From Cellulophaga sp. F20128 (GTDB lineage Bacteria; Bacteroidota; Bacteroidia; Flavobacteriales; Flavobacteriaceae), in assembly GCF_023015805.1 (NCBI RefSeq), contig NZ_JALKBA010000024.1, positions 1-38,830 of the forward strand: a stretch of 38,830 nucleotides of DNA, given 5' to 3'. The position numbers and the translations under genes are program-made. The notes under the pieces were generated by a model. It saw only the letters and a list, made by a program, of their open reading frames with translations, was not told the origin of the DNA and made no database searches. Shown here piece after piece: positions 1 through 38,830 of this stretch. Position 1 is the stretch's first letter. Each line of letters starts with the position of its first letter.

Positions 1-166
1 TGTAAAATTAGTACCAACATCATCCTTCCAAAATCATAATCGCTCAAACACCCTTATTTTTCGGCCTTTGACAAAACTATTGTTGAAGTGTAAAATATTA
101 CCGATAACGGTAAAAACATAAAAATCTCTTTATCGAAATAAAATGCATTAGGTCTAGGTTTTAACA
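1..166. other. Left-edge non-coding stretch
   Basis: I recognise no gene here. A small hairpin (6-bp arms TTACCG/CGGTAA, loop ATAA, at 98-113) lies downstream of the minus-strand M23 gene. It has only a weak T-rich flank, so it is at best a weak terminator. The region may contain the 3' flank of a gene outside the window. Confidence 0.5.
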
Positions 167-844
167 CTAGAAATGAAGTAACCATTTAGGATTTGGGCAA
201 TTTTGAGCATAAAATTCCAAATCTCTGCTTGCACAAACTCCCGGATAATCTCCCAAATAATCCTTTATATCCATAATCAGCTGAAAATGTAAATGTGGAG
301 CATACCCCACGTTTATATTGGAATCACCTAAAGAAGCAAGCACGCTTCCTTTTTTAAACACCTTACCTACATATAAAGATTGTAAAGATGCTACGGCTAA
401 ATGACCGTATAATGAATAGAAGATAGCATCTCCAATACTATGCTTTAGAATTATTGTAGGTCCGTAATCACCATGAATTGCATTGTCCTTATAGCTATGC
501 ACTACACCATCTAGGGGAGTTAATACATTAGCCCCAGCATTTGTCCAAAAGTCCATTCCTAGATGAATGTTTCTAGTTGCATTACTAGTTCCCGAGAATT
601 TAGCGTTAGTAGCATATAAGTTTCTTTTTTCTAAATAACCCCCATAAGCTACCGTGGCTTTATTTTTAGTTAACACAGCATCTATATACTTCTGGCAAGC
701 GTCTACAGAGGTAATATCAATATTTATTAAATCAGCGTTTGTCCTCGACAAGTCTATAGGCGTATAACATTCCCTACTACTATTTTCTATAATGGATATA
801 AAACCATCTGAGACTTCCTTCATTTTTTTTTCAATCGTTTGCAT
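167..844 (-). CDS. M23 (LytM-type) metallopeptidase, stand-alone, no signal peptide
   Basis: This 225-residue protein carries a complete zinc-site set of the M23/LytM family: H94-x3-D98 (IHLGMD), Y146-G-H148 and H184-L-H186 (PHLHF). Family members cut peptide cross-links in peptidoglycan. There is no N-terminal signal or membrane segment, which is unusual for a wall hydrolase. From recall, the sequence around YGGYLEKRNLY, the DYGP segment, and the C-terminal CPNPKWLL resembles the M23 domain found inside large aminoglycoside-phosphotransferase/class III aminotransferase fusion proteins more than secreted LytM proteins; this is inference. No fusion partner is visible next to it. It is transcribed away from msrA. 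Fold confidence is high, substrate unknown. Confidence 0.85.
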   Translation of the reverse strand: MQTIEKKMKEVSDGFISIIENSSRECYTPIDLSRTNADLINIDITSVDACQKYIDAVLTKNKATVAYGGYLEKRNLYATNAKFSGTSNATRNIHLGMDFWTNAGANVLTPLDGVVHSYKDNAIHGDYGPTIILKHSIGDAIFYSLYGHLAVASLQSLYVGKVFKKGSVLASLGDSNINVGYAPHLHFQLIMDIKDYLGDYPGVCASRDLEFYAQNCPNPKWLLHF

Positions 845-943
845 ACACTTTAGGATTAGGATCTACTCTACTAAAAGAGTAAATTACAACTAAATATTTT
901 TAATATTTTTGTAAGTAATAAAAGATTTAGCCACTAATTTAAA

Positions 944-1618
944 ATGAAAAATATGAGAATTTTAAAATCGACACTAGTTATATGCCTCCTATTGGCGTCT
1001 ACCAATTGTGTTTCTAAAAATGATAAAAAAGGAATCCTAACTACAGCACTCCAACCAACCAAACAAGATTTAGGACATTATGAAACTGCTTATTTTGCCA
1101 GTGGTTGTTTTTGGTGTGTAGAAGCTATTTTTGAAAGTGTAATAGGTGTAAAGGAAGTAGTGTCTGGTTATGCCGGTGGTACAGAGAAAAATCCAACCTA
1201 CGAAACCGTGGGTAGTGGGCGTTCTAGCCACGCAGAGGCTGTAGTTGTATATTACAATCCTAAAGAGGTAAGTTTTACTACCTTGGTAAAGGTGTTTTTT
1301 GGGTCGCATGACCCAACAACCCTAAATAGACAAGGACCGGACAAAGGGACTCAGTACAGATCTATTGCTTTTTATAAAAGTGAGGCAGAAAAAAAGGCAA
1401 TTACGGATTATATCCAAGAGTTAATAAAAAGCAATGTCTATAAAAGTAAAATAGTTACTGAAGTAACTGCTCATACAAAATTCTATGAAGCTGAAGACTA
1501 TCATCAAGATTTTGAAAAAAGACACCCTACCAATTCCTATATTAGAAATGTGTCTATCCCAAGGTTAAATAAGTTTAAAAGTAAGTATCCAGAATTATTA
1601 AAGAAAAACAAACATTAG
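944..1618 (+). CDS. msrA: Peptide methionine sulfoxide reductase MsrA, probable lipoprotein
   Basis: MsrA reduces the S-epimer of methionine sulfoxide in oxidised proteins. The 224-residue protein has the signature GCFWCVEA with catalytic Cys55 and Glu60, followed by the conserved SGYAGG, YE.V.SG.S.HAE and HDPT..N.QG.D.G.QYRS segments. Residues 1-22 form a short positively charged start, a hydrophobic stretch and Cys22, fitting a loose Bacteroidota lipoprotein signal, so it probably acts on periplasmic or surface proteins. ATG 944 is used; ATG 953 (MRILKS) is an equally plausible start. A strong terminator follows directly, so it is likely monocistronic. Confidence 0.95.
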   Translation: MKNMRILKSTLVICLLLASTNCVSKNDKKGILTTALQPTKQDLGHYETAYFASGCFWCVEAIFESVIGVKEVVSGYAGGTEKNPTYETVGSGRSSHAEAVVVYYNPKEVSFTTLVKVFFGSHDPTTLNRQGPDKGTQYRSIAFYKSEAEKKAITDYIQELIKSNVYKSKIVTEVTAHTKFYEAEDYHQDFEKRHPTNSYIRNVSIPRLNKFKSKYPELLKKNKH

Positions 1619-1642
1619 AATTATTTTTTGTTATCATAGATC

Positions 1643-1678
1643 AAATAAGCAACTTTTTTAAGTTGCTTATTTTTTTTT
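1643..1678 (+). terminator. Rho-independent terminator after msrA
   Basis: A perfect 13-bp stem (1643-1655 with 1660-1672, core AAGCAACTT/AAGTTGCTT) with a TTTT loop is followed by an uninterrupted T run to 1678. It lies 24 bases past the msrA stop. Confidence 0.9.
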
Positions 1679-1729
1679 AAAAAATTACCTCCTATATTTA
1701 AGGATTAATTTATTCTAAATAATTCAAAA

Positions 1730-3115
1730 ATGAAATATATGAAATTTAGCCTATACAGAAATGTATTAATGGTAGTACTTGCTGTATCGGCAACATACAG
1801 CTGTAAAACAACCCCTAAAGATACTACACCCTGGGTTAATTTATTTGATGGTGAAACACTTAATGGATGGACAATTAAAGGAGGTAAAGCCAATTATACC
1901 ATTAGAGATAAATCTATTGTTGGTAGTACTGTACACGGAACACCCAATACGTTTTTAACAACTGACAAAATGTACGGTGATTTTATTTTAGAATTAGATT
2001 ACAAGGTAGATTCTACTATGAATTCTGGAATTCAGATTAGAAGTAATAGTTATCCTCATTATAGAAATGGTCGTGTTCACGGCTACCAAATAGAAATAGA
2101 CCCATCTGACCGAGCATGGAGCGCTGGGGTTTTTGATGAAGCAAGACGCGGATGGTTAAATCCTTTAACAAATAATGCGCCTGCTCAAAAAGCATTCAAA
2201 CAAAACGATTGGAATCATTACCGTATTGAAGCTATTGGCGACACTATAAGAACATGGATAAACGGTGTTCCTGCAGCCTACCTAATTGATGATAAAACTG
2301 CAAGTGGTTTTATTGGCCTACAGGTGCATAGCATTGGAAAAGACAAGCAAGAAGGAACAGAGATTATCTGGAAAAATGTAAAAATACTTACGGAAGACTT
2401 GGCAACGTATAGTCAAAAATCTACGGTAACCCCAATTAGCACAAAAAATCAATTATTAGCATCTGAAATTTCTAGTGGGTGGAAAATGTTATGGAATGGT
2501 AAAGATACTGAAGGTTGGCGTGGTGCTAAATTGGATGAGTTTCCGGAGTCTGGGTGGAAAATTGAAAATGGCATCCTTTCTGTTTTAGCTTCAGGAGGAG
2601 CAGAATCTACTGCCGGCGGAGATATCGTTACCAAAGAAACCTATGGCGATTTTGAATTAAAAGTAGATTTTAAATTAACTGAAGGCGCCAATAGTGGTAT
2701 TAAATACTATGTAGATACCGATGTTAATAAAGGTCCTGGATCATCTATTGGACTGGAGTTTCAAATATTAGATGATGCTGTACATCCTGATGCAAAAAAA
2801 GGGAATCACGAAGGAAGCAGAACCATTGCTTCACTTTATGATCTTATTAAAGCAGATCCCAACAAACCAGTGCATGCCATTGGAGAATGGAATACTGCTC
2901 GTATTGTTTCTAAAAAGAACCACGTAGAACATTGGATTAATGATGTTAAAGTATTGGAATATGAAAGAAAAAGTGAGGACTTTAGAAAGTTAGTAGCTGA
3001 AAGTAAATATGAAAAATGGCCTAATTTTGGTGAAGCTGAACGTGGACATATATTGTTACAAGATCACGGGGATTTGGTAAGCTTTAAAAATGTAAAAATA
3101 AGACCACTAAACTAA
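1730..3115 (+). CDS. Exported lipoprotein with two DUF1080 (3-keto-disaccharide hydrolase) domains
   Basis: This 461-residue protein starts with a signal ending at a lipobox-like SYSC (Cys about 25). Two DUF1080 (PF06439) jelly-roll domains follow: about residues 33-218 (starting W-x-N-L-F-D-G-E-T-L-N-G-W) and about 247-459 (W-x-x-L-W-N-G-K-D-T-E-G-W). Each repeats the family pattern of an early N/DG..LxGW strand, a YGDFxLxxDxK strand, an NSGI strand and a late KNVKI strand. Family members are associated with cleavage of 3-keto-glycosides. The next gene, a Tat-exported Gfo/Idh/MocA oxidoreductase six bases downstream, would supply the 3-keto substrate. Start chosen at ATG 1730; ATG 1739 is an alternative. 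Confidence 0.9.
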   Translation: MKYMKFSLYRNVLMVVLAVSATYSCKTTPKDTTPWVNLFDGETLNGWTIKGGKANYTIRDKSIVGSTVHGTPNTFLTTDKMYGDFILELDYKVDSTMNSGIQIRSNSYPHYRNGRVHGYQIEIDPSDRAWSAGVFDEARRGWLNPLTNNAPAQKAFKQNDWNHYRIEAIGDTIRTWINGVPAAYLIDDKTASGFIGLQVHSIGKDKQEGTEIIWKNVKILTEDLATYSQKSTVTPISTKNQLLASEISSGWKMLWNGKDTEGWRGAKLDEFPESGWKIENGILSVLASGGAESTAGGDIVTKETYGDFELKVDFKLTEGANSGIKYYVDTDVNKGPGSSIGLEFQILDDAVHPDAKKGNHEGSRTIASLYDLIKADPNKPVHAIGEWNTARIVSKKNHVEHWINDVKVLEYERKSEDFRKLVAESKYEKWPNFGEAERGHILLQDHGDLVSFKNVKIRPLN

Positions 3116-3121
3116 ATAAAT

Positions 3122-4462
3122 ATGACCACAAGAAGAAGTTTTATTAAAAAAACTGCAGTTGGCGCTGTAGGTGTGGCCTATGCAAATAGTGCCAATGCAA
3201 TGTCCGCCAAAAGTTATTCTAATATCATTGGATCTAACGATAGAATCAACGTTGCCATACAGGGATTAGGAAGACGGTACTCTGCCTTTATAGAGCCAAT
3301 TACGAGAAAAGAAAGTAATGCCCGTCTCTTGTATTTATGTGATGTGATGCCAAGTCAACAAGACAAGGCTGCAGCAAAGTTTAGTGAAAAGATAAATTAC
3401 AAGCCAAAATTAGAAAAAGACATTCGTAAGATTATAGCTGATAAGGATGTAGATGCCATTTTTATGGCAACTCCAGATCATTGGCATACACCTGGAGCGT
3501 GTATGGCTATGCAAGCAGGAAAACATGTTTACCTAGAGAAACCTTGTAGCCATAACGGTAAAGAAAATGAATTGGTTGTAGCATTCCAGCAAAAATATAA
3601 CAAGGTTGTACAAATGGGAAATCAACAAAGATCTTCCCTAGAAACCACCCAAATTATCAAGGAAATTCATGAAGGTGTTATTGGTGATGTTTACAAGGCT
3701 GTTGCTTTTTATGTAAACGGAAGAGGAGAAGTTCCAATTCCAGTAAACGCAGCACCTCCAGGAGGCTTAGACTGGGATCTTTTTCAAGGTCCATCTCCTA
3801 GAAAAGCATACATGCATGATACTTGGGATTATAACTGGCACTGGTACGGTTGGGATTTTGGAACCGCAGAAATGGGGAATAATGCAACCCATGAGTTAGA
3901 TATAGCACGTTGGGCTATGGATGTGGAATATCCGGAACACGTTTCTGTTATTGCTGGCAAACATCAATTTAAAGATGATGGTTGGGAAATGTATGATACT
4001 ATGGAAGCTACTTTTCGTTATTCTAACAACCGTGTGATTCAATGGGACGGAAATAGCAGAAATGCTTATAACAAGTATGGTAAAGGTAGAGGAACCTATA
4101 TCTATGGTTCTAACGGTTCGGTATTTATAGATCGAGGTGGTTTTGCTTTATATGACAGAAATGGAAAATTAATAAAAGATAGCAAGTCTGTCAGTGCCGA
4201 AAGTGGATTAGCTCTAGGTGGTGGTGGCAATCTCTCTACACTGCATGGAATTAATTTCTTTGAAACTATCAGAGGTAAAGCATCATTAACTTCTCCTATA
4301 GAACAAGGAGCCCTTAGCCAGTCCTTAACACACTATGCTAACATCGCATATAAAACAGGAAAATCATTTGATATTGACCAAACAACAGGTCGTATTTTTG
4401 ATAGAGAAGCTATGAAATTATGGTCGCGTACCTATGAACCAGGATGGGAACCAAAATTATAA
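3122..4462 (+). CDS. Tat-exported Gfo/Idh/MocA-family oxidoreductase
   Basis: This 446-residue NAD(P)-dependent sugar oxidoreductase has a twin-arginine signal at its start (TTRRSFIKK at residues 2-10, hydrophobic run, cleavage near SANA), so it is exported folded with its cofactor. The Rossmann start is NVAIQGLGRRY (43-53), with Arg where a third Gly is often found. The family EKP motif is at 139-141 (LEKPCSH). The later GGLDWDLFQGP and NWHWYGWDFGTAEMGNNATHE stretches are typical of the large exported Bacteroidota/Planctomycetota subfamily. With the DUF1080 lipoprotein immediately upstream it probably oxidises a sugar hydroxyl, likely C3, of a glycoside. The actual sugar is unknown. Confidence 0.9.
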   Translation: MTTRRSFIKKTAVGAVGVAYANSANAMSAKSYSNIIGSNDRINVAIQGLGRRYSAFIEPITRKESNARLLYLCDVMPSQQDKAAAKFSEKINYKPKLEKDIRKIIADKDVDAIFMATPDHWHTPGACMAMQAGKHVYLEKPCSHNGKENELVVAFQQKYNKVVQMGNQQRSSLETTQIIKEIHEGVIGDVYKAVAFYVNGRGEVPIPVNAAPPGGLDWDLFQGPSPRKAYMHDTWDYNWHWYGWDFGTAEMGNNATHELDIARWAMDVEYPEHVSVIAGKHQFKDDGWEMYDTMEATFRYSNNRVIQWDGNSRNAYNKYGKGRGTYIYGSNGSVFIDRGGFALYDRNGKLIKDSKSVSAESGLALGGGGNLSTLHGINFFETIRGKASLTSPIEQGALSQSLTHYANIAYKTGKSFDIDQTTGRIFDREAMKLWSRTYEPGWEPKL

Positions 4463-4490
4463 CCTAGCTCAATAGCAGCTAAATTATTTG

Positions 4491-4537
4491 ATATCGAGAA
4501 TAAACCTTCTAAAGGGGTTGTTCTCGATATTTTATTT
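4491..4537. terminator. Terminator between convergent genes
   Basis: A 10-bp perfect inverted repeat, ATATCGAGAA (4491-4500) with TTCTCGATAT (4521-4530), also has an inner AACC/GGTT pairing. A T-rich tract follows on the plus strand and A-rich sequence precedes it. It sits between the oxidoreductase and the minus-strand DUF4097-like gene and can serve both. Confidence 0.75.
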
Positions 4538-6004
4538 TAAAACAACCTCACTATAACTAGCGTCTATATTCACCGACTTATCCGCGTTTTTAGAACCACT
4601 ATACCCTTTATATACAACCATTCTTTGGTTTTGTGTCTTAGTAAGGGTAAGATTTTCGGGTACCTTTATTTTTGATGCATTGCCTTTAATATACACGGTA
4701 TAGGAAGTTTGAGGAACTGAACATTCCAATTCTCCATTTTTTACAGACACATCCAAAGTTTCAAAATTGGTCGCAATATCATTAATTATCAAGGACCCAA
4801 AATCATTTTTTATAAAAGCTGTTTTTAGTAGTTTGTCTATTGTTATATTGGAAGACACCGCACTTAAGGTTAAACCCCGCACCTCATTTAAATCAAGATT
4901 TTTAACATAGTTAGCCTCTAAATAGCCATCGTTCCAATTGTTAACTACAACAGGAGAGTAAGAGGCATTTACAAAAGTTTCAGTACCGTCTATCGTAGCG
5001 GCAAGTAAACTTGCATAAGTTAAGTTTGCATTTATATTCTTTGTGTTTTCCGCAAGTTTCACATTGCCGTGACGCACGTTCATCTTAATAGTAGCCGATT
5101 TAGGCATTTTTATTTTAATGGTCTTTTTTATCTTTAAATTCTTGCTCCCACCATCTGTTCCGAAATAAAAAGTATTGGGACGAGAATAAAAAATAGAATC
5201 CCCAGAAATAATGGCGCGTGTATCTTTGTGGACATTTTTAGTATGTTCTTTTAAATTAGCTCTTACTGCTTCCTGTATTTGTTGGGTTTCTAACAACTGT
5301 TTCACAGAAGCATTTGTCATTTTTCTAATGTTTTTTTCCATTTCCATAGCCTTTTTCATTTCTATATTGGCATTTTTACTTAATTCCTCCGCATATTTAC
5401 TTATTTCCTTCTCATTTTCAGGTCCCATATTTTTTTCCATCTCATGTTGCCACTTTACAATATATCGATTTCCGTCTTCCTTAAAACTTTCGTAATCAAA
5501 TTCTGGAAAGGAAAAACTCTTAGATACACTTATCACAGGAAACGAATCTATCCGTAAAGTGTCTATTCTATGCGCCAATGTATTTTTTAAATTATCTATA
5601 TCTATCCTAAGGTTACTATTACCATGGGGTGCTACGGCAACAGGAAAAATATTAGGAGCAAATTTAAAGGAGATAGAACCGTTTGTTGAAACTTCCACTT
5701 TCTTAGAATTTCCCAAAATTTGAATGTCGTTTCGTTTAAAATAATTTTCAGCTTCTTCCTTTGACATGCCTTCAATTTCAATCACTGCTTCAACTTGTAT
5801 TACATCCTTGTTCCACGTATCAAATTCGATGTCTGCATTACTGGTGTTTAGGTCTAAAACCGCGTCATCACCCACATTAAAAACTTCTTTAAAGGTCTTG
5901 GTTTGTTTTTTATGGCCAAGTGTACCTACCAGGTTCTGTGCCCAAATTCCATTGGTGCAAACCATTAGCGTTAATACAATTGTCTTATATAATAGTTGTT
6001 TCAT
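4532..6004 (-). CDS. Exported DUF4097-like adhesin/scaffold protein with central coiled coil
   Basis: This 490-residue protein begins with a signal peptide (cleavage near GIWAQ, residue about 23). The first part (about 35-130) and the last part (about 290-490) are short beta-strand repeats of the DUF4097/beta-helix type (NADIEFDTWNKD, VRHGNVKLAE, VSSNITIDK, DFGSLIINDI, VKNGELEC). Between them, about residues 190-260 are rich in Glu, Lys and Met and look helical or coiled-coil, an unusual insert. Its start overlaps the anti-sigma gene by 20 bases, so translation is probably coupled. The protein is the likely output or sensor partner of the sigma/anti-sigma pair. Biochemical function is unknown. 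Confidence 0.8.
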   Translation of the reverse strand: MKQLLYKTIVLTLMVCTNGIWAQNLVGTLGHKKQTKTFKEVFNVGDDAVLDLNTSNADIEFDTWNKDVIQVEAVIEIEGMSKEEAENYFKRNDIQILGNSKKVEVSTNGSISFKFAPNIFPVAVAPHGNSNLRIDIDNLKNTLAHRIDTLRIDSFPVISVSKSFSFPEFDYESFKEDGNRYIVKWQHEMEKNMGPENEKEISKYAEELSKNANIEMKKAMEMEKNIRKMTNASVKQLLETQQIQEAVRANLKEHTKNVHKDTRAIISGDSIFYSRPNTFYFGTDGGSKNLKIKKTIKIKMPKSATIKMNVRHGNVKLAENTKNINANLTYASLLAATIDGTETFVNASYSPVVVNNWNDGYLEANYVKNLDLNEVRGLTLSAVSSNITIDKLLKTAFIKNDFGSLIINDIATNFETLDVSVKNGELECSVPQTSYTVYIKGNASKIKVPENLTLTKTQNQRMVVYKGYSGSKNADKSVNIDASYSEVVLK

Positions 6005-6563
6005 TTGTTGTAAGTTTTAATTCGTTTAACTTTAATCTTAACTTTTGTAGCAATTGCAAACGCAACTGCAAATTGTTAATCAATGCAGAAATTAATTGAT
6101 CATTGGGCCCAATGGTATTTAATTCAGCATTTAATTTTTGGTATTCAGTATGCAGTTCAGACAAACGATCCATATAACTGTTTACCAATTCCTTAGTGTC
6201 ATCTGAAATTGACAGTTGTGATAATTCCAGGTTGATATTTACTTGATAATAGTCTTCTATTTTTTTTAAATCTGGAGATAAATTCCCCAAAGATATTTTA
6301 GTGTTTTCAGAAGTGGACTTATCCACATCTACAACCGTCGTTTTTAACGCCTCTGTATCATCTAATGTATTGTAGGTTAGCAAACCAACACTTGCCAAAA
6401 TAAGAAAGCTAGCTGCAATTTTCCAAACGTATACTTTACCTCCTTTTTTAATTGGCAGTACTACGTCTAACTTCTCCTCAAAACGCTTCAAATGGCCTTT
6501 AGGCAGCGTAAATTCATCTGTTTCCGAATCGTTTTTAAATAGTTTTCTAAGATCCTGTCCCAT
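5985..6563 (-). CDS. Probable membrane anti-sigma factor
   Basis: This 192-residue protein has a cytosolic N-terminal part (1-43), one transmembrane helix (about 44-64, VWKIAASFLILASVG) and a periplasmic helical tail (about 85-190) rich in Leu, Glu, Asn and Gln. It overlaps the ECF sigma gene by 17 bases upstream and the DUF4097-like gene by 20 bases downstream, the usual arrangement for an anti-sigma factor. No zinc-binding HxxxCxxC motif is visible. The call rests on topology and context rather than on a recognised domain. Confidence 0.75.
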   Translation of the reverse strand: MGQDLRKLFKNDSETDEFTLPKGHLKRFEEKLDVVLPIKKGGKVYVWKIAASFLILASVGLLTYNTLDDTEALKTTVVDVDKSTSENTKISLGNLSPDLKKIEDYYQVNINLELSQLSISDDTKELVNSYMDRLSELHTEYQKLNAELNTIGPNDQLISALINNLQLRLQLLQKLRLKLNELKLTTNETTII

Positions 6564-7089
6564 ATCTTCTCTCCTTTAAAAGTTCTTTTAACAACCCTTT
6601 TCCTCGTAATAATCTTGTTCTGCATGCAGATTCTGTAATATTTAATATTCCTGATGTTTCCGCATGATCATATCCTTCCATTAGGTACAACTTTACTACA
6701 CATCCATACTTCTCTGGCAATTCTGCAATTGCACCTTTTATGTGATCTATAGTCACTCCCTCTTCAACTGTCCAATCATCATCCTCTACCACTTTTAAGT
6801 AGGTATCATTTAATTCTATATGCTTTTCTTTTTTAAGCTTTAGAAAATCCAAACTTTTATTAATTACAATTTTCTTTAACCAAGCACCAAAGGTTACATC
6901 GCCCTTAAACTGCTCTATTTTCTGAAATGCATTTATAAAAGCTTCCTGTACTACATCTTCAGCATCACTTTCATCCTTTAAAAACCGCATAGCTATACAG
7001 TACATACCATTACAGTATTGCTTGTAAAGCTGTAATTGAGCCATACGATTATTTTCCTTGCATTTACTTACAATATCTGTTTGAAACAT
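6547..7089 (-). CDS. ECF-type RNA polymerase sigma factor
   Basis: This 180-residue sigma-70 family protein of the ECF group has region 2 at about residues 9-80 (LYKQYCNGMYCIAMRFLKDESDAEDVVQEAF) and region 4 at about 120-175 (LPEKYGCVVKLYLMEGYDHAETSGIL, the helix-turn-helix). I chose ATG 7089 (MFQTDIVSKC), matching the usual ECF N-terminus, over a TTG that would add 17 basic residues from 7140. It likely transcribes its own operon and is held inactive by the following membrane protein. The inducing signal is not visible. Confidence 0.92.
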   Translation of the reverse strand: MFQTDIVSKCKENNRMAQLQLYKQYCNGMYCIAMRFLKDESDAEDVVQEAFINAFQKIEQFKGDVTFGAWLKKIVINKSLDFLKLKKEKHIELNDTYLKVVEDDDWTVEEGVTIDHIKGAIAELPEKYGCVVKLYLMEGYDHAETSGILNITESACRTRLLRGKGLLKELLKERRYGTGS

Positions 7090-7447
7090 TTTAAGTCTCT
7101 TGGTGGTTTGGTATTTGTTTGTTTTTAAAAGACGATACAAAACAATAGATGTTGCAGAAAAATAAAAATTAATGAATTTATTTTTTCAGATCTGAATTTT
7201 ATACAAAGGATAACTTTATCGTCCTGATTTTGTTGAATCTCATTTGATGTATTCGATACTAAAAAATCTTGGTTCTTAACTTCCAAAGCTTAAAAATAGA
7301 AAAGAGCTATTAACGAGCTAACAACAGTTTCTTAACCATAAAAAACATTTAAAATTAACGCAATTTTTATTCAAGGAAATAAACTTCCTTCTATTAATTT
7401 CAATTAAATAGGATTTAGTAACTTAGGGGGAACAAAAAAAGGATCGT
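7090..7447. other. Divergent intergenic region, sigma gene / DUF2911 gene
   Basis: About 360 bases of AT-rich sequence hold the control regions of the divergent ECF sigma gene and the DUF2911 gene. I found no clear TAnnTTTG element for either gene. An AAAGGATC sequence 4 bases before ATG 7448 may be the ribosome binding site of the plus-strand gene. No other gene or repeat is seen. Confidence 0.4.
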
Positions 7448-8008
7448 ATGAAAGTTTTAAAATGGATGATAATTACAGTAGTTATTCTTGGCTTACTTAC
7501 TGTTTTTGTAGGGATGCCGATGATGAAAGAGCAAACAAAAAAGTATAGCCCTGCCGTAACTACAAGCTATGCCCAGGGTGGTTTTGATGTAAGCGTGGTA
7601 TATTGCAGTCCCTCTAAAAATGATCGTGTTATTTTTGGAGATTTAGTCCCCTATGATAAAGTATGGCGAACAGGAGCAAACGAGGCAACAACTTTTACGA
7701 CTTCCACGGCCATTAAAGTAATGGGAAAAGAATTGCCAGCTGGGACCTACTCCTTATGGACAAGACCCCATGCCCAAAACTGGGATGTTATATTTAACAC
7801 AGAAATTCCAGATTGGGGAGTTACTATTTTAAGTGGTGGTGCAGAAACAACAAGAAAGGCCCAAAATGATTTATTTACGGTTACCGTACCTGTTGAAAAA
7901 TTAGCGATGGCACATGAGAAATTTAGCATTAATTTTGAAGACAAGGAACAGCTACATTTAACCTTGGCTTGGGACAAAACTAAGGTAAGTGTACCTATTA
8001 GCAAATAA
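7448..8008 (+). CDS. DUF2911 family protein, membrane-anchored or exported
   Basis: This 186-residue protein has an N-terminal hydrophobic helix (about 6-26) acting as signal or anchor. The rest matches the DUF2911 pattern by eye: a V.Y..PSKN.R.IFG..VPY..VWRTGANEATT core (about 50-85), then L.AGTYSLWT and W.VIFN strands, and a C-terminal beta-sandwich. The family is common in Bacteroidota and its function is not known. It is followed two bases later by meaB, so the two are probably cotranscribed. Confidence 0.9.
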   Translation: MKVLKWMIITVVILGLLTVFVGMPMMKEQTKKYSPAVTTSYAQGGFDVSVVYCSPSKNDRVIFGDLVPYDKVWRTGANEATTFTTSTAIKVMGKELPAGTYSLWTRPHAQNWDVIFNTEIPDWGVTILSGGAETTRKAQNDLFTVTVPVEKLAMAHEKFSINFEDKEQLHLTLAWDKTKVSVPISK

Positions 8009-8010
8009 GA

Positions 8011-9057
8011 TTGAGTACACCTAAAAACATAAGCATTGAAAGCGCTTCTAAAATTAAGAATTTTAGAAGAAACACACCTTCAACAGACACCTTAATAGCC
8101 GCTATTTTAAATGGGGATAAAACAGCCCTGAGTAGGGCAATTACTCTTGTAGAAAGCACAAAAACAGATCACGCTAAACAGGCAAAGTCGATACTAGAGA
8201 AATGTTTAACCACAGCGAGTAAAAGTATAAGAATAGGCATTACAGGCGTTCCGGGTGTTGGCAAAAGTACCTTTATAGAACGTTTTGGAAAACGATTAAC
8301 AGCCCAAGGTAAAAAGGTAGCCGTTTTGGCTGTAGATCCTACAAGCACCGTAACCAGAGGAAGTATTTTAGGGGATAAAACAAGAATGGAAGAGCTTGTT
8401 AAGGACTCCAATGCCTTTATTAGACCTTCTCCTTCCGGCACATCTTTGGGAGGTGTAGCGCGTAAAACAAGAGAAACTATAATTCTTTGCGAAGCCGCTG
8501 GCTATGATGTTATTTTAATTGAAACTGTTGGCGTTGGCCAAAGTGAGACGGCCGTGCACAGCATGGTCGATTTTTTCTTATTGCTAAAATTAGCTGGAGC
8601 AGGTGACGAATTACAAGGCATTAAAAGAGGAATTATGGAAATGGCAGATGCCATAGTTATTAATAAATCTGACGGAGCCAACAAGCAAGCAGCAAAATTG
8701 GCAAGAATCGAATTTAGTAGAGCGCTTCACTTACTCAAAAGCAAAGACAACAATTGGACGCCAAAAGTATTAGCTTGTTCTGCATTGGAAGACATTGGAA
8801 TTCAAGAAATATGGGATACGATTGAAGAGTTTTTTCACTTGCAATCCAAAAATGGATCTTTCCATACAAAAAGGCAAGAACAAAACAAACATTGGTTATT
8901 GCAAACCATTGAAGATCAACTAAAACAAGATTTCTACCAAGACCATGCCGTTAAAGCGCAATTAGACTTTTTTATCACGGCGGTTATTGCCAATAAAATT
9001 TCACCTTTTTCTGCTGCTGAACAATTATTGAAATTACACAATGGCACCAAAACTTAA
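8011..9057 (+). CDS. meaB: MeaB/ArgK-type P-loop GTPase (methylmalonyl-CoA mutase chaperone)
   Basis: This 348-residue G3E GTPase loads and protects adenosylcobalamin in methylmalonyl-CoA mutase. Seen: Walker A GVPGVGKST (79-87), AVDPTS, the switch segment with GSILGDKTRM, ETVGVGQSE (Walker B region), and the base-recognition NKSDG. The reading frame opens with a TTG codon at 8011, two bases after the DUF2911 stop; no ATG lies close by, so TTG is the likely start and suggests translation coupled to DUF2911. No mutase subunit genes are in the window, so its client must be elsewhere. Confidence 0.92.
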   Translation: MSTPKNISIESASKIKNFRRNTPSTDTLIAAILNGDKTALSRAITLVESTKTDHAKQAKSILEKCLTTASKSIRIGITGVPGVGKSTFIERFGKRLTAQGKKVAVLAVDPTSTVTRGSILGDKTRMEELVKDSNAFIRPSPSGTSLGGVARKTRETIILCEAAGYDVILIETVGVGQSETAVHSMVDFFLLLKLAGAGDELQGIKRGIMEMADAIVINKSDGANKQAAKLARIEFSRALHLLKSKDNNWTPKVLACSALEDIGIQEIWDTIEEFFHLQSKNGSFHTKRQEQNKHWLLQTIEDQLKQDFYQDHAVKAQLDFFITAVIANKISPFSAAEQLLKLHNGTKT

Positions 9058-9116
9058 ATTGATGTTCTTGTTTTAGATTAAATACAGTATTTTTGCCCAT
9101 AATTTCAAAATTATTT

Positions 9117-9830
9117 ATGAACTACGAGCTTACCATAATTGTACCTGTTTACAACGAGGAAGATAATTTACAACGTGTAGAAAAAGAATTGAGCAGTTAT
9201 ATTAAAATTGCTACCAAAAAAACAAAGATTCTTTTTGTAAATGATGGATCAAAAGATCAAAGTCAGGCCTTAATTGAAAAAATTTGCACTAAAAATCCTG
9301 ATTTCTCCTATATTCTTTTTGAAAAAAATTGCGGCCTTACCGCTGCCATAAAAGCGGGGTTTGATGCCGTTGACACCGAACTTGTGGGGTATATTGATTC
9401 TGACTTACAAACTTCCCCAGAAGATTTTAACCTATTGCTAGCACAAATTCCTGAATACGATTTGGTAACCGGAGTACGCTCCAATAGGAAGGATTCATTT
9501 GTTAAAAATATGTCTTCGACCATTGCTAATGGTATTCGGCGCGCTTTTACGCATGATGGTATGGATGATACCGGCTGTCCGTTGAAAATAATCAAAACAG
9601 ATTATGCCAAAAGAATACCAATGTTTAGAGGGTTGCATCGTTTTTTACCGGCAATGATCTTATTGCAAAATGGAAAAATAAAACAAATTACGGTACAACA
9701 TTTTCCTCGCATGGCAGGACAAGCCAAATTTGGACTGTGGAATCGTTTGTTGGGCCCTTTGGCAGATTGCTTTGCTTATTTATGGATGAAACGCAAGTAT
9801 ATAAACTATTCGGTAGCCAAAAAGGGATAA
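9117..9830 (+). CDS. GT2 glycosyltransferase, polyprenyl-phosphate sugar synthase type
   Basis: This 237-residue GT-A enzyme shows PVYNEEDN (10-17), FVNDGSKDQS, and the donor-binding DSDLQ near residue 93. The following G.RSNRKDSFVKN and DTGCPLK segments resemble DPM1/ArnC-like enzymes that transfer a sugar from a nucleotide to undecaprenyl phosphate. There is no C-terminal membrane pair as in ArnC, so it is the soluble or peripheral form. ATG 9117 is preferred over a TTG at 9093 because it places the beta-strand/PVYNEE motif at the usual distance. It is followed without gap by the LAB_N gene and then by a GT39 enzyme that would use the lipid-linked sugar. Confidence 0.88.
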   Translation: MNYELTIIVPVYNEEDNLQRVEKELSSYIKIATKKTKILFVNDGSKDQSQALIEKICTKNPDFSYILFEKNCGLTAAIKAGFDAVDTELVGYIDSDLQTSPEDFNLLLAQIPEYDLVTGVRSNRKDSFVKNMSSTIANGIRRAFTHDGMDDTGCPLKIIKTDYAKRIPMFRGLHRFLPAMILLQNGKIKQITVQHFPRMAGQAKFGLWNRLLGPLADCFAYLWMKRKYINYSVAKKG

Positions 9831-10448
9831 ATGACAGAAACGCTCATATATGCCATTGGGTTTTTAGCACAAATTCTATTTTCTGGAAGATTATTATCAC
9901 AATGGATATTATCTGAAAAACAGAAAAAGGTTGTTACCCCTTCGCTCTTTTGGAAATTAAGCCTGTTGGCCTCCTTTATACTATTTATCTACGGGTGGTT
10001 ACGCCATGATTTTGCCATTATGTTAGGGCAAATATTAACCTATTATATTTACATTAGAAATCTGCAGTTGCAAGGCGAATGGAAAAAATGGCCCTCCCTA
10101 ATTCGTGCAATGTTATGGATATTTCCAGTTTTAATTGTAATCTACTCCTACAACAACAATCAATACGACATAAGCAATCTTTTTAAAAACGATGCCATAC
10201 CCTTATGGCTATTACTTTTAGGTAGTATTGCACAGGTAATATTTACAACCCGCTTTATTGTACAATGGTTACATTCCGAAAAAAACAAGACATCTTCGTT
10301 GCCCTTTAGTTTTTGGCTTTTAAGTCTTATTGGTTCTACCCTTATTTTAGTATATGCTATCATTAGAAAAGATCCAGTATTATTTGTCGGCCATATTTTT
10401 GGTGCTTTTGTTTATAGTAGAAACATATTTTTATCAAAAAAGAAATAA
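9831..10448 (+). CDS. Tandem LAB_N (lipid A biosynthesis N-terminal domain) membrane protein
   Basis: This 205-residue integral membrane protein consists of two copies of the short LAB_N domain: about residues 3-75 (GFLAQILFSGRLLSQWILSE, later GQILTYYIYIRN) and about 122-195 (GSIAQVIFTTRFIVQWLHSE, later GHIFGAFVYSRN). The repeated pattern is G.xAQxxFxxRxxxQWxxSE, a short loop, FWxLSL and a GxxxxxxxYxRN helix. LAB_N is usually associated with lipid A genes; its biochemical role is not established. It starts directly after the stop of the GT2 gene and its stop overlaps the next ATG (TAATG). Confidence 0.9.
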   Translation: MTETLIYAIGFLAQILFSGRLLSQWILSEKQKKVVTPSLFWKLSLLASFILFIYGWLRHDFAIMLGQILTYYIYIRNLQLQGEWKKWPSLIRAMLWIFPVLIVIYSYNNNQYDISNLFKNDAIPLWLLLLGSIAQVIFTTRFIVQWLHSEKNKTSSLPFSFWLLSLIGSTLILVYAIIRKDPVLFVGHIFGAFVYSRNIFLSKKK

Positions 10449-12064
10449 TGAGTCTCCAAAATAAATATTACCTCCTACTTACTCTTTGTTGCATTCCTTT
10501 ATTCTTTTTGCATTTAGGCGTTATGCCAGTTACCATTATGGAAGCTCGTAACTTTATTTCAGCTCGGGAGATGCTTACCGAAGGAAATTGGATCATGACG
10601 ACAATGAACGATTTGCCTAGGTACCAAAAACCGCCATTACCCACATGGCTTTCTGCCTTATCTGCATTAATTTTAGGAGTAAAAAGTGAATTTGCATATC
10701 GACTTCCGGTATCCATTATGGCCCTCTTTTCTGTATTGTCTTTTTTTAAATTGATTCAGTACATCACCAAAAATATACGTTTGGCATTTATAGGAGCTTT
10801 AATATTAGCCACTTCCCTCTACATTATTGCAATACAACGTGAAGCTCCATGGGATATTTACACCCACGGTTTTATGTTGGCTGCAATTTTATATTTGGTC
10901 AAATTATTTCAAGAAGATGCTGGTAAAATAAAATATGGTCTTATTGCTGGAGTATTTTTAGGGCTGTCCATTTTAGGAAAAGGCCCCATTGCATTCTACG
11001 CCTTACTTCTCCCCTTTTTAATTGCCTATGGTATTGTTTATAAATACAAAAATATTAGTTCTTATATCCTACCATTCATCCTTTTTATTGCAACCGGACT
11101 TTTAATTGGCGGTTGGTGGTATGCCTATGTAAGAATTGTAGATCCTGAGGCTTTTCTGGTTATAGCCGAACGGGAAACTGCCAATTGGAGTAACTATAAT
11201 GTAAAACCATTTTACTTCTATTGGAGCTTTTTTATTCAAAGTGGTATTTGGACAATTCCCGCGTTAATTGGCCTCTGTTACCCCTACCTTAAAAATAAAG
11301 TAACAGACAAAAAAGTCTATTTACTTGCAGTACTTTGGACGGCCTTTGTATTCTTATTACTCTCTATAATTCCGGAAAAAAAACCAAGATACCTAGTTCC
11401 CATCTTAATCCCATTAGCCCTAAGTACCGCCTTTTACATAGACTACTTACTAACCAACATTAGCTTCATAAAAAATAAAGTAGAACTCGGATTGGTTTAT
11501 TTTACTTTTGGATTAATTGGACTGATTGGAATCGTTTTTGGAGGCGTTGGATATGGCTATCTAAAAGACACTATGACGCCTGAAGGCACCATCTACTTTG
11601 TACTTTTAGCCCTGTTATTATTTGTTTTAGGCATAGGCATTTTTACAAATTTAAAACGTAAAAATATGTATATGGTTTTTCTTGGGTTTGTTTTTTTTAT
11701 GATGGGCTTGGTTGGGTTAGGACTTCCCATTTCAAAGTCTTTTCAACAAAACACGGGCTATACTACCATGGCAGACGTAAAAGAAAATATAGATCTAGAA
11801 GGAAAAAAAATATATCACTACGGTGAAATAGCACCAGAGATTTTGTATAATTATGGTGCAATACTACCCGATATTAGTACAGCAAAGGAAGAAAGCCAAT
11901 ATTTTGTTTTGGTAAACAAAAATTTAGAAATAAAATTTTTGAGTGAGCACCATCAAACCTTAGAACCAATAACTACCTTTGATTTAAATGTTACGGCAAA
12001 ACCGAATGAAAAAGGACATAAGGATAGATTAACTGCCGTATTGTATCACATTAATAAAAAGTAA
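10448..12064 (+). CDS. ArnT-like GT39/PMT-family integral membrane glycosyltransferase
   Basis: This 538-residue multi-pass protein of the ArnT/PMT_2 type moves a sugar from a polyprenyl-phosphate carrier to an acceptor such as lipid A at the periplasmic face. Seen: a first periplasmic loop with the acidic motif MEARNF (Glu32 at the usual catalytic Asp/Glu position), KPPLPTW (61-67), about 11-12 hydrophobic helices, an EKKPRYLVPI segment and a C-terminal soluble tail (about 440-538). Acceptor and sugar cannot be read from the sequence. The operon context (GT2 donor synthase, LAB_N) supports a lipid A or envelope glycan target. Confidence 0.88.
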   Translation: MSLQNKYYLLLTLCCIPLFFLHLGVMPVTIMEARNFISAREMLTEGNWIMTTMNDLPRYQKPPLPTWLSALSALILGVKSEFAYRLPVSIMALFSVLSFFKLIQYITKNIRLAFIGALILATSLYIIAIQREAPWDIYTHGFMLAAILYLVKLFQEDAGKIKYGLIAGVFLGLSILGKGPIAFYALLLPFLIAYGIVYKYKNISSYILPFILFIATGLLIGGWWYAYVRIVDPEAFLVIAERETANWSNYNVKPFYFYWSFFIQSGIWTIPALIGLCYPYLKNKVTDKKVYLLAVLWTAFVFLLLSIIPEKKPRYLVPILIPLALSTAFYIDYLLTNISFIKNKVELGLVYFTFGLIGLIGIVFGGVGYGYLKDTMTPEGTIYFVLLALLLFVLGIGIFTNLKRKNMYMVFLGFVFFMMGLVGLGLPISKSFQQNTGYTTMADVKENIDLEGKKIYHYGEIAPEILYNYGAILPDISTAKEESQYFVLVNKNLEIKFLSEHHQTLEPITTFDLNVTAKPNEKGHKDRLTAVLYHINKK

Positions 12065-12065
12065 A

Positions 12066-12725
12066 ATGGAAAGAAGAGATATAACAGTTTATGCATTATT
12101 ATTTATTATTTGCAGTTTCGGACTTTATTTTGGATTAACAGATGAAAATTTCTTTAATAAGACCTATGCCCAAGAAGATGGCCTTGTAGAGTACGGTACA
12201 GCCATAATGCTATTTTTTATTAGCATGCTTTGCCTATACCGGCTTTTTACCATACAAAAAGGAAAAGCCCTAACCTGGAAAATTGGAACCTTCCTTTTTG
12301 CTGTCATATTCTTGTTTGGTGCCGGTGAGGAAATATCTTGGGGACAACGTATTTTTAATGTAGAATCTACCACCTTCTTTTTAGAAAACAACGCTCAAGG
12401 AGAAACCAATTTACACAATTTGGTGGTGGGTGAAACAAAAGTAAATAAGCTTATTTTTAGCCAATTACTTATGCTAGTTATGGTCCTATATCTTATTGTT
12501 TCTCCAATTCTTTTCAGAAAACAACAATGGTTTAAAAAGCTGGCAGATAGTTTTGCTATACCCATTGTAAAATGGCATCATACCATTGCTTTTTTAGTTG
12601 CCACTGCACTAGTAGCCTCTAATACCGCAGACCGCACATGGGAGGTGTACGAATTGGTATTTGGCACTATTTTTCTATTGATTTTTATAGCACCTCTAAA
12701 TCCGTATATATTTAAAAAAGAATAA
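12066..12725 (+). CDS. Unknown six-helix membrane protein with GEEISWGQ / NLHN motifs
   Basis: This 219-residue protein has about six predicted membrane helices (near 7-24, 41-59, 73-90, 128-150, 168-188, 195-213). Two polar motifs stand out: GAGEEISWGQR (85-95), at the end of helix 3, and NAQGETNLHN (109-118) in the following loop. From memory, this Glu-Glu-x-Ser-Trp-Gly-Gln plus Asn-Leu-His-Asn pairing recurs in uncharacterised bacterial membrane proteins, and it could form a metal or catalytic site. It begins one base after the ArnT-like gene, so it is probably part of the same envelope-modification set. No function is assigned. Confidence 0.8.
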   Translation: MERRDITVYALLFIICSFGLYFGLTDENFFNKTYAQEDGLVEYGTAIMLFFISMLCLYRLFTIQKGKALTWKIGTFLFAVIFLFGAGEEISWGQRIFNVESTTFFLENNAQGETNLHNLVVGETKVNKLIFSQLLMLVMVLYLIVSPILFRKQQWFKKLADSFAIPIVKWHHTIAFLVATALVASNTADRTWEVYELVFGTIFLLIFIAPLNPYIFKKE

Positions 12726-12728
12726 CAA

Positions 12729-13298
12729 TTACAACTTAAACTTAAGGGTAACTAATTGCATAAGCCTATAAAAAATAAAGCCAAATAAACTTCCTATTCC
12801 AATACCTGTTAGTACATCTAATGGGTAATGTACTCCAATATAGATTCTACTATAGGCCACCAATACAGCCCATAGTATTAGGAAAACTCCTAAATATTTG
12901 AAGCTTCCCTTTAGTAAATTGATAAAGAAAATAGCCAGCGCAAAAGAATTGGCTGCATGGGCAGAAAAGTACCCATATTTGCCGCCACAGCTATTTTTTA
13001 CCAACCGCATTAATCCGTCTAATTCTGCGTTATGACAAGGCCTAAAACGCTGTACACCGTATTTAAAAAAATTAGCAAATTGATCTGTAACTCCAATTAA
13101 AAGACCTACAGTCACCAAAACCAATAGTGTTTTCTTAAATCCTAATTTCCGATATGCAAACCACAACAATAGTAAATATAGCGGAATGGAATTTAGCTTA
13201 TTGGTGAGAAACATCCACAAGCCGTCCCAAGTAGTATTTCCTAAATTATTAAGAAATAGGAATAGGTCCGTATCATATTTTATAATTTCCTCAAGCAT
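12729..13298 (-). CDS. PAP2-family membrane phosphatase
   Basis: This 189-residue membrane phosphatase of the PAP2/type 2 phosphatidic acid phosphatase family has all three motifs: K79-x6-R86-P87 (KYGVQRFRP), a PSGH-equivalent FSAHAANS with His114, and S150-R151-x5-H157-x3-D161 (YSRIYIGVHYPLD). Likely substrates are undecaprenyl pyrophosphate, phosphatidylglycerol phosphate or lipid A phosphate; the sequence does not decide. It is last in a minus-strand operon and ends three bases from the convergent lipid-modification operon. Confidence 0.9.
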   Translation of the reverse strand: MLEEIIKYDTDLFLFLNNLGNTTWDGLWMFLTNKLNSIPLYLLLLWFAYRKLGFKKTLLVLVTVGLLIGVTDQFANFFKYGVQRFRPCHNAELDGLMRLVKNSCGGKYGYFSAHAANSFALAIFFINLLKGSFKYLGVFLILWAVLVAYSRIYIGVHYPLDVLTGIGIGSLFGFIFYRLMQLVTLKFKL

Positions 13299-13303
13299 AT
13301 GTA

Positions 13304-13531
13304 TTACTCTTCATAGCGTGAAATTTCACGATCATAAAAAGCAGTGGCTTCTACTATTAAATTTTCAGATTCTCCGGCAAGTTCTTTCTCATCTTCTTGC
13401 GTAAAGTCTTCTAACCACTCCACTTCATCGTCCTCAAGATTAATAATAAACCTAGGGTATTCGGTATGTATTACAAAAATAGCAGTTGGGTAATCTGTAT
13501 TATCACCCAATAAAAACTTAGGGAATTCCAT
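13304..13531 (-). CDS. Small acidic conserved-looking protein of unknown function
   Basis: This 75-residue acidic protein starts MEFPKFLLGDNTDYP and contains beta-rich segments (TAIFVIHTEYPRFIIN) followed by a run of acidic residues (LEDDEVEWLEDF) and a helical C-terminus. There is no signal or membrane segment. It is packed between the MATE gene (2-base gap) and the PAP2 gene (5-base gap), which supports it being real and cotranscribed. I do not recognise a named family. Confidence 0.7.
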   Translation of the reverse strand: MEFPKFLLGDNTDYPTAIFVIHTEYPRFIINLEDDEVEWLEDFTQEDEKELAGESENLIVEATAFYDREISRYEE

Positions 13532-13533
13532 AA

Positions 13534-14907
13534 TTATTTTTTAAAGTTTAAAATCATTTTATTCGTCAGTGTATTGAATCTAATATACAACATAATAGCA
13601 GAAGCAGTTAAGCCCGCCAACAATCCAATCCAAATGCCCATACTTTGTAAAGGTGTGTACAATCCTAAATAAAAACTGATGGGAAAACCAATAAGCCAAT
13701 ACGCTACAAACGTAATAGCTGTAGGCATTTTTACATCCTGAACACCACGTAAGGCGCCTAATACCACCACTTGTATACCATCGGAAATTTGAAAAAATGC
13801 AGCCACTAAAAGTAATTCTGCTGTAATTCTTATTACTTCAGAATTATCAACCATATTAGCAACATCATTTACATCTAAATAAATTGTGGGTAACCAATGT
13901 CTAAAAAGAAGAAACAAACCGGCAAAAACTATGTCCACAATAAGGGTTAGTAAAAAAATCGACTTTGCTATTCTTCTCAACTCGTTAAAGTTTTGAAGTC
14001 CTTTTTGATTTCCAGCACGGATCATTGCAGCAACACCTAGTCCCATCCCAACCATAAACGTCATACTTGACAAGTTTAAAGCAATTTGATTGGCTGCCTG
14101 GGGGTTTTTACCCAATACACCACTTAACCAAATGGCCGCCGTGAAAATAGCAACTTCAAAAAACATTTGTAATGCAGAGGGAAAACCTAGATTCATAATC
14201 TTCTGCATTACATTCTTTTCTATCTTTTTTAAATTGAAGCCAGTGACATACTGGTGAAATTTCTTTTTGTTTTTTAAAACATACCAAAATAAAGCTACCA
14301 TTACAATTCTAGAAACCAGGGTTCCAATAGCCGCACCAGTAATTCCCAACTTAGGCAAACCGAAGGTTCCAAAAATAAGGAGATAATTCAATAATATATT
14401 TATAATATTACCAACCAAGGTAACATACATTGGGTATTTGGTTTGCGAGAGTCCGTCTGAGAATTGCTTAAATGCTTGGAAAATTACGAGAGGAACTAAT
14501 GAAAAGGCAACCAAATCTATATAAGGAATGGCTAGTTCTACAACCTCTGGCGGTTGTTTCATTAGATGCATTAGCGGTTTACAGAGCATAATAAGGCCAA
14601 AAAGTGACAATCCTAGGATGGTACAAAGTATCAGGCCGTGTTTTAACGCACTTTTGGCGTCTGCTACATTACCAGATCCGTCTGCTTCAGCAACCAAAGG
14701 AGTAATTGCGGTTGAAAAACCTATGCCAAAAGACATGGCTATAAAAACAAAGCTATTTCCTAAAGATACTGCAGCTAATTCTGCCGTTCCCAATTGACCT
14801 ACCATTATATTATCTGCAAATCCAACAAATGTATGGCCTAACAAACCCAGAATTACAGGAAATGAAAGCTTAAGGTTATATCTAAATTCTTTGGTGTATT
14901 GTCTCAA
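13534..14907 (-). CDS. MATE-family multidrug/Na+ efflux transporter (NorM-like)
   Basis: This 457-residue, 12-helix MatE antiporter comprises two homologous six-helix halves. Seen: an N-terminal PVILGLLGHTFVGFADNIMVGQLGTAELAAVSLGNS segment typical of NorM-type proteins, GIGFSTAITPLVAEADG, and a second-half FEVAIFTAAIWLSGVLG segment with A.QIALNLSSMTFM. It expels cationic or aromatic compounds, driven by H+ or Na+. It lies 23 bases after mazG and 2 bases before the small acidic gene. Substrate unknown. Confidence 0.93.
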   Translation of the reverse strand: MRQYTKEFRYNLKLSFPVILGLLGHTFVGFADNIMVGQLGTAELAAVSLGNSFVFIAMSFGIGFSTAITPLVAEADGSGNVADAKSALKHGLILCTILGLSLFGLIMLCKPLMHLMKQPPEVVELAIPYIDLVAFSLVPLVIFQAFKQFSDGLSQTKYPMYVTLVGNIINILLNYLLIFGTFGLPKLGITGAAIGTLVSRIVMVALFWYVLKNKKKFHQYVTGFNLKKIEKNVMQKIMNLGFPSALQMFFEVAIFTAAIWLSGVLGKNPQAANQIALNLSSMTFMVGMGLGVAAMIRAGNQKGLQNFNELRRIAKSIFLLTLIVDIVFAGLFLLFRHWLPTIYLDVNDVANMVDNSEVIRITAELLLVAAFFQISDGIQVVVLGALRGVQDVKMPTAITFVAYWLIGFPISFYLGLYTPLQSMGIWIGLLAGLTASAIMLYIRFNTLTNKMILNFKK

Positions 14908-14930
14908 TTTATTATTTTCTTATCTACTAT

Positions 14931-15704
14931 TTATTTCTTCTTTGCCTCTTCCCAGAACACATCCATTTCAGCTAGTGTCATATCTTCAAGTGATTTCCCC
15001 ATTGCTTTCGCTTTACTTTCTAAATACTGAAATCTTTTGATAAACTTTTTATTAGTTCGTTCTAAGGCATCTTCAGGATTTATTTTTAAAAAGCGTGCAT
15101 AGTTGATCATAGAAAACAAAACATCTCCAAATTCAGATTCTATTTTATCTATATTTTGGGAGTTAACCTCCACTTGTAATTCTGCCAATTCTTCTTGCAC
15201 TTTTTCAAAAACCTGCTGTGGTTCTTCCCAATCAAATCCAACTCCCGCAACCTTATCTTGTATTCTACTAGCCTTTACCAAAGCTGGCAAACTTTTGGGA
15301 ACACCTTCTAAAACACTGGATTTACCTTCTTTTAATTTTAATTTTTCCCAATTTCGTTTTACTTCTTCTTCATTCTCAACCTTGACATCACCGTAAATAT
15401 GAGGGTGACGGTGAATTAATTTCTCACAAATTTCATTGGCAACATCCCCAATATCAAAAGCATCGGTTTCACTTCCAATTTTAGCATAGAAAACAATATG
15501 CAATAATAAATCGCCGAGCTCCTTTTTAACTTCTTGCAAGTCATTATCCAGGATGGCATCACCCAACTCATAAGTTTCTTCTATGGTTAAGTGTCGTAGG
15601 CTTTGTATGGTTTGTTTTTTATCCCACGGGCACTGCCCACGTAGTTCTTCCATTATGGTTAACAACCTATCTATTGCTTGTAATTGGTCTTTTCTTGAGT
15701 TCAT
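14931..15704 (-). CDS. mazG: Nucleoside triphosphate pyrophosphohydrolase MazG
   Basis: This 257-residue MazG has two MazG domains (about 18-110 and 150-240). It hydrolyses (d)NTPs to the monophosphate and pyrophosphate, cleaning the nucleotide pool. Seen: CPWDKKQT (25-32), the metal-binding EExxE of helix 2 (EETYE, 42-46), a downstream ExGDLLLHIVFYAKI, and the corresponding ESEFGDVLFSMINYAR in the second half. The length matches the family norm. It is the first gene of a four-gene operon (mazG, MATE, small acidic protein, PAP2). Confidence 0.95.
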   Translation of the reverse strand: MNSRKDQLQAIDRLLTIMEELRGQCPWDKKQTIQSLRHLTIEETYELGDAILDNDLQEVKKELGDLLLHIVFYAKIGSETDAFDIGDVANEICEKLIHRHPHIYGDVKVENEEEVKRNWEKLKLKEGKSSVLEGVPKSLPALVKASRIQDKVAGVGFDWEEPQQVFEKVQEELAELQVEVNSQNIDKIESEFGDVLFSMINYARFLKINPEDALERTNKKFIKRFQYLESKAKAMGKSLEDMTLAEMDVFWEEAKKK

Positions 15705-16193
15705 CTAAAAAAGTTTTGGCAAAAGTACAAATACCATCGGTTTGAATGGCCAGTATTTTGCAGTATTTTTTAAGCCAAACATGCCATTCTTGTCAGGAAG
15801 GCTAACTTAATTATTATATACTTTTTAATCATTGAAAATAGACACAAGTATAAATTATGGCATCGGATTTATAATAAAATTTTACATATTCAAAACGCAA
15901 TCCTTTTAAAAATCATGTATTTGCATCTCTTGTAAGAAACCATATAAATTGTATTCTAGAAAAACATATAACAACACGAAAACTCCATCTAATTTCGACA
16001 ACGCCTTACATAACACTACCACATATGCACTGAAAGGACTAACATTGTCCCTAAAGGATGCAAATGCTCATGAAACCATCGCTTTAAAAAGGTTGATTAA
16101 CACCTAATCAAAAGGTTTGAAAATTTTAATAATTAGAGACATCAACTATTTGATAAGACACTATATTTTAGTACTTTACTTGAAATATCGATT
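15705..16193. other. Intergenic region between mazG and the DUF1593 gene
   Basis: This 489-base AT-rich spacer between divergent genes holds the mazG promoter candidate. A frame open without ATG from 15910 to 16107 encodes about 66 residues, with a C-terminus like SLKDANAHETIALKRLINT. I cannot identify it; it could be a gene remnant or chance. No tRNA or repeat was seen. Confidence 0.4.
15720..15727 (-). promoter_or_regulatory. Possible -7 element (TACTTTTG) for mazG
   Basis: On the minus strand, TACTTTTG fits the Bacteroidota TAnnTTTG element and ends 16 bases before the mazG ATG. I did not find a matching TTG at the usual upstream distance, so this is tentative. Confidence 0.35.
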
Positions 16194-17507
16194 ATGACTA
16201 AAATTTTTATCTCTATTTTTATTGCATTAATTTTTGTTTTACAGACAGCGACCTACGGACAACATAAAAAACCTCGTGTAATTGTAATGACAGACGGAGA
16301 AGTAGATGACCATAGTTCTATGGTTAGATTTTTACTGTATACAAATGATATTGATTTACAGGCAATAATTGAAACAAACTCAGTATATCAACCAGAAGGG
16401 CATAGTAAAGAAAATTGGTATGAGAAAATGGTTGACGCATATGAACAAGTGTATCCAAATCTTATTATTCATGATTCTAGATATCCTACTGCAGCTGAAA
16501 TTAGATCTAAAAGTTATATAGGGGATGAAGACCCAAATCACTTGGTAGTTAATGCAAACTCAAAAGGACGCAAACCTGGGTCTAAAGTAAAAATAACCCC
16601 TGATGATTGGTCGGACACAGCTGGGTCTGATAAAATAGTTGAAATTTTACTAGACGATAATTCTAGCCCAGTTTACATACAAGCTTGGGGAGGAGGCAAT
16701 ACTGCCGCCAGAGCCTTTTATAAATTAAAAACAAAGTATCCCAAGGAATATGATCGAGCGGTATCTAAAGCTGTAATGCATAATATTTGGTACCAAGACG
16801 GGGCTGGTAATTATATCGAAAAATACCATCCAAAGGTAACAATGCTACTAGATCATTATTTTAACGGCACATGGGATTATGGTAGCCAATCTTTTACTTC
16901 TGATTTTATTAAGAACCAAGTAAAAAGCAATCACGGACCGTTGGGCGCATTATACCCACAGAGTTATGTGAGTGAAGGTGATTCTCCTGCTTTTCTTTGG
17001 GCAATAGATAATGGACTTAGAAATTATGAAAATCCAACCTATGGCGGTTGGGGTGGGCGGTTTTACAAAGTGGATGGATTTGAAAATGTATATGCAGATG
17101 TTTCAGCTGCTACCTACTCTAGATGGATTGAAGATGCCAATAGAGATTTTGAAGCCCGGATGGATTGGTGCGTGTCTGAAAAATTTGAAGGGGCAAACCA
17201 TAAACCAATAATTACAATTAATGGAAAATTAGATACTGTGGTTAAACCGGGGCAAAAAGTGATTTTAAGTGCAGAGGGAACTATGGATCCTGACGGAGAC
17301 AAACTCTCCTATAGATGGTGGCACTATATAGAAGCCGGAACTTATACCAAAATGGTTGAAATAGAAAATCCTTTTGGTGTGAAAACTAGTTTTAACACTC
17401 CAATGGTTGACAAACCAGCTAGCATACATATTATTCTAGAAGTAAAAGATCAAGGAAAACCTGCTCTAAAATCTTATAAAAGATTAATTTTCAATATCAC
17501 ACCTTAA
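16194..17507 (+). CDS. Exported DUF1593 protein (nucleoside-hydrolase-like with C-terminal Ig-like domain)
   Basis: This 437-residue protein has a signal peptide (1 to about 22, cleavage near TYGQ). The main domain (about 27-310) begins RVIVMTDGEVDDHSSMVRFLL, a variant of the inosine-uridine hydrolase DxDxxxD metal loop (D34, D38, D39). It continues with DDWSDTAGSDKI and the glycine-rich YIQAWGGGNTAAR. The C-terminal about 340-437 is a beta-sandwich (MDPDGDKLSYRWWHY...), as in the Sde_0182 cellulose-binding-like proteins. The family sits in polysaccharide-use loci; the catalysed reaction is not known to me. It stands alone here, followed by a convergent operon. Confidence 0.87.
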   Translation: MTKIFISIFIALIFVLQTATYGQHKKPRVIVMTDGEVDDHSSMVRFLLYTNDIDLQAIIETNSVYQPEGHSKENWYEKMVDAYEQVYPNLIIHDSRYPTAAEIRSKSYIGDEDPNHLVVNANSKGRKPGSKVKITPDDWSDTAGSDKIVEILLDDNSSPVYIQAWGGGNTAARAFYKLKTKYPKEYDRAVSKAVMHNIWYQDGAGNYIEKYHPKVTMLLDHYFNGTWDYGSQSFTSDFIKNQVKSNHGPLGALYPQSYVSEGDSPAFLWAIDNGLRNYENPTYGGWGGRFYKVDGFENVYADVSAATYSRWIEDANRDFEARMDWCVSEKFEGANHKPIITINGKLDTVVKPGQKVILSAEGTMDPDGDKLSYRWWHYIEAGTYTKMVEIENPFGVKTSFNTPMVDKPASIHIILEVKDQGKPALKSYKRLIFNITP

Positions 17508-17509
17508 AA

Positions 17510-17536
17510 AGCATCAAAGTTGATAGCTCCTTTTTT
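17510..17536. terminator. Possible bidirectional terminator
   Basis: A short imperfect stem (AGCATCAA at 17510-17517 with TTGATAGCT at 17520-17528, one bulged base and a very small loop) has a T run on the plus side and A-run on the other. It lies between the convergent DUF1593 and VF530 genes. Confidence 0.4.
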
Positions 17537-17768
17537 AGCGCTCTTTTTTATTTTTTTCAGCTAGCATCCTTAGGTACAGTTGCTCCACTTTTGTGCGTGC
17601 CCATGGTGTTTTACGTAAAAAATTTAGACTAGATTTTACCGTGGGATTACTGATAAAGCATTTAATATGAACCGAATTCCCCATGTATTCCCATCCATAA
17701 AAATCGACCAACTCATCCAAAATCTGAACCAGTTTAACGCCGTGTAATGGATCGTTAGAAACATTCAT
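17535..17768 (-). CDS. VF530 family (DUF2132) small DNA-binding-like protein
   Basis: This 77-residue protein matches the VF530/DUF2132 family by eye: NDPLHGVKLVQILDELVDFYGW near the N-terminus, IKCFISNPTVKSSLNFLRKTPWAR in the middle, and a KVEQLYL helix at the end. The family is a small helical fold proposed to bind DNA; no role is established. It begins five bases after the RhlE-like helicase stop, so it is cotranscribed with the helicase and might act with nucleic acids too. Confidence 0.88.
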   Translation of the reverse strand: MNVSNDPLHGVKLVQILDELVDFYGWEYMGNSVHIKCFISNPTVKSSLNFLRKTPWARTKVEQLYLRMLAEKNKKER

Positions 17769-17773
17769 AACCC

Positions 17774-19063
17774 CTAATTTCCTCGATTATTAGATCGACC
17801 TTCACTGCTTCGTTTTGGCTTTCTATTTTTAGCATCACCAGCCCTTTTGCTGGAATTCCCTTTAGATCTAGGAGCTGAAGACCTAGAATTACTACGTTGG
17901 CCTTGTTTAATTGGCGCAGTAGAGGCATTGGGATCTGGTTCAAAACCTTCAATAATTTCCATAGGGATTTTCATTCCTATTAACTTCTGAATATCGCGTA
18001 AATAACTAGTTTCATCGGCACTAACCAAAGAAATAGCCTCTCCACTAGCACCTGCCCTACCGGTTCTACCAATACGATGCACATAATCTTCGGCTATATT
18101 CGGAATTTCAAAATTCACCACATGTGGCAATAACGGTATGTCTAATCCACGAGCAGCAATATCAGTAGCTACCAAAACCCGAACCGTTCCACCTTTAAAC
18201 CCTGCCAAGGCCTTTGTGCGTGCACCTTGACTTTTATTACCGTGTATGGCTGCCGCTGAAATCCCTGCAGCTGCCATTTTTTTACATAAATTATTGGCAC
18301 CATGCTTGGTTCTTGTAAATACTAATACTTGTTGCCAATTACCTTCTGTAATCAGTTTTATTACCAATCCGGTTTTCAACCCTTTGGCAACCCTATATAC
18401 TTTCTGTTCAATAACCTCTACAGCCGTATTTTCTGGGGTGGCTTCAACCTGTACTGGATTATTTAAAATTCCATTTGCAAGTTTTTTAATGTCCTTAGAA
18501 AAGGTTGCCGAAAACATTAAGTTTTGGCGCCTACTCGGTATCAATTTCATTATGCGTTCTATGTCACGCAAAAAACCCATATCTAACATTCTATCTGCTT
18601 CATCCAAAACAAATATTTCCACCTTATCAAGCGATAAAAAACGCTGATTGTGCAGATCTAACAAACGACCGGGAGTAGCTACTAAAATATCCATTCCCCG
18701 CTTTAAATTTGCGATCTGTGGTTTTTGGTTAACTCCACCAAATATAACAGCAGAACGTAAATCTAAAAACTCACTATATTCTTTAACATTAGCATATACC
18801 TGTGCCGCTAACTCTCGTGTTGGAGTTAATATTAAGGCACGTACAGGTCTGTTTCTCAATAAAGTACCTTGAGATAAAATATGCAATGTAGGCAATGTAA
18901 AACCTGCTGTTTTTCCAGTTCCCGTCTGTGCCGATGCCAAAACATCCTTACCTTCTAAGACCGGTGGAATAGCTTTTTGTTGTATGGGGGAAGGAGTAGT
19001 ATATCCTTTTTTATCGATTGCTTTCAATAAGGCATCAGATAAGCCTAATTTTTTAAATGACAT
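17774..19063 (-). CDS. rhlE: DEAD-box ATP-dependent RNA helicase, RhlE type
   Basis: This 429-residue helicase carries the ordered DEAD-box motifs: Q motif ([11 protein letters not shown], 23-33), Walker A AQTGTGKT (45-52), [32 protein letters not shown] (FSATF), then domain 2 with ARGLDIP and [10 protein letters not shown]. The C-terminal about 50 residues are rich in Ser, Arg, Lys and Asn without hydrophobics, a basic RNA-binding tail typical of RhlE-like proteins. It unwinds RNA in ribosome assembly or RNA turnover, likely cold-relevant. Gene symbol is by subfamily resemblance; other DEAD helicases (CsdA, SrmB) are less likely. Confidence 0.9.
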
Positions 19064-19116
19064 AAATTGTAGTTGATGAATACGAACTTCTAAAAGTTCT
19101 ATTCTTGTATTTAATG

Positions 19117-19124
19117 CAAAAGTA
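19117..19124 (-). promoter_or_regulatory. Possible -7 element (TACTTTTG) for the helicase operon
   Basis: On the minus strand TACTTTTG matches TAnnTTTG, 53 bases before the helicase ATG. No well-placed TTG upstream was found, so confidence is low. Confidence 0.3.
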
Positions 19125-19168
19125 AGGCTTATTTAATAGTTTGGGCATTTTTTTATCAGGATATGACT

Positions 19169-19176
19169 TAACTTTG
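19169..19176 (+). promoter_or_regulatory. Possible -7 element (TAACTTTG) for the sulfatase gene
   Basis: TAACTTTG matches the Bacteroidota -7 consensus TAnnTTTG and lies 40 bases before the sulfatase ATG. A TTTG at 19140-19143 is 25 bases upstream, slightly longer than the usual spacer. Confidence 0.4.
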
Positions 19177-19216
19177 GTAAAATAGTTGCCCTGAAAAATC
19201 AATTTTTTACCCTTTT

Positions 19217-20548
19217 ATGAAAAAATCCTTTGTCTACAAATCACATGTAGTTCTCGCACTAGCCATTTTATTAAACCATAGTTGCGCTAAAGAAAAAACA
19301 AGTAACCCACCAAATGTTATTCTTATTATGGCCGATGATATGGGCTATGAGTGCCTAAATAGCTATGAAGATACTCATTACAAAACTCCTGAATTAGATG
19401 CTATTGCTTCCAATGGTATCCTTTTTTCTAATTGTGTTTCACAACCTTTATGCACACCTTCTAGGGTGAAGATAATGACGGGTTTGTACAATTATAAAAA
19501 TTATGATCATTTTGGATATTTAGATAAAAACCAATACACTTTTGGCAACCTTATGAAAGATGCTGGCTATGAAACATGTATTGCAGGGAAATGGCAACTC
19601 AATGGTTTAGCTTATAAAGACGAATTAAAAGATTGGTCTAACCATCAAAAACCAATAGATTTTGGGTTTGATGAATATTGCTTGTGGCAACTCACTAAAA
19701 CAGCCAAGAATGGAGAGCGATTTTCCAATCCGCTCATTGAACAAAACGGTACCGTTTTAGCGCAAAATGAAGATGCTTATGGTCCTGACGTATTTTCTGA
19801 TTTTATTGTAGATTTTATAGACCGGAAAAAAGAAAAACCTTTTTTTGTCTATTACCCAATGGTATTAGTGCATGATCCTTTTGTACCTACTCCAGATTCT
19901 AACGAGTGGTCTAACAAAGAGATTCGATATAAAAATGATACCACCTATTTTAAGGATATGGTTGCCTATACAGACAAGATTGTTGGTAAAATAGTCTCCC
20001 AATTGAAAAAATCTAAGGTACTCAACAATACAATTGTAATTTTTACAGGTGATAATGGCACTCACCCTACTATTTATACTGTTACTAAAAATGGGACCAT
20101 TCAAGGAGGAAAAGGAACCACAAGCTCTGCAGGCACCCATGTCCCTTTAGTAGTTAGCTGGCCTGATAAAATCAAAAAAGGTCTGGTTTATGAAGGCCTA
20201 ATTAGTTTTAGTGATTTTTTTGCCACTTTAAAAGACATTACAAATAGTAAAGCAGCCTCCGATGGCATTAGTTTTTACCCCTTACTTAAAGGCGAAAAAC
20301 AAAGCACTAGAGAAAGCGTATTTGTCCATTACGACCCACAATGGGGGAAAAATGTTAATAAACATAGAAACCAGTTTGTAAGAACGTTACATTATAAACT
20401 ATATGGTAATGGTGATTTTTTTAATATCAAAAAGGATGTTTTAGAAAAAAAAGCAATCCCAATAAATTCATTAACAGCCCAAGAGATTGCAATTAAGAAG
20501 CGCTTAGAAAAGCAACTTCAAAAACACCCTAAATTAGCGGAAAAGTAA
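19217..20548 (+). CDS. Formylglycine-dependent sulfatase (type I), probable lipoprotein
   Basis: This 443-residue family S1 sulfatase removes sulfate esters, probably from a polysaccharide. Seen: lipoprotein-like signal ending HSC (Cys23), metal ligands D40-D41 (MADDMG), the maturation motif C79-T-P-S-R with the Cys converted to formylglycine, K125 (GKWQLNG, with Gln127 where His is usual), H219-D220, D279-N280 (TGDNG) and K299. Maturation needs an anaerobic or FGE-type enzyme encoded elsewhere. The short C-terminal subdomain fits an exo-acting enzyme. Downstream lie an SGNH hydrolase and a GH20 hexosaminidase on the same strand. Confidence 0.92.
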   Translation: MKKSFVYKSHVVLALAILLNHSCAKEKTSNPPNVILIMADDMGYECLNSYEDTHYKTPELDAIASNGILFSNCVSQPLCTPSRVKIMTGLYNYKNYDHFGYLDKNQYTFGNLMKDAGYETCIAGKWQLNGLAYKDELKDWSNHQKPIDFGFDEYCLWQLTKTAKNGERFSNPLIEQNGTVLAQNEDAYGPDVFSDFIVDFIDRKKEKPFFVYYPMVLVHDPFVPTPDSNEWSNKEIRYKNDTTYFKDMVAYTDKIVGKIVSQLKKSKVLNNTIVIFTGDNGTHPTIYTVTKNGTIQGGKGTTSSAGTHVPLVVSWPDKIKKGLVYEGLISFSDFFATLKDITNSKAASDGISFYPLLKGEKQSTRESVFVHYDPQWGKNVNKHRNQFVRTLHYKLYGNGDFFNIKKDVLEKKAIPINSLTAQEIAIKKRLEKQLQKHPKLAEK

Positions 20549-20690
20549 ATAATAAATTTTGCTTTTTTAAAAAAACCGAATGCTTTACACCCCATAACTT
20601 AAAAAAAACAAAATCGTGTAGCGAATACTTTAGGTTACCCGTCGAAAATTGTTAGTAAATAATTAATTTTAATCCTATTTTCACATCAAA

Positions 20691-21344
20691 ATGGGAAAAA
20701 TGAAATGTTTAGTATGTTTAGTATTACTTGCAAGCTTCTGGGGTACGGCACAAAACCCACTTCGGTTTTCAGAAGAAGTAAAACAATTACAAGCAAAACA
20801 TCTTTCAAAGAATACTGATTCTATCCATAATATTATTTTTACTGGCAGCTCTAGTATTCGGTTATGGAAAAATTTAGATAGTGTATTTCCCGGACACAAC
20901 ATTATAAATAATGGCTTTGGAGGCTCTACAACAGCAGACTTATTATATTTTACGGAGGAATTAATTTTGGCTTATAACCCAAAAAAAGTTTTTATCTATG
21001 AAGGGGACAACGATATTGCAGAAAGTAAAAAAATTAAAGGAATACTGACCGATTTACATTTAATTATTGAAAAAATAAAGGATAAGAATAAAAATACACA
21101 TATCGTTTTAATTGCTGCAAAACCGAGTGTGGCCCGATGGGATTTTAAAAATAAATACAAAAGGCTAAATAGAAAATTAAAAAGGCTAGGCAAAAGAAAT
21201 GCAACAATAGCCTTTGCTGATATTTGGAAACCAATGTTAAATGGTAGAAATGTAAAACCTGATATTTTTAAAAATGACAATTTACACATGAACGACAAAG
21301 GGTATCAGATTTGGCACAATGTGATTAAAAATTATATTAAATAA
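20691..21344 (+). CDS. Exported SGNH/GDSL hydrolase
   Basis: This 217-residue protein has a signal peptide (1 to about 20, cleavage near GTAQ). It carries the four SGNH blocks: block I FTGSSSIRLW (GSSS at 52-55 containing the nucleophile Ser), block II NGFGGST (Gly near 78), block III YEGDNDIA (Asn107), and block V NDNLHMNDKGY with the catalytic Asp/His pair. The family deacylates esters or sugars, including acetyl groups on polysaccharides. It ends 10 bases before a GH20 gene, so it probably removes O-acyl groups ahead of that enzyme; this is context only. Confidence 0.88.
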   Translation: MGKMKCLVCLVLLASFWGTAQNPLRFSEEVKQLQAKHLSKNTDSIHNIIFTGSSSIRLWKNLDSVFPGHNIINNGFGGSTTADLLYFTEELILAYNPKKVFIYEGDNDIAESKKIKGILTDLHLIIEKIKDKNKNTHIVLIAAKPSVARWDFKNKYKRLNRKLKRLGKRNATIAFADIWKPMLNGRNVKPDIFKNDNLHMNDKGYQIWHNVIKNYIK

Positions 21345-21354
21345 CCAACACTAT

Positions 21355-22968
21355 ATGAGAAACTCTATTTTACTTAGAACACTAGTAATCCTTCTTGGCA
21401 TTACTACAATTATTGCCTGTCAGGAAAAAAGGGAAATTATTAATTTCCCCAAAACCGACCTATCTACTGAAAATCTAATCCCATTACCGCTAAAAATTAC
21501 ACCGACAAACAGCGCTTTTGGATTAGATCAATTCACGGCCATTTACACCTCAAATGACGCAGAATTTAAAAAAGTTGGCGCTTTTTTATCCAATAAAATA
21601 AACACTAAAATAGATTTAGATGTCCCTGTGAATACCGCCACAGACAAAACACCAACTAAGGTCATTTATATCAATAAAACTGAAAACCTAGAGTTAGATA
21701 ATCAAGAAGCTTATCAAATGTATATTACTCAAGATTCTGTTATCATTAATGCCAAAACAGCAGCCGGCGCCTTTAGAGGTATTCAGACTTTAAGGCAGAT
21801 TATACCGGAAGAAAGTAATGATACACTTACCGAACATAAAATGTGGTTGGTCCCTACAGGAAAAATTATAGACCAGCCTAATTTTGAATACAGAGGTGCA
21901 ATGCTAGATGTAGCACGACACTTTTTTAGCGTAGGTGATGTGAAAAAATACATTGACATTTTAGCGTACTATAAGTTTAATGCCTTGCATTTGCATTTAA
22001 CAGACGATCAAGGGTGGCGTATTGAAATAAAATCATGGCCTAAACTTACAGAAATTGGTGCAAGTTCAGAAGTTGGCGGAGGACCAGGTGGATTTTACAC
22101 TCAAGAAGATTACAAGGATATTGTTAGCTATGCTGCCGAAAGACACATGATAATTATTCCTGAAGTTGATATGCCTGGACATACCAATGCAGCATCTTTG
22201 GCCTACCCACAGCTTAACGGAAACGGTAAAACGCCGAAAGTATACACTGGTACCCATGTTGGTTTTAGTACATTTAACACGAGAGCGGATATTGTTTATG
22301 CATTTGTAGATGATGTTGTAAGAGAAATATCTGCCATTACCCCTGGCCCCTATTTTCACCTTGGTGGCGATGAAAGTCATGTTACTAAAAAAGAGGATTT
22401 TAATTACTTTGTAGAAAAAGTATCTAAAATTGTCGAAGGCCACGGAAAAATTCCAATAGGTTGGGATGAAATTGCACATGCCGATATTAACAAATCTGCA
22501 ATAGCACAATTCTGGAGCAATGAAAAAAATGCAAAAACAGCGGTAGAAAAAGGAATGAAACTTATACTTTCCCCTGGAAAAAAAGCGTATTTAGATATGC
22601 AATATGATACCCTATCTAAATTTGGTTTGCATTGGGCTGCTTATATTCCTGTTGATTCTGCCTATGTATGGACACCAGAAACTTATGTTGAGGGTATAGC
22701 TAAAGAAAATATTTTAGGTATTGAAGCACCACTGTGGTCCGAAACTATTAGCAATATAGCAGAATTAGAATATTTGGCTTTTCCAAGAGTCATTGGCCAT
22801 GCAGAATTAAATTGGACGATTAAAGAAAATAGAAATTGGGAAAATTACAAAGTACGTTTAGGAAATCAAGCCCCGTACTTAGATCGTATGAATGTACAGT
22901 ATTACCCTTCTAAGTTAATTGATTGGAAGAAAAGCAAGCACACTTACAAAACAATTGTAAAAGATTAA
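21355..22968 (+). CDS. GH20 beta-N-acetylhexosaminidase, probable lipoprotein
   Basis: This 537-residue protein has a signal with lipobox-like IIAC (Cys near 22), a GH20 N-terminal alpha/beta domain (about 40-165), and a catalytic TIM barrel. Diagnostic: the RGAMLDVARHFF strand, LHLHLTDDQGWRIEIKSWP, and HLGGDESH with the catalytic Asp339-Glu340 pair used in substrate-assisted hydrolysis through the 2-acetamido group. It releases terminal GlcNAc or GalNAc from chitin-like or other amino-sugar glycans in the periplasm or at the surface. With the sulfatase and SGNH hydrolase it suggests degradation of a sulfated, acetylated amino-sugar glycan. Confidence 0.94.
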   Translation: MRNSILLRTLVILLGITTIIACQEKREIINFPKTDLSTENLIPLPLKITPTNSAFGLDQFTAIYTSNDAEFKKVGAFLSNKINTKIDLDVPVNTATDKTPTKVIYINKTENLELDNQEAYQMYITQDSVIINAKTAAGAFRGIQTLRQIIPEESNDTLTEHKMWLVPTGKIIDQPNFEYRGAMLDVARHFFSVGDVKKYIDILAYYKFNALHLHLTDDQGWRIEIKSWPKLTEIGASSEVGGGPGGFYTQEDYKDIVSYAAERHMIIIPEVDMPGHTNAASLAYPQLNGNGKTPKVYTGTHVGFSTFNTRADIVYAFVDDVVREISAITPGPYFHLGGDESHVTKKEDFNYFVEKVSKIVEGHGKIPIGWDEIAHADINKSAIAQFWSNEKNAKTAVEKGMKLILSPGKKAYLDMQYDTLSKFGLHWAAYIPVDSAYVWTPETYVEGIAKENILGIEAPLWSETISNIAELEYLAFPRVIGHAELNWTIKENRNWENYKVRLGNQAPYLDRMNVQYYPSKLIDWKKSKHTYKTIVKD

Positions 22969-22992
22969 TACCTTTTTAGATTCTACTTTACG

Positions 22993-23025
22993 ATGCGCTT
23001 GTTGGTATAACAGGCGCATTTTTTT
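22993..23025 (+). terminator. Terminator after the GH20 gene
   Basis: An 11-bp stem with one G-U pair (ATGCGCTTGTT at 22993-23003, AACAGGCGCAT at 23009-23019), loop GGTAT, is followed by a run of T to 23025. Confidence 0.85.
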
Positions 23026-23131
23026 GTACATCATTCCATTTACTTTAGGTTTTTTAGTGTACTTAAACCAACAACCCATTAGAATGCAGATAGGTTGCTC
23101 TTCCTAAACAGTCCTAAGTAACTTTAAACAA

Positions 23132-23159
23132 AAAAAGCCTGTACAAATACAGGCTTTTT
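23132..23159 (-). terminator. Terminator of the large hydrolase gene (bidirectional)
   Basis: A perfect 12-bp inverted repeat (AAAAAGCCTGTA with TACAGGCTTTTT, loop CAAA) lies 20 bases past the minus-strand stop. T tracts are present on both strands, so it can act in both directions. Confidence 0.88.
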
Positions 23160-23179
23160 CATTGATCAATTACAATTTA

Positions 23180-25762
23180 TTATTTCCATTCAAAATCTCC
23201 ATTTTCAACAGACCAGTCGTTCCCAAAGAAACCCGCACATTTAACAGCAGAGGTTCCTTCTAACAAAACAGAGTCATCAAAGAGCAAGACATCTGGAAAA
23301 GTAGTGCCATTTACTAAATAATGATTGGCATATGCTGCCTTCATTCCCTTAATCCCTGTGGCCGTTACGACTCCTACACTGGCTTTATCACTATCATGGC
23401 GAGGAACAATAAAATACATGCCCCACTGCTCCCCTTTTAAACGTTTATCAGCCATCACCACTTCCGAATTGCTCACTTGTATGGGAGCGTTTTTTAACAA
23501 GGTTTTCCATGCTGCATTATTATCCTTATTGCCATACAATACTACATTCCTATTTAGGTATTTTGATAAAGAAAAATCTACGTCTCTTACAACTTCTACA
23601 TTGCCATTTGCCTTATACCAAAATGTTTCAGCATCAAATTTAGCCCTGTTATAATACCAATCATTAACAGCATTTGATCCTTTGGTAGCATATACAAAAA
23701 CCATATTGTTTGTAAACGCATCCTTAAACCCTCCGCTTCTATGAGGACCTTTTTCTTTTAAAGAAGGCGCCGTCGTTTTTACCCAACCATCTGTAGTATT
23801 TTCAAAATACTGTTTTCCTCTTTTGCGATCTACTTCAATTTGAGTATCATTTATTGTAATTGTTTTAAGGGAATCTGCAAGCACCGAAAAATCCACTTCA
23901 ATTTTAGCCACGTTATCTAGTTCTAATTGTATGTTTTTTTTACTTGAAAATTTAAAAGAACTCACTTCAAAAGGAACTACTTGTTGGTGAATTGTAATAA
24001 AATGAGAACTGGCAGAAACTCCAGGGGATCCCGTATAAAATTCTAGGTTTTTAATAGTATTACTTTCTTTGATAGTGCGTTCCTTGAAAAAATTAAACAG
24101 CGGCGGCCAATCTACACTGTGATCCCCATACCAATGTGTACCATCTGGATATTCATAATAGGTAAAGTCTGGGTGAAAAGTTCCCAAACGCTCACGCATA
24201 TCTTGCGCCAAAAAGGTAGGTACTACATTGTCTTTCTCACCGTGCAGTATATAAACTCCTTGCTGTAAATAATTACGCATTAACTTTATAGTTCTACTAG
24301 GCGTCCCCGCTCTTTCTATTACTTTTTCTACCATAGTGGGCACAGCCACAGTATTCATACGTTCTAATATTTTTGGAGTAATACCGAACCGCTTCACTTG
24401 CTCTATTGTAAGATTAGCTCGTCTACGGGCAAAACTATTCCGATATTCCAACAAATCTGGGTAACCTGCACAAGGTGCAATCGCAGCAAAATAATCTGGA
24501 TATGTTGCGCCTAAATACCAGGTTCCGTGACCACCCATAGAGTGACCTGTTAAATAAATTTTAGAGGCATCAGGTTTGTATATTTCTTTGGCATCTGCCA
24601 AAACTTCTAAGGCATCTAATCTTCCCCAATCTTCCCAAGCAAAACCAAAAGGCCTGCGATTGGTTGGTGCAATTAAATTACCCCAGTCTTTCTGTTTGTA
24701 TGCCCTTGCTTGGTTCGTTGCCTCTACAGAAGCGCCATGAACCGACAAAAACATCGCCTGTGCTTCAGTTTTTTGATCTGTAGAAGGAGCAACACTGTAA
24801 TATTGTACACTACCATCAATAGCGCTGATAAACGTTCGTTTATGATGCTTTGATTTTGATTTTACGGCTGCCGCAAATTCCTGAGTAGCAATAGTTTTTT
24901 TTGAACCATTTGCCAAGGCAAGCTGTACCTTAATTGTTTCTTGATCTGACCCTACGGCTGGAGCAAAGGAAAACGGTACTTTACGCATGGTCATTGGCGC
25001 TATATTGGGAACATTAGTAGTGCGACTCATACCGGAGTGATTTGAAACAATACTATATCCTTTAACCCAAGAGTTGGTATTATTCACTACTCTAATTGCT
25101 CCAACAAAATCAGAGTCATCCTCAATTAAAATATCCGGAACCGTCATATCCCTTGAGGTAAAGTCTATCGTTTTATAAGGCTTAATTAGTCTTGCTCTCA
25201 CCCTTGGAAAACGACCTACTTTTAGCACAAAAGTATTTGTACCTTTTTTTAATTTTATCGGTATTAAACTCCATCCAAAATCATAATGATCTCCTTCTTG
25301 TGGCATTCCATTAACCAATGCCACTGTATGACCAGAGGCTTCAAAAAGTAGTGTTTTTTCTGAGTTCGATGTATACGTTAGGAACACATAGCCAGATCGC
25401 AATTCCCGATCTGAAAAAGTATTGGTATTGTTTGTTTGTATCGATTGCCATTTTATTTCCTTTCCTTGACTATCGATATCAAAGACATCACCTTGTTTAG
25501 GACTGTATTGCGCATCCCTTAAAAAACGCTCAAATACAGGATCTTCAGGGAAAGTCGCAGAATTTAATCCGAAGCTTTGAAAATTAACTAAAAGACCTTT
25601 GGTAAATACATGTTCCAAAATCCCTTCACTAATTTCTTCAACTTTTTCTTTGCCAAAATATTCTACGATATTTCCAGTGCGTTGCTGACCAAATATGAAA
25701 AATGATCCGAAAAAGAAAACCAATACAGACAGTTTTCTAATACTTATTTTTTTTGTGCTCAT
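23180..25762 (-). CDS. Large exported alpha/beta hydrolase (prolyl-oligopeptidase/esterase-like)
   Basis: This 860-residue protein has a signal peptide (about 1-26, cleavage near FGQQ). Residues about 30-320 are beta-rich without a family I recognise (a YVFLTYTSNSEKTLLFEASGHTVALVNG segment resembles a galactose-binding-like fold). The catalytic domain shows GHSMGGHGTW with Ser408 as nucleophile, an acid near GEKDNVVPTF and His near DGTHWYGDHS. The C-terminal part (about 580-860) is another beta-rich unit. The active-site type fits peptidases S9 or feruloyl/acetyl esterases, which the sequence alone cannot separate. Monocistronic, ended by a strong terminator. Confidence 0.85.
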   Translation of the reverse strand: MSTKKISIRKLSVLVFFFGSFFIFGQQRTGNIVEYFGKEKVEEISEGILEHVFTKGLLVNFQSFGLNSATFPEDPVFERFLRDAQYSPKQGDVFDIDSQGKEIKWQSIQTNNTNTFSDRELRSGYVFLTYTSNSEKTLLFEASGHTVALVNGMPQEGDHYDFGWSLIPIKLKKGTNTFVLKVGRFPRVRARLIKPYKTIDFTSRDMTVPDILIEDDSDFVGAIRVVNNTNSWVKGYSIVSNHSGMSRTTNVPNIAPMTMRKVPFSFAPAVGSDQETIKVQLALANGSKKTIATQEFAAAVKSKSKHHKRTFISAIDGSVQYYSVAPSTDQKTEAQAMFLSVHGASVEATNQARAYKQKDWGNLIAPTNRRPFGFAWEDWGRLDALEVLADAKEIYKPDASKIYLTGHSMGGHGTWYLGATYPDYFAAIAPCAGYPDLLEYRNSFARRRANLTIEQVKRFGITPKILERMNTVAVPTMVEKVIERAGTPSRTIKLMRNYLQQGVYILHGEKDNVVPTFLAQDMRERLGTFHPDFTYYEYPDGTHWYGDHSVDWPPLFNFFKERTIKESNTIKNLEFYTGSPGVSASSHFITIHQQVVPFEVSSFKFSSKKNIQLELDNVAKIEVDFSVLADSLKTITINDTQIEVDRKRGKQYFENTTDGWVKTTAPSLKEKGPHRSGGFKDAFTNNMVFVYATKGSNAVNDWYYNRAKFDAETFWYKANGNVEVVRDVDFSLSKYLNRNVVLYGNKDNNAAWKTLLKNAPIQVSNSEVVMADKRLKGEQWGMYFIVPRHDSDKASVGVVTATGIKGMKAAYANHYLVNGTTFPDVLLFDDSVLLEGTSAVKCAGFFGNDWSVENGDFEWK

Positions 25763-25790
25763 AGTAAATTAATTTTCTGGAATTAATATC

Positions 25791-25798
25791 CAAAATTA
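25791..25798 (-). promoter_or_regulatory. Possible -7 element (TAATTTTG) for the large hydrolase
   Basis: On the minus strand TAATTTTG matches TAnnTTTG, 28 bases before the ATG at 25762. The nearest upstream TTG has a 26-base spacer, longer than usual. Confidence 0.35.
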
Positions 25799-25851
25799 AA
25801 TTGATTAAATTAAAATTAATAGACCAATACAATGTACAAAAAGACAGACAC

Positions 25852-25879
25852 AAAAAAAGCAGGTCTAAATGACCTGCTT
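25852..25879 (-). terminator. Terminator of the ruvX-def-DUF5606 operon
   Basis: A 9-bp stem (AAGCAGGTC at 25857-25865, GACCTGCTT at 25871-25879) with loop TAAAT leads into a T run on the minus strand. It lies 25 bases past the DUF5606 stop. Confidence 0.88.
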
Positions 25880-25903
25880 GCGTTTTTATAAAACTTGAAT
25901 TTT

Positions 25904-26332
25904 TTATTCTTCTTCAGAAGATTCTTCAGAAGATTCTTCTGGTTCAGAAAAATCTGTAATTCCGTGATCATGCAGTAAATTATACCATTGTACTACTTTT
26001 TTAATGTCACTTGCATACACCCTGTCTTCATCATAATTAGGCAATACTTCAAAGAAATACTCCTCTAATTTCAACTTATCATCCTTATGCTGAACTGCAG
26101 TTTTTCCGCCATTCTCTTTGTCTTGCATTTTAATAAAGACTTCTCGCAAAGGCACTTCTTCTTCCAATGTATAAATTGCAATTTCAGAAAGTACACTTAC
26201 GTTGGTACGCATATTCACGGTACTACGCTTCCCGTCAATTAAGGATTCTGCAACAAAACCGGTACGCGTCTGTGTTACTAATTTGTGCAAACCTGGTTTG
26301 CCAGAAATGGATAAAATTTTATCTAAACTCAT
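25904..26332 (-). CDS. DUF5606 family protein with acidic tail
   Basis: This 142-residue protein matches the Bacteroidota-specific DUF5606 pattern: SLDKILSISGKPGLHKLVTQTRTGFVAESL at the start and VYASDIKKVVQWYNLL near residue 115. The last about 12 residues are a Ser/Glu tail (SSEESSEEE), encoded by two 12-bp direct DNA repeats (TTCTTCAGAAGA on the plus strand at 25910-25933), a site where length could vary by slippage. There is no signal peptide. It lies 57 bases after peptide deformylase. Function unknown; its neighbours suggest a housekeeping role. Confidence 0.88.
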   Translation of the reverse strand: MSLDKILSISGKPGLHKLVTQTRTGFVAESLIDGKRSTVNMRTNVSVLSEIAIYTLEEEVPLREVFIKMQDKENGGKTAVQHKDDKLKLEEYFFEVLPNYDEDRVYASDIKKVVQWYNLLHDHGITDFSEPEESSEESSEEE

Positions 26333-26389
26333 TTTTTACTATATAATTCAAGTACAAATATCACGTTTTTTAAATCGATATAAAAAAAT

Positions 26390-26980
26390 CTATCTCCCTT
26401 TTTTTAATTCAGGAAAACGCATTCTATAATCTACCTTAATTTTACCCTTAGAAATATTACTTAATTTACTTTTCAATAATCTTTTCTTTAAAGAGGATAA
26501 TTTATCGGTAAACAAAATCCCTTCAATATGGTCGTATTCATGCTGAATAACCCGTGCCAAGAGTCCGTCGTAAACCGCAGTGTGCTCCATAAAGTCTTCG
26601 TCCACATAAGAAATAGTTATGGTCTCTTTTCTAGATACATCTTCACGAACATCAGGGATACTCAAGCACCCTTCATTAAACGCCCACTCATCACCGGTTT
26701 CTTCAGTTATTTTAGCATTAATAAATACTTTTTTAAACCCGTCTAAAGCTTTTCTATCTTCTTCTGACAAATCCTCATCATCAGCAAAAGGCGTTGTATC
26801 CACAATAAATAAACGTATTGGCAAACCAATTTGAGGGGCTGCCAAACCAACTCCGCTTGCATTATACATGGTTTCCCACATATTCTCAATTAACTCCTTT
26901 AGTTTAGGAAGCTCCTTGATAATATCTTTTCCTTTTTTTCTTAGTACGGGGTCTCCGTAAGCCGTAATTGGTAAAATCAT
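26390..26980 (-). CDS. def: Peptide deformylase
   Basis: This 196-residue deformylase removes the N-formyl group from new proteins. All three motifs are present: GVGLAAPQIG (43-52), EGCLSIP (103-109, metal ligand Cys105) and HEYDH (147-151, metal ligands His and catalytic Glu148). An insertion around 62-85 rich in Asp and Glu (DDEDLSEEDRKALDG) is typical of Bacteroidota enzymes. It sits in an operon after ruvX and a DUF1919 gene and before DUF5606. Confidence 0.97.
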   Translation of the reverse strand: MILPITAYGDPVLRKKGKDIIKELPKLKELIENMWETMYNASGVGLAAPQIGLPIRLFIVDTTPFADDEDLSEEDRKALDGFKKVFINAKITEETGDEWAFNEGCLSIPDVREDVSRKETITISYVDEDFMEHTAVYDGLLARVIQHEYDHIEGILFTDKLSSLKKRLLKSKLSNISKGKIKVDYRMRFPELKKGR

Positions 26981-26989
26981 ACTATATCA

Positions 26990-27673
26990 CTAATATTTAA
27001 ATCTTGTTCTTTTTATTTTTCCACTATTAAACCAATGCACCAAATCTACATACAGAAATGATAACTTAAAAAGTTTTCTACCATTGGGTACTATAGGGTT
27101 TTTAGACTTTGGCCTTTCATAAATTTTAACGTGTTCACAATCCTTTAATCCATCAATAGGTAAAGCTCCAAATGATAATTTGTTTTCAAACGGAAGTTTA
27201 TGAAACTCTTTAATAATTTCCGTATCAACACGTTCCCGATCACATATCATAAAAAACAAATTATCTGTACTCTTCAGGGCTTGTAATCTACTTTTCCTTC
27301 TCTCCCATTTAAGTTGCGCCTCTGTTGAGTCTTTGTAATGCGTAAAATGTACTTCAACATCAGCTAAAAGACCTACAGGATAGGTTTTTTCTCTGTCCTT
27401 ATACTTAGAAACATCAACAAACAAGAGCTGTTGCCCCATATAGAAATCAAAATTTTGCAACAGTTTTAAATAACAGGGGCCATACATAAAAAGGCCTATA
27501 AAGGGTGAATTATAAGGTTTATTTAACCATTGATAATTACTTCCCCCCCAGCAATTATTAGAAACAATGGCAAAGTTTTTATTTTCCAACTTAACCATAT
27601 CCCTAGTTGCATAATTATTTTTAAAGTATTGCCGCAACTTTCTTTTTACAAAAACCTCAAGTGTTCTTAACAT
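26990..27673 (-). CDS. DUF1919 family protein (surface polysaccharide-type)
   Basis: This 227-residue protein matches DUF1919: FAIVSNNCWGG (34-44), then YNSPFIGLFMYGPCYLKLL, a YPVGLLADVEVHFTHY segment, and a W.RR motif (LKWERRKSRL) followed by FFMICDRER. DUF1919 proteins are found in exopolysaccharide and capsule loci of other phyla and are assumed to act as transferases; the chemistry is unknown. Odd here is its position inside a housekeeping operon, three bases after ruvX and nine before def. It may serve the glycan cluster encoded divergently a few hundred bases away. Confidence 0.82.
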   Translation of the reverse strand: MLRTLEVFVKRKLRQYFKNNYATRDMVKLENKNFAIVSNNCWGGSNYQWLNKPYNSPFIGLFMYGPCYLKLLQNFDFYMGQQLLFVDVSKYKDREKTYPVGLLADVEVHFTHYKDSTEAQLKWERRKSRLQALKSTDNLFFMICDRERVDTEIIKEFHKLPFENKLSFGALPIDGLKDCEHVKIYERPKSKNPIVPNGRKLFKLSFLYVDLVHWFNSGKIKRTRFKY

Positions 27674-27676
27674 GCT

Positions 27677-28093
27677 TTAGAAATTACTTTTCCCCAAATA
27701 AGATTGTAAAATAATTGTTGCGCTTATTTCATCTACTAAAGCTTTATTTCTTCGTTGTTTTTTATTTAAACCACTATCTATCATAGTCTGAAAAGCCATT
27801 TTAGAAGTAAACCGCTCATCTTCTCGTTCTATTGGCATGTGCGGAAAAATTTTTGCAAGTTTCTCTAAAAGTGGGGCCATCAATATTTCAGATTCTGAGG
27901 CAGAATTATCCATCTGTTTGGGCTCGCCAACTACAATTTTATCAACCTTTTCTTTTGCAAAATACGCTTTTAAAAAAGTAATTAATTCTTTGGTAGCAAC
28001 AGTCGTAAGTCCAGAAGCAATGATCTGCAATTCATCTGTAACTGCTATTCCCGTTCTTACCTTTCCAAAGTCTAATGCTATTATTCTACCCAA
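27677..28093 (-). CDS. ruvX: RuvX/YqgF-type nuclease (Holliday junction resolvase-like, pre-16S rRNA processing)
   Basis: This 138-residue RNase H-fold nuclease is of usual family length. Seen: IALDFGKVRTGIAVTD with Asp8 as first metal ligand, VVGEPKQMDNSASE in the middle with an acidic ligand, and EREDERFTS near 95-103. The family is proposed to resolve recombination junctions and to mature the 16S rRNA 5' end. First gene of the minus-strand operon, divergent from dapD across a roughly 100-base promoter region. Confidence 0.94.
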   Translation of the reverse strand: MGRIIALDFGKVRTGIAVTDELQIIASGLTTVATKELITFLKAYFAKEKVDKIVVGEPKQMDNSASESEILMAPLLEKLAKIFPHMPIEREDERFTSKMAFQTMIDSGLNKKQRRNKALVDEISATIILQSYLGKSNF

Positions 28094-28106
28094 ACTATTT
28101 TTTTTG

Positions 28107-28114
28107 CAAAAATA
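28107..28114 (-). promoter_or_regulatory. Possible -7 element (TATTTTTG) for the ruvX operon
   Basis: On the minus strand TATTTTTG matches TAnnTTTG and lies 13 bases before the ruvX ATG. No suitable TTG was found upstream. Confidence 0.3.
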
Positions 28115-28167
28115 ATATATAAATTGTTATATGTTTACTTTTGACCAAATTATTAAGTTGTACCTAT

Positions 28168-28175
28168 TATCTTTG
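28168..28175 (+). promoter_or_regulatory. Likely -7 element (TATCTTTG) for dapD
   Basis: TATCTTTG matches the TAnnTTTG consensus and ends 19 bases before ATG 28195. A TTTG at 28140-28143 is 24 bases upstream, slightly longer than usual. Because this element would lie inside a longer reading frame opening at TTG 28141, it supports ATG 28195 as the true dapD start. Confidence 0.5.
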
Positions 28176-28194
28176 TCTAAAATTGATTGAAAAA

Positions 28195-29010
28195 ATGACA
28201 GAATTACAAAAAACCATAGAAAAAGCTTGGGACAACCGAGAGCTTTTAAAAGAAACCAAAACTCAAGATGCTATTCGGCAAGCAATAGACCTTATAGATA
28301 GTGGCAAATTAAGATGTGCAGAACCAACAGCTACGGATTGGCAAATTAATGAATGGGTAAAAAAAGCAGTGGTACTTTATTTTCCGATTCAAAAAATGGA
28401 AACTATTGAAGTAGGTATTTTTGAATATCACGATAAAATGCCTTTAAAAAGAGGCTATGCCGAAAAAGGAATACGTGTTGTTCCCAATGCCGTTGCAAGA
28501 CATGGCGCCTATATTTCTCCTGGTACCATTTTAATGCCAAGTTACGTAAATATTGGCGCTTATGTAGATGAAGGTACTATGGTAGACACTTGGGCAACGG
28601 TTGGGAGTTGCGCACAAATTGGAAAAAATGTACATTTAAGCGGTGGTGTTGGTATTGGTGGCGTTTTAGAACCACTGCAAGCGGCTCCTGTTATTATTGA
28701 AGACGGTGCCTTTATTGGTTCTAGGTGTATTGTTGTTGAAGGTGTAAGAGTAGAAAAAGAAGCTGTTTTAGGGGCCAATGTTGTTTTAACAATGAGTACT
28801 AAAATTATTGACGTAACTGGTGATGAACCTATTGAAATGAAAGGAAGAGTTCCTGCTCGTTCTGTAGTGATACCAGGTAGCTACACTAAAAAATTTGCTG
28901 CAGGGGAATACAATGTACCCTGTGCCTTGATCATAGGGAAACGCAAGGAAAGCACAAACAAAAAGACATCTTTAAATGATGCCTTGCGCGAATATGATGT
29001 AGCCGTATAA
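28195..29010 (+). CDS. dapD: Tetrahydrodipicolinate N-succinyltransferase DapD
   Basis: This 271-residue enzyme of lysine/meso-diaminopimelate synthesis transfers succinyl from succinyl-CoA to tetrahydrodipicolinate, feeding peptidoglycan. It is a left-handed beta-helix protein: hexapeptide-type repeats run from about residue 100 to 220 (GAYISPGTILMPSYVNIGAYVDEGTMVDTWATVGSCAQIG). The N-terminal domain contains the usual GKLRCAEP segment. I chose ATG 28195 (MTELQKTIEKAWDNR), which matches the family N-terminus; the frame also opens at TTG 28141, which overlaps the promoter. It heads a short operon with a HAD-like gene and a LicD gene. Confidence 0.96.
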   Translation: MTELQKTIEKAWDNRELLKETKTQDAIRQAIDLIDSGKLRCAEPTATDWQINEWVKKAVVLYFPIQKMETIEVGIFEYHDKMPLKRGYAEKGIRVVPNAVARHGAYISPGTILMPSYVNIGAYVDEGTMVDTWATVGSCAQIGKNVHLSGGVGIGGVLEPLQAAPVIIEDGAFIGSRCIVVEGVRVEKEAVLGANVVLTMSTKIIDVTGDEPIEMKGRVPARSVVIPGSYTKKFAAGEYNVPCALIIGKRKESTNKKTSLNDALREYDVAV

Positions 29011-29021
29011 TACCATTAAAA

Positions 29022-29399
29022 ATGAAAACAATTCTTGTAGATGCTTGGAATACATTTGTAACCGAAGAGGGAATAGATGCTGCGCTAGAAAAAATTTTAG
29101 ATTCTTATCCTAATCCAAAAATTATCTTAACCAATGCAACCCAAGAAGAATGTATAACATATGGAATACTTAATATGCCTTATGAGGTTTTTAGCCTTGA
29201 ACACAGGCCAAACAAAACTGATAAGGCATATTATATTGAAATGTTAGATCATTTTAATATAAAAGCAACCGATGTGCTCTATTTTGAACATAACTTAGAG
29301 GCCGTTAATGCTGCATTATCCGTTGGTATTAAAACATACCACTATAGAAAAAATGAAGATGCCATGCATTTAAATTCATTTTTAAAGGAAAATTTATAA
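29022..29399 (+). CDS. Small HAD-like protein of unknown substrate
   Basis: This 125-residue protein is HAD-like in layout: a first strand ending D7-A-W-N-T (nucleophile position Asp7, but the usual second Asp at +2 is Trp9), a second strand IILTNAT (motif II Thr), a conserved Lys near 66, and VLYFEHNLEAVNAALSVGIKTYHY in the place of motif IV and the closing strand. The missing acid/base Asp suggests reduced or altered catalysis. It lies 11 bases after dapD and 8 bases before the LicD gene. HAD-superfamily assignment is by motif layout. Confidence 0.75.
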   Translation: MKTILVDAWNTFVTEEGIDAALEKILDSYPNPKIILTNATQEECITYGILNMPYEVFSLEHRPNKTDKAYYIEMLDHFNIKATDVLYFEHNLEAVNAALSVGIKTYHYRKNEDAMHLNSFLKENL

Positions 29400-29407
29400 T
29401 ATCATTT

Positions 29408-29992
29408 ATGGCTTATAACATCACATTAGAAGGTAAAAACACAGTTATAGCTGAAAGAATGCTTAAAAATGTGGCGAGCATATTACATAGGTGTGATATT
29501 GAGTATTGGTTAGAAGGTGGTACCTTATTAGGAATTAGAAGAGAAAATAGGTTGCTTCCCTGGGATAATGATATTGATGTTTCCATACATTCGAACCAAA
29601 TCGACAAAATTGATTCATTTTATTCCCAATTGCAAAAAGCCGGATATCGTGTAAAAACAAGGTATTTTAACAGCACCAATGAATTTTTCAAAAAAGGTGA
29701 TATTCGTATGATTAAAGTACGGGAGAAACGATTTTTTGGTTTAATAAAAGGCCCTGTATGTTTGGATGTTTTTATAAAATATCCAGAAAAGGATAAGGTG
29801 TATTGGGAGATTGCGAATAAAACTAAATTTGTACCCAGTAAATTCTATCTAACTTTTAAAGATGTTACGTTTAAAGGTTTTGACTATAAAGTTCCAACCT
29901 TAACAGATGAATATCTTACCTACCGATACGGTGAATGGCAAACCCCTGTTAAAAATTGGGATACTGCTAAAGATGATAAGGCAATTGCTTAG
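29408..29992 (+). CDS. LicD-family phospho-group transferase
   Basis: This 194-residue LicD/fukutin-related nucleotidyltransferase-fold protein shows IEYWLEGGTLLGIRRENRLLPWDNDIDVSI, i.e. EGGTLLG (36-42) and the metal-binding D-x-D pair in PWDNDIDV (51-58). Family members transfer phosphocholine, or in eukaryotes ribitol phosphate, from a CDP-linked donor to a glycan. It is the third gene of the dapD-HAD-LicD run and its stop overlaps that of the convergent cytidylyltransferase by four bases. With the LicC-like and TagD-like genes nearby it probably decorates a surface glycan. Phospho-group identity unknown. Confidence 0.85.
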   Translation: MAYNITLEGKNTVIAERMLKNVASILHRCDIEYWLEGGTLLGIRRENRLLPWDNDIDVSIHSNQIDKIDSFYSQLQKAGYRVKTRYFNSTNEFFKKGDIRMIKVREKRFFGLIKGPVCLDVFIKYPEKDKVYWEIANKTKFVPSKFYLTFKDVTFKGFDYKVPTLTDEYLTYRYGEWQTPVKNWDTAKDDKAIA

Positions 29993-30627
29993 GACTTGTT
30001 ATCTTGTAACTGCAAAGTATTTTTTAAAATAGTACTACTAACATTGGCTGTATATGCAAAATACTCAATAGGACAAGTGGTTTTAGGAAACCTGCCTTTC
30101 CAATCATCACCAACAGAAATAGCATCAATCTGGTGTTCATCTACTACGCGTTGTTTGTTTTTGTCGACCTGAGGAATAACTTCATCCACATAACTAATGG
30201 CTTTTACAACATTCATTCTTTCATAAAAAGGAATTACGGGCAACCTTCCTTTTTCCTTTTTTATAAGCTCATCTGTTGAAACACCTACGACCAGATGGTC
30301 ACAAAGTTCTTTGGATTTTTTAAGTATATTTAAATGCCCATAGTGAAATATATCAAAACAACCCGAAGTATACATTTTCTTATATTTGGATGCTTTTTTT
30401 TCTACCATCACTTCAATACGGTACCCTCCATTTTTTTCTATACGAATCACATTACTAGTATCATAAAAGAAAGCACTTATTTTTTTTATAATGGCGAGCA
30501 TCTCTATTAAATCGGCCTCTAATTTAAACTTACTATCAATTAATAGTTTTACTTTGTCATTGGGATTTAAATTAAAATTCCAGTTCGGATATTCGGACGA
30601 TAAAATTTTTAGTGAAGCTTCTTTCAT
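29989..30627 (-). CDS. Cytidylyltransferase of the TagD/GCT type with N-terminal extension
   Basis: This 212-residue protein holds a cytidylyltransferase domain at about 84-205: G89-C-F-D-I-F-H95-Y-G-H98 nucleotide motif, VVGVSTDELI, PFYERMNVVKAISYVDEVIPQ, and a GDDWKGRF segment like TagD. It would make a CDP-activated alcohol phosphate (CDP-glycerol, CDP-ethanolamine, CDP-choline or CDP-ribitol). Odd points: an extra helical about 75-residue N-terminal domain, and YTANVSST (192-199) where TagD/GCT enzymes have R-T-E-G-[IV]-S-T-T, so the usual Arg is Tyr. The gene is opposite in strand to its neighbours. Substrate not assignable. Confidence 0.85.
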   Translation of the reverse strand: MKEASLKILSSEYPNWNFNLNPNDKVKLLIDSKFKLEADLIEMLAIIKKISAFFYDTSNVIRIEKNGGYRIEVMVEKKASKYKKMYTSGCFDIFHYGHLNILKKSKELCDHLVVGVSTDELIKKEKGRLPVIPFYERMNVVKAISYVDEVIPQVDKNKQRVVDEHQIDAISVGDDWKGRFPKTTCPIEYFAYTANVSSTILKNTLQLQDNKS

Positions 30628-30710
30628 TTAATAAATACCATGTGTAACATAAAACAAGCGTAAAGTTACAAAAACAATTAGAAGAAATATTTTATAATAG
30701 CCAAATATTT

Positions 30711-30740
30711 TTTGATAATAAATCATTTACCATAACTTTG
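30711..30740 (+). promoter_or_regulatory. Promoter of the LicC-like operon (TTTG-N18-TAACTTTG)
   Basis: TTTG at 30711-30714, an 18-base spacer and TAACTTTG at 30733-30740 together match the Bacteroidota -33/-7 promoter pattern. The -7 element ends 21 bases before ATG 30762. This is the best promoter seen in the window. Confidence 0.65.
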
Positions 30741-30761
30741 AAAACTTAATAAACGCACCCA

Positions 30762-31448
30762 ATGAAAATAGTAATTCTCGCTGCAGGAATAGGATCTCGA
30801 TTAGGAAACCCCTTTCCAAAGCCACTTACCCCATTAAATAATGGGAAAAGCATTATGCAAATGCAACTAGAAAATTTATGCTCTATTTTTGACATAGATG
30901 ATATAAGTACCGTAGTGGGATTTAAAAAAAACTTGATAATGGAGCGCTTTCCGGAAGTAAACTATATTTACAATCCTTTTTTTGATAGGACCAATACCTC
31001 TAAGAGTTTATTGCGAGCCTTAAAAAAGAACAAAGATAAATCGGTTCTTTGGCTAAATGGGGATGTTGTTTTTGACGCCAAGTTGCTAAAAACGTTACAG
31101 CCATATATGGATAAAAAACAATCGTTTGTGGCGGTTAATACTAGTAGCGTAGCCGAAGAAGAAGTAAAATACACCCTAAATGGTGATTATATCAACGAAC
31201 TTTCAAAAACAGTAAAAAACGGATTGGGTGAGGCTGTTGGTATAAACTATATTGCCAAAAAAGACATTACTTCCTTTATTAAAAGATTAGAAGAGGTTGA
31301 TGATAATGATTATTTTGAAAGAGGCTTAGAACTTGCAATAGAAAAAGACAATCTCAATGTTAGTGCCGTTGATATTTCCAAATTCAATTGTATGGAGGTA
31401 GACTTTAAAGAAGATCTTGACAACGCGAACGCCTTATTTAATACATGA
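30762..31448 (+). CDS. LicC-like nucleotidyltransferase (CDP-choline-type/sugar-nucleotide)
   Basis: This 228-residue NTP-transferase carries ILAAGIGSRL (5-14), PKPLTPL, IYNPFFDRTNTSKSLL (69-84, corresponding to the LicC NPFYxxTNNxxSL segment), LNGDVVF and a C-terminal NDYFERGLELAI followed by CMEVDFKEDLDNAN. This resembles LicC-type phosphocholine cytidylyltransferases more than glucose-1-phosphate enzymes. It would activate a phospho-alcohol or sugar with CTP. Its TGA overlaps the next ATG by four bases (ATGA), so it is coupled to the glycerophosphotransferase/GT2 gene. Substrate uncertain. Confidence 0.85.
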   Translation: MKIVILAAGIGSRLGNPFPKPLTPLNNGKSIMQMQLENLCSIFDIDDISTVVGFKKNLIMERFPEVNYIYNPFFDRTNTSKSLLRALKKNKDKSVLWLNGDVVFDAKLLKTLQPYMDKKQSFVAVNTSSVAEEEVKYTLNGDYINELSKTVKNGLGEAVGINYIAKKDITSFIKRLEEVDDNDYFERGLELAIEKDNLNVSAVDISKFNCMEVDFKEDLDNANALFNT

Positions 31449-33265
31449 AAGTAATACTGTTTTGTCAGAACGCTTATGCCTTTGGTATTCTTAACCCTAT
31501 TAAAAATGAATTAGTAGCGCAAGGGTATAACTTTCTATGGTATATAGATACGAAACTGATTTCAGTATTTCCTTATAAACAAGACAACTATACAACCAGG
31601 ATAGCAGATTTACAATTGTATAAAAGTGATGCCATTTTTTCACCCGGAAATGAAGTCCCCTATTATATACAAGGCGTAAAAGTTCAGATATTTCATGGAT
31701 TAGCTGGTGAAAAAAAAGGGCATTTTAGAATTCGACATTATTTTGACCTATACCTTACTCAAGGTCCGTACTTCACCAAACGCTTTCTTGAATTTAAAAA
31801 CAAGTATAAAAATTTTGAAGTTGTAGAAACCGGTTGGCCAAAATTAGATATTTATGGTTCAGAAAAAAACAAATACAAACAGGAAAAAAGTGAATTACTA
31901 AATACGTATGGGGCTCACAAGATCATTTTATATGCACCTACTTTTTCTCCACGTTTAACTTCAGCTCCTTTTTTACTTGAAGAGTTTAAAGAGTTGGCAA
32001 CAAACACCAGTCATCTTATACTTATTAAATTTCATGATTTGATGAGTAAAAATTTAATAGCCTCCTATAAAAAATTAGCGCTAGCTTGTAATAATGTCAT
32101 TTTTATAGAAGAAAAAAATATTGTAAAGTACTTACTATTAGCCGATGTAATGGTCAGTGACACCTCCTCTGTTATTTATGAATTTCTTCTGTTAGACAAA
32201 CCCGTAATAACTTTTAAAAACATTAACACTAAAATTTATTGGGATAATACTGCGACATACAGTGAACTTACTCAGATGGTACAAGACAACCTTACCAATG
32301 ACACTTACGCCAGCCAAAGGAAGTTTATAAATGAGGAATACCACCCGTATACAGACGGGAATTCTGCAAAGAGAATGCTTAAAGCTGTTCAAAATTATAT
32401 CGCTAAAAATGGTGTACCCCTAGAGCGGAAATTGCCCATAGACCGCGTACTTAAAATTAAGAAGATATTTGGCAAGCCTACGGCTAACCTCTATACTGAA
32501 GAAAGAAAGGAAAAGCTGAGTGCTTTGGTAATTACCTTTAACGAAATTAGAAATATAGAGGCCCTTTTAGAAAACTTAAAATTTGCAGATGAAATCATTA
32601 TCGTTGATTCTTTTAGCACAGATGGTACCCTTGAAAAAATAAAAGAGAGACCAAATGTTACGCTAGTGCAAAGGCCATTTAAAAATTATACAGACCAAAA
32701 ATCATTTACGCTTGGTTTAGCCACGAACAAATGGGTTTTATTCATAGATGCCGATGAACGAATCCCTGATGCTTTACAACATGAAGTACTAACTACCATA
32801 AACGATAGTACACGTAAAGCAGTAGCATATAAGGCATATCGAATATTTATGTTTAACAACAAAATTCTTCGGTATTGCGGTTGGCAAAGTGATAAAAACT
32901 ATCGCTTGTTTAACAAAGAAAAAGTAAATTTCTCTACGAAACGAATTGTACACGAAACATTAGAAATAAACGGAGAATCTTCTGTCCTTAAAAACAAACT
33001 GATACATTACGCTTATTACGATTACAATGTGTACAAAGAAAAAAGAATGAAATATGCGCATTTAAGGGCTATGGAAGATTTGAAAAATAACAAAAAAGCC
33101 ACCTTATTTCATTTGCACATAAAGCCAGTCACAAAGTTTATTGAACATTATATTGTGAAATTTGGGTTTTTAGACGGAAAAAGAGGCATCATAATAAGTT
33201 ACCTGTATGCTCTAGCCACCAAAGAGCATTATAAGAAATTAAAACAGTTACAACATGGGGAATAA
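31445..33265 (+). CDS. Two-domain protein: TagB/TagF-type CDP-glycerol glycerophosphotransferase + WaaE-like GT2
   Basis: This 606-residue fusion has residues about 1-320 as a GT-B fold of the CDP-glycerol:poly(glycerophosphate) glycerophosphotransferase family, with QIFHGLAGEKKG (81-92), YAPTFSPR (163-170), IKFHD, and LADVMVSDTSSVIYEFLLLDKPVI (about 232-255). After a linker (about 320-356), residues 357-600 form a GT2 enzyme: LSALVITFNEIRNIEALL, EIIIVDSFSTDGT, IDADER (434-439) and a C-terminal segment like WaaE/KdtX inner-core transferases. The fusion suggests sugar addition and phospho-alcohol addition on the same glycan. The 3' end overlaps the next gene by 11 bases. Confidence 0.88.
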   Translation: MKVILFCQNAYAFGILNPIKNELVAQGYNFLWYIDTKLISVFPYKQDNYTTRIADLQLYKSDAIFSPGNEVPYYIQGVKVQIFHGLAGEKKGHFRIRHYFDLYLTQGPYFTKRFLEFKNKYKNFEVVETGWPKLDIYGSEKNKYKQEKSELLNTYGAHKIILYAPTFSPRLTSAPFLLEEFKELATNTSHLILIKFHDLMSKNLIASYKKLALACNNVIFIEEKNIVKYLLLADVMVSDTSSVIYEFLLLDKPVITFKNINTKIYWDNTATYSELTQMVQDNLTNDTYASQRKFINEEYHPYTDGNSAKRMLKAVQNYIAKNGVPLERKLPIDRVLKIKKIFGKPTANLYTEERKEKLSALVITFNEIRNIEALLENLKFADEIIIVDSFSTDGTLEKIKERPNVTLVQRPFKNYTDQKSFTLGLATNKWVLFIDADERIPDALQHEVLTTINDSTRKAVAYKAYRIFMFNNKILRYCGWQSDKNYRLFNKEKVNFSTKRIVHETLEINGESSVLKNKLIHYAYYDYNVYKEKRMKYAHLRAMEDLKNNKKATLFHLHIKPVTKFIEHYIVKFGFLDGKRGIIISYLYALATKEHYKKLKQLQHGE

Positions 33266-33845
33266 GGCTAAAATAGAGCATAGCTTTTCTGAAGAAATTG
33301 ATGCATGTATAAAAGTTTTACAAGCTGGTGGAGTAATTCTATACCCAACAGATACGGTATGGGGCATTGGCTGTGATGCAACAAATTCAGAGGCAGTTGC
33401 CAAAATATACCAATTAAAGAAAAGAGTCAATACCAAAACTATGATCTGTTTGGTTGCTAATGACTTTATGTTAGAACGGTATATAGAAAACGTACCAGAA
33501 GTTGCCTTTGATATCCTAGATATTGCGGAAAAGCCAACCACCATTGTCTATGACCAACCTAAGGGCATTGCAATAAATTTAATTGCAGCAGACAATAGTT
33601 TAGCCGTACGAGTAGCTACGGATAAGTTTTGTCAATATTTAATTCAAAAATTTAAGAAACCTATTGTTTCTACTTCTGCAAATATCACAACACAACCAAG
33701 TCCTAAAAATTACAAAGAAATAAGCACAGAGATTTTAAAAGGTGTAGACTATGCCGTAAATTTGCAACGTAACGAACAAAAGGACACACCATCATCTATT
33801 ATCAAATTAGGAAATGATGGTACTGTAAAAGTGATTCGCAAATAA
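33255..33845 (+). CDS. tsaC: Threonylcarbamoyl-AMP synthase (TsaC/YrdC/Sua5 family)
   Basis: This 196-residue YrdC-fold protein makes threonylcarbamoyl-AMP from threonine, bicarbonate and ATP for the t6A37 tRNA modification. Seen: [13 protein letters not shown] (30-42), [27 protein letters not shown] and [10 protein letters not shown]. There is no C-terminal Sua5 domain, so it is the short type. The ATG 33255 lies inside the end of the TagF/GT2 frame (11-base overlap); no better start was found. It is followed two bases later by cca. Confidence 0.93.
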
Positions 33846-33847
33846 GA

Positions 33848-35263
33848 ATGGCGCAAAAAAACTACAAAGAAGCAATACAAGACCCAATTTTTTCAATCAT
33901 AGCAGAAGCTGCAGCCGAGATACATGTAGATTGTTTTGTAATTGGAGGTTTTGTGCGCGATTTTATATTAAAAAGAGGTATCCCTAAAGACATAGATATT
34001 GTTGCCGTTGGTAGCGGAATCGCTTTGGCTGAACGTGTAGCCGAAAAAATGGCAAACAAACCAAAGGTATCAGTTTTCAAAAATTTTGGAACAGCTATGT
34101 TACGGCATGGCTATATTGAATTGGAGTTTGTGGGGGCACGAAAAGAGAGTTATCACCGCGAAAGCAGAAACCCCATTGTAGAAGATGGCACTTTAGAAGA
34201 CGATCAAAACAGAAGAGATTTTACTATTAATGCCATGGCTATTTCTTTAAACAAAGAAACCTACGCTGAACTTTTAGACCCTTTTAATGGTCTAGCTGAT
34301 ATTGAAAGTAAAACAATTAGAACTCCATTAGAACCCGGAATTACCTACTCTGATGATCCTTTACGTATGATGAGAGCCATACGCTTTGCTACTCAGCTTC
34401 AATTTTCTATAGAAGAGAATTCTTTTGCTTCAATTTTAAAGAATAAGAATAGAATTAAGATTATTTCTAGAGAACGAATTATTGATGAATTACATAAAAT
34501 ATTAGCGAGCGCACAACCCTCAATTGGACTCGCCTTATTGCATGAATCAGAGCTTTTACCATATATTTTACCGGAATTAAGTGCACTACAAGGCATTGAA
34601 GAAATTGAAGGCCAAAAACACAAAGATAATTTTTGGCACACCTTAGAAGTCGTAGATAATATTTCAAGAAATACCGAAAATTTATGGTTGCGTTGGGCGG
34701 CACTTTTACATGATATAGGAAAAGCACCAACCAAAAAATTTCATAAAAAAATTGGATGGACCTTTCACGGTCATGAATTTGTGGGCTCCAAAATGGTGTT
34801 TAAAATTTTTAAACGCCTGCGTATGCCGTTGAATGAAAAAATGAAGTATGTGCAAAAAATGGTTTTAATGAGTTCTAGACCAATAGTACTTTCTGAAGAT
34901 TTTGTAACAGATTCTGCTGTACGCCGTTTAATTTTTGATGCTGGAGAAGACATAGAGGATTTAATGACCTTATGCGAGGCAGACATAACTACTAAAAATC
35001 CTAAAAAACAACGCAAATACCACAATAATTTTAAACTTGTTCGCCAAAAGATAGTTGAAGTAGAAGAAAGAGACCATGTTCGTAATTTTCAACCCCCAAT
35101 TAGTGGAGAAGAGATTATGAGTATCTTTAATCTGAAACCTTCAAAAGAAATAGGTATCCTTAAAGATGCAATAAAGGAAGCCATACTGGAAGGCGAAATT
35201 CCTAACGAATATGACGCAGCCCATAGTTTTATGCTTAAAAAAGGAAAGGAAATCGGATTATAA
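33848..35263 (+). CDS. cca: CCA-adding/tRNA nucleotidyltransferase with HD domain
   Basis: This 471-residue class II tRNA nucleotidyltransferase adds or repairs the 3' CCA end of tRNA. Seen: GGFVRDF (33-39), the D-I-D catalytic pair (48-50), [33 protein letters not shown], then the HD domain with LLHDIGKAP (near 290) and GHEFVGS. Starts two bases after tsaC and ends one base from the convergent TetR gene. Whether it adds all of CCA or only CC or A cannot be read. Confidence 0.95.
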
Positions 35264-35264
35264 T

Positions 35265-35873
35265 TTATAATTCGATCCCATTATTAATACCCTTGGATTC
35301 TATCCCTCCAAAAATAAAGTCGTTTATCTGCTTTTCCAATTCGATGACATTAATTTTCTTTTCACCTTTTTTATGAATGATTATGTTAAAAATCCATCGC
35401 AAAGAGGAAAACACTAAAAAGGTTGCGATCTCAGAATCCATAGTCCTAAATTGCCCCTCTTTCATTCCTTGCGAAATGATTGTCTCAACTTTTAAAATAT
35501 ATGCTTTTCGAAGTTGTTTAAACTCACTAAGTTTTGGTTCATTTAGATTTCTCCAGTCATAGACAAACAAAGCCACTTGATAAGGCTCTTTCATTGTAAA
35601 TTGCACATGTTTAGAGACTACGTATTTCAATTTTTCTTTAGGTGAAAATGACGATTCCAAAATATCATCAATATAGCCGTTAAACTCATTAAAAATATTG
35701 AAAATACACCCCTCTAAAAACGCCTCCTTAGAATCGATGTAGTTGTAAACATTTGCTACTTCAAAATTCCCATTCTTAGCAATATCCCGTATGGTAGTAG
35801 CTTTAAATCCTTTTTCATATATCAGCTTTAAAACATCTGCATGAAATTTTTCTTTTTTCGTAATAAGTTTCAT
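35265..35873 (-). CDS. TetR-family transcriptional regulator
   Basis: This 202-residue protein has an N-terminal helix-turn-helix (about 16-48, IYEKGFKATTIRDIAKNGNFEVANVYNYIDSKEAFL), typical of TetR/AcrR regulators, and an all-helical ligand-binding C-terminal part (about 60-195) that I cannot link to a ligand. It is transcribed away from a 1-kb non-coding region leading to a large exported repeat protein. A TAGGTTTG element (minus, 35959-35966) may be part of its promoter. Its targets are unknown. Confidence 0.9.
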   Translation of the reverse strand: MKLITKKEKFHADVLKLIYEKGFKATTIRDIAKNGNFEVANVYNYIDSKEAFLEGCIFNIFNEFNGYIDDILESSFSPKEKLKYVVSKHVQFTMKEPYQVALFVYDWRNLNEPKLSEFKQLRKAYILKVETIISQGMKEGQFRTMDSEIATFLVFSSLRWIFNIIIHKKGEKKINVIELEKQINDFIFGGIESKGINNGIEL

Positions 35874-36875
35874 ATCAACTTTAATTATTTATCAGGGGGG
35901 TGAAATAATAAACAGGGGAATGCAGCTTGCTAATATAAGCACAAACAATAACTAATAACAAACCTAAGGCTTGAAAACAAACAAAAATGAGCAATATATT
36001 TTCATTTTACCCCCTTACTTTTATTCAGGATCTCCCGCTATTTTATTGTTTGTTTTCTGTATAAAAGGATAACATTTCTCCCAAATCTTTTTTATTTTTA
36101 GTGAATTACATTTTTTCTATTCCATCATAAAAAGACAGATCTCAATCCTAGGAGGTTACAATACATAGGTTTTAGTTTTTAGTTATAAATCAGTTCCATT
36201 TCATCATTTCAAAAAATTAATCCGTAAACTTCACCAATATCTTATAAAATAGTATTCCTAAACACAACTTTGTCAGACACCCTATCGATATACATTGACA
36301 ACTTGTATTTTTAGTTGGCATAAACCATATAGAAACTCCCTACAAAGAATATGGCTATTAAATTAAAAATAACAAAAAAATGAACATTTGTTCTTAAATA
36401 AGAACAATAATCCAACAAAGAACCTCTTATCTATAAGTATTTTTTACTAGATTTTAAGTTTAATATACATAAAGGGCTTTGTTTTTAGTACGGTGAACTT
36501 GTTTTTAATAAAAATTCATATTTTACCTTAAAAAAGTATTAATTACATAATAATTATATATTTTTAAGATAAAAGTAGTACTTTTATTTATGAAAACCTT
36601 AACTAATGTAAGATTATAGCCACGAAATATAGCAATAATTATAGCGGCTGCCAACATAATTATACATGTTCACAACAAAAAGAATAGTATTTTCCATTGT
36701 TAATTATATATTTGTTAATATTAAGTTAAATATGAACAAGCGTTCATTAATTAAGAAATTTAACTGTTTTAAGCATCGAAATTGGTCAAGAATACTGAAA
36801 TATCATTCACATATAAAAATTAACAAAATTTCATTTTCTAACTCAAATGAATTTTACATATAACACTCACTAGCC
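35874..36875. other. 1-kb AT-rich intergenic region
   Basis: No convincing gene was found in this 1002-base stretch. It holds the TetR promoter area, a GGGGGTGAAAT-like sequence (from 35896) with an inverted partner TTCATTTTACCCCC (36001-36014), a 9-bp-arm inverted repeat at 36388-36407, and a TATATTTG (36707-36714) before the downstream gene. A 65-codon frame at 36666-36863 is judged spurious. Confidence 0.5.
36388..36407. promoter_or_regulatory. 9-bp-arm inverted repeat, candidate operator
   Basis: TTGTTCTTA and TAAGAACAA form a perfect 9-bp inverted repeat around a two-base spacer. The size suits a dimeric repressor such as TetR-family proteins. There is no T run, so it is not an obvious terminator. 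It lies 515 bases from the TetR gene and 469 bases before the downstream large gene. Confidence 0.45.
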
Positions 36876-38830
36876 ATGAATTTTTATCCCCTCGCAATAC
36901 CTAGAAGCTCCTACTACTTAAACTTACCCAGAATTCTAGTGTTCACATTAGGGTTGTTTCTCGTTGTATTTGGCACTCAAAACCTAAATGCACAAGGGAC
37001 TACTTGTCCCACAGCGGAAATACTTTGTACACCAAATGCAGCCTTCCCTGCCTCTACTTCTGGATCAAATTTAGGTGCAGTACCCACTTGTTCAGGGAAC
37101 CAAGTAGTAAATAAATGTAGTTCGTGTACGGTGAACTCTACACCTAGATCTGCCTTTTACACCTTGACGGTGGTAGAGCCCGGTGATTTATTCTTAACGC
37201 TGTCCAACTCCGCTTTGGTTGATGTTGATTTTGCTATTTGGGGGCCTTTTACTAGCCCAGATGCAGTGGATAATTGTAATGGTGGTAATTTTCCTCCAGG
37301 CAATCCGTTTGATTGTAGTTATGATCCAGGACCAACAGAACAAATAGATATACCCAATGTAAAAAGAGGGGAATCCTATATCCTTTTAATAGCAAATTAT
37401 TCTGGAATTTCAACCAATATCACACTTGTCCCTAATAATGCAGGTAGTGGGGTAAATACAGCTGGTCTTGGTGGTCCCTTGGCCTTCTCTGATACACAAA
37501 CACAACAATTTGCCTTAAACTCCCCACCTTCAAATTTACAAACCAATCCAGCAATAGGTGATCCTAATCTTTCCAATGTAAATTTTAGCGGATCAGGAAT
37601 CACTAATGCAGCAAATGGAACTTTTGACCCAGCCATCGCTGGTTTAGGCACACATACGGTTACTGTGACGGGAGATTCATGGGGATGTCCAGTAACCACC
37701 ACGCTAGACGTTGTAGTAGAATTGGATACCGATGGAGATGGTACACCAGATTCAACAGATACCGACGATGATAATGATGGAGTACTAGATGGTAGTGATA
37801 CCGATCCCATAGACCCTTCTGTCTGTCAAGATTTAGATGGTGATGGATGTGACGATTGTTCTGAAACATCCAATACCGACTTTTCTGTTGGCAACAATTT
37901 TGATACCGATAATGACGGTTTAGATAGCGATGGGGATGGTATTTGCAATGATGGTGATCCAGATGACGACAATGATGGTACCCCTGATGGTTCAGATCCC
38001 AATCCATTAACACCAACCGCAGTTGATGATTTTGCAACAATGATTCAAGGAGTTTTAGGGAATATCAATATTGTTTCAAATGATGATTTTTCACCAGGCT
38101 TAAATACAACCATAACCAGAATAGGTGGAGACGCAAGCGGTATTGTTGCTTTGGACAATATCACCGGCGAATTGGCCTATACAGCAACAGCTGGAGAAGT
38201 AGGTACCACTGTAACTATACTATATAGAATATGTAATACTGCGGTTTCCCCTAATGTTTGTGCCGATGCAACGGTAAATATCACCATAGATACGGATACC
38301 GATGGTGATGGCACACCAAATTCAACAGACACAGATGATGATAACGATGGGGTTTTAGATGGTGATGATACCGATCCACTAGATCCTTCTGTCTGTCAAG
38401 ATTTAGATAGTGATGGGTGTGATGATTGTTCCGCAACCTCAAATGCAGATTTTAGTGTAGGTAATAATTTTGATCCAGCCAATGATGGTTTGGATACCGA
38501 TGGGGATGGCATTTGTGATGCCAGTGATACCGATGATGATAATGATGGGGTTTTAGATGGTAGTGATACCGATCCTCTAGACCCTTCTGTTTGTCAAGAT
38601 TTAGATGGTGATGGGTGTGATGATTGTTCAGCAGCATCTAGCACAGACTTTAGTGTAGGTAATAATTTTGACACCGATAATGATGGTTTGGATACCGATG
38701 GGGATGGTATTTGTGATGATGGGGATCCCGATAACGATAACGATGGTGTAGCCGATGGTGACGACACGGATCCTCTAGACCCTTCTGTTTGTCAAGATTT
38801 AGACGGTGATGGGTGTGACGATTGTTCGGC
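36876..38830 (+). CDS. Large exported thrombospondin type 3 repeat protein (partial, runs off the window)
   Basis: The frame is open from ATG 36876 to the window end (651 full codons, no stop). Residues 1 to about 40 are a long signal peptide (cleavage near LNAQ). About 41-200 is a Cys-rich beta domain (PFTSPDAVDNCNGG). From residue 284, DTDGDGTPDSTDTDDDNDG-type thrombospondin type 3 repeats begin, rich in D-x-D-x-D-G calcium loops; a cadherin/Ig-like domain interrupts at about 382-471 (AVDDFAT...ATVNIT), then repeats resume. Such proteins are calcium-stiffened surface adhesins of Bacteroidota, often secreted by type IX secretion; the C-terminal signal, if any, is beyond the window. Confidence 0.9.
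   Translation, partial: MNFYPLAIPRSSYYLNLPRILVFTLGLFLVVFGTQNLNAQGTTCPTAEILCTPNAAFPASTSGSNLGAVPTCSGNQVVNKCSSCTVNSTPRSAFYTLTVVEPGDLFLTLSNSALVDVDFAIWGPFTSPDAVDNCNGGNFPPGNPFDCSYDPGPTEQIDIPNVKRGESYILLIANYSGISTNITLVPNNAGSGVNTAGLGGPLAFSDTQTQQFALNSPPSNLQTNPAIGDPNLSNVNFSGSGITNAANGTFDPAIAGLGTHTVTVTGDSWGCPVTTTLDVVVELDTDGDGTPDSTDTDDDNDGVLDGSDTDPIDPSVCQDLDGDGCDDCSETSNTDFSVGNNFDTDNDGLDSDGDGICNDGDPDDDNDGTPDGSDPNPLTPTAVDDFATMIQGVLGNINIVSNDDFSPGLNTTITRIGGDASGIVALDNITGELAYTATAGEVGTTVTILYRICNTAVSPNVCADATVNITIDTDTDGDGTPNSTDTDDDNDGVLDGDDTDPLDPSVCQDLDSDGCDDCSATSNADFSVGNNFDPANDGLDTDGDGICDASDTDDDNDGVLDGSDTDPLDPSVCQDLDGDGCDDCSAASSTDFSVGNNFDTDNDGLDTDGDGICDDGDPDNDNDGVADGDDTDPLDPSVCQDLDGDGCDDCS
37815..38830 (+). repeat. 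198-bp tandem DNA repeats inside the thrombospondin-3 gene
   Basis: The sequence CCTTCTGT[CT]TGTCAAGATTTAG recurs at 37815, 38385, 38583 and 38781. The last three are spaced exactly 198 bases (66 codons) apart; the first is 570 bases (190 codons) from the second because a cadherin-like domain lies between. Units share long near-identical stretches, and the array continues past the window. Confidence 0.9.

Follow-up and report, generated by a model that had tools for sequence, protein, structure and literature searches.

Poly(glycerol phosphate) wall teichoic acid (TagD, TagB, TagF, TagGH) is made by CTP activation of an alcohol phosphate, which a PF04464 transferase of the TagF fold then uses. 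In LicABCD, which places phosphocholine on Haemophilus lipooligosaccharide (LOS) and on pneumococcal teichoic acid, a LicC-fold synthase is paired with a LicD-family transferase, and the locus is of LOS type. Cps3D and Cps7D, the TagF-like capsule polymerases of the Gram-negative Actinobacillus pleuropneumoniae, combine a CDP-glycerol transferase and a glycosyltransferase in one protein, and a separate TagD-type glycerol-3-phosphate cytidylyltransferase (GCT) supplies their CDP-glycerol. The LicC fold is also found in CpgD (CTP:phosphoglycerate cytidylyltransferase, COG1213) of Caulobacter, which feeds an outer-membrane anionic glycolipid, and in PntC of the PntC/Ppm phosphonate tailoring pathway.

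We analysed a stretch of 38,830 nucleotides, hereafter the window, of the marine bacterium Cellulophaga sp. F20128. Between dapD and sua5-cca it holds a gene set (29022-33265) for which no matching described system was found among open-licence PMC papers, as a preliminary description of this DNA had anticipated. Unlike wall teichoic acid synthesis, the set belongs to a Gram-negative bacterium and lies in a LOS-type locus, its first module uses a LicC-fold instead of a TagD-fold synthase, and a family 2 glycosyltransferase (GT2) is fused to the transferase. It differs from LicABCD in having an Asn for the choline-site acid and a LicD whose partner is TagD-like, not LicC-like; neither a kinase of LicA type nor a gene for choline import was seen at the locus, and the missing kinase had been remarked on before. 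In contrast to Cps3D/Cps7D, the GT2 here can be exchanged and is not fused in every locus, whereas CpgD belongs to a sphingolipid pathway with other partner genes. On balance we favour the reading that the set is a phosphoalcohol-decoration cassette, carried by Flavobacteriaceae and some other Bacteroidota in a LOS/LPS-core-type locus, and would place CDP-alcohol-dependent, teichoic-like phosphodiester groups on the core.

Results

The dapD-sua5 interval

The set had been described as starting at 28195, but this is the likely ATG of the housekeeping flank dapD (tetrahydrodipicolinate N-succinyltransferase, 28195-29010, plus strand, Pfam THDPS_N_2). The dapD ORF opens at 28141 with a TTG, and most relatives align from residue 19. 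On the other side, sua5/yrdC (33255-33845, plus strand, PF01300) overlaps the last gene of the set by 11 bp and is followed by a CCA tRNA nucleotidyltransferase-like gene (33848-35263, plus strand), recognised by ORF reading and as a conserved neighbour in relatives. A DUF1919 gene (26990-27673, minus strand, PF08942, 3.2e-47) is an occasional neighbour, found inside the dapD-sua5 interval in locus L112.

These flanks are conserved. Among 40 named loci (L142-L181), 36 have dapD 5' of the LicC-like gene, 35 have sua5/cca on its 3' side, and 34 have both; one further locus, L182, has neither beside this gene. The interval itself is variable, and in relatives it contains glycosyltransferase, heptosyltransferase-type and Kdo-kinase-type genes (PF06293 Kdo/WaaP-type kinase; a Kdo-kinase-like gene in 18/40 loci), as well as GT9 (PF01075), TupA-like, GT-D, pyruvyltransferase and sulfotransferase genes. 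Because these variable genes are of core type, the LOS/LPS core is the likely acceptor, judging from gene neighbours, although a capsule or O-antigen may be the decorated glycan instead. PF06293 had no match in the F20128 genome. In the window's dapD-sua5 interval we saw neither exporter nor capsule genes, and no TagO/TagA or TagGH exporter was noticed in a reading of the window's ORFs.

Two separable modules

The genes had been presented as one pathway set. They do co-occur, yet as two separable modules rather than one unit: a LicC-like gene with a Glyphos_transf (Glyphos) gene (module 1), and licD with a TagD-like gene (module 2). In 39 of the 41 non-actinobacterial named loci (L142-L182), Glyphos is the next gene after the LicC-like one, in the same orientation and with a gap of -25 to +10 bp, and it lies directly 3' of this gene in all 22 family genomes whose contig reaches far enough. 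Module 2 is patchy in occurrence and occupies the same dapD-sua5 interval, with licD and the TagD-like gene tail-to-tail in 13/13 named loci and in 9/9 other family genomes. A full-length TagD-like orthologue (at least 204 bits, the next match having 111.5 bits) was present in 9 of 248 other family genomes, and since all 9 fall within the 23 genomes that have a strong LicC-like orthologue (hypergeometric 1e-10), the co-occurrence in relatives, earlier suggested as a check, is not due to chance. In all 9 the TagD-like gene lies between dapD and licC, one contig (G088) ending inside licC. Glyphos is not always accompanied by LicC: in G037 (L033) a Glyphos homologue of 51% identity is preceded by a GT2, a TagD-like (44%) and a LicD (38%) gene, and LicC is missing from that stretch of the contig. 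G025 and G031 carry diverged Glyphos homologues (31-33%) at this locus, and neither genome has a match at 1e-10 to the LicC-like or the TagD-like protein. Where both modules are present, two apparent CDP-alcohol synthases stand side by side, which would be odd if both made CDP-glycerol.

Module 1 proteins

The four families named in the preliminary description were all recovered by Pfam search (PF04991, PF01467, PF12804, and PF04464 with Glycos_transf_2). The LicC-fold cytidylyltransferase (30762-31448, plus strand; NTP_transf_3 PF12804, 3.4e-15), a proposed CDP-polyol/CDP-glycerol synthase, matched by profile PntC (6pd1, 2.1e-7), its closest solved LicC-like structure, and LicC (1jyk, 6.5e-5). 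Its Asn99, invariant in alignments of 27 and 37 proteins, aligns with PntC Glu104 and LicC Asp105, and its Glu190 stands at the position of LicC D192 and PntC E196, both by hand reading of a weak profile alignment to PntC. LicC Asp105 is the counterpart of PntC Glu104, an acid near the amine, in the portion of PMC6697681 that treats these residues. A canonical CTP:phosphocholine LicC was rejected as an identity, the choline-site acid D105 being, in this weak alignment, replaced by the invariant Asn99.

The Glyphos-GT2 fusion is one ORF of 606 aa (31445-33265, plus strand), and the first 4 bp of it are shared with the end of licC. The N-terminal, TagB/TagF/TarL-type domain (31445-32435; PF04464, 1e-22, 81 bits against a cut-off of 22.1) matched TarL by profile (8va1, 8.4e-18), and its predicted structure matched Cps3D (8qoy, 2.5e-11, the best) and TagF (3l7l, 2.1e-10). 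His84, in an HG motif, and His197 were invariant in 24 sequences; they are the putative counterparts of the family's catalytic His in the HG motif and of its second His. The PDB titles of the structural matches name H444, H548 and H300 mutants. The C-terminal GT2 domain (32501-33265, plus strand; PF00535, 1.9e-14) was modelled with low confidence over residues 457-517 of the fusion. In many relatives GT2 is a separate ORF, and elsewhere GT4 (L034-L037) or GT9 replaces it in the fusion (GT9 in L125, L126 and L128, in 3/40 of the L142-L181 loci, and by eye in L048). The F20128 genome has a single PF04464 protein.

Module 2 proteins

When present, module 2 begins with a small HAD-like gene (29022-29399, plus strand, 125 aa), which the preliminary description did not mention. 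The protein had no Pfam match, a weak TIGR01509 match (0.0017, below cut-off) and a profile match to PDB 3kbb (0.0026). D7, W9, T37, K65 and E89 were invariant in an alignment of 7; the nucleophile Asp is kept, with Trp at D+2, and the gene is degenerate. It occurred in 9/40 loci (L142-L181), every one with LicD and TagD-like genes. The LicD-family phosphotransferase (29408-29992, plus strand, 194 aa; PF04991, 2.7e-16, 60.8 bits against a cut-off of 22.6) has intact GGTLLG and WDxDxD motifs, with G38-G42, W52, D53, D55 and D57 invariant in 13 sequences, and matched FKRP by profile (6kaj, 2.4e-9).

The TagD/GCT-like cytidylyltransferase (29989-30627, minus strand; CTP_transf_like PF01467, 1.6e-20) overlaps licD tail-to-tail by 4 bp. 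About 75 aa at its N-terminus form an additional domain, predicted as alpha-beta-beta-alpha-beta-beta. The best fold match of its model (mean pLDDT 81.7) was GCT 1coz (7.4e-10, 37% identity). By whole-chain profile, human Pcyt2, an ethanolamine-phosphate cytidylyltransferase, came first (127.8 bits over two repeats versus 113.7 for 1coz), whereas by single domain the glycerol-3-phosphate enzyme was best (113.4 versus 82.3 bits). The protein shares GDDWxGxF with glycerol-3-phosphate cytidylyltransferases, but its KG...ER stretch is one known from ethanolamine/choline cytidylyltransferases. HxGH is kept as HYGH; relative to 1coz, the RTEGISTT stretch reads YTANVSST, of which Y192, T193, S197, S198 and T199 were invariant in alignments of 10 and 14 proteins. 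Canonical TagD/GCT identity was rejected: the score for TIGR01518 (93.9 bits) is below the NCBI cut-off of 165.4, and RTEGISTT is not conserved. Thus of the TagD-like and LicC-like types assigned earlier, family and fold hold, but neither enzyme is the canonical one.

LicC-like orthologues in Microbacteriaceae

LicC-like orthologues with 54-58% identity were found in 39 Microbacteriaceae loci and formed one clade in a tree with 12 of them. TagF-like Glyphos genes lie within 8 kb in 17/39 loci (PF04464 up to 3.9e-94 in L203), TagGH-like transporter genes adjoin in 17/39, and both occur together in 4/39. A CDP-alcohol phosphotransferase is near in 9/39, and 13/39 have neither this enzyme nor Glyphos. 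Among 27 actinobacterial genomes searched, of unstated completeness, none reached the GCT cut-off, 14 had no match at all and 13 had sub-cut-off matches, the best being that of L203's genome (107.6 bits); no TagD-type match was found in 8 of the 12 searched genomes with TagF-like genes, again of unstated completeness. With TagF-like genes near the LicC orthologue, often without a TagD-type match, the LicC-fold enzyme may supply the CDP-polyol, most simply CDP-glycerol.

Discussion

That the interval is a recombination hotspot in which unrelated decoration genes merely came together is hardly credible. The interval is indeed highly variable, and none of 17 mapped same-genus genomes (16 for the whole interval, G012 in part) has LicD or TagD-like genes at this place. 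However, the LicC-Glyphos pair keeps its gene order and orientation in different genera, as far as Bacteroidales, and the LicD-TagD pair does so across genera too; the linkage counts largely refute such a mixture. A role of the fusion as a bifunctional polymerase that, like Cps3D/Cps7D, makes a teichoic-like poly(glycosyl-glycerol phosphate) surface chain is very unlikely. Cps3D is the best fold match, but the separate or exchanged glycosyltransferases of other loci suit successive single steps, and two further points against it are the lone PF04464 protein and a window interval in which neither exporter nor capsule genes were seen.

The nature of the alcohol leaves two other readings. One or both modules might add phosphoethanolamine (or phosphocholine or 2-aminoethylphosphonate) to core Kdo and mannose, which we consider unlikely. 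An excerpt of PMC3342949 places phosphoethanolamine on Kdo O-4 and mannose in the flavobacterium Capnocytophaga canimorsus, a chemical likeness; LicD enzymes classically move phosphocholine, and the TagD-like protein has its Pcyt2 match and KG...ER stretch. A choline-kinase family match just over cut-off (PF01633, 30.4 versus 29 bits) comes from a different contig, where its neighbour is a nucleotidyltransferase-like ORF, and in our reading is putatively unrelated to the locus. Against an amine stand the Asn99, the single-domain and fold matches of the TagD-like enzyme to glycerol-3-phosphate cytidylyltransferases with their common GDDWxGxF, and the absence of a PEP mutase over cut-off in the F20128 genome (best match 26.3 versus 31.5 bits, in a gene resembling PanB by eye). 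Phosphocholine, named in the preliminary description, and phosphonate are therefore disfavoured as products, given Asn99, no clear choline kinase and no PEP mutase over cut-off. Quite unlikely, too, is CDP-glycerate, made from 2- or 3-phosphoglycerate, as the module 1 donor, so that the core would bear phosphoglycerate, not glycerol phosphate. CpgD makes CDP-glycerate according to an extract of PMC12275187, a section of PMC4052302 reports phosphodiester-linked glyceric acid in the marine LPS core of Shewanella pacifica, and phosphoglycerate being a universal metabolite, this route needs no extra gene. The partner transferase, however, is of TagF/TarL type, and TagF-like genes are found close to some of the actinobacterial LicC-like orthologues. 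Teichoic-acid pathways with TagF-type transferases normally use polyol phosphate.

For the favoured decoration cassette, we infer the alcohols, the acceptor residues and the addition of one unit rather than a chain from the observed families, intact Glyphos and LicD motifs, linkage, locus setting and, in part of the Microbacteriaceae, the closeness of LicC orthologues to teichoic-type genes. The LicC-fold enzyme would join CTP to an alcohol phosphate that is ubiquitous, sn-glycerol-3-phosphate being the likeliest, and yield CDP-glycerol; the Glyphos domain would move the phosphoalcohol to a core sugar, and the GT2 would attach a neighbouring sugar. Where module 2 is present, the TagD-like enzyme would produce CDP-glycerol or a closely related CDP-alcohol for transfer by LicD to a second site, perhaps with the HAD-like protein as an accessory. 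The earlier guess of an alcohol phosphate from central metabolism and a LOS core acceptor remains plausible. More tentatively, the LicC-fold enzyme could be a TagD-independent CDP-glycerol/CDP-polyol synthase common to Microbacteriaceae teichoic-type clusters and Bacteroidota LOS-core loci. Bacteroidota would then put true teichoic-type polyol phosphate on the LOS core, and some strains would do so at two sites through two independent routes.

In the LOS core of Arenibacter certesii, monosaccharides are held by phosphodiester bonds, according to a passage of a review (PMC3210612). Of six Arenibacter records, A. certesii not among them by name, all have module 1 and five have module 2 as well; together with this chemistry they make a concrete test possible. 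If our reading is true, the apparent LicC-fold CDP-polyol synthase might easily be misannotated as phosphocholine-related, the dapD-sua5/cca interval could serve in typing as a variable LOS-type locus, and the cassette explains genetically how phosphodiester groups come to be in the LOS core of marine Flavobacteriia. Groups of this kind change the surface charge and the binding of cations, and recognition by phages or antibodies may change as well.

Results

A compact gene set between dapD and sua5-cca

Pfam confirmed all four enzyme families named in the preliminary description: a LicD protein (29408-29992, + strand), a TagD/GCT-like cytidylyltransferase (29989-30627, - strand), a LicC-type NTP_transf_3 protein (30762-31448, + strand) and a 606-aa protein fusing a Glyphos_transf and a GT2 domain (31445-33265, + strand). 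The interval then proposed, from 28195, does cover the four enzymes, but its first gene, dapD, is a flank, and a HAD-like ORF of 125 aa (29022-29399) had been left out. The licC and glyphos genes overlap by 4 bp, as do the licD and TagD-like genes, which are arranged tail-to-tail. PF04464 has a single match in the whole genome of the strain. The G+C content of the set (30-34%) is slightly lower than the window mean (35%) and is uninformative. Elsewhere in the window (9093-12064), GT2, lipid-A-disaccharide-synthase N-terminal-like and ArnT-like genes are adjacent, each below NCBIfam cut-offs; this row suggests a putative lipid-A or glycolipid modification set.

The fusion protein has matches in 50 of 60 relatives, chiefly through its GT2 domain, and used alone as query against genome contigs it gave no confirmed relative. 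A second contig scan, with the LicC alignment as query, confirmed 229 relatives, of which the best 80 were kept, 41 of them non-actinobacterial (L142-L182) and 39 actinobacterial (L183-L221). Scripted counts took in L142-L181, and L182 was judged separately by reading.

Both anchors, dapD and sua5/cca, are present in 25 of the 32 stretches fetched around fusion-protein matches (L022-L053), with ruvX and def beyond dapD. Outside the family the flanks are kept: among the 40 loci L142-L181, dapD lies upstream in 36, sua5 or cca downstream in 35, and both in 34, including Bacteroidales L176 and L180. The content between them is variable. Gene clusters, plus Pfam on ten representatives, gave GT2, GT4, GT9 heptosyltransferase-type, Kdo/WaaP-type kinase, TupA-like ATP-grasp, GT-D, pyruvyl- and sulfotransferase genes, so that by gene content the interval looks like an LPS/LOS-core locus. 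The GT2 of the fusion is elsewhere a separate ORF, or is replaced in the fusion by GT4 (L034-L037) or GT9 (L125, L126 and L128; three of the 40 loci; L048 by eye). A protein O-glycosylation locus of Bacteroidota was set aside as a counterpart, as dapD is not named in the available part of its text (PMC12871550). Since PF06293 has no match in the strain's own genome, LicC-Glyphos was also considered as a substitute for the Kdo kinase; this was dropped, because a Kdo-kinase-like gene co-occurs in 18 of the 40 loci with LicC-Glyphos, five of these 18 also carrying LicD/TagD-like genes.

Two modules with different linkage

Co-occurrence across Flavobacteriaceae, a question raised by the preliminary description, was surveyed in 249 genomes and in named loci, and linkage was found. 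At 1e-10, 26 of the 249 genomes have a LicC-like match, the strain's own included. Of the 25 others, 23 were kept as strong orthologues; G115 and G258 (~31-34% identity) were left out because their genes are part of another cluster type. For G088, counted among the 23, the match spans just 49 residues, as its contig stops within licC. TagD-like matches occur in 38 of the 249, with a full-length orthologue (at least 204 bits) in nine besides the strain's own and the rest at or below 111.5 bits. All nine fall within the 23 (hypergeometric 1e-10), and in 9/9 the TagD-like gene lies between dapD and licC, adjoining licC in eight and separated from it by one GT2 in G251.

Glyphos directly follows LicC in all 22 family genomes whose contig reaches that far, and in 39 of the 41 non-actinobacterial loci among the best 80 of 229, where the two genes lie -25 to +10 bp apart. 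These two counts are not independent, as some records are the same (L157=L112, L158=L122, L161=L114, L167=L118, L171=L128, L173=L032). The misses are L164, with Glyphos 1 kb away on the opposite strand, and L182, a Proteobacteria MAG (LicC 62%, LicD 48%) in which Glyphos is not directly downstream. The L164 contig, assigned to Akkermansiaceae by binning, has LicC-like (70%), TagD-like (42%), LicD (34%), Glyphos (37%) and Kdo-kinase-like genes, which may reflect either transfer or mis-binning. The reverse linkage is looser: Glyphos occurs without LicC in G037, G025 and G031. In G037 (L033:10014-13262), LicD (38%), TagD-like (44%), GT2 and Glyphos (51%) are consecutive, with no LicC on the stretch examined, which stops at the contig end 500 bp past Glyphos; the TagD-like gene there runs divergent from LicD instead of tail-to-tail, the same families in another arrangement. 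G025 and G031 have diverged Glyphos homologues (31-33% identity; L044, L045) in the dapD-cca interval, and no LicC-like or TagD-like match in the genome.

The LicD/TagD-like module is patchier. Above 150 bits, a threshold that leaves out the L164 protein (111 bits), TagD-like genes occur in 13 of the 40 loci L142-L181, tail-to-tail with LicD in 13/13. LicD-like genes without a strong TagD-like partner are found in six more of the 40 (33-46% identity), and in L182, G064 and G239. Because the pair follows the fusion gene in L146 and L156, this module can move as a unit. Among 17 genomes of the window's genus, ten have the full-length fusion and G013 has LicC with a separate 33% Glyphos; neither LicD nor TagD-like was found at this locus in any of the 17 (whole interval in 16, part in G012). 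The HAD-like gene is present in nine of the 13 TagD-like loci and in six of the nine family genomes, and among mapped loci only alongside LicD/TagD-like.

Features of the proteins

Alignments were chosen subsets: A1 (27 LicC-like sequences), A6 (37, the window and 36 of the best 80 loci), A7 (14, TagD-like) and A8 (24, Glyphos). The 27-sequence LicC-like profile matched PntC (6pd1, 2.1e-7) and LicC (1jyk, 6.5e-5), then glucose-1-P and inositol-1-P cytidylyltransferases. The acids near the amine, given in the available part of the source as Glu104 and Glu196 in PntC and Asp105 and Asp192 in LicC (PMC6697681), align by eye, in a weak profile alignment, to Asn99 and Glu190, both invariant in the 27 and in the 37 sequences. 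With Asn99 at one amine-site acid position, this weak alignment makes a charged amine less likely as substrate. In G115 and G258, the LicC-like gene comes after aldolase-, FGGY-kinase- and iron-alcohol-dehydrogenase-like genes (L130:6411-13098, L131:9948-14122; by eye), which looks like a putative dedicated route to another CDP-polyol; a downstream ORF in L130 resembles TagF (by eye).

Glyphos profile matches are led by TarL and Cps3D, and fold matches by Cps3D and TagF; the structure model of the fusion is good across the Glyphos domain and poor across part of GT2. LicD (PF04991) has its motifs intact, and its closest solved relative is fukutin-related protein. For the TagD-like protein, glycerol-3-P cytidylyltransferases top both fold and single-domain matches, with GDDWxGxF in common, whereas the whole-chain score puts human Pcyt2 first. 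The GCT cut-off is not reached, YTANVSST stands at the position of GCT RTEGISTT, and KG...ER features resemble ethanolamine/choline enzymes. Its residues 1-75 form an extra, poorly conserved N-terminal domain (~75 aa), predicted alpha-beta-beta-alpha-beta-beta, for which no family match was found; Foldseek rows for the A7 model are dominated by the catalytic domain and hence uninformative on it. The HAD-like protein retains the nucleophile Asp, with D7-A-W9-N-T in place of DxDxT and Trp at D+2 in 7/7, so that ordinary phosphatase activity appears doubtful; it is possibly a non-catalytic partner.

Actinobacterial orthologues

Among Actinobacteria, LicC-like orthologues of 54-58% identity were found at 39 loci (from the best 80 of 229), almost all in records named as Microbacteriaceae; the 12 included in the tree form one clade. 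Within the available stretch around each gene, TagF-like Glyphos genes accompany LicC at 17 of 39 loci, in many of these several kb off on the opposite strand; nine loci have a CDP-alcohol phosphotransferase-like gene and 13 have neither. ABC-2 membrane and ATPase genes (called TagGH-like) adjoin LicC in 17/39; TagGH-like and TagF-like occur together only in L192, L199, L203 and L205. A ~300-aa protein with no Pfam match follows licC or the TagGH-like genes in 34/39 (e.g. L203:10304-11215). GCT over cut-off was found in 0 of 27 actinobacterial genomes of unstated completeness (weaker matches in 13, none in 14), and a GCT-like match is absent in eight of the 12, likewise of unstated completeness, with TagF-like near licC. 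With TagF-like present and no such match, the LicC-fold enzyme would be the best candidate for CDP-polyol supply in those eight. As no dehydrogenase gene was noticed beside it at loci read in detail, glycerol-3-phosphate would be its simplest substrate, though it might use ribitol or others.

Discussion

The gene set is real and recurrent. Each of its parts belongs to a known family; what appears to be new is how they are arranged and, within a LOS-type locus, that a LicC-fold enzyme is paired with Glyphos. No published description was found in open-licence PMC papers, among the matches listed, a weak absence that nevertheless bears out, to that extent, the earlier statement that no described system matches. 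Substrate and acceptor we infer. Our best explanation, which we hold to be somewhat probable, is a CDP-alcohol-dependent, teichoic-like phosphodiester decoration of the LOS core. In the parts of the sources available, CpgD, the precedent for a rival donor, is a LicC-fold enzyme able to make CDP-glycerate (PMC12275187), and TagF-like capsule polymerases combine glycerophosphate transfer with glycosyl transfer (PMC8262930), a pairing of functions like that of the fusion protein.

That one or both modules instead add phosphoethanolamine, phosphocholine or phosphonate seems to us unlikely, if less so since the whole-chain TagD-like score was found to favour the ethanolamine enzyme; Capnocytophaga canimorsus, in the portion of the report available, carries P-Etn on Man and at Kdo O-4 (PMC3342949). 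The phosphonate route is disfavoured because the strain's genome has no PEP mutase over cut-off, a sub-cut-off gene resembling PanB. The choline route is disfavoured too; the one choline-kinase-family (APH-like) match, just over cut-off, lies away from the locus, beside a nucleotidyltransferase-like ORF and among sulfatase-like genes (L232:3353-5313). In the Arenibacter certesii core, monosaccharides are phosphodiester-linked, according to the available part of a review (PMC3210612), and six Arenibacter records among the best 80 of 229 have LicC-Glyphos in 6/6, with LicD/TagD-like in 5/6. We take this as a lead and not as support, because a CDP-alcohol route leaves a sugar 1-phosphate diester unexplained.

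The whole-chain score, and the co-occurrence of TagGH- and TagF-like genes in only 4/39 loci, slightly lowered our confidence in the CDP-alcohol-dependent decoration and in a more specific proposal, which we put forward tentatively: the LicC-fold enzyme may be a TagD-independent CDP-glycerol or CDP-polyol synthase, and the LOS core of Bacteroidota would then carry a teichoic-type polyol phosphate, sometimes by two routes.
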